DNA of 64,000 bases from an uncultured Pelagibacteraceae bacterium (GTDB taxonomy: Bacteria > Pseudomonadota > Alphaproteobacteria > Pelagibacterales > Pelagibacteraceae), in the NCBI GenBank assembly GCA_902616675.1, contig CACMTV010000002.1, positions 83,146 through 147,145 on the forward strand, written 5' to 3'. Positions 1 through 64,000 of the stretch are shown in pieces; positions within the stretch are counted from its first letter, which is position 1, and each line of letters opens with the position of its first letter. The position numbers and the translations under genes were made by a program. The notes beneath the pieces were generated by a model. The model searched no databases and had not been told where the DNA came from. It saw only the letters and a list, made by a program, of their open reading frames with translations.

Positions 1-1380
1 TCTTTAGAATATCTTGAGGGAAGTTTTGCACTAGGTATATTATTTAAAGAACAATCAGATATTATTATTGGAGCTAGACGAGGCAGCCCACTTGCTGTTG
101 GATACTCAAATAATGAAAATTATCTAGGCTCGGACTCATATGCGCTAAAAGCGATGACAAACAAAATTTCTTATTTAGATGACGGTGAAATATGCAAGAT
201 AACAAAAGATAGTGTTGAATTTTTTGATGTTTCAAAAAATAAAATTAATAAAAAGATTTTAGTTTTATCTGAAGACAAAAATGAAGCAAAGTTAGGTGAT
301 TATAAAAATTTTATGTCTAAAGAAATATTTGAGCAACCAACTACTATCAAAAATTGTTTAAACGAATATATAGATAAAATAAGAAATGATATAAATCTTT
401 ATGATTTTCCAATTGACCCAAAAAAAATTAATAAAATATTCCTTGTTGGATGCGGCACTGCTTATCATTCATGCCAAGTTGCTAAATATTGGATAGAAGA
501 ATTAACAGATTTGAATGTAGAAACTGAGGTAGCTTCAGAATTTAGATATAGAAAGATAAGATTTAACCCTAGTACTTTATATATATTTGTTTCTCAGTCT
601 GGAGAAACAGCGGATACAGCAGCAGCTTTAGAAATAGCTAAAAAAAATAATATGAAAACTTGTTCTGTTATTAATGTAGTAGAAAGCTCAATAGCCAGGA
701 ATTCTGATTGGGTTGTCCCTATTCATGCGGGCCCAGAAATAGGCGTAGCATCAACAAAAGCTTTTATAGGTCAAATGTTAGTTTTATATATAATGAGTTT
801 AAAGATATCTAAAATAAGAGGAAATATTGATGACAAAAATTATGTTGAAAAAATTAAAAATCTTAAAAATCTACCTCAAGAAGTAGAGACTTCATTAAAG
901 ACTGAAGAGCTAATTCAAATATTTGCTAAAGATTTTTTATCAGCAAAAGGATCAATGTTTTTAGGAAGAGGGTCATCATTCCCTATAGCATTAGAAGGAG
1001 CATTAAAATTGAAAGAATTATCGTATCTCCATGCTGAAGGATATCCTGCAGGAGAAATGAAACATGGTCCACTAGCTTTGATCGAAGATGGTCTACCTGT
1101 AATTATTTTGGCCCCAAAAGATAAATATTTTGAAAAAACTATTTCTAATATGCAAGAAGTTATAGCAAGAGGAGGAAAGGTTTTATTAATATCAGATAAA
1201 CATGATGAAGTAATAAATGAAAATATAAGATTTAAAATTGAAATGCCTTTTATTGACGAACTTTTAAATCCTTTTTTATTAACCATACCACTTCAATTAT
1301 TAGCTTATCATGTGGCTCTACTAAAAAAATGCGATATTGATAAACCAAGAAACTTGGCTAAATCTGTAACTGTTGAGTAA
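1..1380 (+). CDS. glmS: Glucosamine--fructose-6-phosphate aminotransferase (isomerizing), 5'-truncated by the window edge
   Basis: Frame open from base 1 (SLEYLEGSFALGILFKEQSDIIIGARRGSPLAVGY...), SIS domains, FVSQSGETADTAAAL, C-terminus DKPRNLAKSVTVE typical of GlmS. Confidence 0.97.
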   Translation, partial: SLEYLEGSFALGILFKEQSDIIIGARRGSPLAVGYSNNENYLGSDSYALKAMTNKISYLDDGEICKITKDSVEFFDVSKNKINKKILVLSEDKNEAKLGDYKNFMSKEIFEQPTTIKNCLNEYIDKIRNDINLYDFPIDPKKINKIFLVGCGTAYHSCQVAKYWIEELTDLNVETEVASEFRYRKIRFNPSTLYIFVSQSGETADTAAALEIAKKNNMKTCSVINVVESSIARNSDWVVPIHAGPEIGVASTKAFIGQMLVLYIMSLKISKIRGNIDDKNYVEKIKNLKNLPQEVETSLKTEELIQIFAKDFLSAKGSMFLGRGSSFPIALEGALKLKELSYLHAEGYPAGEMKHGPLALIEDGLPVIILAPKDKYFEKTISNMQEVIARGGKVLLISDKHDEVINENIRFKIEMPFIDELLNPFLLTIPLQLLAYHVALLKKCDIDKPRNLAKSVTVE

Positions 1381-1443
1381 ATTTTCTAATTTAACTATTG
1401 GAAATTTAATCTCTATACTCTATATACATATCACAGGTTGAAT

Positions 1444-2820
1444 ATGAAAAAATGGACATTAAATAGCTGGAGCAAATTTCCCGCAAAACATCTACCTACT
1501 TATGTAGATAAGAAAGAGCTGGATTTAGTTTTAAGTAAAATACAAAAGTATCCGCCACTAGTTTTTGCTGGAGAAACAAGATCTTTAAAAAAAGCGTTAG
1601 CAGAAGTAGTTGAAGGCAAAGCCTTTCTTCTTCAAGGTGGCGATTGTGCAGAAAGTTTTGCAGAATTCCATCCTGACAATATTAGAGATACATTCAAAGT
1701 AATTTTACAGATGTCGCTAGTTTTAACAGCTTCAGCTTCAGTACCAGTCGTTAAAGTTGGAAGAATAGCTGGACAATTTTCTAAACCAAGAAGTGCCCCG
1801 ACAGAAAAAAAAGATGGGAAAGAGTTGCCAAGTTATTTAGGTGACAATATAAATGGAGTAGATTTCAATGAAAAAACTAGAGTTCCAGATGCAAAAAGGT
1901 TATTCAGAGCATACTCACAATCAGCATCAACATTAAACTTATTAAGAGCTTTTTCTCAAGGGGGTTTTGCTGATTTAAGACAAGTTCATTTATGGAATTT
2001 AGGATTTATAAAAGACAAAACTAAAGGCAAATACAAAGAGATTGAAGATAAAATTAGTGATGCTTTAGCTTTTATGCAAGCTTGTGGAATTAATTCTGAT
2101 AATAATAGAAGACTAAGAACTGTTAATTTTTATACTTCTCATGAAGCTCTTTTACTACCATTCGAAGAAGCCATGACAAGAATAGACTCAACTACTGGAG
2201 AGTATCACGATACATCTGCACACTTTGTTTGGATAGGAGATAGAACAAGACAACCAGACGGAGCGCATGTTGAATTTTGCAGAGGTATTAGAAATCCTTT
2301 AGGCTTAAAATGCGGTCCTACTTTAAAGCCAGAGGAACTTGTAAAACTTTGTAATATTCTTAATCCGGATAATGAGCCAGGAAGAATGACCTTGATTTCA
2401 AGATTTGGAGCAGACAACGTAGAAAAATATTTACCTAAATTAATTAAAGTAATTAAAAAAGAGGGATTAAATGTAATATGGTCATGCGATCCTATGCACG
2501 GTAACACAATCAAAGCAGCTACAGGTTTTAAAACAAGACCATTTGATAGTGTTCTAAAAGAAGTGAAAAACTTTTTTGGAGTTCATCAATCCGAGGGAAG
2601 TTATGCTGGCGGTTTACATGTTGAAATGACAGGTCAAGATGTGACCGAATGTACAGGTGGAGCTCAGAAAATTTCCGAAAAAGACCTTTCTAACAGATAT
2701 AGAACACATTGCGACCCAAGATTGAATGCTGATCAAGCACTAGAGTTAGCTTTTCTAATTTCTGATGAAATTAAGAAAAACTCAAAATATTCAAAAAAAA
2801 TTATCCAAGCCGCGTCTTAA
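1444..2820 (+). CDS. aroG: Class II (plant-type) 3-deoxy-7-phosphoheptulonate synthase; ORF track starts 6 nt upstream at a TTG
   Basis: [48 protein letters not shown] motifs of class II DAHP synthase. Confidence 0.96.
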
Positions 2821-2871
2821 TAATTATTGTAATTATTAAGACATAACCTTAAAAGAGGAAGTGTATTAATT

Positions 2872-3609
2872 ATGGAAGCAAAACAAAGAGCAAAAATTAT
2901 CACTGATTGGATCAACAATTATTGTGAAACTACATCGTTTAATCCTAAATCATTAGTAGTTGGTATTTCAGGAGGTATAGACTCTTCTGTAGTTAGTACA
3001 CTATGCGCAAACACAGGAAGAAAGACAATTGTGTTAACAATGCCAATTAAACAAATAAAATCCCAACATGATTTAAGCTTACAGCACGCAAAATGGCTGA
3101 AAGATAAGTTTAGTAATGTTGAGCATCACTTAATCGAGATGGACAAAATATTTGGATCTTTTTCTCAAGTTTTAAATAACTTTGATAATGAGCATGGATT
3201 TGCAAATTCAAGAGCTAGATTAAGAATGGCAACTCTATATCAAGTAGCAGCAGCCAATTCTGGTATCGTGGTTGGAACAGGGAACAAAGTTGAAGATTTT
3301 GGTGTTGGCTTTTATACAAAATATGGTGATGGGGGTGTAGATATATCTCCAATAGCTGATTGCACAAAAACTCAAGTTTGGGAATTAGGTAAATATCTTG
3401 GAGTTTCAAAAGAAATTATTAATTCTCAACCAACAGATGGATTGTGGGATGATGGAAGAAACGATGTCCAACAATTAGGAATGAGTTATGAAGATCTTGA
3501 AAAGGCTATGGAGAATAAAGATGATCCAAACTATCAGAAATATTTAAAGATAAGAGAAAAAAACTTACACAAGATGAATCCTATACCAGTTTGCAAATTC
3601 AATGAATAA
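2872..3609 (+). CDS. nadE: NH3-dependent NAD+ synthetase
   Basis: SGGIDSS ATP-pyrophosphatase P-loop, GTGNKVEDFGVGFYTKYGDGGVDISPI. Confidence 0.95.
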   Translation: MEAKQRAKIITDWINNYCETTSFNPKSLVVGISGGIDSSVVSTLCANTGRKTIVLTMPIKQIKSQHDLSLQHAKWLKDKFSNVEHHLIEMDKIFGSFSQVLNNFDNEHGFANSRARLRMATLYQVAAANSGIVVGTGNKVEDFGVGFYTKYGDGGVDISPIADCTKTQVWELGKYLGVSKEIINSQPTDGLWDDGRNDVQQLGMSYEDLEKAMENKDDPNYQKYLKIREKNLHKMNPIPVCKFNE

Positions 3610-4954
3610 TTTACAATTAACTAACTCACTTACAAATAAAAAAGAAATTTTTAACCCGATAAATAAAGACAAAGTTTCCTTATATGCATGTGGACCAACC
3701 GTTTATGATAATCCTCATGTTGGAAACGCTCGTGCAATAGTAGTGTTTGATCTTCTTTTCAGAATACTCATTGAGCTTTATGGAGAGAAAAAAATTACAT
3801 ATGTGAGAAATATAACAGACATAGATGACAAAATTATTGAAGCCTCAAAAATTAGAAAAATAGATATTTCAGATTTAACAAAATCTGTAACTAAAAAATT
3901 TCATGAAGATTGCAAGACTTTATTTTGTCTAAATCCTACTAAAGAGCCAAGAGCAACTGAACATGTTGAAGGCATGATTAATATGACAAAAAAATTAATT
4001 GAAAAAAAAGCTGCTTATGAAAAAGAGGGTCATGTTTTCTTTGCAGTAACTTCATTTAAGAAATACGGTGATCTCTCAAACAAAAATCCGGATGATCTTA
4101 AAGCCGGTGCTAGAGTAGAAGTATCAAAACTAAAAAATGATCCTTTAGATTTTGTTCTTTGGAAACCTTCAGATAACAATGAACCAGGTTGGGACTCTCC
4201 GTGGGGAAGAGGTAGACCAGGATGGCATTTAGAGTGTTCAGTAATGAGTGAAAAATATTTAGGTAAAAATTTTGATATACATGGTGGAGGATTAGATTTA
4301 ATTTTTCCACATCATGAAAATGAGATTGCTCAATCTTGCGTTTATAATGGAACAGATAAATTTGCTAACTATTGGGTGCATAATGGTTTTGTAACCATGA
4401 ATAAAGAAAAAATGTCGAAATCGCTTGGCAATATAACAACGATAGAAGAAGCTACCAAAAAATATTCAGGGCAAGTTGTTCGCTTATCTCTTCTAAGCGC
4501 TCAGTATAAACAGCCATTGGATTGGAATAACGACTTACTCATAGAACAATCCAAAACTTTAGATAAATGGTATTCAATGTATTCCTCTGAAGTGAGTGAA
4601 AAAATACCAGATTGCTTTAATGATTTATTAGATGACCTGAATACTCCACTTTATATTTCAAAATTGCATGAGTTATTTCAACAATCACAAGATGGTGATA
4701 AAGATAAAAAAAAAGAATTTAACAAAGCGTGTCGTTTAATTGGCTTATTTAATGAAACTGCTGAAAAAAGAGCTGAATTTAAAAAAAGTAAAGTTAAAAT
4801 ATCTGAAGACAATATATTAAGTAAGATTAAAAATCGAGAAGAAGCTAAAAAAGCTGGCAATTATAAACTTGCTGATCAAATTAGAGATGATTTAAACAAA
4901 GAAGGTATTGATATAAAAGATGAAAAAGGTAAAACGACTTGGAACTATAAATGA
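3602..4954 (+). CDS. cysS: Cysteinyl-tRNA synthetase
   Basis: YACGPTVYDNPHVGNAR (HIGH region), KMSKSLGN (KMSKS), GWHLECSVMS. Confidence 0.97.
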   Translation: MNNLQLTNSLTNKKEIFNPINKDKVSLYACGPTVYDNPHVGNARAIVVFDLLFRILIELYGEKKITYVRNITDIDDKIIEASKIRKIDISDLTKSVTKKFHEDCKTLFCLNPTKEPRATEHVEGMINMTKKLIEKKAAYEKEGHVFFAVTSFKKYGDLSNKNPDDLKAGARVEVSKLKNDPLDFVLWKPSDNNEPGWDSPWGRGRPGWHLECSVMSEKYLGKNFDIHGGGLDLIFPHHENEIAQSCVYNGTDKFANYWVHNGFVTMNKEKMSKSLGNITTIEEATKKYSGQVVRLSLLSAQYKQPLDWNNDLLIEQSKTLDKWYSMYSSEVSEKIPDCFNDLLDDLNTPLYISKLHELFQQSQDGDKDKKKEFNKACRLIGLFNETAEKRAEFKKSKVKISEDNILSKIKNREEAKKAGNYKLADQIRDDLNKEGIDIKDEKGKTTWNYK

Positions 4955-6555
4955 GTAAAGAAAAAATATACATTTTTGATACAACTTTAAGAGACGGTGC
5001 CCAAACTGAGGGAGTTGATTTTTCAGTTGAAGATAAGAATAAGATTGCAAAAATTCTATCTAATATAGGAATAGATTACATAGAAGGTGGTTGGCCTGGT
5101 GCAAATCCTATAGATAATGAATTTTTTGATAAATCTCCTAATCTTGGAAAGTCAAAATTTACAGCTTTTGGGATGACAAAGAAGAATGGAGTTAGTGCAG
5201 ATAATGACCCAAATTTATCTCCGTTAATGAACGCTGATTGTAAAACAGTTTGCGTTGTAGGTAAAACTTGGGATTTTCACGTCAAAACTGCTTTAGGTAT
5301 AAAAAATGAGGATAATTTAAAAAACATTAAAGAAACAGCTAAGCACTTTGTAAAAAACAATAAAGAATTTCTTTTTGATGCTGAGCATTTTTTCGATGGA
5401 TATAAAAATAACCCTAATTATGCACTTGATTGTTTAAAACAAGCTTATGATGAGGGAGCTAGATGGGTAGTTTTATGTGATACTAATGGCGGAACCTTAC
5501 CTAATGAGGTTGGAGAGATAATAAACAAAGTTGCAAAAGTAATTCCAGGAAAAAATTTAGGTATACATGCACACAATGACACTGAAAATGCTGTAAGTAA
5601 TTCTTTAACTGCAGTTTTAGCTGGTGCTAGACAAATACAAGGAACGATAAATGGTTTAGGTGAAAGATGTGGTAATGCAAATTTAATGTCTATTATTCCA
5701 ACACTTTTCTTGAAAAAAACTTTTAGTGATAAATTTGATTTGAATATAAATAAAACGAAACTCTCTTCGCTTACAGAATGTTCAAGATTTTTAGATGAAG
5801 TGCTAAATAAAAAACCAAACAAAAGTATGGCTTATGTCGGGGGATCTGCATTTTCACATAAAGGTGGTTTACACGTTTCAGCTGTAAAAAAAGATCCAAA
5901 AACATACGAACATATAGACCCAAAAGAAGTTGGAAATCACAGAAACATTATTGTTTCAAATCAAGCTGGAAGATCAAATATAATATCAAGACTTGAAAAT
6001 TATGGAATAAAAATTAATTCTAAAGATGCTAAAGTCCAAAAAATCTTAAATGAAGTCAAAGAAAGAGAATTTACTGGCTATTCATACGATGGAGCAGATG
6101 CTTCATTTGAACTTTTAGCAAATAAATTATTAGGTAAGCTTCCTGAATATTTAAAAGTCAAAAGTTATAACGTCAATGTTAAAAAAGATGATAAATTAAA
6201 AACAACAGCAGAAGTCACTTTTATAATTGATGGTAAAGAAATTCACTGCGCAGGAGAAGGTAACGGACCAGTAAACGCATTAGATAACGCAATAAGATCA
6301 AATTTTAAAAAAGTTGAAAAATACTATAAATATTTTTCTGATCTAAAACTTTTAGATTATAAAGTTAGAATTTTAAATACTGGTACAGGTGCTACTACAA
6401 GAGTTTCGATTGAGAGCACGGATAAAACAGGTAAAAGTTGGTTTACTATTGGTGTTTCTCAAAATATTATTGAGGCTTCCTTTAAAGCATTAATAGATAG
6501 TCTGGAGTACAAGTTATTTAAGGAAAAAGCCCCTGCAAATATTCATGAAAAATAG
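4951..6555 (+). CDS. cimA: (R)-citramalate synthase
   Basis: DTTLRDGAQTEGVDFSVEDK, HAHNDTENAV, C-terminal LeuA regulatory-like domain; 534 aa. Confidence 0.92.
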   Translation: MSKEKIYIFDTTLRDGAQTEGVDFSVEDKNKIAKILSNIGIDYIEGGWPGANPIDNEFFDKSPNLGKSKFTAFGMTKKNGVSADNDPNLSPLMNADCKTVCVVGKTWDFHVKTALGIKNEDNLKNIKETAKHFVKNNKEFLFDAEHFFDGYKNNPNYALDCLKQAYDEGARWVVLCDTNGGTLPNEVGEIINKVAKVIPGKNLGIHAHNDTENAVSNSLTAVLAGARQIQGTINGLGERCGNANLMSIIPTLFLKKTFSDKFDLNINKTKLSSLTECSRFLDEVLNKKPNKSMAYVGGSAFSHKGGLHVSAVKKDPKTYEHIDPKEVGNHRNIIVSNQAGRSNIISRLENYGIKINSKDAKVQKILNEVKEREFTGYSYDGADASFELLANKLLGKLPEYLKVKSYNVNVKKDDKLKTTAEVTFIIDGKEIHCAGEGNGPVNALDNAIRSNFKKVEKYYKYFSDLKLLDYKVRILNTGTGATTRVSIESTDKTGKSWFTIGVSQNIIEASFKALIDSLEYKLFKEKAPANIHEK

Positions 6556-7273
6556 TTATGGCTTTGTTTTAATTCAACCACAACTAGGAGAAAATATAGG
6601 TGCGTCTGCAAGGTCATTAAAAAATTTTGGATTTAATAATTTAATTATTACTAACCCAAAATGTGGTTGGCCAAATATAAAAGCCAAAGCTACTTCTGTA
6701 GGTGCTTTTGATATAATAAATAAAACTAAGATATTCAAAAATACTATTTCTGCTATAAAAAGTTTTGATTTAATATTTTCTTTTAGTGCGCGCAAGAGAG
6801 ATATTAATAAAAAACATGTCAGTATGTATAATTTTCTAAAAATTGTAAAAAAACAAAAGAAAAAGAAAATTGGTTTAATGTTTGGTCCTGAGGCATCAGG
6901 ATTATCAAATTTAGATTTGTCTTTTGCAAATTATGTAGTTCAAATTCCTTCATCGCCAAAGTTTAAATCAATGAATCTTTCTCACTCAGTTACATTGGTG
7001 TGTTATGAAATATTTAAATTAAATAACTTTAAATTAATAACACAACCAGATTTCAATAAAGGAATAGGCAAGAAAGGTAAACTTTCATCAATACTTAAGT
7101 TGTTGGTCAATAACCTTGAAAAAAAAAATTTTTTCAAACCTGCTGAAAAAAGAAGTTCAATGATTAAAAACATAAACAACCTATTTTACAGGATGGAGGC
7201 AAATGATAAAGAATTACGTATTTTAGGGAGTTTAATAGGTTCTTTGGGCAAAAATAAAAAAAAGCATAATTGA
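6545..7273 (+). CDS. trmJ: TrmJ/SpoU-family tRNA/rRNA 2'-O-methyltransferase
   Basis: LIQPQLGENIGASARSLKNFG, MFGPEASGLSNLDL SPOUT motifs; overlaps the cimA 3' end. Confidence 0.87.
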   Translation: MKNSYGFVLIQPQLGENIGASARSLKNFGFNNLIITNPKCGWPNIKAKATSVGAFDIINKTKIFKNTISAIKSFDLIFSFSARKRDINKKHVSMYNFLKIVKKQKKKKIGLMFGPEASGLSNLDLSFANYVVQIPSSPKFKSMNLSHSVTLVCYEIFKLNNFKLITQPDFNKGIGKKGKLSSILKLLVNNLEKKNFFKPAEKRSSMIKNINNLFYRMEANDKELRILGSLIGSLGKNKKKHN

Positions 7274-7311
7274 CATTTACCCCCTAAACCTTGTAAACCC
7301 GAGTTCAAATA

Positions 7312-7929
7312 ATGACAAAAAGATTAAAATCAAAACATAAAGTTGATAGAAGACTAAAAGCTAATTTATGGGGCAGACCTAAAAGTCCTTTCAACGTCCG
7401 AGCATACCCTCCAGGTCAACATGGACAGAACAAAAAAGGAAAGCCCACAGATTATGGAATTCAGCTCCAAGCTAAACAAAAATTAAAAGCATATTACGGC
7501 AATATAAATGAGAGACAATTTAGAAACATCTACAGAAAAGCATTATCAAAAAGGGGCGATACATCAGAAAATTTAATAGCTTTACTTGAAAGTAGATTAG
7601 ATACAGTAGTATACAGAGCAAAGTTGGCACCAACTGTTTTTGCCGCAAGACAGTTAATTAATCACGGACATATCAGAGTAAACAAAAAACGAGTAAATGT
7701 TGCTAGTTATCTTTTAAAAGATACAGATCAAATTGATGTAAATGAGAAATCAAAAAAACTTAATGTAATAGATGGTTCAATTCAAAGCAAGGAAAGAGAA
7801 ATACCGGAATACATTCAATTAGACGGTAAAAGTAAATCAGTTAAGTTAGTAAGAATACCAAAATTCTCTGAAGTTCCTTATCCGATCATTATGGAGCCTA
7901 ATTTAGTGATAGAGTACTACTCAAGATAA
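7312..7929 (+). CDS. rpsD: 30S ribosomal protein S4
   Basis: RLKSKHKVDRRLKANLWGRPKSPFNVRAYPPGQHG, S4 domain LESRLDTVVYRAKLAPTVFAARQLINHGHIRVN. Confidence 0.98.
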   Translation: MTKRLKSKHKVDRRLKANLWGRPKSPFNVRAYPPGQHGQNKKGKPTDYGIQLQAKQKLKAYYGNINERQFRNIYRKALSKRGDTSENLIALLESRLDTVVYRAKLAPTVFAARQLINHGHIRVNKKRVNVASYLLKDTDQIDVNEKSKKLNVIDGSIQSKEREIPEYIQLDGKSKSVKLVRIPKFSEVPYPIIMEPNLVIEYYSR

Positions 7930-8247
7930 TTAGATCAACTTTTTTTGTTCAAAAACTTTTTTTAATTCTCCTTTTTCAAACATATCTTTAACAATGTCAC
8001 ATCCTCCAATAAATTCACCTTTTATATATAATTGAGGAATAGTCGGCCAGTCACTGAAGTCTTTAATCCCTTGTCTTAAATTTTGATCCTCTAATACATT
8101 CACTGCTTTAAATTTAACATTTAAATGTTTTAAGATATTTGATACTGCCATTGAGAATCCACACTGAGGAGCATCGGGTGTACCCTTCATAAATAAACAT
8201 ATTTCGTTTTGATTAATTAAGTTTTGTATATTTTCCTTTATGTTCAT
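7930..8247 (-). CDS. grxD: Monothiol glutaredoxin (Grx4/GrxD family); start refined from the ORF track
   Basis: [17 protein letters not shown] with CGFS active site; [19 protein letters not shown]. Confidence 0.95.
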
Positions 8248-8248
8248 A

Positions 8249-8479
8249 TTATTTTTCTTCTGTGGTAAGTGAGAGAGCGTGTAACTCATTACCCATTTTA
8301 CCCTTTAAAGATTTATAAACTAATTTATGTTGTTCAATTTTATTCATACCTTTAAATATCTTAGATTTAATAGTAGCTGAATAGTGATTATTGTCACCCA
8401 TTAAATCTTTGATCTCTATCGAAGCATCAGGAATTGCTTCTAATATATGTTTTTTTATTTCTTCAACAGTCAGTGCCAT
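8249..8479 (-). CDS. bolA: BolA family protein; start refined from the ORF track
   Basis: [58 protein letters not shown]; adjacent to a CGFS glutaredoxin. Confidence 0.92.
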
Positions 8480-10658
8480 TAAATTGCTTATACCATTTAT
8501 TGTTAATGTCATAAAGCTCTTTAACACTAATCTTTAATTCTTTATCTAGTTCAAAATATTCTTTTTGAGTAATGCCAATATTGTCGAAATATATATTGTT
8601 ATCTTTAAACAACCTTTCAATCTTGGAGTAATTACTTTTATCAACTTCAATTAAATATCTACTCTGATCTTCACCAAAAAAATACTCAGATAAATTAGAT
8701 AATTTTTTTGGTTTATTAATTTTAACACCAATTTGAGAACTAATTGACATTTCAGCTAAAGCTAAAATAATACCTCCAGTTGATATATCGTGTATTGAAT
8801 TTATTAAGCCAGCATTAATTAGTTTAAGTATCATTTCTCCATTATTTTTTTCATTTAACAGATTTACTTCTGGTGGCATACCTTCATTTAAATTATATAG
8901 TTGATTAATAAAAACACTCTGTTCAAGATGACCAAAAGTTTTTCCTATTACTAATACGTTACTATCAATTTTTTTAAAATGATGATTGAAGATTTTGTTT
9001 AAATTTTTTATTAAACCCACACCACCAATTACCGGAGTAGGATAAATATTATTTTTATTTGTGCCGTTATAGAAAGAAACATTTCCAGAAACTACAGGAA
9101 AGTCCAAAAACTCGCATGCCTGTTTCATTCCTAATATATTTTCTGCAAATTCTCCCATAATTTCAGGATTTTCAGGGTTGCCAAAGTTTAAGCAATTAGT
9201 AATGGCTATAGGTTTAGCGCCTACAGATATAAGATTTCTCCAGCTTTCACAAACGATCTGTTTTCCACCTATTAGAGGATGAGATTTACAATAGTTCGCA
9301 GAAGAGTCAACGGTGACTGCAATCGCTTTATCTTTATTGTGAATTTTAATAATCCCTGCATTTGAACCAGATCTTTGAATTGTGTCTCCCATAACCATTT
9401 GATCATACTGCTCAGTTACCCATTTTTTACTTGAATGATTTGGAGATGATAATATTTTTAAAAAAGCTTCTTCAAATTTTATCTTTTTTAAATCTTTAAC
9501 TTTAATTTTATTTTTATTGAATTTCGTTTTTACCCATTTTCTATCATAAAGTGGGGCTTTAGATGATAGGGCTTCTATCGGAATCGTTGCCACAGTCTCT
9601 TTTTTAAATTTTAACGATAAATTCTTTAACTCTGTTGTTTTTCCAATAACAACAAAGTCCAAATCCCATTTTTGAAAAATATTTTTTGCTTCATCTTCTT
9701 TTCCATCTTCTAAAATTATTAACATTCGTTCCTGACTTTCCGACAACATCATCTCGTAAGGGGTCATTTTTTCCTCTCTACAAGGAATTTTATCTAAATC
9801 TAATTCAATACCCAAATCTCCTTTATGGGCCATTTCAACACTTGAGGAGGTTAAACCTGCAGCGCCCATATCTTGAATTGATATAATTGAGTCTTTTTTC
9901 ATTAATTCCAAACAGGCTTCCATTAAAAGTTTTTCTGTGAAAGGGTCCCCAACTTGTACTGTTGGTTTTTTATCCTCAGAGTTTTCATCAAACTCAGCTG
10001 AGGCCATAGAAGCTCCGTGAATACCATCTCTACCAGTTTTAGATCCAACGTAAACCACAGATTTGTTAATACCTTTAGCTTTAGAGTAAAAAATTTTTTT
10101 TTTATTTACCCAACCGACTGCCATAGCATTAACGAGGATGTTTTCATTGTAAGTACTGTTAAACTTTGTTTCTCCCGCTATCGTTGGTACACCAATACAA
10201 TTACCATATCCTCCAATACCTGAAACGACGCCATTTAAAAGATTTTTTGTTTTTTTATGCTTAGGATCACCGAAATGTATTGAATTTAAAAGAGCAATTG
10301 GCCTTGCGCCCATTGTAAAGACATCTCTCAATATACCTCCTACACCTGTAGCAGCACCTTGGTAAGGTTCAATATAAGAAGGATGATTGTGACTTTCTAT
10401 TTTGAAAACTATCGCATCATCATCACCAATATCAATGACACCTGCATTTTCACCTGGACCTTGAATGACATTTTTATTTTTAATTGGTAGTTTTTTTAGA
10501 TGAATTTTTGAAGACTTGTATGAACAATGTTCATTCCACATTGCTGAAAAAATACCTAGCTCTAAATAATTGGGCTCTCTACTTAATAATTGTTTAATTT
10601 TAGAATATTCTTCCAATTTTAAACCATGTGATTCAACAATGTTATTAGTTATTTTCAT
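8463..10658 (-). CDS. purL: Phosphoribosylformylglycinamidine synthase subunit PurL
   Basis: [75 protein letters not shown]. Confidence 0.98.
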
Positions 10659-11335
10659 TAGCTTAAAATACTTGTAAATAATTCAATTCCATCTTCATTG
10701 CTTATTAAATTATCAATCATTCTTTCAGGATGAGGCATCATTCCTAAAATATTTTTTTTATCGTTTAATATGCCAGCTATATTTTCTAAAGATCCATTAG
10801 GATTTGAACTCTCATTAATCAATCCATTTTCACTACAATATTTAAAAGGAATGAGTTCATTATCTTCTAATTCCTTTAAATGATCTTTTTGGGTAAAATA
10901 ATTACCTTCGTTATGAGCTATATTTAAACTTATAATACCATTTTTTTTATAGTTTTTACAAAATTTGTTTGAATTGTTTATAATCTTTAAATGTATATCT
11001 TTTGAAATAAATTTAAGATTTTTATTTCTTAACAATGCTCCTTGAAGAAGACCAGTTTCAATAAGTATTTGAAACCCATTACAAATTCCTAACACAAGAC
11101 AACCGGACTTTGATGCTTTAATGACCTCTTTTAAAATATTTGATTTAGCAGCGATCGCACCAGATCTTAAATAATCTCCATAGGAAAAACCTCCAGGTAT
11201 AACAATTAAATCTGACTTAGGCAGTTCATTTTCTTTGTGCCATACCATGTTGTTTTTGAATTGAAGTTTTGTCAGTGCAGTAGCAATATCTCTGTCGCAG
11301 TTCGAACCAGGAAAAACAATAACTGATGAATTCAT
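10658..11335 (-). CDS. purQ: Phosphoribosylformylglycinamidine synthase subunit PurQ
   Basis: [48 protein letters not shown]. Confidence 0.98.
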
Positions 11336-11574
11336 TAAATTTTTTTAATTTTATATTCTTCAATAATTAGATTAACTAAAAGTTTTTTGCACATATCTTC
11401 AACAGCGCTGTAAGCTTTCTTCTCATCCAGTTCATTCAATTCAATTTCAATATATTTTCCTTGTCTTAAATTTTTAAGATTATTTACTCCCATTCCTTCA
11501 AGTGTTTGTTCAATTACTTTTCCCTGAGGATCAAGAACATCTTTCTTTAAAGTTATAATAACTGCAAATTTCAA
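11335..11574 (-). CDS. purS: Phosphoribosylformylglycinamidine synthase subunit PurS
   Basis: DPQGKVIEQTLEGMGVNNLKNLRQGKYIEIEL, 79 aa, next to purQ/purL. Confidence 0.96.
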   Translation of the reverse strand: MKFAVIITLKKDVLDPQGKVIEQTLEGMGVNNLKNLRQGKYIEIELNELDEKKAYSAVEDMCKKLLVNLIIEEYKIKKI

Positions 11575-11575
11575 T

Positions 11576-12367
11576 TTATTTTTTTTTAAATTTTATTGAG
11601 CTCGGTTTATTGAAATTTACTTCCTTAACATTTCCTATTTCAGGCATAATGCCTAATCTTCGTGCTACTTCTTGATAACCCTCTATGATATTACCTAAGT
11701 CTTTTCTAAATCTGTCTTTATCAAGTTTTTTTTCAGTCTTTGAGTCCCAAAGCCTGCAAGTATCGGGACTAATTTCATCGGCGAGAACAATCTCGTTTTC
11801 ACCTTTATCTTTATTCCAAGCTTTTCCATATTCAATTTTGAAATCAACTAATTTAATTCCTATTCCTTTGAACAAACCAATTAGAATGTCATTTATTCTA
11901 AGAGTTATTTTATCTATTTTTTTTATTTCTTCTTTTGACGCCCAATCAAAGGTAAAAATATGTTCTTTAGAAACTATTGGATCCTGTAATTCATCATTCT
12001 TCAGACAGTACTCTAGTAGAGGTTTTTCTAAAACTGTTCCTTCAGGTATACCTAGCCTTTTTGTTAAAGATCCACTTGCCACATTCCGCACTATAAATTC
12101 AATAGGTATGATTTCTGCTCGTCTTATCAATTGCTCACGCATATTGAGCCTTTTTATAAAATGAGTTTTTATTCCACATTGAGCTAAACTTGATAAAAGA
12201 TACTCAGATATTCTATTATTCAGAACACCTTTTCCCTCTACTTTAGATTTTTTAAGATTGTTAAATGCTGTTGCATCGTCTTTAAAGTGTTGAACAACTA
12301 AATATTTATCATTAGTCGAATAAATAATTTTGGCTTTTCCTTCGTAAAGTTTTTTACCTTTGTTCAT
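11576..12367 (-). CDS. purC: Phosphoribosylaminoimidazole-succinocarboxamide synthase
   Basis: LYEGKAKIIYSTND, FKDDATAFN, VLADEISPDTCRLWD. Confidence 0.97.
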   Translation of the reverse strand: MNKGKKLYEGKAKIIYSTNDKYLVVQHFKDDATAFNNLKKSKVEGKGVLNNRISEYLLSSLAQCGIKTHFIKRLNMREQLIRRAEIIPIEFIVRNVASGSLTKRLGIPEGTVLEKPLLEYCLKNDELQDPIVSKEHIFTFDWASKEEIKKIDKITLRINDILIGLFKGIGIKLVDFKIEYGKAWNKDKGENEIVLADEISPDTCRLWDSKTEKKLDKDRFRKDLGNIIEGYQEVARRLGIMPEIGNVKEVNFNKPSSIKFKKK

Positions 12368-12373
12368 ATGAGA

Positions 12374-13669
12374 TTATTTTTTTAAAGCTCTGTTGAAAAT
12401 TATATTAATTTTTTTAGTATGGTAACCTAAATCAAACAATTTTTTTAATTTATTAACAGGTATTTTTTTAATAATTCTTTGATCTTTTGATAAATTTTCT
12501 AAAAAAGGAGTATTATTTTTCCATGTCTTCATGGCGTTTTTCTGAACTATTGTATAAGCTTCCTCTCGAGTGAAACCACAAGATGTAAGTTCTAATAGAA
12601 CTCTTTGGGAAAAAATTAAACCATTTGTTAAATTAAGATTTTTCTTCATATTCTTTGGGTAAATATTCAAATTTTTAATAACTTCATTTAATCTGGTTAA
12701 CGCAAAATCTAAAGCAATTGTTGAGTCGGGACCAATATTTCTTTCGACTGCTGAATGAGAAATATCTCTCTCATGCCATAACACTATGTTCTCAAGTGCT
12801 GGCAATACATTAGATCTTATCAATCTAGCTAGCCCGGTTAAATTTTCACTTAATATTGGATTTTTTTTATGCGGCATTGCTGATGAACCTTTTTGTTTAT
12901 TGCTAAAAAATTCCTCAACTTCTAAAACCTCTGTTCTTTGAAGATGTCTTATCTCAACAGCAAATCTTTCAACAGAACTTGCGATAATTCCTAAAGTAGA
13001 AAAAAATTGTGCGTGACGATCTCTAGGAATAACCTGAGTAGATATTGGTTCAACTCTTAATTTTAACTTTTTTGATACAAAACTCTCTATTTTTGGATCT
13101 ATATTGGCAAAGGTTCCAACAGCACCGGATATTGCGCATGTAGATATCTCATTTATAGAATTTAATAGTCTTTTTTTATTTCTTATAAATTCTTCATAAA
13201 ATGAAAGCATTTTTAACCCAAAAGTTATTGGTTCTGCATGAATACCATGACTTCTTCCAATACACACCGTGAATTTATATTTCTTAGCTTGTTTTTTTAT
13301 CGAAGATAAAAGCAAATCTAAGTCTTTTACTAAGACTTCGCCTGATTGTTTTAATTGTAAATTAAAACATGTATCTAAAACATCAGATGATGTCATGCCT
13401 TTATGAAGATATCTTGCCTCCTTACCAACTTTTTCAGTTATTGAAGTTAAAAAAGCAATAACATCATGTTTTACCTTTTTTTCTATTTCTAAAATTCTTT
13501 TAGGATTGATTTTTGCTTTTTTTTTAACTTTTTTTGAAACTCCTCTTGGAATAATCTTGTATTTTTCCATTGCTTCAGCCGAAGCTATTTCTATTTTAAG
13601 CCAAAGTGAGTATTTATTATAATCACTCCAAATGTTTTTTAATTCTTCTCTCGAATATCTCTCAATCAT
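12374..13669 (-). CDS. purB: Adenylosuccinate lyase
   Basis: GMTSSDVLDTCFNLQL, GRSHGIHAEPITFG, GSSAMPHKKNPILSENLTG. Confidence 0.97.
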   Translation of the reverse strand: MIERYSREELKNIWSDYNKYSLWLKIEIASAEAMEKYKIIPRGVSKKVKKKAKINPKRILEIEKKVKHDVIAFLTSITEKVGKEARYLHKGMTSSDVLDTCFNLQLKQSGEVLVKDLDLLLSSIKKQAKKYKFTVCIGRSHGIHAEPITFGLKMLSFYEEFIRNKKRLLNSINEISTCAISGAVGTFANIDPKIESFVSKKLKLRVEPISTQVIPRDRHAQFFSTLGIIASSVERFAVEIRHLQRTEVLEVEEFFSNKQKGSSAMPHKKNPILSENLTGLARLIRSNVLPALENIVLWHERDISHSAVERNIGPDSTIALDFALTRLNEVIKNLNIYPKNMKKNLNLTNGLIFSQRVLLELTSCGFTREEAYTIVQKNAMKTWKNNTPFLENLSKDQRIIKKIPVNKLKKLFDLGYHTKKINIIFNRALKK

Positions 13670-14430
13670 TATAAATTTGGAGGTAAATTTAAACCTTTTT
13701 TTGATAAAGTAAAAATTTCGTATCCTTCTTTAGTTACTCCAACAGTGTGTTCAAATTGTGCAGATAAAGATTTATCTTTAGTTACTGCGGTCCATCCGTC
13801 TTTTAAAGTTTTTGTCTCAAATTTTCCTGAGTTGATCATTGGCTCAACTGTAAATATCATTCCTTCTTTAAGTTCTTGACCAGAGTTCTTTTCACCATAA
13901 TGAAGAACATTCGGACTTTCGTGAAACTTTTTTCCTATTCCATGCCCGCAAAAATCTCTTACTACTGAAAAACCCTCTGCTTCAACACTTTTTTGAATTG
14001 TATAACCTATATTACCAATTTTTACGTTGGCCTTAATTGTTTCAATAGCTTTCATCATTGCAGTATAAGTTATTTTAATAAGTTTTTTGGCTTTTATAGA
14101 ACACTCCCCAACAATAAACATTCTACTAGTATCCCCATGCCACCCATCTTTAACAGCAGTAACATCAACATTAACTATATCACCATCATTTAAAATTTTT
14201 TCAGATGGGATACCGTGACAAACAACATGGTTTGTAGAAGTACAACATGATTTAGGAAAGCCTCTATAATATAATGGCGCAGAAAAAGCTTTGTGATCAT
14301 TAATAAATTGATAACACAATTTATCAATTTCAACGGTACTTATTCCTGGTTTGATAATATTATTCACTTCATCTAAAGCACCAGAGGCAATACTTCCAGC
14401 TAATTTTGTTTTTTCAAAACTTTCAATCAT
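13669..14430 (-). CDS. map: Methionine aminopeptidase type I
   Basis: CTSTNHVVCHGIPSEKILNDGDIVNVDVTAVKDGWHGDTSRMF, GHGIGKKFHESPNV, TVEPMIN. Confidence 0.97.
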   Translation of the reverse strand: MIESFEKTKLAGSIASGALDEVNNIIKPGISTVEIDKLCYQFINDHKAFSAPLYYRGFPKSCCTSTNHVVCHGIPSEKILNDGDIVNVDVTAVKDGWHGDTSRMFIVGECSIKAKKLIKITYTAMMKAIETIKANVKIGNIGYTIQKSVEAEGFSVVRDFCGHGIGKKFHESPNVLHYGEKNSGQELKEGMIFTVEPMINSGKFETKTLKDGWTAVTKDKSLSAQFEHTVGVTKEGYEIFTLSKKGLNLPPNL

Positions 14431-15122
14431 TTTATAAAATTTATTTTATTATTTATTATTATTCCTTTTGATAAAAATTTACAATCATAGCAAATAACTT
14501 TTAATTTATTTTTTAAAGCAAATGTTAATAATTTTTTATATTTTGGGTCAATGTCATCAGCAATTTTAAATTTTTTACAATCCTCTCGTTGAATTATAAA
14601 AGCAAGATAAATATCAAATCCTCTTTTTTTTGCTTCTAATAATTCATTAATGTGTTTTAGACCCCTCTCTGTCACGGCATCAGGAAATTCAGCAATATTT
14701 TTAAATCTTGATAGAGTTACATTCTTTACCTCTATAAAGGTCCCTTTGCCACTATTCTTAATAAAAAAATCAAATCTCGTATTCGTATTAAATTTTTTTT
14801 CTTTAAATAATACATCAGTTTTTTTTATATTGATTATTTTTCCATTTAACAAAGCTTCGTAAAATATTTTATTCGTTAAATGAGTATTGATTCCAACTTT
14901 TTTTCCATCTACTTCTATTATTTGTAGAGTGTATTTTAATTTTCTTGTACTATCATTTGTTTCTGTAAACCAAACTTTATTACCATTTTTTAAAAGACCC
15001 ATCATTGAGCCTGTATTAGGACAATGTGCGGTAATAACTTTATTTTGTACTTTTATATCAACAAAAAATCTTTTATATCTTTTAATTAATACACCTGATA
15101 TTAATTTATTTTCAAAAATCAT
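14427..15122 (-). CDS. sfsA: Sugar fermentation stimulation protein SfsA
   Basis: GVLIKRYKRFFVDIK, AHCPNTGSMMGLL, FPDAVTERGLKHINELLEAKKRGFD. Confidence 0.93.
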   Translation of the reverse strand: MIFENKLISGVLIKRYKRFFVDIKVQNKVITAHCPNTGSMMGLLKNGNKVWFTETNDSTRKLKYTLQIIEVDGKKVGINTHLTNKIFYEALLNGKIINIKKTDVLFKEKKFNTNTRFDFFIKNSGKGTFIEVKNVTLSRFKNIAEFPDAVTERGLKHINELLEAKKRGFDIYLAFIIQREDCKKFKIADDIDPKYKKLLTFALKNKLKVICYDCKFLSKGIIINNKINFIK

Positions 15123-15137
15123 ATTTTTTTTTTTACT

Positions 15138-15893
15138 ATGAAGAAAAATTTTAAAAAAGTAAATGCAGCTATTATAGTTATTGGTAATGAAATTTTATCA
15201 GGTAGAACCCAAGATTTAAATGTATCATTCTTATCGAAATGGTTAAATGAGAAAAATGGCATAACCGTTGATGAGGTGAGAGTTATTCCAGATGTAGAAA
15301 AAACGATAATTAAAACTACAAACGAATTGAGAAAAAAGTTTAATTATATATTCACAACAGGTGGAATAGGCCCAACCCATGATGATATTACTGCTAAATC
15401 AATTTCAAAAGTATTCAAAGTAAAATACGAGTATCACCCCGAAGCATTTAAAATATTGAAAAAATATTATGGTCAAAATAATTTTAATGATGGTAGAAAA
15501 AAAATGAGCAAAATGCCCAAAGGATCAAATCTTATCTACAATCCATCTAGCGCGGCACCGGGATTTAAAATTAAAAACGTTTTTTGCCTACCAGGTGTCC
15601 CGTTAATTTTAAAATCAATGATACATAATTGTTCTAAGTATTTAAATAAAGGCTCAAAAGTTTTTAGCGACTCTATCAATTTAGTAACAGTTGAAAGTAA
15701 TATTTCTAGAGAATTAGAAAAAATTCAGAAGAAATTTAAAAACGATATTGATATTGGAAGCTATCCTTTTTTTAGGCTTGGAAGAGTTGGTGTATCAATA
15801 GTTTTAAGGTCTCAAAATAAACATAAAATTAATTTATGTAAGAAAGAAATTTTAAAAAATATTGTAAAAAAGAAAAAGATTAAAAAAGTATGA
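15138..15893 (+). CDS. Molybdopterin-binding / CinA N-terminal-domain protein
   Basis: AAIIVIGNEILSGRTQDLN, FTTGGIGPTHDDITAKSISKVF, FCLPGVPLI. Confidence 0.88.
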   Translation: MKKNFKKVNAAIIVIGNEILSGRTQDLNVSFLSKWLNEKNGITVDEVRVIPDVEKTIIKTTNELRKKFNYIFTTGGIGPTHDDITAKSISKVFKVKYEYHPEAFKILKKYYGQNNFNDGRKKMSKMPKGSNLIYNPSSAAPGFKIKNVFCLPGVPLILKSMIHNCSKYLNKGSKVFSDSINLVTVESNISRELEKIQKKFKNDIDIGSYPFFRLGRVGVSIVLRSQNKHKINLCKKEILKNIVKKKKIKKV

Positions 15894-16780
15894 AAATTTA
15901 TGACTGTTTCATGTTTTATGATGAAGATTTAATAGCTGAACTTCGTTTTAATATCCTAAATCAATACATTAACGAGTTTATAGTAGTCGAGAGCAAATAT
16001 ACCCATAGTGGCGAAAAAAGAGAATTGTTATTCAATATAAACAAATACCCTAATTTTAAAAATAAAATAAATTATATAGTTCTTGAAAATGAACCAGACA
16101 ATTTAGAAAAAGTTTATGATGATGACACAGAAGATAAAAAAAATTCAAAATATATTATGAATGCTCTAAAAAGAGAAAACTATCACAGAAATGAAATATC
16201 TAAAGGACTCACTAAAGCAAGTTCAGAGGATTTAATACTTATTTCGGATGTTGATGAAATTCCAAACTTATCAAAATTAGATATCAACAAAATAAATAAT
16301 GAAATAATTTTATTTAAACAAAATTTCTACTATTATAAACTTAATCTTAAACTTGAAGATATGCCATGGTACGGTACAAAGGCTTGTAAATTTAAAATTT
16401 TGAAGTCTCCACAATGGTTAAGAAATATTAAAGATAAAAAATATCCTTTTTGGAGAGTTGATGTTTTATTTTCTGATAAAAAGTATTTAAACATAAAGCA
16501 TATTGAGGATGGAGGATGGCACTTTTCTAATATGAAAACTCCTGCAGATATTGAAAAAAAAATGAGAACATATCTTCATCATAGAGAATATGACATTAAC
16601 CCCCTAGGTAAAAAAAAAATTGAAGAAATAATGAAGAGTAAAAAATCAATTTATAACTTGAGAGCTGATATGAAAACCGAAAAATTTGATGGAACTCAAA
16701 ATCTAAAGCCAACAGATGGCAGCGAACTTCCAGATTTTATAAAGGCAAATATTAAAAAATATTCCAATTGGATTGAATAA
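15890..16780 (+). CDS. Glycosyltransferase family 17-like protein
   Basis: MKIYDCFMFYDEDLIAELRFNILNQYINEFIVVESKYTHSGEKREL, DVDEIPN, DGGWHFSNMKTPADIEKKMRTYLHHREY. Confidence 0.82.
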   Translation: MKIYDCFMFYDEDLIAELRFNILNQYINEFIVVESKYTHSGEKRELLFNINKYPNFKNKINYIVLENEPDNLEKVYDDDTEDKKNSKYIMNALKRENYHRNEISKGLTKASSEDLILISDVDEIPNLSKLDINKINNEIILFKQNFYYYKLNLKLEDMPWYGTKACKFKILKSPQWLRNIKDKKYPFWRVDVLFSDKKYLNIKHIEDGGWHFSNMKTPADIEKKMRTYLHHREYDINPLGKKKIEEIMKSKKSIYNLRADMKTEKFDGTQNLKPTDGSELPDFIKANIKKYSNWIE

Positions 16781-17692
16781 ATGAATAAAAAAACAATTGT
16801 TACACTAGCAGATTCAAATTACTTTTCTTTACTTGAAGAATTAATTCATTCAATTAGAAAATTTAAAGAAAGCGAGAGTGTTAATATTTGTGTACTGGAT
16901 GCAGGCTTAACATCTGAGCAAATTGAAAAAATAAGCAGCTCAGTTGATGATATAAAAAAAGCTGAGTGGGACATTCAAATACCTTTCCATAAAAAAAAGA
17001 AGGAATGGCTGAAAAGTCAAATATCCAGAGCTTTTCTTCCAAAGTATTTTCCTAATTATGAGAAATATTTATGGATAGATTGCGATGCTTGGGTAAATTC
17101 ATGGAGCTGTATTGAAAATTATTTTAAAGCATGTGAAAATAATAAATTAGGGATTACTCAATCTATCGGTCCAGGGTACCGAAGTTTAGCAAAAGTAAAT
17201 TGGATATTTGGGAAAATTGCGGCAATTAAAACCCAAAATTATAAACATGCAAAAATGTCGGGAGTTTCTGAAGATCATGCAAGAAAATTAGCATTCGCGC
17301 CTCATTTAAATATTGGAGTTTTTTCTTTAATGAAAAATTCTCCATGCTGGGAAACTTGGCAAAAAAATTTAAATAAAGTTTTGTTAAAAGGTAGAATATT
17401 TGGTTCTGAAGGTTTAGCAATAAATATGGCAGTATATTTAGATAATGTGCCGACCGAGTTTTTACCCATAAATCATAACTGGATAACAAGTCATCTACTT
17501 CCGATTTATGATGAAAAGAATAATACATTCAGGGAGCCAAATATTCCTAATAATGAGATAGGTATAATTCATTTAGCGGCAGGAATGTGGAAAAATGGGG
17601 TAGATATGAGAGTTGATAAAAATATTAAGGTAAATATAAAGTCATTAGAGGGAAAAATTTTAGAAAAAAGTTTAAGAAATTTAATTAAATAA
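16781..17692 (+). CDS. Putative GT8-like glycosyltransferase
   Basis: IVTLADSNYFSLLEELIHSIRKF, LWIDCDAWVN DxD motif, IIHLAAGMWKNG. Confidence 0.6.
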   Translation: MNKKTIVTLADSNYFSLLEELIHSIRKFKESESVNICVLDAGLTSEQIEKISSSVDDIKKAEWDIQIPFHKKKKEWLKSQISRAFLPKYFPNYEKYLWIDCDAWVNSWSCIENYFKACENNKLGITQSIGPGYRSLAKVNWIFGKIAAIKTQNYKHAKMSGVSEDHARKLAFAPHLNIGVFSLMKNSPCWETWQKNLNKVLLKGRIFGSEGLAINMAVYLDNVPTEFLPINHNWITSHLLPIYDEKNNTFREPNIPNNEIGIIHLAAGMWKNGVDMRVDKNIKVNIKSLEGKILEKSLRNLIK

Positions 17693-17695
17693 AAT

Positions 17696-18538
17696 ATGAA
17701 ACTCTGTAGAATAGGTGAAATAGGCAAAGAAAAACCAGCCATTATAGATAAAGATGGTTCATATAAAGATCTATCAAACGTTATATCCGATCTTAATCCT
17801 GACAACTTAAACTTTGAAACTATTGAAAAGATAAAAAAATTAAATATTAAAGATTTACCAACTCTTGATTCTGGATCTAGAATAGGAGCTTGTGTTAAAA
17901 ATCCTTCAAAATTTTTGGGAATTGGCTTGAACTTTAAAGACCATGCAACGGAACAAAATTTACCCATTCCTAAAGAACCAATTATATTTTCAAAATTTAC
18001 TAATTGTATCGTCGGACCAAATGATAATATAGAAGTTCCAAAAAACTCAAACCATACAGACTGGGAAGTTGAAATTGGTTTTGTGATGGGAAAAAAAGCA
18101 AAATATGTGGAAGAAAAAAATGCCCTCGATTATGTTCTTGGTTTTTTTCTAGTTACAGATGTAAGTGAAAGAGAATTTCAAAAAAATAAAGGTCTTACTT
18201 GGGATAAAGGAAAAGGTTTTGACACCTTTGGGCCAATAGGACCATATATTCTAACAAAAGATGAAGTGAAAGATTACAATAACCTTAATATGTTTTTAGA
18301 TGTGAATGGTGAGAGAATGCAAACTGGAAACACTAAAGATATGATATTTAATATAGAACAACTCGTTTCTTACATGAGTCACTGCATGACTTTGTACCCA
18401 GGAGACATCTGCTGTACCGGAACTCCTAATGGCGTCGGGGAAAATATGAAACCACCTAAATTTTTAAAAGGTGGAGAAGAATTAATTCTCGGTATTGATA
18501 AGTTAGGAAAGCAAAAACACAGAGTTGTAAAAGGTTAA
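17696..18538 (+). CDS. Fumarylacetoacetate hydrolase-family protein
   Basis: FLGIGLNFKDHATEQNLPIPKEPIIFSKFTNCIVGPND, DWEVEIGFVMGK, GDICCTGTPNGVG. Confidence 0.92.
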   Translation: MKLCRIGEIGKEKPAIIDKDGSYKDLSNVISDLNPDNLNFETIEKIKKLNIKDLPTLDSGSRIGACVKNPSKFLGIGLNFKDHATEQNLPIPKEPIIFSKFTNCIVGPNDNIEVPKNSNHTDWEVEIGFVMGKKAKYVEEKNALDYVLGFFLVTDVSEREFQKNKGLTWDKGKGFDTFGPIGPYILTKDEVKDYNNLNMFLDVNGERMQTGNTKDMIFNIEQLVSYMSHCMTLYPGDICCTGTPNGVGENMKPPKFLKGGEELILGIDKLGKQKHRVVKG

Positions 18539-18570
18539 AACTTAGCTTAAATATGTTAATTAAAAATAAT

Positions 18571-18656
18571 GCCCTCGTGGTGAAATTGGTAGACACAAAG
18601 GACTTAAAATCCTTGCCCTTTTGGGAGTGCCAGTTCGAGTCTGGCCGAGGGCACCA
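18571..18656 (+). tRNA. tRNA-Leu (UAA), CCA encoded
   Basis: Acceptor GCCCTCG/CGAGGGC, anticodon arm GGACTTAAAATCC, long variable arm, T-arm CAGTTCGAGTCTG, encoded CCA. Confidence 0.96.
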
Positions 18657-18661
18657 CTCAT

Positions 18662-19438
18662 ATGAATAAATTACATTTTATTTTTGATAAAAATAAGAAA
18701 TCTCAAAACTTTAAGAAAAAACTTTCAAAAAAGTTTAAAAACTATTCTCCACTAAAATCTTCCGTCATTGTAGTTTTTGGTGGTGACGGATTTATGTTAA
18801 AGAATTTAAAAAAATATTACAAATTTAATAGGCCTTTTTACGGAGTTAATTGTGGTTCTTACGGATTTTTGATGAATAATTCAAACATAAATCATTTAGA
18901 GCGGAAAATATCAAAATCTAAAAAAACAGTTATAAATAGTTTGTCAGTTAATTGTTCCTACGGTAATGGTTTAAAAAAAAAATTAATTGCTATAAATGAA
19001 ATCTCAATTTTAAGACAAAGTAAACAAACTGCTTCTTTAAATATTACTGTTGGAAAAAAACAAGTTATTAAAAACCTTATAGGTGACGGCGTTCTAGTGT
19101 CGACACCAGCCGGAAGTACAGCCTATAATTTATCAGTACATGGGCCAATTTTATCTCTAAACTCTGGAAAGTTAGCAATAACACCTATTAGCCCATTTAG
19201 GCCGAGAAGATGGAAAGGAAAAATCATTTCAAACAAATCTATTGTTAAAATTAAAAATTTAAATTCAAAAAAAAGACCTATAGCAGCGGTAGCCGACAAC
19301 ATAGAACTAAGAAATGTAAAAAGTCTCACTATAAAACGAAATACAAAAATCAAAATAAGATTGTTATTTGATAGCAACAGGAGTTTAGTAAAAAGAATTA
19401 GAAGTGAAATAAAAAGACAAAAAAGTGCCAAAAGATAA
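18662..19438 (+). CDS. nadK: NAD kinase
   Basis: VVFGGDGFML, YGVNCGSYGFLMN, GDGVLVSTPAGSTAYNLSVHGPIL. Confidence 0.94.
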   Translation: MNKLHFIFDKNKKSQNFKKKLSKKFKNYSPLKSSVIVVFGGDGFMLKNLKKYYKFNRPFYGVNCGSYGFLMNNSNINHLERKISKSKKTVINSLSVNCSYGNGLKKKLIAINEISILRQSKQTASLNITVGKKQVIKNLIGDGVLVSTPAGSTAYNLSVHGPILSLNSGKLAITPISPFRPRRWKGKIISNKSIVKIKNLNSKKRPIAAVADNIELRNVKSLTIKRNTKIKIRLLFDSNRSLVKRIRSEIKRQKSAKR

Positions 19439-19447
19439 AAAATTTAA

Positions 19448-20860
19448 ATGAATTACAAAGCTATTTTATTTTATTTAGGTCTTTTCATTTTTCCCTTATC
19501 AGGACTTTCATTTTTAAACATACTTTATTCAACTTATTTTGATTACTTTTTAAGTATAGAGTCTTATACTATTACTTTTTTTCTTACTTTAGTGACCGGA
19601 ATATTTTTTTACTATTATGGAAAAACTTCTGTAAAAAAAATTAGTTTTTATGAGCAATTAATATTAATTATTTTAGTATATTTTTTTTCATCTTTTTTTA
19701 TTTCTCTGCCATATTATTTAAGTAATTATCAAATTACATTCGTAGACTCAATTTTCGAAAGTATCTCTGGCCTTACTTCAACTGGTTTTTCAATTTTTGA
19801 AAATATCAAGTATTTAGATCCTACATTAATCTTATGGAGATCATCTTCACAATGGATTGGTGGTTTGTACTTTCTAATTTTTTTGATAATTATTTTCTCA
19901 AACAATCAATACAATTTTAGATTAAATCATTTAGTGCATACTGGCAACATGGGATCTTTTTCAAAATCAAATACTAAAAACATTATATTTCAAATATTCA
20001 TTGTTTATTCGTTATTAACATTTTTAATTTTTATTATACTTAATATTGGTAGTGTGAGACTATTTAATTCTTTAAATCTTTCAATGTCAATAATTTCAAA
20101 TGGAGGGTTTTTACCAGCAAATACTTTAAATCAAATTTTTCTTAAAGAAAATCATTATATTCTTGCGATTGTTCTTCTCATACCAACTTTAAATATTTTT
20201 TTTCTTTTTAATTCTTACAGCAAGCAAAAAATTATTAGCAATCATCAAGAAGATATATTTTTAATAGTTTTTATATCAGTTTTGTCACTTTTAATGTTTT
20301 ATTCTTTTAACGATATTGGAATAAGTGAAATTATAATTAACATTATTTCAAGTATAAGTAATTCAGGAATATCTTTTACAAAATCAATTGATGGATCTAT
20401 TATCTTCATATTGTTATGTGCAATGGGAGGAACTTTAATTTCCAATTCTTCGGGTATTAAATTTATAAGGATTTACATATTAGTTAAGACCGCAGCAGCA
20501 GAAATAATTAAACTTGTGAGACCAAATAACATTTTTAATAATACTATTTTCTACTCACAAAAAAAAATTGATAATCAAACAATAAATTTATCTTTTTTAA
20601 TATTTATATCTTTTTTCATAGGAATTTTTATCTTATCGAGCATATTAATTTTTGATAATATAAGTTTTGAAAATTCATTTAAGCTATCTATTCTTACACT
20701 GACAAATACAACTAATTCTTCATTATACGGTGTCAGTGATACCAATTTTTCTAATCTTTTAACTAGTACAAAATTATTTTTAATAATATTTATGATAATC
20801 GGAAAAATTGAGTTAATATCTGTATTGATATTAATCAAGAAACTTTTAATTAAAGAATAA
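19448..20860 (+). CDS. trkH: TrkH-family potassium uptake membrane subunit
   Basis: Polytopic; ESISGLTSTGFSIFENIKYLDPTLILWRSSSQWIGG pore-loop signature. Confidence 0.83.
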   Translation: MNYKAILFYLGLFIFPLSGLSFLNILYSTYFDYFLSIESYTITFFLTLVTGIFFYYYGKTSVKKISFYEQLILIILVYFFSSFFISLPYYLSNYQITFVDSIFESISGLTSTGFSIFENIKYLDPTLILWRSSSQWIGGLYFLIFLIIIFSNNQYNFRLNHLVHTGNMGSFSKSNTKNIIFQIFIVYSLLTFLIFIILNIGSVRLFNSLNLSMSIISNGGFLPANTLNQIFLKENHYILAIVLLIPTLNIFFLFNSYSKQKIISNHQEDIFLIVFISVLSLLMFYSFNDIGISEIIINIISSISNSGISFTKSIDGSIIFILLCAMGGTLISNSSGIKFIRIYILVKTAAAEIIKLVRPNNIFNNTIFYSQKKIDNQTINLSFLIFISFFIGIFILSSILIFDNISFENSFKLSILTLTNTTNSSLYGVSDTNFSNLLTSTKLFLIIFMIIGKIELISVLILIKKLLIKE

Positions 20861-20862
20861 AC

Positions 20863-21909
20863 ATGTCAAAGATTGCTATTATTGGTGCTGGCGCAATGGG
20901 TTCAGCTTTTACGTTACCTTGTATAGAAAATAAACATGAAGTTTACATCGTGGGGACACATCTAGAAAATGATTTTATAGATAATTTAAAAAATAATGAC
21001 AATTTTCACCCAGGGTTAAACGTAAAAATTGATGCAAAAGTTAAAATACATAAGTTCGAAAATTTAAAAGAATTATTAAATACTAGTGTTGATTTGATTG
21101 TTTTAGGAATAAGTTCAAAAGGGATAGAGTGGGTTTCTGAGCAACTCAGTAAAATTTATGAGAATAAAAAAATTCCTAATTTATTAATGCTGACAAAAGG
21201 TTTGAGTATTTACAATAACGATTATGAATTATTAGTTGATAAACTTAAAAGGTTATTAGCTAATAAGGGAATTAATGAAATTAACATATCCGCTGTAGGT
21301 GGGCCTTGTCTTGCCTCAGGATTAGCAAATAGAGTTCATAGCAGTGTTGTTATAGCTAATAAAGATTTAGAAACAGCAAAAAAAATAGCTGATATGTTAA
21401 ACACAAGTTATTACCATACTTCATTTTCTGACGATTTAAATGGTGTTGAAGTTTCAGCTGCAATAAAAAATATATTTTCTATGGCAGTTGGAGCTGCTAA
21501 AGGTTTATGCAGCAAAGATATTTCAAAAGATTTAAGAGAAAAAAATTATTTGAATACATCTTCAGCTTTAATAAAACAATCGATATATGAAATGGAAATA
21601 TTTGTTGAACACTTAGGAGGAAAAAAAGAGACAGTTAAAGGTTTAGCGGGTTTAGGTGATTTATATGTTAGTTCAGGTGGAGGAAGAAATGCAAAAATGG
21701 GAGCTTACATTGGCAATGGATTAACTTTTTCAGAAGCAAAAAAAACAAAAATGGAAAAGGTAACAGTAGAAGGTGCTGATTTAGCAAAAGAAATTGCCAA
21801 AAAAGTAAATGAAGATTTTGATAATAAAAAATTACCTTTAATGTTAGCTATGATAAATGCAATAGTAAAAGATAAAAAACTCGAACTAAATTGGGAAGCT
21901 TTTAGATAA
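20863..21909 (+). CDS. gpsA: Glycerol-3-phosphate dehydrogenase, NAD(P)-dependent (GpsA family)
   Basis: IAIIGAGAMGSAFTLPCIENKHEV Rossmann motif, EVSAAIKNIFSMAVGAAKGL, LAGLGDLYVSSGGGRN. Confidence 0.88.
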   Translation: MSKIAIIGAGAMGSAFTLPCIENKHEVYIVGTHLENDFIDNLKNNDNFHPGLNVKIDAKVKIHKFENLKELLNTSVDLIVLGISSKGIEWVSEQLSKIYENKKIPNLLMLTKGLSIYNNDYELLVDKLKRLLANKGINEINISAVGGPCLASGLANRVHSSVVIANKDLETAKKIADMLNTSYYHTSFSDDLNGVEVSAAIKNIFSMAVGAAKGLCSKDISKDLREKNYLNTSSALIKQSIYEMEIFVEHLGGKKETVKGLAGLGDLYVSSGGGRNAKMGAYIGNGLTFSEAKKTKMEKVTVEGADLAKEIAKKVNEDFDNKKLPLMLAMINAIVKDKKLELNWEAFR

Positions 21910-23390
21910 TGAAAAAATTTATAGTTTCTATTGATGCTGGAACAACTTCAAATAGAGCAATACTTTTTGATTTAAAAGGCAAACCTGTTTTTTCATCACA
22001 AAAAGAATTTACACAATATTTTCCTAAAAGTGGATGGGTAGAGCATAACCCAGAAGAAATTTGGAATACTACGAAAAAAGTCCTAAAAGATGTAATTTCA
22101 AAAGCAAAAAAATTACGGGGCGAAGTGTTAGCAATTGGAATTACCAACCAACGAGAAACAACAGTCCTATGGGATAAAAAAACGGGCAAAACAGTTTATA
22201 AAGCAATAGTTTGGCAGGATCGTAGACAAGCTGAATATTGTAAAAAATTGAAAAAACAAAACAAGGAAACTCTAATATTTAACAAAACAGGTCTTCCTAT
22301 TGACTCATATTTTTCAGGGACAAAAATTAAATGGATATTAGATAATGTCTCATTAGCTAGAAAATTAATGAATAAAAAACAACTTCTTTTTGGAACAATT
22401 GATAGTTTCTTGATTTGGAGATTAACTAAAGGCAAAGTCCATGCAACAGATGCAACGAATGCAAGTAGAACTATGATTTTTAATATATCAACAAACAAAT
22501 GGGATGATACAATTTTAAATATATTAAAAATTAAAAAACACATTCTTCCTGATGTAAAAAATTGCGCTGATGATTATGGTTCAACACATCCATCAATTAC
22601 AGGCAAATCGATACCAATAACTGGAGTTGTCGGAGACCAACAGTCAGCATCAATAGGTCAATGCTGTTTTGAACCAGGCTCATTAAAAAGTACTTATGGA
22701 ACTGGGGCTTTTGTATTATTAAATACTGGTTACAAAAAAATTTATTCCAAAAATAGACTACTCACTACAATTGGATATAGAATAAATGGAAAAACTACTT
22801 ATGCTATGGAAGGATCAATTTTTATTGCAGGAGCAGGAGTTCAGTGGCTAAGAGATCGAATGAAATTCTTTAAAAAAGCTTATGAAACTGAAAAGATTTT
22901 AAAGTCTTTAAAAGACAATAAAGATGTCTATTTAGTTCCAGCTTTTACAGGTATGGGTGCGCCATATTGGAATCAAAACTCAAGAGGAGTTTTAAGTGGA
23001 TTAACAAGAGATACAGGTCCAAAGGAAATAATAAGAGCCACGATAGAGTCGGTAGCATATCAGACACATGATTTATTTGAAGCAATGAAACACGATGGTT
23101 TGCGACCAAGAATGGTTAAAGTAGATGGAGGAATGGTCATGAATAATTGGTTCTCACAATTTTTATCAGACATAGTGAACGTCAAAGTCTATAGACCTAA
23201 AGTTCATGAAACAACAGCATTAGGCGCGGCATTCATGGCTGGATTAAAAATTGGAGTATATAAATCTTTAAAAGATATTTCTAAAAATTGGAGCCTTGAG
23301 AAAAAATTTACTCCTAAAATGAAAAACAGCGACAGAAAATCACTTCTGTTAGGCTGGTCAAAGGCTATTAAAAGAGCACTCATTAATTAA
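21909..23390 (+). CDS. glpK: Glycerol kinase
   Basis: SIDAGTTSNRAILFD, TNQRETTVLWDKKTGKTVYKAIVWQDRR, GVVGDQQSASIGQCCFEPGSLKSTYGTGAF. Confidence 0.97.
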   Translation: MKKFIVSIDAGTTSNRAILFDLKGKPVFSSQKEFTQYFPKSGWVEHNPEEIWNTTKKVLKDVISKAKKLRGEVLAIGITNQRETTVLWDKKTGKTVYKAIVWQDRRQAEYCKKLKKQNKETLIFNKTGLPIDSYFSGTKIKWILDNVSLARKLMNKKQLLFGTIDSFLIWRLTKGKVHATDATNASRTMIFNISTNKWDDTILNILKIKKHILPDVKNCADDYGSTHPSITGKSIPITGVVGDQQSASIGQCCFEPGSLKSTYGTGAFVLLNTGYKKIYSKNRLLTTIGYRINGKTTYAMEGSIFIAGAGVQWLRDRMKFFKKAYETEKILKSLKDNKDVYLVPAFTGMGAPYWNQNSRGVLSGLTRDTGPKEIIRATIESVAYQTHDLFEAMKHDGLRPRMVKVDGGMVMNNWFSQFLSDIVNVKVYRPKVHETTALGAAFMAGLKIGVYKSLKDISKNWSLEKKFTPKMKNSDRKSLLLGWSKAIKRALIN

Positions 23391-23487
23391 ATCAATTTAT
23401 AGTTGTATAAATTTTAAGAATTAAGTCTGTACAAATAAGTTCTATTTTGCTTCAATTAATAAATTAACAAACAACAGAGGGGAATTA

Positions 23488-25218
23488 ATGTTTAAAACAT
23501 TGAAAACTATAATAGCTGTTGCTGTTTCATTTTCTATACTTACTATTTCGAATGCGATTGCAGACGGTCATATGGCTGCAATTAAGAAATGGTCTAATGG
23601 TGAGTTTAGTCTTTCTACGCTTTCTGCAAAAGAAAGAGAGAAAGAACTACAATGGTTTCACGATGCTGCAAAGCCATTCAAAGGAATGTCTATTAAAGTA
23701 TTGTCAGAAACTATTCCTACTCACGAGTATGAATCAAAAGTTTTAACAAAAGCTTTTGAAGAAATTACTGGGATTAAAGTAAATCACCAGTTACTTGGAG
23801 AAGGTGACGTAGTAATGGCAGTACAAACACAGATGCAAACTAACGTAAGTATTTACGATGCATACATCAATGACTCAGATTTGATTGGTACTCACGCTAG
23901 AATGCAACAAGCTGTTAACTTAACGAAATGGATGGCTGGAGAAGGTAAAGATGTTACTTTACCAACTTTAGACTTAGATGATTTCATTGGTAAACAGTTT
24001 ACTACAGGTCCAGATGGCGACTTATACCAAATGCCTGACCAACAATTTGCTAACCTTTACTGGTTTAGAAAAGATTGGTTTGACAGACCTGAAATCAAAA
24101 AAGGTTTTAAAGCCAAATACGGATACGATTTAGGTGTACCTTTAAATTGGTCTGCTTATGAAGACATCGCTAAATACTTCTCAGAAGACGTGAAGAATAT
24201 CGACGGTGTTAGAATTTACGGTCACATGGACTACGGTAAAAGAGCTCCTGACTTAGGTTGGAGAATGACTGACGCGTGGTTATCAATGGCTGGAGCAGGT
24301 GATGTAGGAAAACCTAATGGAATACCAGTGGACGAGTGGGGAATAAGAATGGAAAAAGGTTCTTGTAACCCTGTTGGAGCTTCAGTAACAAGAGGTGGAG
24401 CTGCTAATGGTCCTGCTGCTGTATACGCAATCAGAAAATGGGATGAGTGGTTAAGAAACTACGCACCTCCAGGTGCTGCGGCTATGGACTTCTATCAGTC
24501 TCTACCGTCACTATCTTCTGGAAATGTTGCTCAGCAAATATTCTGGTACACAGCGTTCACAGCTTCTTTAGTAGGAAAAAATCCTAACAATAAAGTTGTT
24601 GATGCTAACGGAATGCCGTTATGGAGAATGGGTCCATCACCAAAAGGACCTTATTGGGAAGAAGGCATGAAGCTTGGATATCAAGATGCTGGATCATGGA
24701 CTTTATTTAAGTCTACACCAGTTAAAAATAGAAAAGCTGCATGGTTGTACGCTCAATTCGTTGTATCAAAAACAGTAGACCTTAAGAAAAGTCACGTAGG
24801 TTTAACTATCATTAGAGATAGTTCAATAGACCACAAATCTTTCACAGATAGAGCGCCAGAACTTGGCGGACTTGTTGAGTTCTACAGATCAAACAACAGA
24901 AATATTTGGTCACCAACAGGTGTAAACGTTCCGGACTATCCGAAACTTGCACAAATCTGGTGGCAACAAATTGGAGATGTAAACTCAGGTGCGTTTACTC
25001 CACAACAAGCTATGGATCGTCTTGCAGAAGAGATGGACTTAGTAATGTCTCGTATGGAAGCTGCTGATAAAGGTAGCAACGCATACGGTGGATGTGGACC
25101 AAGACTTAATAAACCAAGAGAAGCTTCTTATTGGTTAAATAAGAAAGGTTCACCAAAAGCTAAACGTGATGAGAAACCTCAAGGAAAAACTGTTCCGTAC
25201 GCGAAAGCTTGGAAATAG
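23488..25218 (+). CDS. glpV: ABC transporter substrate-binding protein, probable glycerol binding (GlpV-like)
   Basis: Signal peptide, extracellular solute-binding fold, 576 aa; followed by two ATPases, two permeases and a DUF2160-like protein, and preceded by glpK. Confidence 0.82.
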   Translation: MFKTLKTIIAVAVSFSILTISNAIADGHMAAIKKWSNGEFSLSTLSAKEREKELQWFHDAAKPFKGMSIKVLSETIPTHEYESKVLTKAFEEITGIKVNHQLLGEGDVVMAVQTQMQTNVSIYDAYINDSDLIGTHARMQQAVNLTKWMAGEGKDVTLPTLDLDDFIGKQFTTGPDGDLYQMPDQQFANLYWFRKDWFDRPEIKKGFKAKYGYDLGVPLNWSAYEDIAKYFSEDVKNIDGVRIYGHMDYGKRAPDLGWRMTDAWLSMAGAGDVGKPNGIPVDEWGIRMEKGSCNPVGASVTRGGAANGPAAVYAIRKWDEWLRNYAPPGAAAMDFYQSLPSLSSGNVAQQIFWYTAFTASLVGKNPNNKVVDANGMPLWRMGPSPKGPYWEEGMKLGYQDAGSWTLFKSTPVKNRKAAWLYAQFVVSKTVDLKKSHVGLTIIRDSSIDHKSFTDRAPELGGLVEFYRSNNRNIWSPTGVNVPDYPKLAQIWWQQIGDVNSGAFTPQQAMDRLAEEMDLVMSRMEAADKGSNAYGGCGPRLNKPREASYWLNKKGSPKAKRDEKPQGKTVPYAKAWK

Positions 25219-25238
25219 TAAGAGGTTAATCTAAATTG

Positions 25239-25268
25239 AAAAGGGGGCACTTGCTGCCCCCTTTTTTT
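25239..25268 (+). terminator. Rho-independent terminator between glpV and the first ATPase gene
   Basis: AAAAGGGGGCA-CTTGC-TGCCCCCTTTT followed by T run: 11-bp perfect stem, 5-nt loop. Confidence 0.92.
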
Positions 25269-25286
25269 AAAACTAAATTTTAAATT

Positions 25287-26351
25287 ATGAGTCTAGAATT
25301 AAAAAATGTAGAAAAAAAAGTTGGAATAGACACTCATATTTATCCTACAAGTCTAAAATTAGAGAAAAATACAATAAATGTACTACTCGGTTCCACACTA
25401 GCTGGGAAGACAACTTTAATGCAAATAATGGCAGGGTTAGATAAACCAACTTCAGGTGAGATATGGTTTGATGGAAAAAATGTTACAGGTACGAAAGTAC
25501 AAAAAAGAAATTGTTCTATGGTTTATCAGCAATTTATTAATTATCCAAATTTTACAGTTTATGAAAATATTGCCTCCCCCTTAGTAATTACGGGAGTTAA
25601 AACTGACGAAATTAAACAAAGAGTAGGAAAGGTGGCTGAACTTTTAAAATTATCAGCAATGTTAAATAAAAAACCTGATGAATTATCAGGCGGACAACAA
25701 CAAAGAACAGCTTTAGCAAGAGCACTAGTTAAGGATTCTGATTTAATTTTATTAGACGAACCACTTGCAAATTTAGACTTTAAACTAAGAGAGGAGTTAC
25801 GAGAAGAACTACCAAAATTATTTGAAGATAGAGATTGCATTGTTGTTTACGCAACAACAGAGCCTTCAGATGCATTAATGATAGGGGGAAATACAGCAAC
25901 ATTATTAGAAGGTGAAGTTATTCAGTATGGTAAAACTCTAGAGGTTTATAATAAGCCTGAAAATTTAATTTCAGCTAAAGTGTTTAGTGATCCTCCAATG
26001 AATATAGCTGAAATCACAAAAAAAGGAGATAATTGTAAATTTACAGATAATGATGTTCAATGGAAATCATCAGCAAAAATCAAAGATGGCACTTATAAAA
26101 TAGGTATAAGACCCCATAATATTACTACTTACAAAGAGGGAAATAATTCAGTTGAAATTAACGGTAAAGTTCAAATTTCTGAACTTAGTGGGTCAGAGAG
26201 CTTAATACACTTTACAAACGGAAATTTAAGCTGGGTTTCATTGTCTAATGGTACCCAACAAAAAAATGTAGGAGAAGATACTAAACTATACATGAACACA
26301 GATGAGTTTTTATATTTTGATCAAAATAACAGATTGGTGAACAATGGCTAA
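25287..26351 (+). CDS. glpS: ABC transporter ATP-binding protein (GlpS-like)
   Basis: [62 protein letters not shown]-terminal TOBE-like region; note atypical Walker A GSTLAGKTT. Confidence 0.82.
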   Translation: MSLELKNVEKKVGIDTHIYPTSLKLEKNTINVLLGSTLAGKTTLMQIMAGLDKPTSGEIWFDGKNVTGTKVQKRNCSMVYQQFINYPNFTVYENIASPLVITGVKTDEIKQRVGKVAELLKLSAMLNKKPDELSGGQQQRTALARALVKDSDLILLDEPLANLDFKLREELREELPKLFEDRDCIVVYATTEPSDALMIGGNTATLLEGEVIQYGKTLEVYNKPENLISAKVFSDPPMNIAEITKKGDNCKFTDNDVQWKSSAKIKDGTYKIGIRPHNITTYKEGNNSVEINGKVQISELSGSESLIHFTNGNLSWVSLSNGTQQKNVGEDTKLYMNTDEFLYFDQNNRLVNNG

Positions 26352-27408
26352 AATTACTTTAAAAGATTTAAGTCACAGCTATTTAGAGCAACAGAATAGT
26401 AATTCTGATTGGGCTTTAAGAGATGTTAATATTGATTGGAAAGACGGTGGAGCATATGCCCTTTTAGGGCCATCTGGTTGTGGTAAGACAACTTTATTAA
26501 ATATTGTTTCAGGTTTATTAAAACCAACAAAGGGCAGTGTTTTATTTGATGATAAAGATATGACATCACTTAACCCTGTTGAAAGAGATATTGCTCAAAT
26601 ATTTCAGTTTCCAGTTATTTACGACACAATGTCAGTTTACGATAATTTAGCTTTCCCTTTAAAAAATAGAGGTCTTTCTGACTCACAGATTGCATCTAAA
26701 GTTAAAGAAATAGCTGGGATGCTTGAGTTAACAACCACACTAAACAATAGAGCATCTGGGTTAACAGCTGATGGTAAGCAAAAAATTTCCTTAGGTAGAG
26801 GACTTGTCAGATCAGACGTAAATGTAATTATGTTTGATGAACCATTAACTGTAATAGATCCACATTTAAAATGGGTTTTAAGATCCAAACTAAAAGAATT
26901 ACACCAAAAGATTAATCGTACTATGATTTATGTAACACATGATCAAACAGAAGCTTTAACTTTTGCAGATCAAGTTGTAGTCATGCATGAAGGTCAAATC
27001 GTACAAACTGGGACACCTGTTGAATTATTTGAGAAACCCAAACATACTTTTGTTGGACATTTTATTGGCTCACCTGGAATGAATATACTCCCTTGTGAAA
27101 TTAAAAATGGAGAAATAAATTTCAGTGGTCAAAAAATTCAAAGTCATAAGACTATAAAAAAATCAAATTTTAGCAAAACTCAAATAGGTATTAGACCAGA
27201 ATTTATTAATTTTTCAAAAGATGGGATTCCAGTCAAAATTAAAAGAGTAAGCAATACTGGAAGACATAAAATTGTTGATACAGAATGTAACGGGGGAAAT
27301 ATTAAAATATTATCCAACGCCTCTACTGAAATTCCAAGTGGAAGCGCTCATATAACTTTCAATCAAAAATATACTTATGTTTATGGAGATAACTGGATTA
27401 TAGAATAA
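26344..27408 (+). CDS. glpT: ABC transporter ATP-binding protein (GlpT-like)
   Basis: LLGPSGCGKTTLLNIVSGLLKPTKG, Walker B NVIMFDEPLTVIDPHLK; degenerate signature LTADGKQKISLGRGL. Confidence 0.82.
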   Translation: MAKITLKDLSHSYLEQQNSNSDWALRDVNIDWKDGGAYALLGPSGCGKTTLLNIVSGLLKPTKGSVLFDDKDMTSLNPVERDIAQIFQFPVIYDTMSVYDNLAFPLKNRGLSDSQIASKVKEIAGMLELTTTLNNRASGLTADGKQKISLGRGLVRSDVNVIMFDEPLTVIDPHLKWVLRSKLKELHQKINRTMIYVTHDQTEALTFADQVVVMHEGQIVQTGTPVELFEKPKHTFVGHFIGSPGMNILPCEIKNGEINFSGQKIQSHKTIKKSNFSKTQIGIRPEFINFSKDGIPVKIKRVSNTGRHKIVDTECNGGNIKILSNASTEIPSGSAHITFNQKYTYVYGDNWIIE

Positions 27409-28274
27409 TGAATAAAACTATTAATCAAAAAGCTTGGTATTTTGTAATTCCCGTATTTGTTCTTGTTGCTTTTAATGCAGCTATTCCTTTAATGACAGTC
27501 GTAAATTATTCATTTCAAGAAACTTTTGGAAACAACGTATTTGCTTGGGAAGGCACAAGATGGTTTAAACAAATCTTATTATCTGAAAGATTCCATGCTG
27601 CATTAGGAAGACAATTTGCTTTTACTTTCATAATACTTCTAATTCAAATACCTTTAGGTATTGCAATTGCTTTAACGATGCCAAAAAAAGGGTGGGGAGT
27701 ACCAGTTTGTTTAATTTTAATGTCTATGCCACTTCTTATACCTTGGAATGTTGTTGGAGCAATGTGGAATATCTTTGCACTTCCAGATATTGGATTTCTT
27801 GGCTATACATTAAACTCAGTTGGTTTTGATTATAATTTTACTCAACAACCTGGCGATGCTTGGTTTACAACTATTCTTATGGATGTTTGGCATTGGACAT
27901 CATTAGTAGTTCTTTTATCTTATGCAGGTCTTAATTCAATTCAACCAGCTTATTATCAGGCAGCAGAAATTGATGGAGCAAGTAGGTGGGCTACTTTCAG
28001 ATATATTGAATTACCAAAAATGAAAAAAGTTTTAACTTTAGCTATTTTATTAAGATTTATGGATAGCTTTATGATTTATACCGAGCCATTTGTTTTAACA
28101 GGAGGAGGACCAGGAAATACTACAGCATTTTTATCCATTGATTTAGTTAAAATGGCATTAGGTCAATTTGATTTAGGACCAGCGGCAGCAATGTCCTTGA
28201 TTTATTTCTTTATAGTTCTTTTAGTTTGTTGGGTATTTTATAATTTAATGATGAAAAATGAGGCGCAATCATGA
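27408..28274 (+). CDS. glpP: ABC transporter permease (GlpP-like)
   Basis: Six-TM MalF-type permease, EAA loop YYQAAEIDGASRWATFRYIELPKMKKV. Confidence 0.84.
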   Translation: MNKTINQKAWYFVIPVFVLVAFNAAIPLMTVVNYSFQETFGNNVFAWEGTRWFKQILLSERFHAALGRQFAFTFIILLIQIPLGIAIALTMPKKGWGVPVCLILMSMPLLIPWNVVGAMWNIFALPDIGFLGYTLNSVGFDYNFTQQPGDAWFTTILMDVWHWTSLVVLLSYAGLNSIQPAYYQAAEIDGASRWATFRYIELPKMKKVLTLAILLRFMDSFMIYTEPFVLTGGGPGNTTAFLSIDLVKMALGQFDLGPAAAMSLIYFFIVLLVCWVFYNLMMKNEAQS

Positions 28275-29071
28275 AAAAATATAAATGGTTAGTTCCTACA
28301 TTATATATAATTTTTTTAATGCTCCCGATTTATTGGTTGATCAATATGTCTTTTAAGACCACTACTGAGATTATAAATACCTACTCGTTATGGCCTCAAA
28401 AATTTACATTAGAAAATTATGTAAAAATATTTACAGACAGCACTTGGTATATGGGTTATGTAAATTCAATTACATATACAGTATTTAATACGGTTATTTC
28501 AGTTGCAGCAGCTTTACCTGCAGCTTATGCATTTTCAAGGTATAAGTTTTTAGGTGATAAGCATTTATTCTTCTGGCTATTAACTAACAGAATGGCTCCT
28601 CCAGCAGTTTTTGCTTTACCGTTTTTTCAATTTTATTCTTCAGTAAATTTATTTGATACTCATATTGCTGTTGCCTTATCGCATTGCTTATTTAATATTC
28701 CTTTAGCAGTTTGGATTTTGGAGGGATTTATGTCTGCCGTTCCAAAAGAGTTAGACGAAACAGCTTATGTAGATGGATATTCTTTTGGTAGATTTTTCTT
28801 TAAAATATTCGTGCCAACTATTGCAGCTGGAATAGGTATTACTATGTTTTTCTGCTTCATGTTCTCCTGGGTTGAGCTTTTATTAGCTAAAACTTTGACA
28901 GCCACAGAGGCTAAACCAATAGCTGCCACTATGACAAGAACGGCTAGTACTTCGGGATATGAACTTGGTTTATTAGCTGCAGCAGGAACTTTAACAATAA
29001 TTCCAGGAGCTATTGTAATTTACTTCGTTAAAGATTACATCGCTAAAGGATTTGCGATGGGAAGGGTTTAA
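28271..29071 (+). CDS. glpQ: ABC transporter permease (GlpQ-like)
   Basis: MalG-type permease, EAA loop ELDETAYVDGYSFGRFFFKIFVPTIAAGIG. Confidence 0.84.
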   Translation: MKKYKWLVPTLYIIFLMLPIYWLINMSFKTTTEIINTYSLWPQKFTLENYVKIFTDSTWYMGYVNSITYTVFNTVISVAAALPAAYAFSRYKFLGDKHLFFWLLTNRMAPPAVFALPFFQFYSSVNLFDTHIAVALSHCLFNIPLAVWILEGFMSAVPKELDETAYVDGYSFGRFFFKIFVPTIAAGIGITMFFCFMFSWVELLLAKTLTATEAKPIAATMTRTASTSGYELGLLAAAGTLTIIPGAIVIYFVKDYIAKGFAMGRV

Positions 29072-29424
29072 TGTTTACAAAATTATACGCAGCTACTTGG
29101 GGGGATGTTGGTAAAGCAAAAGAAAAAGGTTTTTTTGATTTTGATTTATTTTCATGGATGGCTTGGACATGGCAAACGGCTGCTTTTTTTATCTTTATAG
29201 CTTTATGCATAACGGTAATGCTTATTTGGGAAAAGAAAGTACCAGGAGGTTCTCCAAGAAAAGGTATTTTAGGTTTAGATACAACTAGAGGTGATAGATT
29301 GTTCGTTTCTTTGTTGGGAAGCGCATTTATTCACTTGGCATGGTTAGGATTGGTTGGGAGTCTCTTGTGGATAGCATCTATTATTTGTGTTGCTTATTTT
29401 ATTGTTGTATTTAAATACGTATAA
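29071..29424 (+). CDS. glpU: DUF2160-type small membrane protein (GlpU-like)
   Basis: 117-aa membrane protein, WMAWTWQTAAFFIFIALCITVMLIWE, directly after the two permeases. Confidence 0.78.
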   Translation: MFTKLYAATWGDVGKAKEKGFFDFDLFSWMAWTWQTAAFFIFIALCITVMLIWEKKVPGGSPRKGILGLDTTRGDRLFVSLLGSAFIHLAWLGLVGSLLWIASIICVAYFIVVFKYV

Positions 29425-29429
29425 CAATT

Positions 29430-30434
29430 ATGGTCAAAGTAGGAATAAATGGTTTTGGTAGAATAGGGCGTTTAATCTTAAGAGCTTTATTAGAAAATTA
29501 TAAAGGTAAAATTCAAGTAGTAGGTATTAATGATTTAGGCTCAATAGAAGCTAACGCTCACCTTATAAAATTTGATAGTACACACGGAACATTAAATCAC
29601 GATGTTAAAACAACTAAAGAAGGTTTTGAAATCGGAGATCAGAAAATAAAAGTTTTTGCCGAAAGAGATCCAGCTAAATTACCTTGGGGAAAAATTGGAG
29701 CTGATGTCGTTTTAGAATGTACTGGTTTCTTTTTAGATAAAAGTTCAGCCGGCAAACATATAGAAGCTGGCGCTAAAAAAGTAATAATATCAGCACCTGC
29801 AAAAGAAGTAGACTTTACAGTAGTCCAAGGGGTGAACAGTAAAGATTTGAAAAAAGATCATAATATAATTTCTAATGGGTCTTGCACCACAAATTGCTTA
29901 GCACCAGTTGCGATGGTTTTAGAAAATACTTTCGGTATTGAATATGGTTATATGACTACTATTCATAGTTACACGGGAGACCAAAAACTTTTAGATACAT
30001 TGCACAAAGACTTGAGAAGAGCTAGAGCATCAGGGGACGCGATGATACCAACTTCAACGGGCGCCGCTAAAGCTATGAGTTTAGTATTACCAAGTTTAAA
30101 AGGAAAACTTGATGGAACAGCAATAAGAGTGCCAACACCCAATGTTTCTTTAATTGATCTTACATTCGTGCCTAATAAAGAAGTAACGTCTGAGAGTATA
30201 AATGATGCCATGAGCAAAGCAGCTAAGGGACCCTTAAAAGGGATTTTAGCAACTAATTCAGCTCCTTTAGTTTCTAAAGACTTTAATCATAACCCACACA
30301 GTTCAATATTTGACTTAACACAAACTCAGGTTATTAAAGGAAAGTTCAGTAGAGTATTATCTTGGTATGACAATGAGTGGGGTTTTTCTAATAGAATGTG
30401 TGACACTGCTATTCAAATAGCTGGATTAATTTAA
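29430..30434 (+). CDS. gap: Glyceraldehyde-3-phosphate dehydrogenase
   Basis: VGINGFGRIGRLILRAL, SNGSCTTNCLAP active-site Cys, SWYDNEWGFSNRM. Confidence 0.98.
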   Translation: MVKVGINGFGRIGRLILRALLENYKGKIQVVGINDLGSIEANAHLIKFDSTHGTLNHDVKTTKEGFEIGDQKIKVFAERDPAKLPWGKIGADVVLECTGFFLDKSSAGKHIEAGAKKVIISAPAKEVDFTVVQGVNSKDLKKDHNIISNGSCTTNCLAPVAMVLENTFGIEYGYMTTIHSYTGDQKLLDTLHKDLRRARASGDAMIPTSTGAAKAMSLVLPSLKGKLDGTAIRVPTPNVSLIDLTFVPNKEVTSESINDAMSKAAKGPLKGILATNSAPLVSKDFNHNPHSSIFDLTQTQVIKGKFSRVLSWYDNEWGFSNRMCDTAIQIAGLI

Positions 30435-30610
30435 TTTTTAATATTTTTTTCTGCCTCTTCAATAAGTTTTAGAGTACTCGGAGGTATATCTTCTTTTGAT
30501 ATTTTTTTTGGCTCTTGATAACTTTGATTATTAACTTTTTTTACTGGTTTGGATTGATTTAATTCATTAACCGCATCTAAAATATCTGAAATGTCGAATT
30601 TTTGCTCCAT
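30431..30610 (-). CDS. Small hypothetical protein, 59 aa (below the ORF-track cutoff)
   Basis: Manual reverse-strand translation: MEQKFDISDILDAVNELNQSKPVKKVNNQSYQEPKKISKEDIPPSTLKLIEEAEKNIKN*; stop codons of gap and this ORF share TTAA, the same tail-to-tail geometry seen at trmB. Confidence 0.62.
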   Translation of the reverse strand: MEQKFDISDILDAVNELNQSKPVKKVNNQSYQEPKKISKEDIPPSTLKLIEEAEKNIKN

Positions 30611-30633
30611 GATAATATGTATTACATATTATC
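30611..30633. promoter_or_regulatory. Perfect 23-bp palindrome abutting the start codon of the 59-aa ORF; candidate operator
   Basis: GATAATATGTA-T-TACATATTATC. Confidence 0.6.
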
Positions 30634-30648
30634 ACTTTATTTTTAAAG

Positions 30649-31608
30649 TTAACAACCTTTAAAAGATTTAGACATATTACTTATTAAATCAAAATATAAA
30701 GTTTTTCCTGGATTTAAAGTTGCTCCTAATGGATCTATAACTCCAGTCTTAATATTTGTATCCTTTGCTACTGCTTTGATTATGTCAGGGTTAAATTGAG
30801 GTTCAGAAAATACACAACTTACTTTTTCATGTTCAATCACTTCTCTAATTTCAGACAATTGTTCTGCACCAGGTAATACATCTGTATTTACTGTGAAAGC
30901 TCCCAAGACATTCACATCAAATCTTTTTTCAAAATATTGGTAGGCGTCATGAAAAACAATTGATTTAAAATCTTTATTTAATTCAGATTTTACTTTTTTC
31001 GTAAGTTTATCCAAATCTTTGTGTGCTTTTTTTAAATTAGCTTTATATTTAGATGCGTTTTCTTGATCTTTTTCAATTAGATGTTCTGCCATTTCACTTA
31101 AAATTACTTTTGCATTCATTGGATCAAGCCAGATATGTGGATCGTGTTCACCGTGAGCATGCTCGTGATGATCATCATGTTTATCCTCTTTATGACCATG
31201 CTCTTTATGTTCATCATGTCCATGATCATCGTGCCCTTCGAATATATTTCTTTCTCTAAATTCTAATTTTTTTAAACTTTTAATTTCCATTAATTCTATT
31301 TTTTCAGCTTTTTTTGCAATTGATTTTAATGGTTTTTCTAAAAAATTTTCTAAGTCTTCGCCAACCCAAAATATTAAGTCAGCATTTTGTAACATTTTTG
31401 CATGTGATGGTTTTAAAGCAAATCCATGTGGGGAAGCATAACCATCTACAATTAAATCTGGTTTACCAACTCCATCCATTAAATAACTTGCTAATGAATG
31501 TATAGGTTTTATTGAAGCAACTACTTTGACATCAGCATTTGCCGGAGTAAAAATAACTAAAAGAGATAATAATGATGCTATTAGCGGTAATTTTTTTATG
31601 TTTTTCAT
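30649..31608 (-). CDS. znuA: Zinc ABC transporter substrate-binding protein
   Basis: Signal peptide, SIKPIHSLASYLMDGVG, His-rich loop HDDHGHDEHKEHGHKEDKHDDHHEHAHGEHDPHIWLDP. Confidence 0.96.
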   Translation of the reverse strand: MKNIKKLPLIASLLSLLVIFTPANADVKVVASIKPIHSLASYLMDGVGKPDLIVDGYASPHGFALKPSHAKMLQNADLIFWVGEDLENFLEKPLKSIAKKAEKIELMEIKSLKKLEFRERNIFEGHDDHGHDEHKEHGHKEDKHDDHHEHAHGEHDPHIWLDPMNAKVILSEMAEHLIEKDQENASKYKANLKKAHKDLDKLTKKVKSELNKDFKSIVFHDAYQYFEKRFDVNVLGAFTVNTDVLPGAEQLSEIREVIEHEKVSCVFSEPQFNPDIIKAVAKDTNIKTGVIDPLGATLNPGKTLYFDLISNMSKSFKGC

Positions 31609-31627
31609 AGTATTGATATGTTAAAGT

Positions 31628-31661
31628 TGTTATAATATAACACTATGTAATAATATAACAT
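31628..31661. promoter_or_regulatory. Tandem Zur-box-like operators between divergent znuA and znuC
   Basis: TGTTATA-A-TATAACA (31628-31642, perfect palindrome) and ATGTAATAATATAACAT (31645-31661, one mismatch between half-sites); resembles the published ATGTTATAnTATAACAT Zur core. Confidence 0.82.
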
Positions 31662-31672
31662 TTGAAAGTCAA

Positions 31673-32428
31673 GTGAAAAAAATGAACTTAAATCAAAACA
31701 TCTTAGTAAAATTAAAACAAGCAGGTCTTCGTATAAATAATAAATGGCTTGTTAAAGATGTATCTCTACAGATTGAAAAAGGTAAAATAGTTACTCTTAT
31801 TGGTCCGAATGGTTCTGGAAAAAGCACAACCGCAAAAATTGCACTTGGTATCTATAAAAAAATTAATGGGGAAGCTAAAAAATATACAACTAAAGTTGGG
31901 TATGTTCCTCAAAAAATTTCAATTGATTGGACATTACCACTTAGAGTAAGTGATTTCATGGTACTTACTGAAAATCTTAAAGAGGAAGCTATTAACGATG
32001 CTCTATCATTAACGGGCGTTATACATCTTAAAGATAAAAATTTAGGAGACTTATCAGGTGGAGAATTTCAAAGAGTTCTGCTTGCAAGAGCGATTTCAAA
32101 AAAACCAGAATTACTAGTTCTTGATGAGCCGGTACAGGGAGTTGATTTTACGGGTGAAATTGCCTTATACGAACTTATAAAGAAAATTTCTGATGAATTA
32201 AATTGTGGAATTTTATTAATTTCTCACGACTTGCATACTGTAATGAGTGCTACGGATCACGTTGTTTGCCTAAATGGTCATGTGTGTTGCTCAGGATCTC
32301 CAATAGAGGTTGCAAAAAATAATGAATATAAAGCTTTATTCGGTGAACAGGCTTCTCAAATATTGTCAAGATACGAGCACAGACACGATCACATTCATAC
32401 AAATGAAGGAAAGATAAAAAAAAATTAA
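31673..32428 (+). CDS. znuC: Zinc ABC transporter ATP-binding protein (ATG start possibly at 31682)
   Basis: LIGPNGSGKSTTAKIALGIYK, LSGGEFQRVLLARAISKKPELLVLDEP; His-rich C-terminus RYEHRHDHIH. Confidence 0.95.
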   Translation: MKKMNLNQNILVKLKQAGLRINNKWLVKDVSLQIEKGKIVTLIGPNGSGKSTTAKIALGIYKKINGEAKKYTTKVGYVPQKISIDWTLPLRVSDFMVLTENLKEEAINDALSLTGVIHLKDKNLGDLSGGEFQRVLLARAISKKPELLVLDEPVQGVDFTGEIALYELIKKISDELNCGILLISHDLHTVMSATDHVVCLNGHVCCSGSPIEVAKNNEYKALFGEQASQILSRYEHRHDHIHTNEGKIKKN

Positions 32429-33232
32429 ATGTTAGATGATTTCTTTATAAGGGCTTTAATAGCTGGGCTTGGTATTGCAATTGTAACAGGTCCCCTTGGA
32501 TGTTTCGTCATATGGAGACGATTGTCATATTTTGGTGATACTCTTGCTCACTCCGCTTTACTCGGAGTTACACTCGCCTATACTTTAGAATTTAATATTG
32601 CCGTTTCAGTATTTATTATTTCGTCTTTAATTGCATTAATTCTAATAGATCTACAAAAAAGAACTAATCTACCAGGAGATGCTTTACTAGGACTTTTAGC
32701 TCATTCATCCTTGGCAGTTGGACTAGTTGTTATTGGATTTTTAACATTTATAAGGTTCGATATTATGGGATTATTATTTGGAGATATATTAGCAGTTACA
32801 ACTGATGATATATTCATTATATGGATAGGTGGTCCGTTAATATTAATAATACTTAAATTAATTTGGAAACCTTTATTTGCATCAACAGTAAACTATGAAC
32901 TGGCAGAAGCTGAGGGATTAAATCCTGACAGAGCTAAAGCTATATTTACTATTTTAATGGCAGGTATCATTGCTATTTCAATTAAAATGGTTGGACTATT
33001 ATTAATTACAGGAATGTTAATTATACCAGCTGCAATGGCTAGAAATATTTCTTCGAGCCCACAAATGATGGTAATTTATTCAGTGATTGGGGGATTGTTG
33101 TCTGTAATTTTAGGTTTATTAACTTCTTTAGAATTTAATACAGCTTCAGGGCCTTCAATAATAGCAGCTGCCTTACTTTTATTCATACTTTCATTATTAA
33201 AAATTAAACAATCGATTAAATTGAAAAATTGA
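32429..33232 (+). CDS. znuB: Zinc ABC transporter permease
   Basis: ABC-3 family permease; GCFVIWRRLSYFGDTLAHSALLGV, ITGMLIIPAAMAR. Confidence 0.95.
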   Translation: MLDDFFIRALIAGLGIAIVTGPLGCFVIWRRLSYFGDTLAHSALLGVTLAYTLEFNIAVSVFIISSLIALILIDLQKRTNLPGDALLGLLAHSSLAVGLVVIGFLTFIRFDIMGLLFGDILAVTTDDIFIIWIGGPLILIILKLIWKPLFASTVNYELAEAEGLNPDRAKAIFTILMAGIIAISIKMVGLLLITGMLIIPAAMARNISSSPQMMVIYSVIGGLLSVILGLLTSLEFNTASGPSIIAAALLLFILSLLKIKQSIKLKN

Positions 33233-33247
33233 TGGAGAATCAGTACA

Positions 33248-33655
33248 ATGGCTAAAATGCAAAAAGAATATAATCTATCAAAAAATCAGCAAATAGTTTT
33301 TGATATAATCGAAAAATCTAGCGAACCGGTTAAAGCTTACTCAATTCTATATAATGTAAAAAAAAAGGGTATCAAAGCTCCTCCTCAAGTTTATAGAGCT
33401 TTAGAAAAATTAATTAAGCTTGGTAAAATTCATAAAGTGGAAAGTAAAAATGCATTCGTAGCTTGTAAAAGTTCTAATTGTGAAATATCAAAAGCTACCG
33501 CTTTTTCAATTTGTGAGATTTGTGAAAAAGTCACTGAAATTGCAAACAATAAACTTTCTAATTTCTTAAATAGTTTTGAGGATAAATCTGGCATGAAATA
33601 TAAAAAGTATAATCTTGAATTTTTCGGATTATGCAAAAAGTGTAAAAAAACTTAA
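33248..33655 (+). CDS. zur: Fur-family zinc uptake regulator
   Basis: Fur fold with KAYSILYNVKKKGIKAPPQVYRALEKLIKLGKIHKVES, two CxxC motifs (CEICEK, CKKCKK), adjacent to znuCB. Confidence 0.92.
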   Translation: MAKMQKEYNLSKNQQIVFDIIEKSSEPVKAYSILYNVKKKGIKAPPQVYRALEKLIKLGKIHKVESKNAFVACKSSNCEISKATAFSICEICEKVTEIANNKLSNFLNSFEDKSGMKYKKYNLEFFGLCKKCKKT

Positions 33656-33756
33656 TTTTCCCCCATTTTAGCTGATTATAATTCACCTTTTAGTTGCATT
33701 ACGGTTACATTTACTAATTATACGTGCTAGTTTTTTTAAAAAAATAAGGAGTATAC

Positions 33757-34698
33757 ATGAAACATTTTAAAATTATCGTTGCTTTGATTGCAGCTTTGTT
33801 CATAACAAAAGCAGTTAATGCTAACGAAATCAAAATGGCTAAAGCGAACTGGGATACTGGTTATTTCCAAGCTGAAATATACAAACAAGCTTTGGAAAAA
33901 ATGGGCTACAAAGTAACTGAGCCTAAAGCAATTAAGCCTTCAGTATTTTACGTTGCAGCAGCAGCAGGAGATCTTGACCTATGGGTAAACGGATGGTTTG
34001 GAACTCACGATGGATATATCAAAGAAGCTAAAGGTAAAGTTAAAAAAGTTGGTTATGTAATGAAAAAAGGTGGCTTACAAGGTTACCTGATCGACAAAAA
34101 ATCAGCTGACAGCCTTGGTATCAAAAGCGTAATGGATATTAAAAAACACGCAGCAAAATTTGACTCTAATGGTGACGGTAAAGCAGACATGGTAGCTTGC
34201 CCTCCAGGTTGGGGATGTGAGAAACAAATCACAAAACACTTTGCTGAACTAGGTTTAGGTGACTTTATAAATCCAGTAAAAGCTGACTACTCAGCATCTA
34301 TGGCTGACGTAGTTGCTAAATATAAAAACGGTAAGCCAGTATTATTTTATACTTGGACACCGAATTGGACAGTTGGTGCTTTAAAACTTGGACAAGATGT
34401 TGTTTGGATAGAAGTTCCATACAGCGCTACAAAAAAAGTAGCAGTATCAAATGCAACAAAATCTAAAATAAATATGGGTTTTGGTGCTGATGATATTCGT
34501 CCAGCAGCTAACTCTGATTTCTTAAAAGCTAATCCTAAAGTGAAAAAAATGCTTTCTAAAGCATCTATTCCACTAGCGGATATCGCAGCACAAAACATGA
34601 AGATGAATGCTGGTGAGAAAAGCGAAAGAGCAATCAAGAAGCATGCTAAGGAGTGGATTAAAGCGAACCAAAGTACGTTCGACAGTTGGATAAAGTAA
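33757..34698 (+). CDS. proX: Glycine betaine/proline-type ABC transporter substrate-binding protein
   Basis: Signal peptide, KMAKANWDTGYFQAEIYKQALEKMGYKV, CPPGWGCEKQ, FYTWTPNWT; OpuAC family. Confidence 0.9.
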   Translation: MKHFKIIVALIAALFITKAVNANEIKMAKANWDTGYFQAEIYKQALEKMGYKVTEPKAIKPSVFYVAAAAGDLDLWVNGWFGTHDGYIKEAKGKVKKVGYVMKKGGLQGYLIDKKSADSLGIKSVMDIKKHAAKFDSNGDGKADMVACPPGWGCEKQITKHFAELGLGDFINPVKADYSASMADVVAKYKNGKPVLFYTWTPNWTVGALKLGQDVVWIEVPYSATKKVAVSNATKSKINMGFGADDIRPAANSDFLKANPKVKKMLSKASIPLADIAAQNMKMNAGEKSERAIKKHAKEWIKANQSTFDSWIK

Positions 34699-34709
34699 GT
34701 TTTAGGTAA

Positions 34710-35576
34710 GTGAGCTTAAAACTTTCACCATCTGACTACGAAGTATACGTTCCGATAGCAGAATGGATTGAAAAACATATTAAGGAGTGGTTGTTCATGC
34801 AACGACCACTCTTTAAAAAGTTATCAGCTCCAATAGACTCAGTTTTAAACGGTTTAGACACATTATTTAACTTCATACCATTTCCGATAGTAATTCTTAT
34901 ATTCATGGCTTTTGCATTTAAAACTAATGGATTAAAATTCGCATTATTATCAGCACTAAGTTTAATTTTTATTGACCTTGTTGATTTGTGGCAAGAAACA
35001 ATGACAACGTTAGCAATGATATTCACAGCAGTTATCTTTTGCATGATAATTGGAATACCTTTGGGAATTGTTGCATCACGAAGTAATTTATTTGAAACTA
35101 TATTAAGGCCTATACTCGATATAATGCAAACTATACCAAGTTTTGTTTATTTAATTCCTGTTGTGATGTTATTTGGAGTAGGGCTGACACCGGGTGTGGT
35201 TGCAACTATTGTATTTGCTTTGCCACCAATTGTTAGACTAACGAACTTAGGAATTAGACAAGTTGGTAAAGGATTTAAAGAAGCTGGTGCGAGCTTAGGT
35301 TTATCAAGATTTTTAATTTTAACTAAAATAGAAATTCCTTTAGCCATGAAAACTATTATGGCAGGAGTAAACCAAACGTTAATGTTAGCTTTATCAATGG
35401 TAGTTATAGCTGCACTAATTGGAGCAGGGGGGTTAGGATTAACTGTATACGTTGCATTAGGTAGGTTAGATATTGGTGGAGCTGTTGTTGGAGGAACTGG
35501 TATTGTTATATTAGCAATTATTTTAGATAGAATAACCCAAAAAATTATTCCTCAAGATAACATTAAATCTAGATAA
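34710..35576 (+). CDS. proW: Glycine betaine/proline-type ABC transporter permease
   Basis: IPLGIVASRSNLFETILRPILDIMQTIPSFVYLIPVVMLFGVG, GVNQTLMLALSMVVIAALIGAGGLG. Confidence 0.92.
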   Translation: MSLKLSPSDYEVYVPIAEWIEKHIKEWLFMQRPLFKKLSAPIDSVLNGLDTLFNFIPFPIVILIFMAFAFKTNGLKFALLSALSLIFIDLVDLWQETMTTLAMIFTAVIFCMIIGIPLGIVASRSNLFETILRPILDIMQTIPSFVYLIPVVMLFGVGLTPGVVATIVFALPPIVRLTNLGIRQVGKGFKEAGASLGLSRFLILTKIEIPLAMKTIMAGVNQTLMLALSMVVIAALIGAGGLGLTVYVALGRLDIGGAVVGGTGIVILAIILDRITQKIIPQDNIKSR

Positions 35577-35577
35577 T

Positions 35578-36423
35578 TTAATTAATTTTTCTAACAAAAA
35601 GAACAAAAATGATTGACGTCACAAACATAATCAATGCATATGCAGCTGTAGGAACCATAAACACAATATCATCAAATAACTGAGTTGCTACAAATACAGC
35701 TAATGTTCCATTTTGTAAACCGCATTCAAGAGAAATACATTTTCTCTGGGGAATTCCTGAAGCAAACATTTTAGCAATATAATAACCTAAGAAAATCATA
35801 GTTAGATTTAGCAGCAAAGATATTAAACCTGCTCTTGTAATAAAACTAATTATTCTGTCCCATTCCTCAACCCAAATAGATATAAAAACAATTAAAAATA
35901 ATATTACTGATAGCCTTTGAACTAATAAAGTTTTAGATATTATAAAATCAGTCATTAAACTTCTAACAATCATTCCAAAAAGCACTGGCACGGTTACTAC
36001 AAAAAACATTTTAAGCGCAATATTTAGCATTGAAATTTCTTTAACTATTTCAACACCTAAATAATTAGCTGAATTAAACACTATCAAAGGGACAATAATT
36101 ATACTTAGTAAGCTTACAACAGCAGTTAATGTTACTGATAAAGCAACATCTCCATCAGCAAATTTAGTTAATATGTTTGAAGTTACTCCACCTGGTGCTG
36201 CCGCAATAATCATGACACCCATAGCAATTTCTACAGGTAACGAAATTAAACTTATTAAGATAATAGCTACTATAGGAAGAAGAATAACTTGTGATAAAAA
36301 GCCTATAAGAAAATCTTTAGGATTTTTTATTACTCTTAAAAAATCTTGAGCTGTTAAACCTAGTCCAAGACCAAACATGATTATAGCTAAACATATCGGC
36401 GCTATACTTTTTGCGATTTCCAC
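35578..36423 (-). CDS. Bile acid:sodium symporter (BASS) family transporter
   Basis: Polytopic; MFGLGLGLTAQDF, AAPGGVTSNILTKFADGDVALSVTLTAV, ECGLQNGTLAVFVA. Confidence 0.9.
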   Translation of the reverse strand: MEIAKSIAPICLAIIMFGLGLGLTAQDFLRVIKNPKDFLIGFLSQVILLPIVAIILISLISLPVEIAMGVMIIAAAPGGVTSNILTKFADGDVALSVTLTAVVSLLSIIIVPLIVFNSANYLGVEIVKEISMLNIALKMFFVVTVPVLFGMIVRSLMTDFIISKTLLVQRLSVILFLIVFISIWVEEWDRIISFITRAGLISLLLNLTMIFLGYYIAKMFASGIPQRKCISLECGLQNGTLAVFVATQLFDDIVFMVPTAAYALIMFVTSIIFVLFVRKIN

Positions 36424-36435
36424 TCATTTCTCCCG

Positions 36436-36452
36436 ATGTTACTATGTAACAT
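36436..36452. promoter_or_regulatory. Perfect inverted repeat upstream of the BASS transporter start; Zur-like half-sites
   Basis: ATGTTAC-TAT-GTAACAT; 14/17 identical to ATGTTATAATATAACAT. Confidence 0.5.
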
Positions 36453-36524
36453 ATACAGAAAAAGGGCCCAAAATGAAACAATCTTGGGTTGTGCTCAACT
36501 CAACTTATGATAGATTCGTCTCAT

Positions 36525-36665
36525 ATGAGAATCTTAGCTTCAAGAATTAAAAACGCTAAAGAGCTTAAGTACGGTAAGCTTAAAACTAGCTTGCTAAAGC
36601 CAAAAAATAACCTTCAGTCAGACTTCTACTATCTTTTTAAGAAAAAAACTTTAATCAAAAAATAA
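36525..36665 (+). CDS. Possible small basic protein, 46 aa (below the ORF-track cutoff)
   Basis: MRILASRIKNAKELKYGKLKTSLLKPKNNLQSDFYYLFKKKTLIKK*; several C-ending codons (AAC, TAC, GAC TTC TAC), as in the transporter SBP genes here. Confidence 0.35.
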   Translation: MRILASRIKNAKELKYGKLKTSLLKPKNNLQSDFYYLFKKKTLIKK

Positions 36666-36705
36666 TTAACTAAATCATTTTTCCCGTATACGGTGCGACA
36701 TTATT

Positions 36706-36724
36706 GATAATGATAATTATTCTC
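36706..36724. promoter_or_regulatory. Fur-box-like sequence upstream of the iron ABC transporter
   Basis: GATAATGATAATTATTCTC, 17/19 to the classical GATAATGATAATCATTATC. Confidence 0.65.
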
Positions 36725-36736
36725 ATTCTCAGTTAA

Positions 36737-36753
36737 TTGAGAACTATTCTCAA
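36737..36753. promoter_or_regulatory. Perfect inverted repeat resembling an Irr (ICE) box upstream of the iron ABC transporter
   Basis: TTGAGAA-CTA-TTCTCAA. Confidence 0.5.
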
Positions 36754-36771
36754 AACTAATGAGGGAGATAA

Positions 36772-37782
36772 ATGAGAAAAATAATATTAGCAGTTTCAGC
36801 ATTATTTTTTGTTTTTGGAAATCTTTTAGCGAACGAAGTAAATATATTTAGTGCAAGACATTACGATTCAGATGTTCAATTGTATGAAAAATTTACAGCT
36901 AAAACAGGTATAAAAGTAAATGTTGTATCAGGAAAATCAGGCGCATTAGAGAAAAGAATAATCGCAGAGGGCGGCACAGCAGACTTATATATAACAGCTG
37001 ATGCTGGTAGACTTGGTGCATTTGCAGCTAACTTACAAGGAGGCTTAACAAGTAACGAAATAAAGTCAGCAGTTCCGAGTAATTTTAGAACATCTAAATG
37101 GGTTGGAATAGCTAAAAGAGCAAGAATAGTTTATTTTGCTCCAGAGAGAGTTACAGGCGCAGAGTTAAGAGGCCTAACTTATGAAAGTTTAGCAGATCCT
37201 AAATGGAAAGGCAGATTAGTTATAAGAGCTTCTAACAATATTTATAACCAGTCACTCGTTGCTTCATTAATTAAAAATAATGGAAAAGGTAAAGTAGCAG
37301 AGTGGTCAAAAGGAATGGTTTCGAATATGGCTAGATCTCCAAAAGGTAATGACAGAGCACAGATTCTAGCAGTAGCTGCAGGAGAAGCCGATATTGCAGT
37401 AGCTAATACATATTACTTAGCTCTTATGTTATCAGGCAAAAAAGGTGCTGAGCAACAAGCTGCAGCTAAAAAAGTAAAACCTTTTTTTCCAAATCAAGGC
37501 GATAGAGGAACTCACATGAACATAAGTGGCGCAGGACTTGTTAAAGGCGCACCAAACAAAGATAATGCAATTAAGTTAGTTGAATTTTTACTAAGTAAAG
37601 AAGCACAAAAGCATATAGTAAATAATACTTATGAGTATCCGATGATTGCTGGGGTTTCACCCCATCCATTAGTGGTTAATATGGGTTTAGATTTTAAACA
37701 AGATTTAACAACTAAAGTCGTTAATTATGGCAATAGACAAGCAGATGCATTAGAAGTAATGACAGCTGCAGGTTGGAAATAA
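36772..37782 (+). CDS. fbpA: Iron(III) ABC transporter substrate-binding protein
   Basis: NIFSARHYDSDVQLYEKFTAKTGIKVNVVSGKSGAL, paired Tyr NTYY, FutA/FbpA family. Confidence 0.93.
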   Translation: MRKIILAVSALFFVFGNLLANEVNIFSARHYDSDVQLYEKFTAKTGIKVNVVSGKSGALEKRIIAEGGTADLYITADAGRLGAFAANLQGGLTSNEIKSAVPSNFRTSKWVGIAKRARIVYFAPERVTGAELRGLTYESLADPKWKGRLVIRASNNIYNQSLVASLIKNNGKGKVAEWSKGMVSNMARSPKGNDRAQILAVAAGEADIAVANTYYLALMLSGKKGAEQQAAAKKVKPFFPNQGDRGTHMNISGAGLVKGAPNKDNAIKLVEFLLSKEAQKHIVNNTYEYPMIAGVSPHPLVVNMGLDFKQDLTTKVVNYGNRQADALEVMTAAGWK

Positions 37783-37796
37783 TATTAAATATATAA

Positions 37797-39413
37797 ATGG
37801 CAAAGTATAACTTTTGGTTCTTTAGTTCCTTTTTAATTGCTCTAATTGTGGCTTTGCCAGTTATAACTGTATTCTTCAGTTTTTTTTCAGAAACTAGTAA
37901 TTACCTAACAATATTAAAGAATACATTTCTTTTTGACTATATAAATAATTCATTAATTATTTTAATTTTTGTTTTATCTATAACATTTTTATTAGGTGTA
38001 ATTTCAGCTTATTTCATATCATTTTACGAATTTCCGTTATGTAACTTTTTTAGTTGGGCTCTGATATTAGCATTTGCAGTGCCAGGTTACATTTTTGCAT
38101 TTTCAATTATTGCTTTTTTTGAAAATTATGGAACTGCTTATTCAATACTCACGAACATGTTTGGCGAATATAATTATAACCCTCATATACCAAAACTAGA
38201 TGGAATATTAGGATCAATTATAGCTATTAGTTTTTCCTTGTTTCCTTATGTATACGTTTTAACAAGATCATCATTTTTCTATCAATCAAACAACTATATA
38301 GAGGTAGGTCAAAACTTAGGTTTATCTGAAAGAGAAACTTTATTTAAAATAATTTTACCTTCTGCCAGACCAGCAATTATTGCAGGTTTAGCCTTAGTTG
38401 CTATGGAGTGTTTGTCCGATTTTGGAACAGTATCAATATTTAGCGTTTCAACTCTAACTACTGGAATATATAATTCTTGGTTATCTTTTGATGATTTAAA
38501 TTTAGCTAACCAAATTTCTTTTATTTTATTGCTGTTTGTTTTTCTACTGTTATCCATAGAAATTTATTCAAGGAAAGAGGCCAAATATCATCAACCTAGT
38601 AGAGGTTTTAAACCAATTAATAAAATTAAACTAAGTGGAAAAAAATCTTTGTTAGCTTTTTCTTTTTGTTTTTTATTATTTTTTATAAGTTTTATTTTTC
38701 CAGTTTCACAGATGATCTATTGGACTTTAAAATTTCCAAAATATATCCAAGACATTAATATTTTGAAAATAAATTTAAATACAATGTATTTGGTTGGTCT
38801 GGCTAGTATAGTATTAGTATTTATTTCATTATTTATTAATTATGGAAGTAGGATATCCAAAAGTAAAATTTTAAATTATTTAACCAATTTCTCAATTTCA
38901 GGGTATGCTATTCCGGGTGTGATTTTAGCTGTAGCCTTTATAACTTTATTTAGCAATTTTAGTGAATTAATGAGTGAAAATACAAGTTTAGGAAATATTA
39001 AAAAATTATTTATAGGATCAATTTTCGGTTTAGTTCTTGCATATTTTATTAGATTTTTTTCCCTTTCTTTTAATGGGATTAAATCAAGTTATGAGAAAAT
39101 AAATAATTCAATTGACGAAAGTGCGTACTTACTTGGGTATTCAAAAATTAAAACTTTTTCAAGCATTCATGTTCCGTATTTAAAAAACAACATAATCTTA
39201 ATAATTGTTCTAATTTCGCTGGAGATTATAAAAGAATTACCAATAACAATGATATTAAGACCTTTTAATTTTGAAACTTTTGCTACACAAGCATATATCT
39301 ATGCTTCTCAAGACTTATTAGAAGCTGCGGCATTACCTTCTTTATTTCTTATTAGTTGGGCAACTATCCTCATAATATTTTCTTCAAAATATATACTTTC
39401 GCAAAAAAACTAA
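37797..39413 (+). CDS. fbpB: Iron(III) ABC transporter permease (fused two-domain)
   Basis: 538 aa, ~12 TM segments, ALAFAVPGYIFAFSIIAFFENYGTAYS; EAA loops QNLGLSERETLFKIILPSARP and AYLLGYSKIKTFSSIHVPYLK. Confidence 0.92.
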   Translation: MAKYNFWFFSSFLIALIVALPVITVFFSFFSETSNYLTILKNTFLFDYINNSLIILIFVLSITFLLGVISAYFISFYEFPLCNFFSWALILAFAVPGYIFAFSIIAFFENYGTAYSILTNMFGEYNYNPHIPKLDGILGSIIAISFSLFPYVYVLTRSSFFYQSNNYIEVGQNLGLSERETLFKIILPSARPAIIAGLALVAMECLSDFGTVSIFSVSTLTTGIYNSWLSFDDLNLANQISFILLLFVFLLLSIEIYSRKEAKYHQPSRGFKPINKIKLSGKKSLLAFSFCFLLFFISFIFPVSQMIYWTLKFPKYIQDINILKINLNTMYLVGLASIVLVFISLFINYGSRISKSKILNYLTNFSISGYAIPGVILAVAFITLFSNFSELMSENTSLGNIKKLFIGSIFGLVLAYFIRFFSLSFNGIKSSYEKINNSIDESAYLLGYSKIKTFSSIHVPYLKNNIILIIVLISLEIIKELPITMILRPFNFETFATQAYIYASQDLLEAAALPSLFLISWATILIIFSSKYILSQKN

Positions 39414-39425
39414 TATAATCAAAAA

Positions 39426-40496
39426 ATGTCAAATCGATTTTTTGAAATTAAAGATGGCAATTTTGTTGCTAGTGAAAAAAACAAAGTTAACAATGTAAAC
39501 CTTAAAATAGAAGAGAAGGGTGAAATTGTTTCTTTATTGGGCCCATCTGGTGTTGGCAAAACAACAATACTTAGAACTATTGCTGGATTACAAAAACTAA
39601 GTGCTGGTGAAATTTATTTAAAAGATAAACTAATATCTTCTAATGAGGTTCATGTTGAACCAGAAAAAAGAAATATAGCCTTGTCATTTCAAGACAATTC
39701 ATTATTTCCAAATTATAAAGTAATTGACAATATTAATTTTGGAAAAAAAAGATCTAATGGTAACGGTTTTTCTTATGAAGCAGAGGACATTATAAAATTA
39801 CTTCATATTGAACCAATTTTAGAAAAATTTCCCCATCAAATAAGTGCTGGTGAAGCTCAACGAGTATCTTTAGCAAGATCATTAATGTCCAAGCCAGATT
39901 TATTATTACTGGATGAGCCTTTTTCAAATATTGATCAAAATTTAAAGGAAGAAATACAATATTCAGTAAAAAAACTATTAAAAAAAATTAATTTAACTAC
40001 AATAATTGTAACTCATGATTCCTATGAAGCATTTTCTCTAGCTGACAGATGTGGAATAATACTAAATCAAGAACTTAAACAATATGACATTCCGTATAAT
40101 GTTCATCATGAACCTAATTCATTAGAAGTTGCAAAATTTTTAAATAAAGGTGTTTTTGTTGATGTTAAAGTTGTAACTAATGATTGTGCCGTACATAGTT
40201 TACAACATAAAGAATTAGGAGAGATAAGAGGCAAGCTACTTAAGAATTATCCAAAAGGAGAAAGTGTTAAATTATTATTACAACCTGAAGATCTTGTTCA
40301 TGATGATCAAAGCAAACTTAAGCTTGAGGTAGTTGATAGAAAGTTCAGGGGCACAAACTTTATATACACTTTAAAAACTCAAAAGGGTGAACATATTCCA
40401 GTCTTTGTTCATTCCCACCATATTCATCAACACGAAAAATCAGAAAAGTTTGGTATCAAAACTCCTATTTTTATTGACCATTTAGTATGTTTCTAA
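39426..40496 (+). CDS. fbpC: Iron(III) ABC transporter ATP-binding protein
   Basis: LLGPSGVGKTTILRTIAGLQKLSAG, ISAGEAQRVSLARSLMSKPDLLLLDEPFSNID, C-terminal TOBE region with FVHSHHIHQH. Confidence 0.92.
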   Translation: MSNRFFEIKDGNFVASEKNKVNNVNLKIEEKGEIVSLLGPSGVGKTTILRTIAGLQKLSAGEIYLKDKLISSNEVHVEPEKRNIALSFQDNSLFPNYKVIDNINFGKKRSNGNGFSYEAEDIIKLLHIEPILEKFPHQISAGEAQRVSLARSLMSKPDLLLLDEPFSNIDQNLKEEIQYSVKKLLKKINLTTIIVTHDSYEAFSLADRCGIILNQELKQYDIPYNVHHEPNSLEVAKFLNKGVFVDVKVVTNDCAVHSLQHKELGEIRGKLLKNYPKGESVKLLLQPEDLVHDDQSKLKLEVVDRKFRGTNFIYTLKTQKGEHIPVFVHSHHIHQHEKSEKFGIKTPIFIDHLVCF

Positions 40497-40508
40497 TTAA
40501 ATAGTAAA

Positions 40509-41246
40509 ATGAAATTTTCATTAGAAATTACATCTAAAACAGATCTATCAGTTCTTCCTGGTCTGAAAGATGTTTATATCACGATGTTACCTGGTACAGA
40601 TTACAAGGAAGTAGCTAATAAAGCTGATGAACTAGTCAAATCTGGGTATAACCCAATTCCTCATTTCCCAGCGAGGTCAATAAAAGATTTAAATGAGTTA
40701 AAGGACTATGTAAAAATGTGTAAAGATTCTGGCGTAAAACAAGCTTTAGTAATTGGTGGAGGGAGAGAACCTGTAGGTGAATACCACTGCTCGTTGCAAT
40801 TACTTGAGACAGGATTATTTCAAGGGATGAAGATAGGAATTGCTGGACACCCTGAGGGTTCCCCTGATATATCCGATTCAGAATTAGAAAAAGCTATGAA
40901 AGAAAAAACTCCTCTTGCAGATTATATAGTAACGCAATGGCTTTTGGATCCATCAGTAATAGCTAATTTTATATCAAAACAAACTCTTCCAGTTCATGTT
41001 GGAATTACTGGTCCCTTAAAAATAAGCAGCTTATTGAAGTTTGCGAGTATTGTTGGGGCAAAAAATTCTATAAATTTTCTTAAATCTAATACGAGTAAAG
41101 CTTTAGATTTACTGAAGCCTAGAGACCCTAGCGAATTGATAAATAGCTTAAAGAAAGTAACAGAACACTTTCATATTTATACTTTTGGTGGTCTTAAGGA
41201 AACAAATAAATGGTTGGTAGCAAACAATTATGCCAAAGAAAAATAA
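40509..41246 (+). CDS. Methylenetetrahydrofolate reductase-like protein
   Basis: MTHFR-type TIM barrel motifs: HFPARSI, GGGREPVGEYHCSLQLLE, GIAGHPEGSPD, HVGITGPLKISSLLKFASIVG; 245 aa. Confidence 0.82.
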   Translation: MKFSLEITSKTDLSVLPGLKDVYITMLPGTDYKEVANKADELVKSGYNPIPHFPARSIKDLNELKDYVKMCKDSGVKQALVIGGGREPVGEYHCSLQLLETGLFQGMKIGIAGHPEGSPDISDSELEKAMKEKTPLADYIVTQWLLDPSVIANFISKQTLPVHVGITGPLKISSLLKFASIVGAKNSINFLKSNTSKALDLLKPRDPSELINSLKKVTEHFHIYTFGGLKETNKWLVANNYAKEK

Positions 41247-42639
41247 AAAAATAAAAAAAAATAAACCAAAGAAAAAATTCAAATTAATATCTTTAAAACC
41301 TGAAAAAGTTAATTATGACAAAGTCCGTCATGAAACTTCGGTTGATCAGTCTGATAGGCAAGTTCCTTATAATCTTAGACAAAGCGGACCAACTAAAGTT
41401 GAAATGTTAATTTCTACAAGAGTAAGAAAATCTCCTTATTGGCACTTGTCAATGAAAGCAGGTTGCTGGAGAGCTACTGTATACAATAGAATTTATCATC
41501 CAAGAGGTTACGTAAGACCTGAAAAGGGAGGAGCAATGGTTGAGTATGCAGCAATAAAAAACCACGTAACAATGTGGAACGTTGCTGTTGAAAGACAAAT
41601 AAGAGTTAAAGGACCAGATGCAGAAAAATTTGTTGATTATGTAATAACTAGAGACGCAACAAAAATCTCAACAATGAGAGGTCGTTATGTAATATTATGT
41701 AATTATAAAGGTGGGGTTTTAAATGATCCTGTATTATTAAGAGTTGCTGATGATGAATTTTGGTTTAGTTTATCAGACTCCGACATAGGTCTTTATTTAC
41801 AGGGAGTAAACGCAGATAAAAGGTTTAATGTTGAAATAGATGAAATTGATGCATGTCCAGTTCAAATTCAGGGTCCTAAATCAAAAGCTTTGATGAAAGA
41901 CTTAGCAGGTGATCAAGTTGATTTTGATAATATGCCTTTCTATGGTTTAGCTGAAGCAAAAATAGGTGGTCGTAGTTGTGTTATTTCTCAATCAGGTTTT
42001 TCTGGAGAAGCTGGTTATGAAATTTATTTAAGAAATGCTACTTTGTATGCTGAAGATATGTGGAATGCAGTTTTAAAAGCAGGAAAAAAACATAAGCTTA
42101 TGGTTATTGCACCTGCTCATCACAGACGTATCCAAGCTGGAATTCTTTCATGGGGACAAGATTTAGATCATGAAACTAATCCATTTCAATGTAATTTAGG
42201 TTATCAAGTTTCTTTATCTGGAAAAGGTGTATGGGAAAAGAAAACTGATTACATCGGCAAAGAAGCGTTAGAAAAAATGAGAGATCAATTAAGAAACGGA
42301 GATAAACCTTATAAGTTACAATTGGTTGGTTTAGAGCTCGGGGGCAAACCCATAGATGATTATGCTAATGATTTTTATTTAATTTCTAATAGCGATGGAG
42401 GTAAACCAGTTGGTTATGTAACATCTCCGTGGTACCATCCAGAAAAGGGAACAAATATAGCTATGGGATATGTTCCTTACGAAGGACATTTAAGTGCAAC
42501 AGGTTTTCCGATAGGTAATTTAGGTAAAAAATATAAGGTGCACTTACCAAAGAAATACTCAAGTAAAGCAGTAGATGCTGTTGTAGTTAAAATTCCATTT
42601 ACTCAGTCATTTAATGCTAATACTAGAGAAGTCTCTTAG
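41230..42639 (+). CDS. GcvT-family aminomethyltransferase/demethylase-like protein, substrate unknown
   Basis: AAIKNHVTMWNVAVERQIRVKGPDAEKFVDYVITRD, SQSGFSGEAGYEIYLRN; overlaps metF-like gene; Lys-rich N-terminus may reflect a start called too early. Confidence 0.87.
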   Translation: MPKKNKKIKKNKPKKKFKLISLKPEKVNYDKVRHETSVDQSDRQVPYNLRQSGPTKVEMLISTRVRKSPYWHLSMKAGCWRATVYNRIYHPRGYVRPEKGGAMVEYAAIKNHVTMWNVAVERQIRVKGPDAEKFVDYVITRDATKISTMRGRYVILCNYKGGVLNDPVLLRVADDEFWFSLSDSDIGLYLQGVNADKRFNVEIDEIDACPVQIQGPKSKALMKDLAGDQVDFDNMPFYGLAEAKIGGRSCVISQSGFSGEAGYEIYLRNATLYAEDMWNAVLKAGKKHKLMVIAPAHHRRIQAGILSWGQDLDHETNPFQCNLGYQVSLSGKGVWEKKTDYIGKEALEKMRDQLRNGDKPYKLQLVGLELGGKPIDDYANDFYLISNSDGGKPVGYVTSPWYHPEKGTNIAMGYVPYEGHLSATGFPIGNLGKKYKVHLPKKYSSKAVDAVVVKIPFTQSFNANTREVS

Positions 42640-42640
42640 A

Positions 42641-42717
42641 GCGCCCTTAGCTCAGTTGGATAGAGCATCGGTTTTCTAAACCGAGGGTCGTAGGTTCGAA
42701 TCCTTCAGGGCGCGCCA
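42641..42717 (+). tRNA. tRNA-Arg (UCU), CCA encoded
   Basis: Acceptor GCGCCCT/AGGGCGC, anticodon arm TCGGT-TTTCTAA-ACCGA, T-arm TAGGTTCGAATCCT, encoded CCA. Confidence 0.96.
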
Positions 42718-42722
42718 CTAAA

Positions 42723-43340
42723 ATGAAAAAAAAACTTTATTTTGGAAGAGTTAAATCAAGGAAAATTTCAAAAATTAAACAGCACAACTTTAAATATTTT
42801 CAAAAAAAAAATAATATTAATAAACTTAATTTAAAAAAAAAGCTGATATTAGAAATTGGTATTGGAATGGGTGAGAATCTTATTCATTTATCTAAAAAAA
42901 ATACACAAACAAATATTATTGGTGTGGATCCGTTTATGAATGGAATGGTAAACGTTTCTGACTATAGTATTAATAATAATATAAAAAATATATATCTATA
43001 TCCCTTTGTTTTCCAAAAATTTTTAAATAAATTTAAAAAACTTCGTTTTAATGAAATTTATGTTTTATTTCCAGATCCTTGGCCAAAAAAAAGACATCAG
43101 AAAAGACGTTTAGTAAATGGTGATTTTTTAAAGAAAATTTTTAAAATTTTAAAGAAAAATGGAAAGTTTATATTTAGCACAGATAACATAAGTTATTTTG
43201 AAAATGTTAAAACTATTCTTAAAAATACCCCTAAAATAAAAATAAAAATTATAAAAAGAGTTATAACAATTAAAACTAAATATTATTTAAAAGCAGAAAG
43301 AAAAAGAAATAAAATTTATTCTCTTATATTTTATAATTAA
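42723..43340 (+). CDS. trmB: tRNA (guanine-N7-)-methyltransferase
   Basis: LEIGIGMGENLIHLSKKN, YVLFPDPWPKKRHQKRRLVNGDFL. Confidence 0.93.
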   Translation: MKKKLYFGRVKSRKISKIKQHNFKYFQKKNNINKLNLKKKLILEIGIGMGENLIHLSKKNTQTNIIGVDPFMNGMVNVSDYSINNNIKNIYLYPFVFQKFLNKFKKLRFNEIYVLFPDPWPKKRHQKRRLVNGDFLKKIFKILKKNGKFIFSTDNISYFENVKTILKNTPKIKIKIIKRVITIKTKYYLKAERKRNKIYSLIFYN

Positions 43341-43777
43341 TTATCAATTTTATTTAATCTTTCTCTTAATTTTTTTGGTAAGTTTTTAAACCATTTTTTT
43401 TCATCTCCAGACTTAGGAAGAATTTCACCATATTCTATCATTTGTCTCGGTTTTAAATCCAATATATATACCCAAATATTATCTTTCTTTAAGCTTGTAT
43501 TCTTTTTAACAATTTCTCTTAAACCTGTTATTAATTTTTTTTTTATTCTCGCTGTTCTACCTGATCTTATATGACCATATATAAAAATTTCAGGTTTTGA
43601 GACCATTTTACCACCCATATAATGATCTCCTTTTTTAGAATTATTAAAAATAACTTGTGCAAAATATTTATTTGCACCAGTAGCATCATTATGAACTTTT
43701 GTTATTTTTTTTGCTAATTTTTCTTTTATATTTTTTTTAAATTTAATATTTGATGTGTTAACGAAATATGTTGGCAT
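43337..43777 (-). CDS. Tautomerase-superfamily protein
   Basis: Initiator Met followed by Pro; QVIFNNSKKGDHYMGGK, IFIYGHIRSGRTARIKKKLITGL. Confidence 0.68.
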   Translation of the reverse strand: MPTYFVNTSNIKFKKNIKEKLAKKITKVHNDATGANKYFAQVIFNNSKKGDHYMGGKMVSKPEIFIYGHIRSGRTARIKKKLITGLREIVKKNTSLKKDNIWVYILDLKPRQMIEYGEILPKSGDEKKWFKNLPKKLRERLNKIDN

Positions 43778-43913
43778 AATAAATTATAACTTAGAACGTA
43801 AGTAATAAAAGAGTTGTATAATCGTATATTTTGTGTTTTAAAAATTATATAACTATATCTTGTGGTCATTTAATCAGATTGAAATTAGCTAATAGATTAT
43901 ACATAATTTGTTC

Positions 43914-43947
43914 TTTGAAATTTAAATTTCAAAATATTGTTAACAAT
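43914..43947. promoter_or_regulatory. Two perfect palindromes in the aapJ leader
   Basis: TTTGAAATTTAAATTTCAAA (43914-43933) and ATTGTTAACAAT (43936-43947), ending 20 nt before the aapJ ATG. Confidence 0.55.
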
Positions 43948-43967
43948 AAAATGAGGGAATCATAAAT

Positions 43968-45014
43968 ATGATCAAATCAATAAAAACTTGGATTTTAGTT
44001 GGATTTGCATCTCTATTACTTGTGGCTTGTGGCCAAGGTGGGGGCGGTGCTGGATCTAAAAAATCTAAGACTTTAGACAACACTAAAAAAGCTGGTTTTG
44101 TAAAGTGTGGAGTTTCACAAGGACTTCCAGGGTTTTCAAATGCTGATGAAGCAGGAAACTGGACCGGCATAGATGTGGACGTATGTAGAGCTGTTGCAGC
44201 CGCTGTATTAGGTGATGCTGACAAAGTTAAATATACTCCATTAAGTGCAAAAGAGAGATTCACCGCTTTAACTTCAGGTGAAATCGACGTACTTGCACGT
44301 AACACAACTTGGACATTATCAAGAGACGCTGACATTGGATTAACATTTGTTGGTGTAAACTTTTATGATGGTCAAGGTTTCATGGTTAGAAAAGCATCAG
44401 GAATCAATTCTGTAAATGATTTCAGGGACGGTATTTCTGCTTGTACAAACACAGGTACAACTACTGAGCTTAACATGAGAGACTTCTTCAATTCTAAAAA
44501 CATTAAGTATGAACCAATAGCGTTTGAAAAAGCAGACGAAGTTGTTCAAGCTTATGATGCGGGAAGATGTGATACTTATACTACAGATAAATCTGGATTA
44601 GCTGCTCAAAGAACTAAATTGAGTAACCCAGATGAGCATAAAGTATTACCAGAAACAATTTCAAAAGAACCATTAGGACCTGTTGTAAGACAAGGTGACT
44701 CTGTATGGGAAGATATTGTTAGATGGTCTCTAAACACTATGATCGAAGCAGAAGAGTACGGTGTTAATTCATCAAATGCTTCAAGCTTAAAAGACTCTGA
44801 TAATCCAGCTATTAAAAGATTAGTTGGTGCTGAGGGTGAATTAGGTGCAGCTTTCGGTTTAGACAATGATTGGAGCTTAAGAATTATCGAGCAAGTTGGT
44901 AATTACGGTGAAAGCTATAAAAAACACATAGCAGACACAGGAATTTTACCTAATAGAGGTCCGAATGAGTTATGGACAAAAGGTGGAATTCTTTATGTAC
45001 CACCAGCAAGATAA
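43968..45014 (+). CDS. aapJ: General L-amino acid ABC transporter substrate-binding protein
   Basis: VKCGVSQGLPGFSNADEAGNWTGIDVDVCRAVAAAVLGD, RNTTWTLSRD; lipobox-like LLLVACG. Confidence 0.93.
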   Translation: MIKSIKTWILVGFASLLLVACGQGGGGAGSKKSKTLDNTKKAGFVKCGVSQGLPGFSNADEAGNWTGIDVDVCRAVAAAVLGDADKVKYTPLSAKERFTALTSGEIDVLARNTTWTLSRDADIGLTFVGVNFYDGQGFMVRKASGINSVNDFRDGISACTNTGTTTELNMRDFFNSKNIKYEPIAFEKADEVVQAYDAGRCDTYTTDKSGLAAQRTKLSNPDEHKVLPETISKEPLGPVVRQGDSVWEDIVRWSLNTMIEAEEYGVNSSNASSLKDSDNPAIKRLVGAEGELGAAFGLDNDWSLRIIEQVGNYGESYKKHIADTGILPNRGPNELWTKGGILYVPPAR

Positions 45015-45029
45015 TTGCTAATTAAATTA

Positions 45030-45061
45030 AAAAGGGCTGGATTTATCTGGCCCTTTTTTTT
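45030..45061 (+). terminator. Rho-independent terminator between aapJ and the permease genes
   Basis: AAAAGGGC-TGGATTTATCTG-GCCCTTTT plus T run. Confidence 0.85.
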
Positions 45062-45073
45062 ATTCTGCATAAA

Positions 45074-46252
45074 ATGAATTTTAAAAATCTTAAACTAAAC
45101 CTTAGTAATAAAAATAAAGATTTAATACCTCAAATTTTAACAGTTTTATTTTTAATTTTAGTTGTTATTTATTTTACTATTAATGCCCAAAGCAACATGG
45201 GCAATAGAGGAATTTCATTTGGATTTGGTTTTTTATCACAAGAATCTTCTTTTGATATAACCTTTTCACTTATAGACTATGATGGATCTCATACGTATGC
45301 TAGAGCATTTTTGGTTGGTCTTTTAAATACAATTTTAGTTTCTGCAATTGGAATTTTCTTTGCTACGATTCTAGGTGTAACAATCGGTATAGCAAGACTT
45401 TCTCAAAATTATTTAGTAGCAAAATCTGCTGAATGGTATGTGGAAATATTTAGAAATATACCTTTAATACTTCAAATTTTTTTCTGGTACTTTGCTGCAT
45501 TAAGAGCTTTACCTTTGACAGTAGACTCAATCAATTTTTATGATATTAGTTTTTTAAATGTAAAAGGGTGGTATGTTCCAAAGTTTGTTTGGACTAACTT
45601 TTCTATATTTATTTACTCTATAATTTTTGCATTTATTTTAATTTACTTTTTAGCTAAATACGCGCAAAATCAAAGAGATAAGTTTGGTAAACAAATTCCA
45701 ACACTGTATATATCAATTTTATTAATTATTGGTTTACCATTTTTAACTTTTTTAATTGGTGGAGTAAGTTTATCATTTGAAATTCCTGAACTAACTCAAT
45801 TATCTAAAACTGTTTATGTATATCGAGGTGGGGTTAGTATTATCCCTGAATTAATTTCACTAGCCTTAGCTTTATCAATGTACACAGCAACTTTTATTGC
45901 TGAGAATGTCAGAGCGGGTATATTAGGTGTTAGCAAGGGTCAAAAAGAGGCAGCTGCTTCAATTGGTTTAACAAAAGGACAAATTTTAAAACTTGTAGTA
46001 ATGCCACAAGCTTTAAGAATTATAATTCCACCTACTACTAACCAATATTTAAATTTGACAAAAAATTCATCTCTAGCTGCTGCTATAGCATATCCAGATA
46101 TTGTTTTAGTATTTGCTGGAACTGCATTAATGCAAACTGGACGAGCGATTGAGATTATTTCAATTACAATGCTTACTTATTTATCTTTAAGTCTCTCTAT
46201 TTCAGTATTTATGAATTGGTATAACAAAAAAATGGCTATAAAGGAAAAATAA
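45074..46252 (+). CDS. aapQ: General L-amino acid ABC transporter permease
   Basis: His/Glu/Gln/Arg/opine-type permease; EIFRNIPLILQIFFWYFA, GQKEAAASIGLTKGQILKLVVMPQALRIIIPPTTNQYLNLTKNSSLA. Confidence 0.92.
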   Translation: MNFKNLKLNLSNKNKDLIPQILTVLFLILVVIYFTINAQSNMGNRGISFGFGFLSQESSFDITFSLIDYDGSHTYARAFLVGLLNTILVSAIGIFFATILGVTIGIARLSQNYLVAKSAEWYVEIFRNIPLILQIFFWYFAALRALPLTVDSINFYDISFLNVKGWYVPKFVWTNFSIFIYSIIFAFILIYFLAKYAQNQRDKFGKQIPTLYISILLIIGLPFLTFLIGGVSLSFEIPELTQLSKTVYVYRGGVSIIPELISLALALSMYTATFIAENVRAGILGVSKGQKEAAASIGLTKGQILKLVVMPQALRIIIPPTTNQYLNLTKNSSLAAAIAYPDIVLVFAGTALMQTGRAIEIISITMLTYLSLSLSISVFMNWYNKKMAIKEK

Positions 46253-47508
46253 TGAATTTATCAATACTTAAAGCTGACAAAAAAAATCTAAATACTTTTA
46301 TTACTATTGGTAGTGTTCTTATTTTTATTGGTTTAATTGACATAATTTTAAGTTCCTTTTTAAGCACAAACATAACTGCATTTTTACCCGATAAAATAAG
46401 CTACTTAACCCCATTATTATTTGGATTATTTGGTCTTTATTTAATAAGAATTGAATTTAGTGGAAATAAACTGCTTGATAAGGTTAATACTAATTTTAAC
46501 TCATCAAATTTTAACGCACTTTTAACTCTCCTTGTAATATTTGCACTTATAAAATACATCCCACCTTTATTAAATTGGTTTGTCTTTGATGCAAATTTTG
46601 CAGGTAATACAAAGGAAGATTGCACTGGTGACGGAGCATGCTGGGTATTTGTCAAAGTTTGGTTAAATAGATTTGTTTATGGACTTTACCCTGACACGGA
46701 ACAATGGCGTATAAACACGGCTTTTTTAACACTTTTTTTACTTGTCGGAGCTTCATTTTTCGTTCCTCAAAGGTATAAAAAATATATTATTATCTTTTTA
46801 TTATTCGTATATCCAATTATTGGTCTAAAACTTATATCTGGTGGAGATTTTGGTCTAAAATATGTAGAGACTGGTGCTTGGGGCGGGCTTTCTTTAACAT
46901 TCATAGTATCAGCATTTGCTTTGATACTTTGTTTTCCTATAGGGACTATTTTAGCATTAGGGAGAAGATCCAAGCTTCCTGCAATAAGATATACGTCTAT
47001 AGGATTTATTGAGTTGTGGAGAGGCGTTCCTTTAATAACAGTATTATTCATGTCTGCAGTCATGTTTCCAATGTTCCTACCAGATGGAACCTATGTAGAT
47101 AAATTGATAAGAGTTTTAATAGCGATCACGTTATTTGAAGCCGCTTATATGGCTGAAGTTGTTAGAGGAGGGTTACAAGCTTTACCCAAAGGACAATACG
47201 AGGCGGCTAAATCATTGGGTATGGGTTATTGGAAAATGCATTTTTTGATAATATTACCACAAGCATTAAAATTAGTAATTCCAGGTATAGCTAATACTTT
47301 TTTAGCTTTAGTTAAAGACACGCCATTAATATTTGTTGTAGGATTATTAGAATTGGCTGGAATGGTAAATTTGGCTAAAACCAATCCAAAATGGCTTGGA
47401 ATGGCCATGGAAGGCTATGTTTTTGCTGGTTTAGTATTTTGGGTAATATGTTATGTTATGAGTAGATATAGCCAAAATTTAGAAAAAAAATTAAAAACAG
47501 AAAGATAA
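46252..47508 (+). CDS. aapM: General L-amino acid ABC transporter permease
   Basis: FIELWRGVPLITVLFMSAVMFPMF, GQYEAAKSLGMGYWKMHFLIILPQALKLVIPGIANTFLALVKDTPLIFVVG. Confidence 0.92.
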   Translation: MNLSILKADKKNLNTFITIGSVLIFIGLIDIILSSFLSTNITAFLPDKISYLTPLLFGLFGLYLIRIEFSGNKLLDKVNTNFNSSNFNALLTLLVIFALIKYIPPLLNWFVFDANFAGNTKEDCTGDGACWVFVKVWLNRFVYGLYPDTEQWRINTAFLTLFLLVGASFFVPQRYKKYIIIFLLFVYPIIGLKLISGGDFGLKYVETGAWGGLSLTFIVSAFALILCFPIGTILALGRRSKLPAIRYTSIGFIELWRGVPLITVLFMSAVMFPMFLPDGTYVDKLIRVLIAITLFEAAYMAEVVRGGLQALPKGQYEAAKSLGMGYWKMHFLIILPQALKLVIPGIANTFLALVKDTPLIFVVGLLELAGMVNLAKTNPKWLGMAMEGYVFAGLVFWVICYVMSRYSQNLEKKLKTER

Positions 47509-48240
47509 ATGAGTAAAATTATTGAATTAAAAAATGTAAACAAATGGTTTGATAAATTTCAAGCCTTGAAGGATATTAATCTTGAGGTTAATCAACAAGA
47601 AAAAATAGTTATTTGCGGACCCTCTGGATCTGGTAAGTCAACTTTAATAAGATGTATAAATAGATTAGAAGAACATCAAGATGGGCAAATTATAGTTGAT
47701 GGAAAAGAAATCTCAGAAAATACAAAAGATCTTGAAAAAATACGTGCTGAAGTTGGAATGGTTTTTCAACAGTTTAATTTATTTCCTCATTTGTCGATAC
47801 TTGATAACTGTACGTTAGCTCCTATTTGGGTTAAAAAAATGCCAAAAAAAGACGCCGAAGCGCTTGCAATGAAAAATTTAGAACGTGTTCAAATTGCTGA
47901 TCAAGCTAAAAAATTCCCAGGTCAATTATCTGGAGGTCAGCAACAAAGATCAGCTTTAGCTAGAGCTTTATGCATGGAACCAAAGATTATGCTTTTTGAT
48001 GAACCCACTTCAGCTCTTGATCCAGAAATGATTAAAGAAGTTTTAGATGCAATGGTTGATCTTGCTAAAGCTGGTATGACCATGATCGTGGTGACACATG
48101 AAATGGGATTTGCTAAAGAAGTTGCAGATAATATGATTTTCATGGATGAGGGAAAAATAGTTGAAAAAGCAAAAACCAAAGACTTTTTTGAAAACCCCAA
48201 ATCTGACAGAACTAAATTATTTTTAAGTCAAATACTATAA
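47509..48240 (+). CDS. aapP: General L-amino acid ABC transporter ATP-binding protein
   Basis: [60 protein letters not shown]. Confidence 0.95.
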
Positions 48241-49230
48241 CCATTTAGGTATAGGTAAATTTTTACTTTTTAAAAAATCTTTATTAAAAATTTTACTAGC
48301 GTATCTTCGTCCATCATCACATAAGATAGTTATGATAGTTTTTCCTTTACCAAGTTTTTTAGCCAATTTTACTGCACCTGCAATATTTATACCAGATGAA
48401 CCTCCTAAAATAATTTTCTGTTTTTCAATTAAGTCAAAAACAATTTTTAAAGCCTCTGTGTCATTAGTTTGAAAAGCATCATCAATTATTGCTTTTTCAA
48501 AATTTTTGGTTATTCTTCCAGTGCCGATACCTTCAGTGATAGAGTTACCTTCACTTTCTAATTTATTGTTTTTTACATACGAGTATAAAGATGAACCCAT
48601 GGGATCTGACAATGCGATTTTAATGTCTTTATTTTTTTTTTTTAAACCAATGGAAACTCCAGCTAAAGTGCCACCGGTTCCTACAGCACAAGTAAAACCA
48701 TCTATCTTACCAGCAGTTTGTGACCATATTTCTTTCGCAGTCGTTTCTATATGAGCCTCTGTATTAATAGTATTATCAAATTGATTACCCCAGACAACTC
48801 CAAAACTATGGCTTTTAGATAAATCCTCTGCAATCTTTTTTGATTGCTTAATGTAATTATTTGGATTGGAATAAGGAACTGCATCTACTTCTATTAAATC
48901 CGCCCCCAATTTTTTTAATGTATTTTTTTTTTCAATTGATTGAGTTTTTGGAATAACAATTTTTAAACCCAGCCCAAACTCTCTACAGACTACTGCTAAA
49001 CCTATTCCTGTGTTTCCAGCAGTGCCCTCTACTATAATTCCACCTTTTTCAATTTTTTTCTTTTTTAAAGCATCTTTTACTATATAAAGCGCTGCTCTAT
49101 CTTTAACAGACTCACCAGGATTAAAATATTCAGCCTTCCCGTAAATATTACAGCCTGTTAAATCTGAAACTTGTTTTAACTTAATTAATGGTGTATTACC
49201 AATTTGATTAATTACATTAGTTGTTTCCAT
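48235..49230 (-). CDS. cysK: Cysteine synthase / PLP-dependent beta-replacement enzyme
   Basis: [66 protein letters not shown]. Confidence 0.93.
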
Positions 49231-49242
49231 ATTAAAAATTAT

Positions 49243-49926
49243 ATGAAAAAAATCACAGTTGCAATTATTTTATACTTTATTTTAAGTGTTAATACTTTTG
49301 GTCATTTAGAACATTATGCTGGATTGAAATATTTGGAATATGACTTATTTAGAAATAATGATTTAATAGGTTCTCACAAGTATAATTTTATCAAAAAAGG
49401 CGACAATTTGACTGTACAAAGTGTTGTAAATTTTAAAATAACTAAACTTGGAATTGATTTATATAAATATTTTGCAGAAAGTAGTGAAAATTATCATAAA
49501 AATATTTTTACATCTTTTAATTCTACAACTCTTCAAAATAAAAAAAATAAATACGTTAATATAAACTTGGATACTAAAAAAGATAAACTATATATCGATG
49601 GCTCATCTTTTAAAGGTGAGGCTAATAAAGATTATATGGTTGGAACTTGGTGGAATCACGAAATTGTAAAAGCAAAAGCACAAATAAGCGCAATTTCAGG
49701 AAGAATTATTGAACAAAAAGTTGAATTTTTAGGTAAAAAAGAAATTGAATTAAACGGAAAAACTTATGAGGCTCTCCACTTTAAATTTTTATCATCAGAT
49801 GAAACACTCCCGGATAACAAAAAACTTAATACAGATATTTGGTATGACTCAAAATCTTTAATTTGGCTAAAGGCTCAGTTTGTAAAACAAGGAAATTGGG
49901 AATACAGATTAAAAAAACTAAATTAA
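49243..49926 (+). CDS. Hypothetical secreted protein (possibly DUF6134-like); start refined
   Basis: Signal peptide MKKITVAIILYFILSVNTFG then LEYDLFRNNDLIGSHKYNF...TWWNHEIV...DIWYDSKSLIWLKAQF. Confidence 0.65.
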   Translation: MKKITVAIILYFILSVNTFGHLEHYAGLKYLEYDLFRNNDLIGSHKYNFIKKGDNLTVQSVVNFKITKLGIDLYKYFAESSENYHKNIFTSFNSTTLQNKKNKYVNINLDTKKDKLYIDGSSFKGEANKDYMVGTWWNHEIVKAKAQISAISGRIIEQKVEFLGKKEIELNGKTYEALHFKFLSSDETLPDNKKLNTDIWYDSKSLIWLKAQFVKQGNWEYRLKKLN

Positions 49927-50071
49927 TTTATATTTTTAGCTGTTTTTTTTATCGATATGTCAATAGTGTTTTTATGTTTTTTTTGCATTTTAGACCTCTA
50001 AAAATGGTAAAAAAAAATGAACCCAAGTTGAACTTTGCTGTTGCATAAATAGATAAATTAAGGTTGAATAT

Positions 50072-50455
50072 TTGAAATTGGGAGATGGGATGGAAGAGAA
50101 TTTTAACTTACATTTAGGTAAAAAACTAAGAATGAGAAGACTATCTCTAGGTTTGACACAAACAAAAGTCGCAGAAGCAATAAACGTTACATTTCAACAA
50201 ATTCAAAAGTACGAAAAAGGCACAAACGGTGTGAGTTCAAATAGATTAATGCAGCTTTCTAGTTATCTAAAAGTTCCGATTACCTACTTTTTTGAGGATT
50301 TTAAAAATTTTAATGATATTAAAAACCTGCATGATGAACATGAAGACTTAAATTATTCATTTTTAAGTAAAACCTTTTCCTCACTATCTAAATCACAAAA
50401 AGAAAAAATACTTCAAATTCTAAAAAATACAGTTTCTCTAGAAAAAACTGGTTAA
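50072..50455 (+). CDS. XRE/Cro-CI-family helix-turn-helix transcriptional regulator
   Basis: LGKKLRMRRLSLGLTQTKVAEAINVTFQQIQKYEKGTNGVSSNRLMQLSSYLKVPITYFFEDF. Confidence 0.92.
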   Translation: MKLGDGMEENFNLHLGKKLRMRRLSLGLTQTKVAEAINVTFQQIQKYEKGTNGVSSNRLMQLSSYLKVPITYFFEDFKNFNDIKNLHDEHEDLNYSFLSKTFSSLSKSQKEKILQILKNTVSLEKTG

Positions 50456-50531
50456 TGGCTCCTCGGGCAGGACTCGAACCTGCGACCAATTGATTAACAG
50501 TCAACTGCTCTACCAACTGAGCTACCGAGGA
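50456..50531 (-). tRNA. tRNA-Asn (GUU), CCA encoded
   Basis: Reverse complement TCCTCGGTAGCTCAGTTGGTAGAGCAGTTGACTGTTAATCAATTGGTCGCAGGTTCGAGTCCTGCCCGAGGAGCCA. Confidence 0.96.
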
Positions 50532-50578
50532 ATAAAAACAAACATACTTTTTTTAAAATAATAAAACAACCAATTTAT

Positions 50579-50652
50579 TGGAGGCCACGCCCAGAATCGA
50601 ACTGGGATAAAAGGATTTGCAATCCTCTGCGTAACCATTCCGCCACGTGGCC
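50579..50652 (-). tRNA. tRNA-Cys (GCA), CCA encoded
   Basis: Reverse complement GGCCACGTGGCGGAATGGTTACGCAGAGGATTGCAAATCC...CCCAGTTCGATTCTGGGCGTGGCCTCCA. Confidence 0.95.
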
Positions 50653-50750
50653 AATAATGCTTCTTTTAAATCATTTAATAGCTTCAATAAAGCAAAATCT
50701 ATGTCTTTTAGGTTTTTACTCATTTGATATAAACTATATAAATCATAATA

Positions 50751-53399
50751 ATGGAATTTAAAAAATATAATCACTTAAAAGAAGAAAAAAAAATCTCAGA
50801 TTTTTGGATTAAAAAAGGTTTGTTTAAACCTAAAAAAACTAAAATAAAAAAAAGTTTCTCTATCGTAATTCCGCCCCCAAATGTTACAGGAAGATTGCAT
50901 ATGGGTCATGCTCTTAATAACAGTCTGCAAGATGTTCTTGTGAGATTTAATCGCATGAAGGGCCTTGAAACGTTATGGCAACCAGGAACAGATCATGCGG
51001 GTATAGCTACTCAAGCTGTAGTAGAAAAAAATCTTGAAAACGAAGGTATTAAAAAAAATGATTTAGGAAGAGAGAAATTTATTGAAAAAGTTTGGAAATG
51101 GAAAGAAGAGTCGGGAGGAATAATTTTAGATCAACTTAAAAAATTAGGTTGTTCTTGTGATTGGTCTAGATCTAGATTTACTATGGACAAGGATTTGTCC
51201 AAAGCGGTTATAAAAGTATTTGTTGATCTTTATAATAACAAATTAATTTATAAAGATAAAAAACTTGTAAATTGGGATACACAGCTTCAAACAGCCATTT
51301 CAGATTTAGAAGTTGTACAAAAAGAAGTTCAGTCACAATTGTATTATATTGAATATCAATTAGAAAATTCTGACACAAAAATTTCAATTGCTACAACAAG
51401 ACCTGAAACAATGATGGGTGATACTGCGATAGCAGTAAACCCAAAGGATGAAAGGTATTTAAATTTAATTGGGAAAAATGTGAAAATTCCAGTTGTAAAT
51501 AGAACAATTAAGATTATCGCAGATCGTTATGCTGATCCCGAACAAGGTTCTGGCGCAGTAAAAATTACACCTGCCCATGATTTTAACGATTATGAAGTTG
51601 GTAAAAGAAATAAATTACAAATAATAAACATTTTTGAAAAAGATGGAAAAATAAACAAAAACGGTATTAAAGAATATGTTGGACTAGACAGATTTGAGGC
51701 AAGAAAACTTTTAATTAAGCAACTTAAGGATGATGGAAAATTAGTCAAAATTGAAACTATTAAAAATAAAGTTCCCTATGGCGATAGATCAAATACTATC
51801 ATCGAACCTCTTTTGACTGAACAATGGTTTGTTGATGCGAAAAAGCTGTCCAAAAAACCAATGAAGATAGTTAATGATGGAAAAACTTCTTTCTTTCCAC
51901 AAAATTGGACAAAAACTTTTTTTCTTTGGATGAAGAACATTGAACCTTGGTGTATATCTCGACAAATATGGTGGGGTCATAGAATTCCTGCATGGTACGA
52001 TGATAATAATAATATTTTTGTTGCAGAAAACGAGAGAGACGCATTCAATCTTGCTAAGAAAAAAAATAAAAATAAGAAATTTAATTTAAAACAAGAAACA
52101 GATGTTTTGGACACGTGGTTTTCCTCAGCACTATGGCCTTTTGCGACTTTAGGTTGGCCTAACAAAACAAAAGAATTATCTAAATTTTATCCTACCTCTG
52201 TACTAGTAACAGGTTTCGATATAATTTTTTTCTGGGTTGCCAGAATGTTAATGATGGGAAATTATTTTCATAAAAACACACCTTTTCATAAAGTGTATGT
52301 TCATGCTTTAGTAAGAGATGAGAAAGGTCAAAAAATGTCTAAGTCTAAAGGTAATGTTATAGATCCTCTAGAACTTATTGATCAATATGGTGCGGATAGT
52401 TTAAGATTTACACTTATTTCAATGGCATCACCTGGAAGGGATGTAAAATTATCGAAAGACAGAGTTACAGGAAATAGAAACTTCATAACAAAAATTTGGA
52501 GTGCAAATAATTTTTTAAAAATTAACAATTGTAAGTTAAATAAAAATATAAACTTACAATCAATTAAACTTCCTATCAATCAATGGATATTTAATGAATT
52601 TATTAAAGTGCAAAATTTAGTTACAAAAAATATTGAAATCTTTAGGTTTGACGAAGCAGCTAAACATGCATATCAATTTACGTGGCATTCTTATTGCGAT
52701 TGGTACTTAGAGTTTTTAAAACCAATATTAAACTCTAAAAATATGGAAGAAATTAAGGAAGCCAGAGTTTTTTCTTCATTTATGTTAGCTAACATACTGA
52801 AGATTTTACATCCATTTATTCCCTTTTTTTCAGAGTCAGTCTGGTCAAAAAATAATTACAAAACAATTTTTAAAGAAAATTTAATATCTTCTTCATGGCC
52901 AAATTATAAAAATTTAAGCAAATTCAATAAAAATCAAATTGATATAAATAATTTAATTGAACTTATTTCAAACATAAGATCCGCTAAAGCTGAGTTAAAG
53001 ATTACACCTAAACTTTTCTGCGATATTTCTTTTTCTGAAAAACCTAAAAAACTTCATAAGTTAATAAACAACAATATTAATTTAATTAAGCAAGTTGGTA
53101 GAATAAATGGGGTCATCAAGAGCAAAATTAACGATAAAAATACAATTGATATTTTAGTTCTAAAAGAAAAAATTTCACTTGGGTTTAGTGAGGATGTTAA
53201 TTTAGCCTCACAAAAAGAGAGAATTTTACAAAAAATAGAGTCTATAAATAAACAAATATCTAACCTAAATAATAAGCTTAAAAATAAGGCTTATATGAAG
53301 AATGCTCCCAAAGAAATAGTACAAAATGACAAAAAACTAACAAAAGAATTAACTATTGAAGAAGAAAAATTAAGAAGTATTGTAGCAAGTATTAATTAA
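50751..53399 (+). CDS. valS: Valyl-tRNA synthetase
   Basis: [45 protein letters not shown]. Confidence 0.98.
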
Positions 53400-53401
53400 A
53401 T

Positions 53402-55120
53402 ATGTCAAAAATAAATAAAAAAAGATTACCAAGTCGTCATACATCCTTAGGTCCAGATAGAGCCCCACATCGTTCCTTTTATTACGCAATGGGTGAAACT
53501 GAGCAAGACGTAGCCAAACCTTTTGTAGGTGTTGTATCAACTTGGAATGAAGCGGCACCATGTAATACAGCTTTAATGAGACAAGCTCAATCAGTAAAAA
53601 AAGGGGTGAAAGAAAATGGTGGAACGCCAAGAGAGTTTTGCACAATCACAGTGACTGATGGTATTGCCATGGGGCATGAGGGGATGAAGTCGTCACTTAT
53701 CTCAAGAGAAATAATAGCAGACTCAGCAGAATTAACAGTCAGAGGACATTGTTATGATGCTCTAGTTGGTATAGCGGGATGTGATAAATCCTTACCAGGG
53801 TTAATGATGTCCATGCTTAGACTTAATGTCCCAAGTGTTTTTATTTATGGCGGTTCAATTTTGCCTGGTAAATATAAAGGTAAAGACGTTACAGTAGTAG
53901 ATGTATTCGAAGCTGTTGGAAAACATTCTTCTGGATCGATGTCTTCTGAAGAATTGAGGGAATTAGAGTTGGTAGCATGTCCTAGCGCTGGAGCTTGCGG
54001 GGGACAGTTTACAGCTAATACAATGGCGTGCGTGTCTGAAGCCATTGGATTAGCTCTACCTTATTCAGCTGGCACACCTGCGCCTTATGAGGAAAGGGAT
54101 AAATACGCTTTTGAAAGCGGACAAACTGTAATGAATTTGTTAGAAAAAAATATTAAACCTAGAGATATAGTAACGAAAAAATCGTTAGAAAATGCTGCAA
54201 CTATTGTAGCTGCCACAGGTGGTTCTACTAACGCTGCTCTTCATTTACCAGCACTAGCAAACGAGATAGGTGTAAAATTTGACTTAATGGATGTAGCTAA
54301 AATATTTAAAAAAACTCCTTATCTTGCAGACTTAAAACCGGGAGGAAAATTTGTTGCAAAAGATATGTGGGAAGCAGGAGGTGTTCCAATGTTATTAAAA
54401 ACTTTATATGATGGTGGTTTTATACATGGTGATTGCATGACAGTTACAGGCAAAACTATGAAAGAAAATCTTAAAGATATAAAATTTGATCCAAATCAAA
54501 AAGTTTTGCGAGAATATAATAATCCCTTATCTCCAGATGGTGGTGTAGTTGGTTTAAAAGGTAATTTAGCACCTGAAGGAGCAATAGTTAAAATCGCTGG
54601 ATTAAAAAAATTACAGTTTACCGGCAAAGCTAGATGTTTTGATAATGAGGAAGATGCTATGAAAGCTGTTCAAACAAAAAGATATAAAGATGGAGATATA
54701 ATTATTATAAGGTATGAGGGACCTAGAGGGGGACCAGGAATGAGGGAAATGCTTTCAACGACAGGTGCAATTTATGGTCAGGGCAAAGGAGAAAAAGTTG
54801 CTTTGATAACTGACGGTAGATTTTCTGGAGCTACAAGAGGTTTTTGCGTAGGTCACGTAGGCCCTGAAGCAGCGTTAGGTGGACCTATAGCTTTAATTAA
54901 AAACGGTGATGTTATTGATATAGATGCAAAAAAAGGAACAATCAATGTTAGGTTAACCAAGTCACAATTATTGTCTAGAAAAAAGAAATGGAAAGCGAAA
55001 AAATCTTCTTTTGGTTCAGGAACTCTGTGGAAATATGCTCAAACAGTTGGTCCAGCTTATCTTGGCGCACCAACACACCCTGGTAAGAAAAAAGAAATAA
55101 AAGAATATTCTAAAATTTAA
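53402..55120 (+). CDS. ilvD: Dihydroxy-acid dehydratase
   Basis: [61 protein letters not shown]. Confidence 0.97.
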
Positions 55121-56322
55121 TGAAAATTAGACCTGTTATTTTATGTGGTGGGGCAGGAACAAGATTATGGCCCAATTTAAAAAAATATCAGGCAAAACAG
55201 TTTATAGATTTTGGAGGCTGGACTTTATTTGGTAAAACTTTAAAGAGAATTAAAGGCTCAACCTACGATTATCCAATAATTAGTACAAATTCTAAATACA
55301 TAAAAATTATCAAAAAAATTTTAATAAAAAATAATATTAAAAAATATAGAATTATATTGGAACCCGCAAAAAAGAATACAGGACCTGCAATACTTGCATC
55401 AGCTTTAATAAAAGAAATACCAGATAAACAACCTTTAATTTTTTTATCGGCAGATCATCTAATTGAAAAATTCAATAAATTTAACTCTGAAATTAAAAAA
55501 AATGTAAAATTTTTGAGCAATAGTAATATTTTTATTTTTGGAATTAGACCAAATTCGCCTTCCGATCAATTTGGTTATTTTCATACTAAAAGAAAAAAAA
55601 GTTTAAATGTCGTTTCTAAATTTCTTGAAAAACCAAGTAGAGAAAAAGCTAAAAACATTATACAAAGTGGTGGATATTGGAATTCGGGTATATTCTTTTT
55701 AAGAAAAGATTCGTTGGTATATAATTTCAAAGAATATCAAAAAAATATTTATAAAAACTCATTATTGGCAGTTAACAGAAGTAGATTTAAAAAAAATATT
55801 TACTATTTGAATAAAAAAGCATTTGTTAAAAATACTTCAAAATCGTTTGACTATGCTATATTAGAAAAAACGAAAAATATAAACGCTATTAAATTAAATA
55901 TTCCCTGGTCTGATTTAGGTAGTTGGAAAGAAATATTATTAATGTTCTTCAAAAATAAAAAAAAGTATTTTAATAAAAAAAATATTTTTTATAGACCTTG
56001 GGGAAGCTATATAAATTTATATAGTGGTCACAATTTTTTAATAAAGGAGCTAATTGTTAAACCTAAAGGTATTTTGAGTTTACAAAAACATTTCCATAGA
56101 TCTGAACATTGGGTAATAACACAAGGAAAACCTAAAATTACATTAAATAAAAAGTTATTTATAAAAAAACCTAATGAGACAATTTTTATTCCAAAAGGAG
56201 CAATACATAGAATTCAAAATCCTGGTCGTACAACAGTTAAGATAATGGAAGCTCAATTAGGTTCAGTTTTAAAAGAAACAGATATAGTTAGGTACGAAGA
56301 TATTTACGGTCGTATTAATTAA
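55120..56322 (+). CDS. manC: Mannose-1-phosphate guanylyltransferase with C-terminal cupin (mannose-6-phosphate isomerase-like) domain
   Basis: VILCGGAGTRLWP...AKQF, FLSADHLIEK, RPWGSYINLYSGHNFLIKELIVKPKGILSLQKHFHRSEHWVITQGKPKIT. Confidence 0.88.
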   Translation: MKIRPVILCGGAGTRLWPNLKKYQAKQFIDFGGWTLFGKTLKRIKGSTYDYPIISTNSKYIKIIKKILIKNNIKKYRIILEPAKKNTGPAILASALIKEIPDKQPLIFLSADHLIEKFNKFNSEIKKNVKFLSNSNIFIFGIRPNSPSDQFGYFHTKRKKSLNVVSKFLEKPSREKAKNIIQSGGYWNSGIFFLRKDSLVYNFKEYQKNIYKNSLLAVNRSRFKKNIYYLNKKAFVKNTSKSFDYAILEKTKNINAIKLNIPWSDLGSWKEILLMFFKNKKKYFNKKNIFYRPWGSYINLYSGHNFLIKELIVKPKGILSLQKHFHRSEHWVITQGKPKITLNKKLFIKKPNETIFIPKGAIHRIQNPGRTTVKIMEAQLGSVLKETDIVRYEDIYGRIN

Positions 56323-57091
56323 TTTCTAGTTCAATAGGCGTGTGGTCAGAAGGTTTTACTTTTGATCTAGGTTTTTTATTAATATTTATAGATATTATAT
56401 TATCAAGCAAATTAGTTGATAAAAGAAAATGATCAATTCTCATCCCATTATTTTTTTGCCACGATCCAGCAAAATAATCCCAAAATGTATACTCCTGTTT
56501 ATTTTTATTCTTCAATCTGTAAACATCACTGAAACCAAGATTTAGTAATTCTCGAAATTTTTTTCTAATTTCTAATTTTCCCAAAGCATCATTTTCATAT
56601 CTTTTGAAATCATGAACATCTAATTCCTCTGGTATTATATTAAAATCCCCTGCAATAATTAGATTTGAATTTTTATTGAGTTTTTTTTTAATATTGAGAA
56701 TAAAATTTTTTAACCATATTTTTTTGTAATCATATTTGTTAGTCTTTATTGGATTCCCGTTAGGTACATAAATATTAATTATTTCTATTTTCTTATTCTT
56801 TAATTGTATTTCACCAGTAATAATTCTTGATTGTTTCAAATCATCTTTTATGAAATCTTTATTAATATTTGAAATTTTTACTTTTGATATTATTGCTACT
56901 CCATTATAACTTTTTTGTCCGTAAACATATGAGTAATACCCGTTTTTCTCAAATTCTTCGTATGGAAAATTTTTATCTTCTGTTTTTATTTCTTGGATAA
57001 GTAAAATATCTGGTTTTGCTTGTTTTATATATTCTAAGATATTTGTAATTCTAGCTCTTACAGAATTCACATTCCAAGAAATAATTTTCAT
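56315..57091 (-). CDS. xthA: Exodeoxyribonuclease III; start refined from the ORF track
   Basis: MKIISWNVNSVRARITNILEYI, LLIQEIKTED, IAGDFNIIPEELDVHD, MRIDHFLLS, KPSDHTPIELEI. Confidence 0.95.
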   Translation of the reverse strand: MKIISWNVNSVRARITNILEYIKQAKPDILLIQEIKTEDKNFPYEEFEKNGYYSYVYGQKSYNGVAIISKVKISNINKDFIKDDLKQSRIITGEIQLKNKKIEIINIYVPNGNPIKTNKYDYKKIWLKNFILNIKKKLNKNSNLIIAGDFNIIPEELDVHDFKRYENDALGKLEIRKKFRELLNLGFSDVYRLKNKNKQEYTFWDYFAGSWQKNNGMRIDHFLLSTNLLDNIISININKKPRSKVKPSDHTPIELEIN

Positions 57092-57408
57092 TAAACTGAA
57101 AACGAAAGACCACAACCGCAAGACGATGAAGCTTTGGGATTGTTTATAACAAATGACTCCCCAATCATTTCGACTTTAAAATCTATTATTGATCCATTTA
57201 TAATATCTAATGATGCTTTATCAATTACAGTATTATTAAACAAAACATCATTCTCATTGGTTGAGTCATCAAAACTAAAATTATATTTGAAACCTGAGCA
57301 ACCACCACCTTTTACTGAAATTCTAAAATACTTTTTTGTCTTGTTTTCTGCAGTAATCTTTTTAATTTGTTTTTTTGCTCTTTCTGTGAATTCAATTTTT
57401 TTTATCAT
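57091..57408 (-). CDS. erpA: HesB/IscA-family iron-sulfur cluster insertion protein
   Basis: RISVKGGGCSGFKYNFSFDD, CGCGLSFSV three-Cys signature. Confidence 0.9.
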   Translation of the reverse strand: MIKKIEFTERAKKQIKKITAENKTKKYFRISVKGGGCSGFKYNFSFDDSTNENDVLFNNTVIDKASLDIINGSIIDFKVEMIGESFVINNPKASSSCGCGLSFSV

Positions 57409-57446
57409 AATAAGTTAATATGTAGTATATAAGTTATTGAATATAT

Positions 57447-58577
57447 ATGCAAAGATATACCTTTTCCAAGTTGTCTGCTTCAATTTATTCCAAAGGTAGA
57501 TTTTTTATTGAAAAAAAAAGCAATTTAAGATCGCCTTATCAAAGAGATAGAGATAGAATTATTCATTCAACCGCCTTCAGAAGATTAAAACATAAAACGC
57601 AAGTTTTTGTTAATACATCAGGCGACCATTATAGAACAAGAATTACTCATTCCCTTGAAGTCTCACAGATTGCTAGAACATTAGCAAAAGTCTTTAAGCT
57701 GAATGAAGATTTATCAGAAACACTAAGTCTTGCTCATGATCTTGGACATACTCCTTTTGGTCATGCAGGTGAAGAAGCTTTAGATGAATGTATGGTTAAT
57801 AGTGGTGGATTTGATCACAATATTCAAACCTTAAGAATAGTTACTTTATTAGAAAATAGATATTATAATTTTAATGGATTAAATCTGTCTTTTGAGACTC
57901 TAGATGGTTTGATAAAACATAATGGTCCAGTTTTAAATAAAACGAAAATTGATAAGATATTAGGAAAAAATTTTTTTAAAAATAAAATTAATTTTAACAC
58001 TAGCCCCTCATTAGAAGCTCAAATTGCATCAATTTCTGATGATATAGCTTATAACAGCCATGATCTAGAAGACGGATTGAATGCAAAATTATTTAAATTA
58101 AATGATGTAACTAAAATACCTGTATTAGAATCTCTTATAAACAAACATAAGAAGAAACTAACAAATTACTCACAGGAATTAGTATTAAGACAAATTATTA
58201 GAGACATAATTAATGAAATGGTTAAAGATGTTATTAATAATACAAAAACAAATCTAAAAAAAAATAATATTCGCAATATACATGATGTTTACAAATCAAA
58301 ATATCCTCTGGTATGTTTCTCCAAAAAAATGAAATTATTTGATCAAAGTATCAAACTATTTTTAAAAAATAACATGTACTATCATAAGAACATTATTGAC
58401 AAAACAAACTTTGGAAAAAAGGTTGTAAAAAAATTATTTTTAAAAATTAAAAAAAAACCTAAAAAATTTCTTCAAATTGAAAATGTTCAAAAAACTAATA
58501 TAGATAGATTGATTTGCGATTTTATAGCTGGAATGACAGATAGATATGCAATAAATTTATATAACAAAATAAAATGA
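57447..58577 (+). CDS. dgt: Deoxyguanosinetriphosphate triphosphohydrolase-like HD protein
   Basis: RSPYQRDRDRIIHSTAFRRLKHKTQVF, YRTRITHSLEVSQIARTLA, LAHDLGHTPFGHAGEEAL. Confidence 0.95.
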   Translation: MQRYTFSKLSASIYSKGRFFIEKKSNLRSPYQRDRDRIIHSTAFRRLKHKTQVFVNTSGDHYRTRITHSLEVSQIARTLAKVFKLNEDLSETLSLAHDLGHTPFGHAGEEALDECMVNSGGFDHNIQTLRIVTLLENRYYNFNGLNLSFETLDGLIKHNGPVLNKTKIDKILGKNFFKNKINFNTSPSLEAQIASISDDIAYNSHDLEDGLNAKLFKLNDVTKIPVLESLINKHKKKLTNYSQELVLRQIIRDIINEMVKDVINNTKTNLKKNNIRNIHDVYKSKYPLVCFSKKMKLFDQSIKLFLKNNMYYHKNIIDKTNFGKKVVKKLFLKIKKKPKKFLQIENVQKTNIDRLICDFIAGMTDRYAINLYNKIK

Positions 58578-60292
58578 ATATATTTGAAAGTTATCTAAAA
58601 GAAATTTTAAGTTTGATCAAAAAAAATCAAAACAAATTAAACTTAAATGAAATAAATAATTTTAAAGGTATAAACCTCGAGATTCCTCCAGTAAATTTTA
58701 ATGAAGATTTATCATCGAATATCTGCATGGTATTAGCAAAAATAAATAAATTGAATCCAAATGAGCTAGCGACAAAAGTTCAGGCTTTAATAAAAGCAAA
58801 TATAAAAGATTTTAAAGATGTAAAAATCGCTGGTCCTGGTTTTATAAATATTGATCTTTCTAATGATGCGCTCGTTAAGATTATAAATAAAATTTTTAAA
58901 GACAGCTCAAACTTTGGCTCATTTAACTCAAATTTCAAATTTAACATAGAATTTGTATCAGCTAATCCAACCGGACCCATGCATGTCGGTCATTGTCGGG
59001 GAGCAATATTTGGTGATGTATTGTCAAATCTTCTTAAGTTTAACGGCAATAAAGTAACTAAAGAATATTATATAAATGACTACGGTAACCAAATTAAAAA
59101 TTTTGTAAAATCTGTATATTTGAGAATTAGAGAGATAAAGTATGAAGAAAAATTTAAAGATGAAAAAGATTTATATCCTGGAGAATATATTAGAGATATA
59201 GCTCAAAAAATTTTAACGAATAACAATCTTAAATTTGATTCATTTGAAAAAAGTTTTGATTTTTTAGCAAAAGAGGCTCTAAATTATTCAATGGATATGA
59301 TAAAATCAGATTTAACAAAACTCGGAATAATCCATGATAGTTTTGTATCTGAAAAATCAATTGTTGACTCAGATGGTGTGATTAACGCAATTAAACAACT
59401 TAAAAAAACTAAACATATTGAAGAAGGATATTTAGAACCACCTAAAGGTGAAGAAAATAAAGATTGGAAAAAAATTAAAAGACTAATATTTAAATCAGCT
59501 TTATTTGGTGATGATTCTAATAGAGCCTTACAAAAGAATGATGGTTCTTGGACATATTTTGCTAATGATTTAGCATATCACTTTAATAAAGTTTCAAGAA
59601 AATATGATAAATTAATTAACATATTGGGAGCAGATCACACTGGTTATGTAAAAAGAATAGAAGGAGCAGTTCTTGCATTATCTGGAAATAAAACAAGCTT
59701 AGAATGTAAAGTTTGCCAATTAGTAAAATTATTTAAAAAGGGTAAGCCGTTTAAAATGTCAAAAAGGGCTGGAGAATTTATATCAGTCAATGACTTATTA
59801 AGTGAAGTTAGCAGAGACTCGATTAGATTTATGATGCTTAATAGAAGTAATGATGTTGAATTAGAATTCGATTTTGAAAAGGTGCTTGAAAAAAGTAAAG
59901 AGAATCCAGTTTATTATGTACAATATTGTCATGCTAGAATTCAATCTATTTTACGCATGATAAATTTTAAAGTTGAAAAAAAAACCACAATTAAAAAGAT
60001 TGATGTAAATTTTAATAAGTATGAAAAAGATATTTTAAAAAAAATATTTGAATGGCCAAAAATCATAAGAATTGCTTCTATTAAGTATGAGCCTCATCGT
60101 ATACCTTTTTATCTCTATCAATTAGCAACTCTATTTCATTCATATTGGAGCAAAGGAAATGAAGATGAAAAATATAAATTTATCAAAGATGGAAAAGTAA
60201 ATAATAATATAATTATTATTATACAATTAATTTTAATTGTTTTACAAAATGGCATGAAAATTCTTAATGTTTCCTTACCTAACAAAATGTGA
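58574..60292 (+). CDS. argS: Arginyl-tRNA synthetase
   Basis: FVSANPTGPMHVGHCRGAIFGDVLSNLL, YYINDYGNQIKNF, KMSKRAG. Confidence 0.97.
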   Translation: MNIFESYLKEILSLIKKNQNKLNLNEINNFKGINLEIPPVNFNEDLSSNICMVLAKINKLNPNELATKVQALIKANIKDFKDVKIAGPGFINIDLSNDALVKIINKIFKDSSNFGSFNSNFKFNIEFVSANPTGPMHVGHCRGAIFGDVLSNLLKFNGNKVTKEYYINDYGNQIKNFVKSVYLRIREIKYEEKFKDEKDLYPGEYIRDIAQKILTNNNLKFDSFEKSFDFLAKEALNYSMDMIKSDLTKLGIIHDSFVSEKSIVDSDGVINAIKQLKKTKHIEEGYLEPPKGEENKDWKKIKRLIFKSALFGDDSNRALQKNDGSWTYFANDLAYHFNKVSRKYDKLINILGADHTGYVKRIEGAVLALSGNKTSLECKVCQLVKLFKKGKPFKMSKRAGEFISVNDLLSEVSRDSIRFMMLNRSNDVELEFDFEKVLEKSKENPVYYVQYCHARIQSILRMINFKVEKKTTIKKIDVNFNKYEKDILKKIFEWPKIIRIASIKYEPHRIPFYLYQLATLFHSYWSKGNEDEKYKFIKDGKVNNNIIIIIQLILIVLQNGMKILNVSLPNKM

Positions 60293-60558
60293 TGTTTAAA
60301 AAATTAATTAAAATTTTAATGCTTCTGTTAGTTATATCTTTTTTTGCTATTATTTTTAGGTATTATTTCTCAGAAAAAAATATAGCTCAAAAAAAACAAA
60401 ACAGATATAATTTAGAAACAAAAGTTTTAGAAAATATTTCAAGTTTACCAGAATTACTTAATAATACTAATGATGTCATTGAATTTAATTCAGGATTTGA
60501 AAATTCAAACAAACAAAATTTTAAAAGAAGTTTTTGGGACCTTTTTAAAGACCAATGA
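60289..60558 (+). CDS. Hypothetical single-TM protein in the argS-nagZ slot
   Basis: 89 aa; hydrophobic LIKILMLLLVISFFAIIFRYYF followed by a polar tail; translationally coupled to both neighbours. Confidence 0.65.
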   Translation: MMFKKLIKILMLLLVISFFAIIFRYYFSEKNIAQKKQNRYNLETKVLENISSLPELLNNTNDVIEFNSGFENSNKQNFKRSFWDLFKDQ

Positions 60559-61502
60559 TTGAAAAAGCTATAATTATAAGTATATCAGGTTATAAACTTA
60601 CCAAAATTGAAAAAAAAATTTTTAAAGAGTACTTACCATGGGGAGTTATCCTTTTTAAAAGGAATATTAAAAATTTTCAACAACTAAAAAAACTTATTTT
60701 ATCTATTAAAAAAATTACTAAAAATAAACATTATCCAATTCTAGTAGATGAGGAGGGTGGAGATGTTTCAAGATTAAAAAGTATTATTGATAACAAATTA
60801 TTTTCTCAAAGATACTTTGGTAAAATTTATGAGGCCAACTCTAGTATTGGAGAAGGTATTTATAAATATTATATTAATGAATTATGTAATATCTTTAAAT
60901 CACTTGGTATTAATATTAATACAGTCCCAGTTTTAGACAAGTTATATAGTCAGACTAATAGTTTTCTAACAAACAGAGTTTTTTCATCAAAAATAGGAAC
61001 CATTCGATCTCTTTCAGACATATGTATTAGAGCATATAAATCAAATAATATATCAACAGTTATAAAACACATACCTGGTCATGGTTTATCGAAATCCGAC
61101 TCTCATCGAAGATTGCCCAAAATAAATAAAAGTATTAATTTTTTATTAAAAAATGATTTTAAATGCTTTAAAAATACCAAATCTAAATTTGCAATGACTG
61201 CACATATCCTATTTGATAAAATTGATAGCAAAGATTGCGCTACCCATTCAAAAAAAATAATACAAAATATTATTAGGAAAAAAATTGGATTCAAAGGTAT
61301 AATAATATCTGATGATATAAGCATGAAATCTTTAAAGTATAGTTTAGTTAAGAATGCGTTAAAAGCTCTTAATGCAGGTTGTAATTTGGTGCTATATTGT
61401 AAAGGAAGGTCAAGCGAGTCTCTTAAATTATTAAGGAAAATTCCACCAATAGATGAATTTACTAAAAAAAAAACATCAGAATTTTACAGATTTTTAAGAT
61501 AG
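60555..61502 (+). CDS. nagZ: Beta-N-acetylhexosaminidase (GH3)
   Basis: LVDEEGGDVSRLK, VIKHIPGHGLSKSDSHRRLPKI, GIIISDDISMKSL. Confidence 0.92.
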   Translation: MIEKAIIISISGYKLTKIEKKIFKEYLPWGVILFKRNIKNFQQLKKLILSIKKITKNKHYPILVDEEGGDVSRLKSIIDNKLFSQRYFGKIYEANSSIGEGIYKYYINELCNIFKSLGININTVPVLDKLYSQTNSFLTNRVFSSKIGTIRSLSDICIRAYKSNNISTVIKHIPGHGLSKSDSHRRLPKINKSINFLLKNDFKCFKNTKSKFAMTAHILFDKIDSKDCATHSKKIIQNIIRKKIGFKGIIISDDISMKSLKYSLVKNALKALNAGCNLVLYCKGRSSESLKLLRKIPPIDEFTKKKTSEFYRFLR

Positions 61503-61522
61503 TATTTGAATAGGAGTCGAGG

Positions 61523-62251
61523 ATGAATAATTCTTTTTTGATTGACATACCAAATTATAATGGACCTTTAGAAACTTTATTAGATTTAGCAAAAAATCAA
61601 AAAGTTGATTTAGCAAATATTTCAATTACAAAGTTGGCTGATCAATTTTTAGAATTTGTAAAAAATAATAAAAATTTAAATTTAGAAACAGCTTCTGAAT
61701 TTTTACTTATGGCAACATGGTTAGCCTATTTAAAATCTAAATTATTATTGCCAGAGGATGATGATGATGATTTCAAAGCGCTTGAAGTAGCAGAACGATT
61801 AAAATTACAATTAAAGAAACTTGAATTAATAAGACTTTTATCAGATCAACTGTTAAAACGAAAACGAATTGGAAAAGATATTTTTTTTAGAGGAATGCGT
61901 GGTGGGATTAAATCCATTTACACTCCGATTTACGATGTTAGTTTGTATGAACTATTAAAGAGTTATGCAATCATTAGTTCACAAAAATCCTTTCAAAGAG
62001 TTAATATTCCTAAATTACCCGTTCTAACCACAGAACAAGGTATAGTTAATATTAAGAGCAAATTGGATAGCCTTAATGATTGGAAAAATTTTATTGAATT
62101 AATACCAGAAAATTATAAACAAAATAGTCAAAAAAAAAGAACAGGTATATCTGGAATTTTAGCAGCTTGTTTAGAACTCACAAGAGAAGGTGTTATCAAT
62201 ATAATGCAAAAGAAACATTTTGATGATATTTTAATAAAAAAAAATAAATGA
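61523..62251 (+). CDS. scpA: Segregation and condensation protein A
   Basis: YNGPLETLLDLAKNQKVDLANISITKLADQFLEFV, ASEFLLMATWLAYLKSKLLLP. Confidence 0.94.
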   Translation: MNNSFLIDIPNYNGPLETLLDLAKNQKVDLANISITKLADQFLEFVKNNKNLNLETASEFLLMATWLAYLKSKLLLPEDDDDDFKALEVAERLKLQLKKLELIRLLSDQLLKRKRIGKDIFFRGMRGGIKSIYTPIYDVSLYELLKSYAIISSQKSFQRVNIPKLPVLTTEQGIVNIKSKLDSLNDWKNFIELIPENYKQNSQKKRTGISGILAACLELTREGVINIMQKKHFDDILIKKNK

Positions 62252-62922
62252 AGAAAAAAAAGAATAATATAATAAATTTTCCAAGCTCTATTTCTAAACT
62301 TGAGAGAAAAGTAGAAGCAATTCTTTTTGCAGCCTCAGAGCCACTTGAAATTGAAACTATTGAAAAAAGACTTCAAGCAACTACAAATATTAAAAAAATT
62401 CTTGAAAAAATTCAAAATGATTACAAGCCGAGGGGTATAAATCTAGTTTGTATAAGAAATAAATGGTCTTTTAGAACTGCATCAGATTTATCAAACACAA
62501 TGGCATTACAAAAATCTACACAAAAAAAATTATCCAAAGCTTCAATCGAAACATTGTCAATAATTGTTTATCATCAGCCTGTCACTAGATCCGAAATAGA
62601 ACAAATTAGAGGTGTAGCTTTTGGATCGAATACGATAGAAATATTGATGGAATTAGATTGGGTTCGACCTTCTGGAAGAAAAAATATTCCTGGTAAACCT
62701 ATTCAATATGTAACGACAGAAAACTTTTTAAATCACTTTAATATTCAAAAATTATCAGATTTACCTACTGTTGATGAATTAGGAACTGCAGGTTTAATTG
62801 ATACTTCAGCAGTTAATTCTTCAATATTTGGAACTAGCAAGTTTTTTTCAGAACAATCATCAAAAACAAAAGAAGACATATATTCAGACATTGAAAGCGC
62901 TATAGACGATAATGAAAAATAG
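62248..62922 (+). CDS. scpB: Segregation and condensation protein B
   Basis: VEAILFAASEPLEIETIEKRL, SKASIETLSIIVYHQPVTRSEIEQIRGV. Confidence 0.94.
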   Translation: MKKKKNNIINFPSSISKLERKVEAILFAASEPLEIETIEKRLQATTNIKKILEKIQNDYKPRGINLVCIRNKWSFRTASDLSNTMALQKSTQKKLSKASIETLSIIVYHQPVTRSEIEQIRGVAFGSNTIEILMELDWVRPSGRKNIPGKPIQYVTTENFLNHFNIQKLSDLPTVDELGTAGLIDTSAVNSSIFGTSKFFSEQSSKTKEDIYSDIESAIDDNEK

Positions 62923-62971
62923 AGTAAATAAAGTTATTTATTTAGTTTAAATTATTGTATATAAGATAAAT

Positions 62972-63160
62972 ATGAGTATTGGTTTTTGGCAAATAGCTAT
63001 AGTAGTTGTCCTTGTAGTCCTTTTATTCGGAAGAGGTAAAATTTCTGATTTAATGGGAGATGTTGCTAAAGGCATTAAAAGTTTTAAAAAAGGTATCTCA
63101 GAAAATCCAGACTCATCTAATAAAGATACTGAAGATAAAAATAATTCTAATAATAATTAA
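62972..63160 (+). CDS. tatA: Sec-independent protein translocase TatA
   Basis: [41 protein letters not shown]. Confidence 0.95.
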
Positions 63161-63165
63161 TTTAA

Positions 63166-63372
63166 ATGCCACAGATTGGTTGGTTTGAATTACTTGTAAT
63201 AATAATAGTTGCAATTCTTGTAATTGGACCTAAAGACTTCCCAATTGTTTTAAAAAAAATAGGATCATGGGTTGGATCTATTAAAAGATATTTTTCTGAT
63301 GTTCAAAGAAACGTTAATGAAATCACGAACTTAGAAGAGGATAATAAAAAGAAAGACAAATCTGATGAGTAA
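63166..63372 (+). CDS. tatB: Sec-independent protein translocase TatB
   Basis: MPQIGWFELLVIIIVAILVIGPKDFPIVLKKIGSWVGSIKRY; tatA-tatB-tatC order. Confidence 0.92.
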   Translation: MPQIGWFELLVIIIVAILVIGPKDFPIVLKKIGSWVGSIKRYFSDVQRNVNEITNLEEDNKKKDKSDE

Positions 63373-64000
63373 TAAGCAAGCAAGTCAAAATACTTTTATT
63401 AGTCATTTGTCTGAATTAAGATCAAGATTGGTTAAATCGTTTATTTTTTTAATTATATCATTTATAATTTGTTACTTCTTTTCGGAAGAAATATATAGAT
63501 TTTTAGTTAAACCTTACTCGGACGCAGTGTTAGAAAATAATCTTGATCGAAGACTAATATTCACTGCTCTCCATGAGGCATTTTTAACTTATCTTAAAGT
63601 AGCTTTCTTTGCCTCAATTTTTATTACCAGCCCAATATTTTTAACACAAATTTGGAAGTTCATTGCTCCAGGATTATACTCAAACGAAAAAAAAGCTTTG
63701 CTTCCTTATTTAATTGCAACACCTATACTTTTTGTTTTTGGAGGCATGCTTGTGTATTATTTTATTATGCCTTTAGCGATTAAATTTTTCCTAGGATTTG
63801 AAAGCATTCAAGACTCTGGCTCATTAGCAATACAATTAGAAGCAAAAGTTAATGAATATTTATCTCTTGTCATGCGTTTAATTTTTGCATTTGGAATAAG
63901 TTTTCAACTTCCAGTGGTTTTAAGCTTATTAGCAAGAATTGGAGTTGTAGATTCTAAGTACCTTAAAGAAAGAAGAAAGTATTTTGTGGTCATTATTTTT
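63365..64000 (+). CDS. tatC: Sec-independent protein translocase TatC, 3'-truncated by the window edge (not in ORF track)
   Basis: Manual translation MSNKQASQNTFISHLSELRSRLVKSFIFLIISFIICYFFSEEIYRFLVKPY... open to the window end. Confidence 0.94.
   Translation, partial: MSNKQASQNTFISHLSELRSRLVKSFIFLIISFIICYFFSEEIYRFLVKPYSDAVLENNLDRRLIFTALHEAFLTYLKVAFFASIFITSPIFLTQIWKFIAPGLYSNEKKALLPYLIATPILFVFGGMLVYYFIMPLAIKFFLGFESIQDSGSLAIQLEAKVNEYLSLVMRLIFAFGISFQLPVVLSLLARIGVVDSKYLKERRKYFVVIIF

Follow-up and report, generated by a model that had tools for sequence, protein, structure and literature searches.

A likely corrinoid-free glycine betaine:THF methyltransferase of the GcvT/DmdA superfamily, encoded beside MetF in SAR11 bacteria

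A GcvT/DmdA-superfamily protein, here termed AMT, encoded next to a short MTHFR-like protein, MetF, in a SAR11 genome is likely to be a corrinoid-free glycine betaine:THF methyltransferase. Its family placement, its gene linkage, its co-occurrence with other genes and its mutual exclusion with the corrinoid methyltransferase MtgB are shown. The substrate, product and activity of AMT are inferred from these four lines, without biochemistry, and the direction in which MetF works is also an inference. On a bolder reading, which also appears likely though the activity is again inferred, AMT represents an unrecognised cobalamin-free type of enzyme common to SAR11 lineages, other Proteobacteria and haloarchaea, one that replaces MtgBCD beside the same dehydrogenase and supplies the first glycine betaine step without BHMT and MtgB. 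The window (the whole 64,000-nucleotide stretch of DNA that was analysed) is of SAR11 origin, because its AMT is 100% identical to a protein of the Pelagibacteraceae single-cell genome AG-903-M03. The features of the locus are as follows.

40509..41246, + strand: MetF, 245 aa, a short MTHFR-like flavoprotein (by its match to PDB 7xg9 and its pairing with AMT)
41230..42639, + strand: AMT, 469 aa, a GcvT/DmdA-superfamily protein (GCV_T 140.7 bits, GCV_T_C 34 bits)
41230..41246, + strand: overlap of the MetF and AMT reading frames, 17 nt (from coordinates and sequence)
42641..42717, + strand: tRNA-Arg (TCT), beginning 2 nt past the AMT stop codon

Both open reading frames are full-length when compared with their orthologs, and the initial annotation, which had reported an overlapping pair of a 245-aa MetF-like and a 469-aa GcvT-family protein at 40509-42639, held in both coordinates and lengths. 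The 17-nt overlap is kept in most relatives and suggests translational coupling, an inference from sequence alone, and the tRNA gene that follows probably marks the end of a two-gene unit. MetF is directly upstream of AMT in all 79 of the Pelagibacterales loci that have room upstream, and it adjoins AMT also in families f32 and f17, in gammaproteobacteria and in haloarchaea, while the flanks of the pair vary between lineages. Genes for an iron-type ABC transporter (binding protein, permease and ATPase; window 36772-40496) lie upstream and stop 12 nt short of the start of MetF, an arrangement found in close relatives only. As clues to the substrate, this transporter and the downstream neighbours were dropped, not being conserved in relatives. 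Scanning the window and its counterparts in related loci for riboswitches gave tRNAs only.

The pair had been described before. Going by the published description, and without direct alignment, it corresponds to SAR11_1264/SAR11_1265 in Ca. Pelagibacter ubique HTCC1062, where a metF was reported beside an aminomethyltransferase that resembles DmdA and whose substrate was unknown (Sun et al. 2011, PMC3160333), and the initial annotation's claim of an uncharacterised C1 route is corrected to that extent. The same paper speculated that SAR11_1265 takes off the second methyl of DMSP; only in proposed function, glycine betaine here as against the second DMSP methyl in 2011, do the two accounts differ. 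For part of a time course under sulfur limitation, both genes have been listed with fold changes of about 0.1 to 0.2 relative to an exponential-phase control (PMC5069961). A search of the open-licence literature, outside which most subscription journals lie, gave no earlier proposal of a glycine betaine demethylase that is of the GcvT type and depends on THF.

AMT is neither the housekeeping GcvT nor DmdA, as is evident from the tree, the NCBIfam scores and the presence of both of those proteins separately in the same genome. It passes the Pfam gathering scores for both GcvT domains (PF01571, 140.7 against 25.6; PF08669, 34 against 25.9). A maximum-likelihood tree was built from 75 domains of the GcvT superfamily. 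In it, AMT and 25 orthologs (26 rows) form a single clade with support of 100/98, whose sister comprises DmdA plus a DmdA-like group, AMT2. DmdA forms its own clade (100/100) with AMT not inside it, GcvT is separate from AMT (100/94), and dimethylglycine dehydrogenase and SoxA are also placed elsewhere. The best NCBIfam model for AMT is that of DmdA (NF009133), at 240.1 bits against an equivalog cut-off of 410; GcvT (TIGR00528) gives 141.3 against 235.85, and the TMAO demethylase Tdm (NF053776) 163.1, over the C-terminal part only, against 1100. LigM and DesA give 33.1 and 44.1 bits, with cut-offs of 580 (NF047885) and 800 (NF047633). Assignment as canonical GcvT, DmdA, LigM/DesA or Tdm was ruled out by these scores and the tree. 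Elsewhere the genome encodes a typical GcvT (G000:C4:5296-6033, 279.5 bits), a true DmdA (486.1 bits to NF009133 and 484 bits to 3tfh), and dimethylglycine dehydrogenase and SoxA.

AMT is a sharply bounded, slowly evolving family. In a sample of 385 alphaproteobacterial genomes, orthologs in 17 other genomes are 64-83% identical to the window AMT and one more is at 55%, beyond which the next group drops to about 40%. Gammaproteobacteria-like members, which belong to the same phylum, are 67-69% identical, and those on haloarchaeal plasmids 55-58%. Asp166 and Glu264, which match folate-site positions of GcvT and DmdA, are conserved, and family-specific invariants are found in the N-terminal extension and around His297. 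At the position of a DMSP-contacting Trp (W197 of 3tfh, which is taken here, from spacing, to be the 'W171' of PMC7487153) the window AMT has Phe257, and Phe is present in 25 of 26 AMTs. However, this position was dropped as a substrate discriminator since DmdA orthologs of the window's own genus carry Phe or Tyr there. These DmdA orthologs (L005:1408-2514, L191-L196) have Phe/Tyr at the position of P. ubique DmdA Trp197 and His at that of Tyr206, and a different substrate preference is possible for them. AlphaFold2, run on AMT with 21 Pelagibacterales orthologs, gave a pLDDT of 48 and hence no structural support for fold or pocket.

The AMT2 group scores about 371 bits with the DmdA model, slightly short of its cut-off of 410, and does not form a single clade in the tree (members are L056-L065, L217 on Phaeobacter inhibens plasmid pP51_d, L165:10160-11296 and L183:2526-3683). 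Its Roseobacter-type cluster, Lrp-AMT2-OsmC-enoyl-CoA hydratase-acyl-CoA synthetase, mirrors the DMSP demethylation pathway; the substrate of AMT2 is unknown. Pelagibacter genome G037 encodes a BHMT-like 346-aa protein and, divergent from an AMT2 gene, a 308-aa protein of the homocysteine methyltransferase family (L184:1056-2096, L183:3768-4694).

The partner protein scores 16.9 bits against Pfam MTHFR, where the cut-off is 24. It matches PDB 7xg9, a 288-aa 5,10-methylene-THF reductase, nearly over its full length (residues 16-237, 4.5e-32). Short SAR11 MetF proteins fall under the Pfam cut-off, with the result that the family search gave no MetF in this genome, and routine annotation may possibly miss it for the same reason. 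An MTHFR subfamily that prefers 5-methyl-THF oxidation, for example in Sphingobium SYK-6, has coevolved with LigM and is the partner of a THF-dependent demethylase (PMC13001107). The 7xg9 protein is taken here to be of this oxidising type, though no paper naming 7xg9 was found. SAR11 lacks MetE, MetH and MtgBCDE (PMC12478193), so that the product of a MetF working reductively would have no evident use there in making methionine. MetF is thus proposed to oxidise 5-methyl-THF to 5,10-methylene-THF, with both the direction and the flavin-dependent activity inferred, in the absence of enzymology.

With the tree and the solved relative of MetF in hand, the remaining claims of the initial annotation can be judged. 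That AMT is not in a gcvT-H-P context held, a typical GcvT being encoded elsewhere in the genome. THF-dependent demethylation followed by C1 processing is supported by the placement of AMT and by the solved relative of MetF. The suggested comparison with LigM/DesA held only in part, being functional, with weak sequence similarity (33-44 bits against 580-800). The phylogeny it had called for was run and places AMT apart from GcvT, in a separate clade that is sister to DmdA. Its reading was to fall if the protein lay inside a GcvT or DmdA clade in a genome with no other gcvT; this was checked and is not the case, as gcvT and dmdA are both encoded elsewhere. The view that the methyl donor could not be assigned is corrected, the donor being narrowed by inference to what is likely glycine betaine.

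The neighbours of AMT orthologs point to a pathway. Recurring among them are a dimethylglycine-dehydrogenase-type flavoprotein of 810-824 aa (10 of 18 clustered loci), soxB, soxA, soxD, soxG, MetF and fhs. The dehydrogenase-type protein is within 12 kb of AMT in nine families (f77, f17, f142, f31, f66, f1, f32, f2 and f206), several with soxBDAG. Family f32 has the order soxB-soxD-soxA-soxG-dehydrogenase-MetF-AMT on one strand; in f17 soxGADB is divergent from AMT-MetF-fhs-dehydrogenase, in f77 AMT is flanked by the dehydrogenase and soxBDAG, and in f206 the dehydrogenase is near AMT-MetF-fhs. These neighbours cover oxidation of dimethylglycine through sarcosine to glycine and C1-THF, and the step they lack is the formation of dimethylglycine from glycine betaine. 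At each of the six haloarchaeal megaplasmid loci read, MetF is near AMT, and various of these loci also have dimethylglycine-oxidase-like flavoproteins, BCCT transporters, glyA, fhs, folD, dihydrofolate reductase, pab genes, formate dehydrogenase and threonine ammonia-lyase. The pairing of haloarchaeal dimethylglycine oxidase with a betaine transporter had been noted, and possible use of glycine betaine suggested, with no demethylase named (Anderson et al. 2011, PMC3102087). In Pelagibacterales the MetF-AMT pair is often not beside the dehydrogenase. The window genome has, on contig C4 and not on the contig of AMT, DMGDH-etfB-etfA-ETF:QO-MFS-soxG-soxA-soxD in a row (the etf and MFS names were assigned by sequence inspection).

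Within the window's genus, all 10 AMT-positive genomes have the dehydrogenase and SoxA, whereas only 2 of 27 AMT-negative genomes, 60% and 72% complete, have that dehydrogenase. An intact PF02574 protein is present in none of the 10 AMT-positive genomes (one has an edge fragment) as against 20 of the 27 AMT-negative ones; most of the AMT-positive genomes also have DmdA. These genomes are 57-94% complete, and single absences mean little, but the pattern does count. The 352-aa type of PF02574 protein matches human BHMT (1.3e-45), whereas the 302-aa type does not. In the window's lineage no MtgB was found and, as far as could be seen, no BHMT (GbcAB-type monooxygenases were outside the survey). 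The lineage can nevertheless process dimethylglycine, which makes AMT the obvious candidate for the enzyme that forms it. BHMT-type proteins do co-occur with AMT in Pelagibacter (f2) and in some other AMT-positive genomes.

A further pattern is the mutual exclusion of AMT and MtgB (PF06253), which together with MtgC and MtgD forms the corrinoid methyltransferase that acts on glycine betaine in Ruegeria and other marine bacteria (PMC12478193). The survey for MtgB and the dehydrogenase covered the 385 alphaproteobacterial genomes, one even sample of one class, a close dehydrogenase being one of about 55% identity or more, with score cut-offs chosen by the author. A close dehydrogenase is present in 65 genomes; of these, 14 carry AMT alone, 49 MtgB alone, one both (its MtgB piece is at a contig end) and one neither (Fisher p = 3.6e-12). 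Exactly one of the two is thus present in 63 of 65, where the permutation maximum was 53 genomes. At the level of families the split is 9 with AMT alone, 26 with MtgB alone and 2 with both labels (p = 4e-7), and the exclusion is unchanged under looser or stricter thresholds. In 24 AMT-free genomes the same dehydrogenase has MtgB no more than 12 kb away, at a minimum of 67 bp. A dehydrogenase located 82 bp from MtgB shares 73% identity with that of the window genome, and family f30 includes a genome with AMT as well as another with MtgB. This pattern, DISPLACEMENT of the corrinoid enzyme, has the look of non-orthologous displacement at one metabolic step. Outside the set with a close dehydrogenase, the near-complete genome G361 is an exception, having AMT (C1:2809503) and three MtgB genes (C1:1918000, 1290494 and 3126823).

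In the proposed mechanism AMT would bind glycine betaine and THF, and one methyl would be passed to N5 of THF in a redox-neutral, DmdA-like transfer, yielding dimethylglycine and 5-methyl-THF. MetF, with its flavin, would oxidise the latter to 5,10-methylene-THF, which may then feed FolD, Fhs and formate dehydrogenase. The genome also encodes, on a different contig, dimethylglycine dehydrogenase and SoxBDAG, which would take dimethylglycine on to glycine. Against the proposal, glycine betaine is a quaternary ammonium compound and a poorer leaving group than the sulfonium of DMSP. To our knowledge, no THF-dependent enzyme acting on glycine betaine has been described. Linkage and exclusion identify the pathway step but not the exact substrate, and it remains possible that another betaine is used.

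One alternative is that AMT demethylates DMSP or the methylmercaptopropionate (MMPA) formed from it, the role suggested for SAR11_1265 in PMC3160333. In its favour are the sister relationship to the DmdA clade, the rank of DmdA as top NCBIfam model (240 bits) and the co-occurrence of DmdA in most AMT-positive genomes of the genus. However, the score of 240 is well short of 410 and a real DmdA is present in the same genome, no dmdB/C/D neighbours were seen around AMT, and haloarchaeal orthologs adjoin betaine transporters and dimethylglycine-oxidase-like proteins. A Pelagibacter acyl-CoA synthetase near the pair was rejected as DmdB, scoring 323 where the MMPA-CoA ligase cut-off is 822. MMPA, moreover, is a thioether and a much poorer methyl donor. 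On balance this alternative is unlikely. Also unlikely is action on some other N-methylated or quaternary ammonium compound entering the dimethylglycine/sarcosine route, or a role as a broad betaine demethylase. Linkage gives the pathway and not the exact substrate, BCCT transporters take several betaines, and the superfamily spans DMSP, TMAO and aryl ethers, but the complementarity of AMT and MtgB beside the same dehydrogenase most simply fits conversion of glycine betaine to dimethylglycine.

Least probable, indeed very unlikely, is a role for AMT as the T-protein of glycine cleavage, or as a folate subunit that traps formaldehyde for the dehydrogenases. The fold is the same, and Asp166 and Glu264 are at the GcvT/DmdA folate-site positions. 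Yet AMT is outside the GcvT clade and GcvT is separate in the genome, DMGDH and SoxA have GCV_T domains of their own, and a MetF partner implies 5-methyl-THF and not 5,10-methylene-THF as the product.

Glycine betaine is among the most abundant marine nitrogen osmolytes, and SAR11 bacteria are among its main consumers. A 2025 account ascribes its marine demethylation to corrinoid MtgBCD and, for SAR11, to Bhmt coupled to methionine synthesis (PMC12478193). If AMT is the glycine betaine:THF methyltransferase proposed here, SAR11 could draw energy from glycine betaine methyls independently of methionine need and of vitamin B12. The proposal would also account for lineages that can break down dimethylglycine and sarcosine although no enzyme for the first step is known in them, and would provide the missing demethylase for haloarchaea with dimethylglycine oxidase and betaine transporters (PMC3102087). 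It makes the function of SAR11_1265 directly testable.

Among characterised systems, the closest relative of AMT is DmdA (3tfh/3tfi/3tfj; SAR11_0246), with which it shares the three-domain GcvT fold, conserved folate-site positions and, as is assumed by analogy, redox-neutral methyl transfer to THF. It differs from DmdA in being in a separate clade at about 30% identity, in having an N-terminal extension with a conserved VDQSDR..P.NLRQSG, and in its proposed substrate being a quaternary ammonium compound. The LigM-MetF system of Sphingobium SYK-6 likewise combines a THF-dependent demethylase of the superfamily with an MTHFR that oxidises 5-methyl-THF, but LigM acts on aryl methyl ethers and its similarity to AMT is marginal (33 bits). 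The SAR11-type Bhmt takes the first methyl off glycine betaine, as AMT is proposed to do, but it has an unrelated fold, its acceptor is homocysteine and not THF, and AMT-positive genomes of the window's genus have no intact copy. MtgBCD of Ruegeria pomeroyi catalyses the net reaction proposed for AMT and shares with it the neighbouring dehydrogenase and a dedicated MetF (MetF2), though its proteins are unrelated (PF06253) and it requires cobalamin and several subunits where AMT is a single protein without a corrinoid domain. When Ruegeria grows on N-osmolytes it produces MetF2 together with MtgBCD, an arrangement that the AMT-MetF pair parallels.
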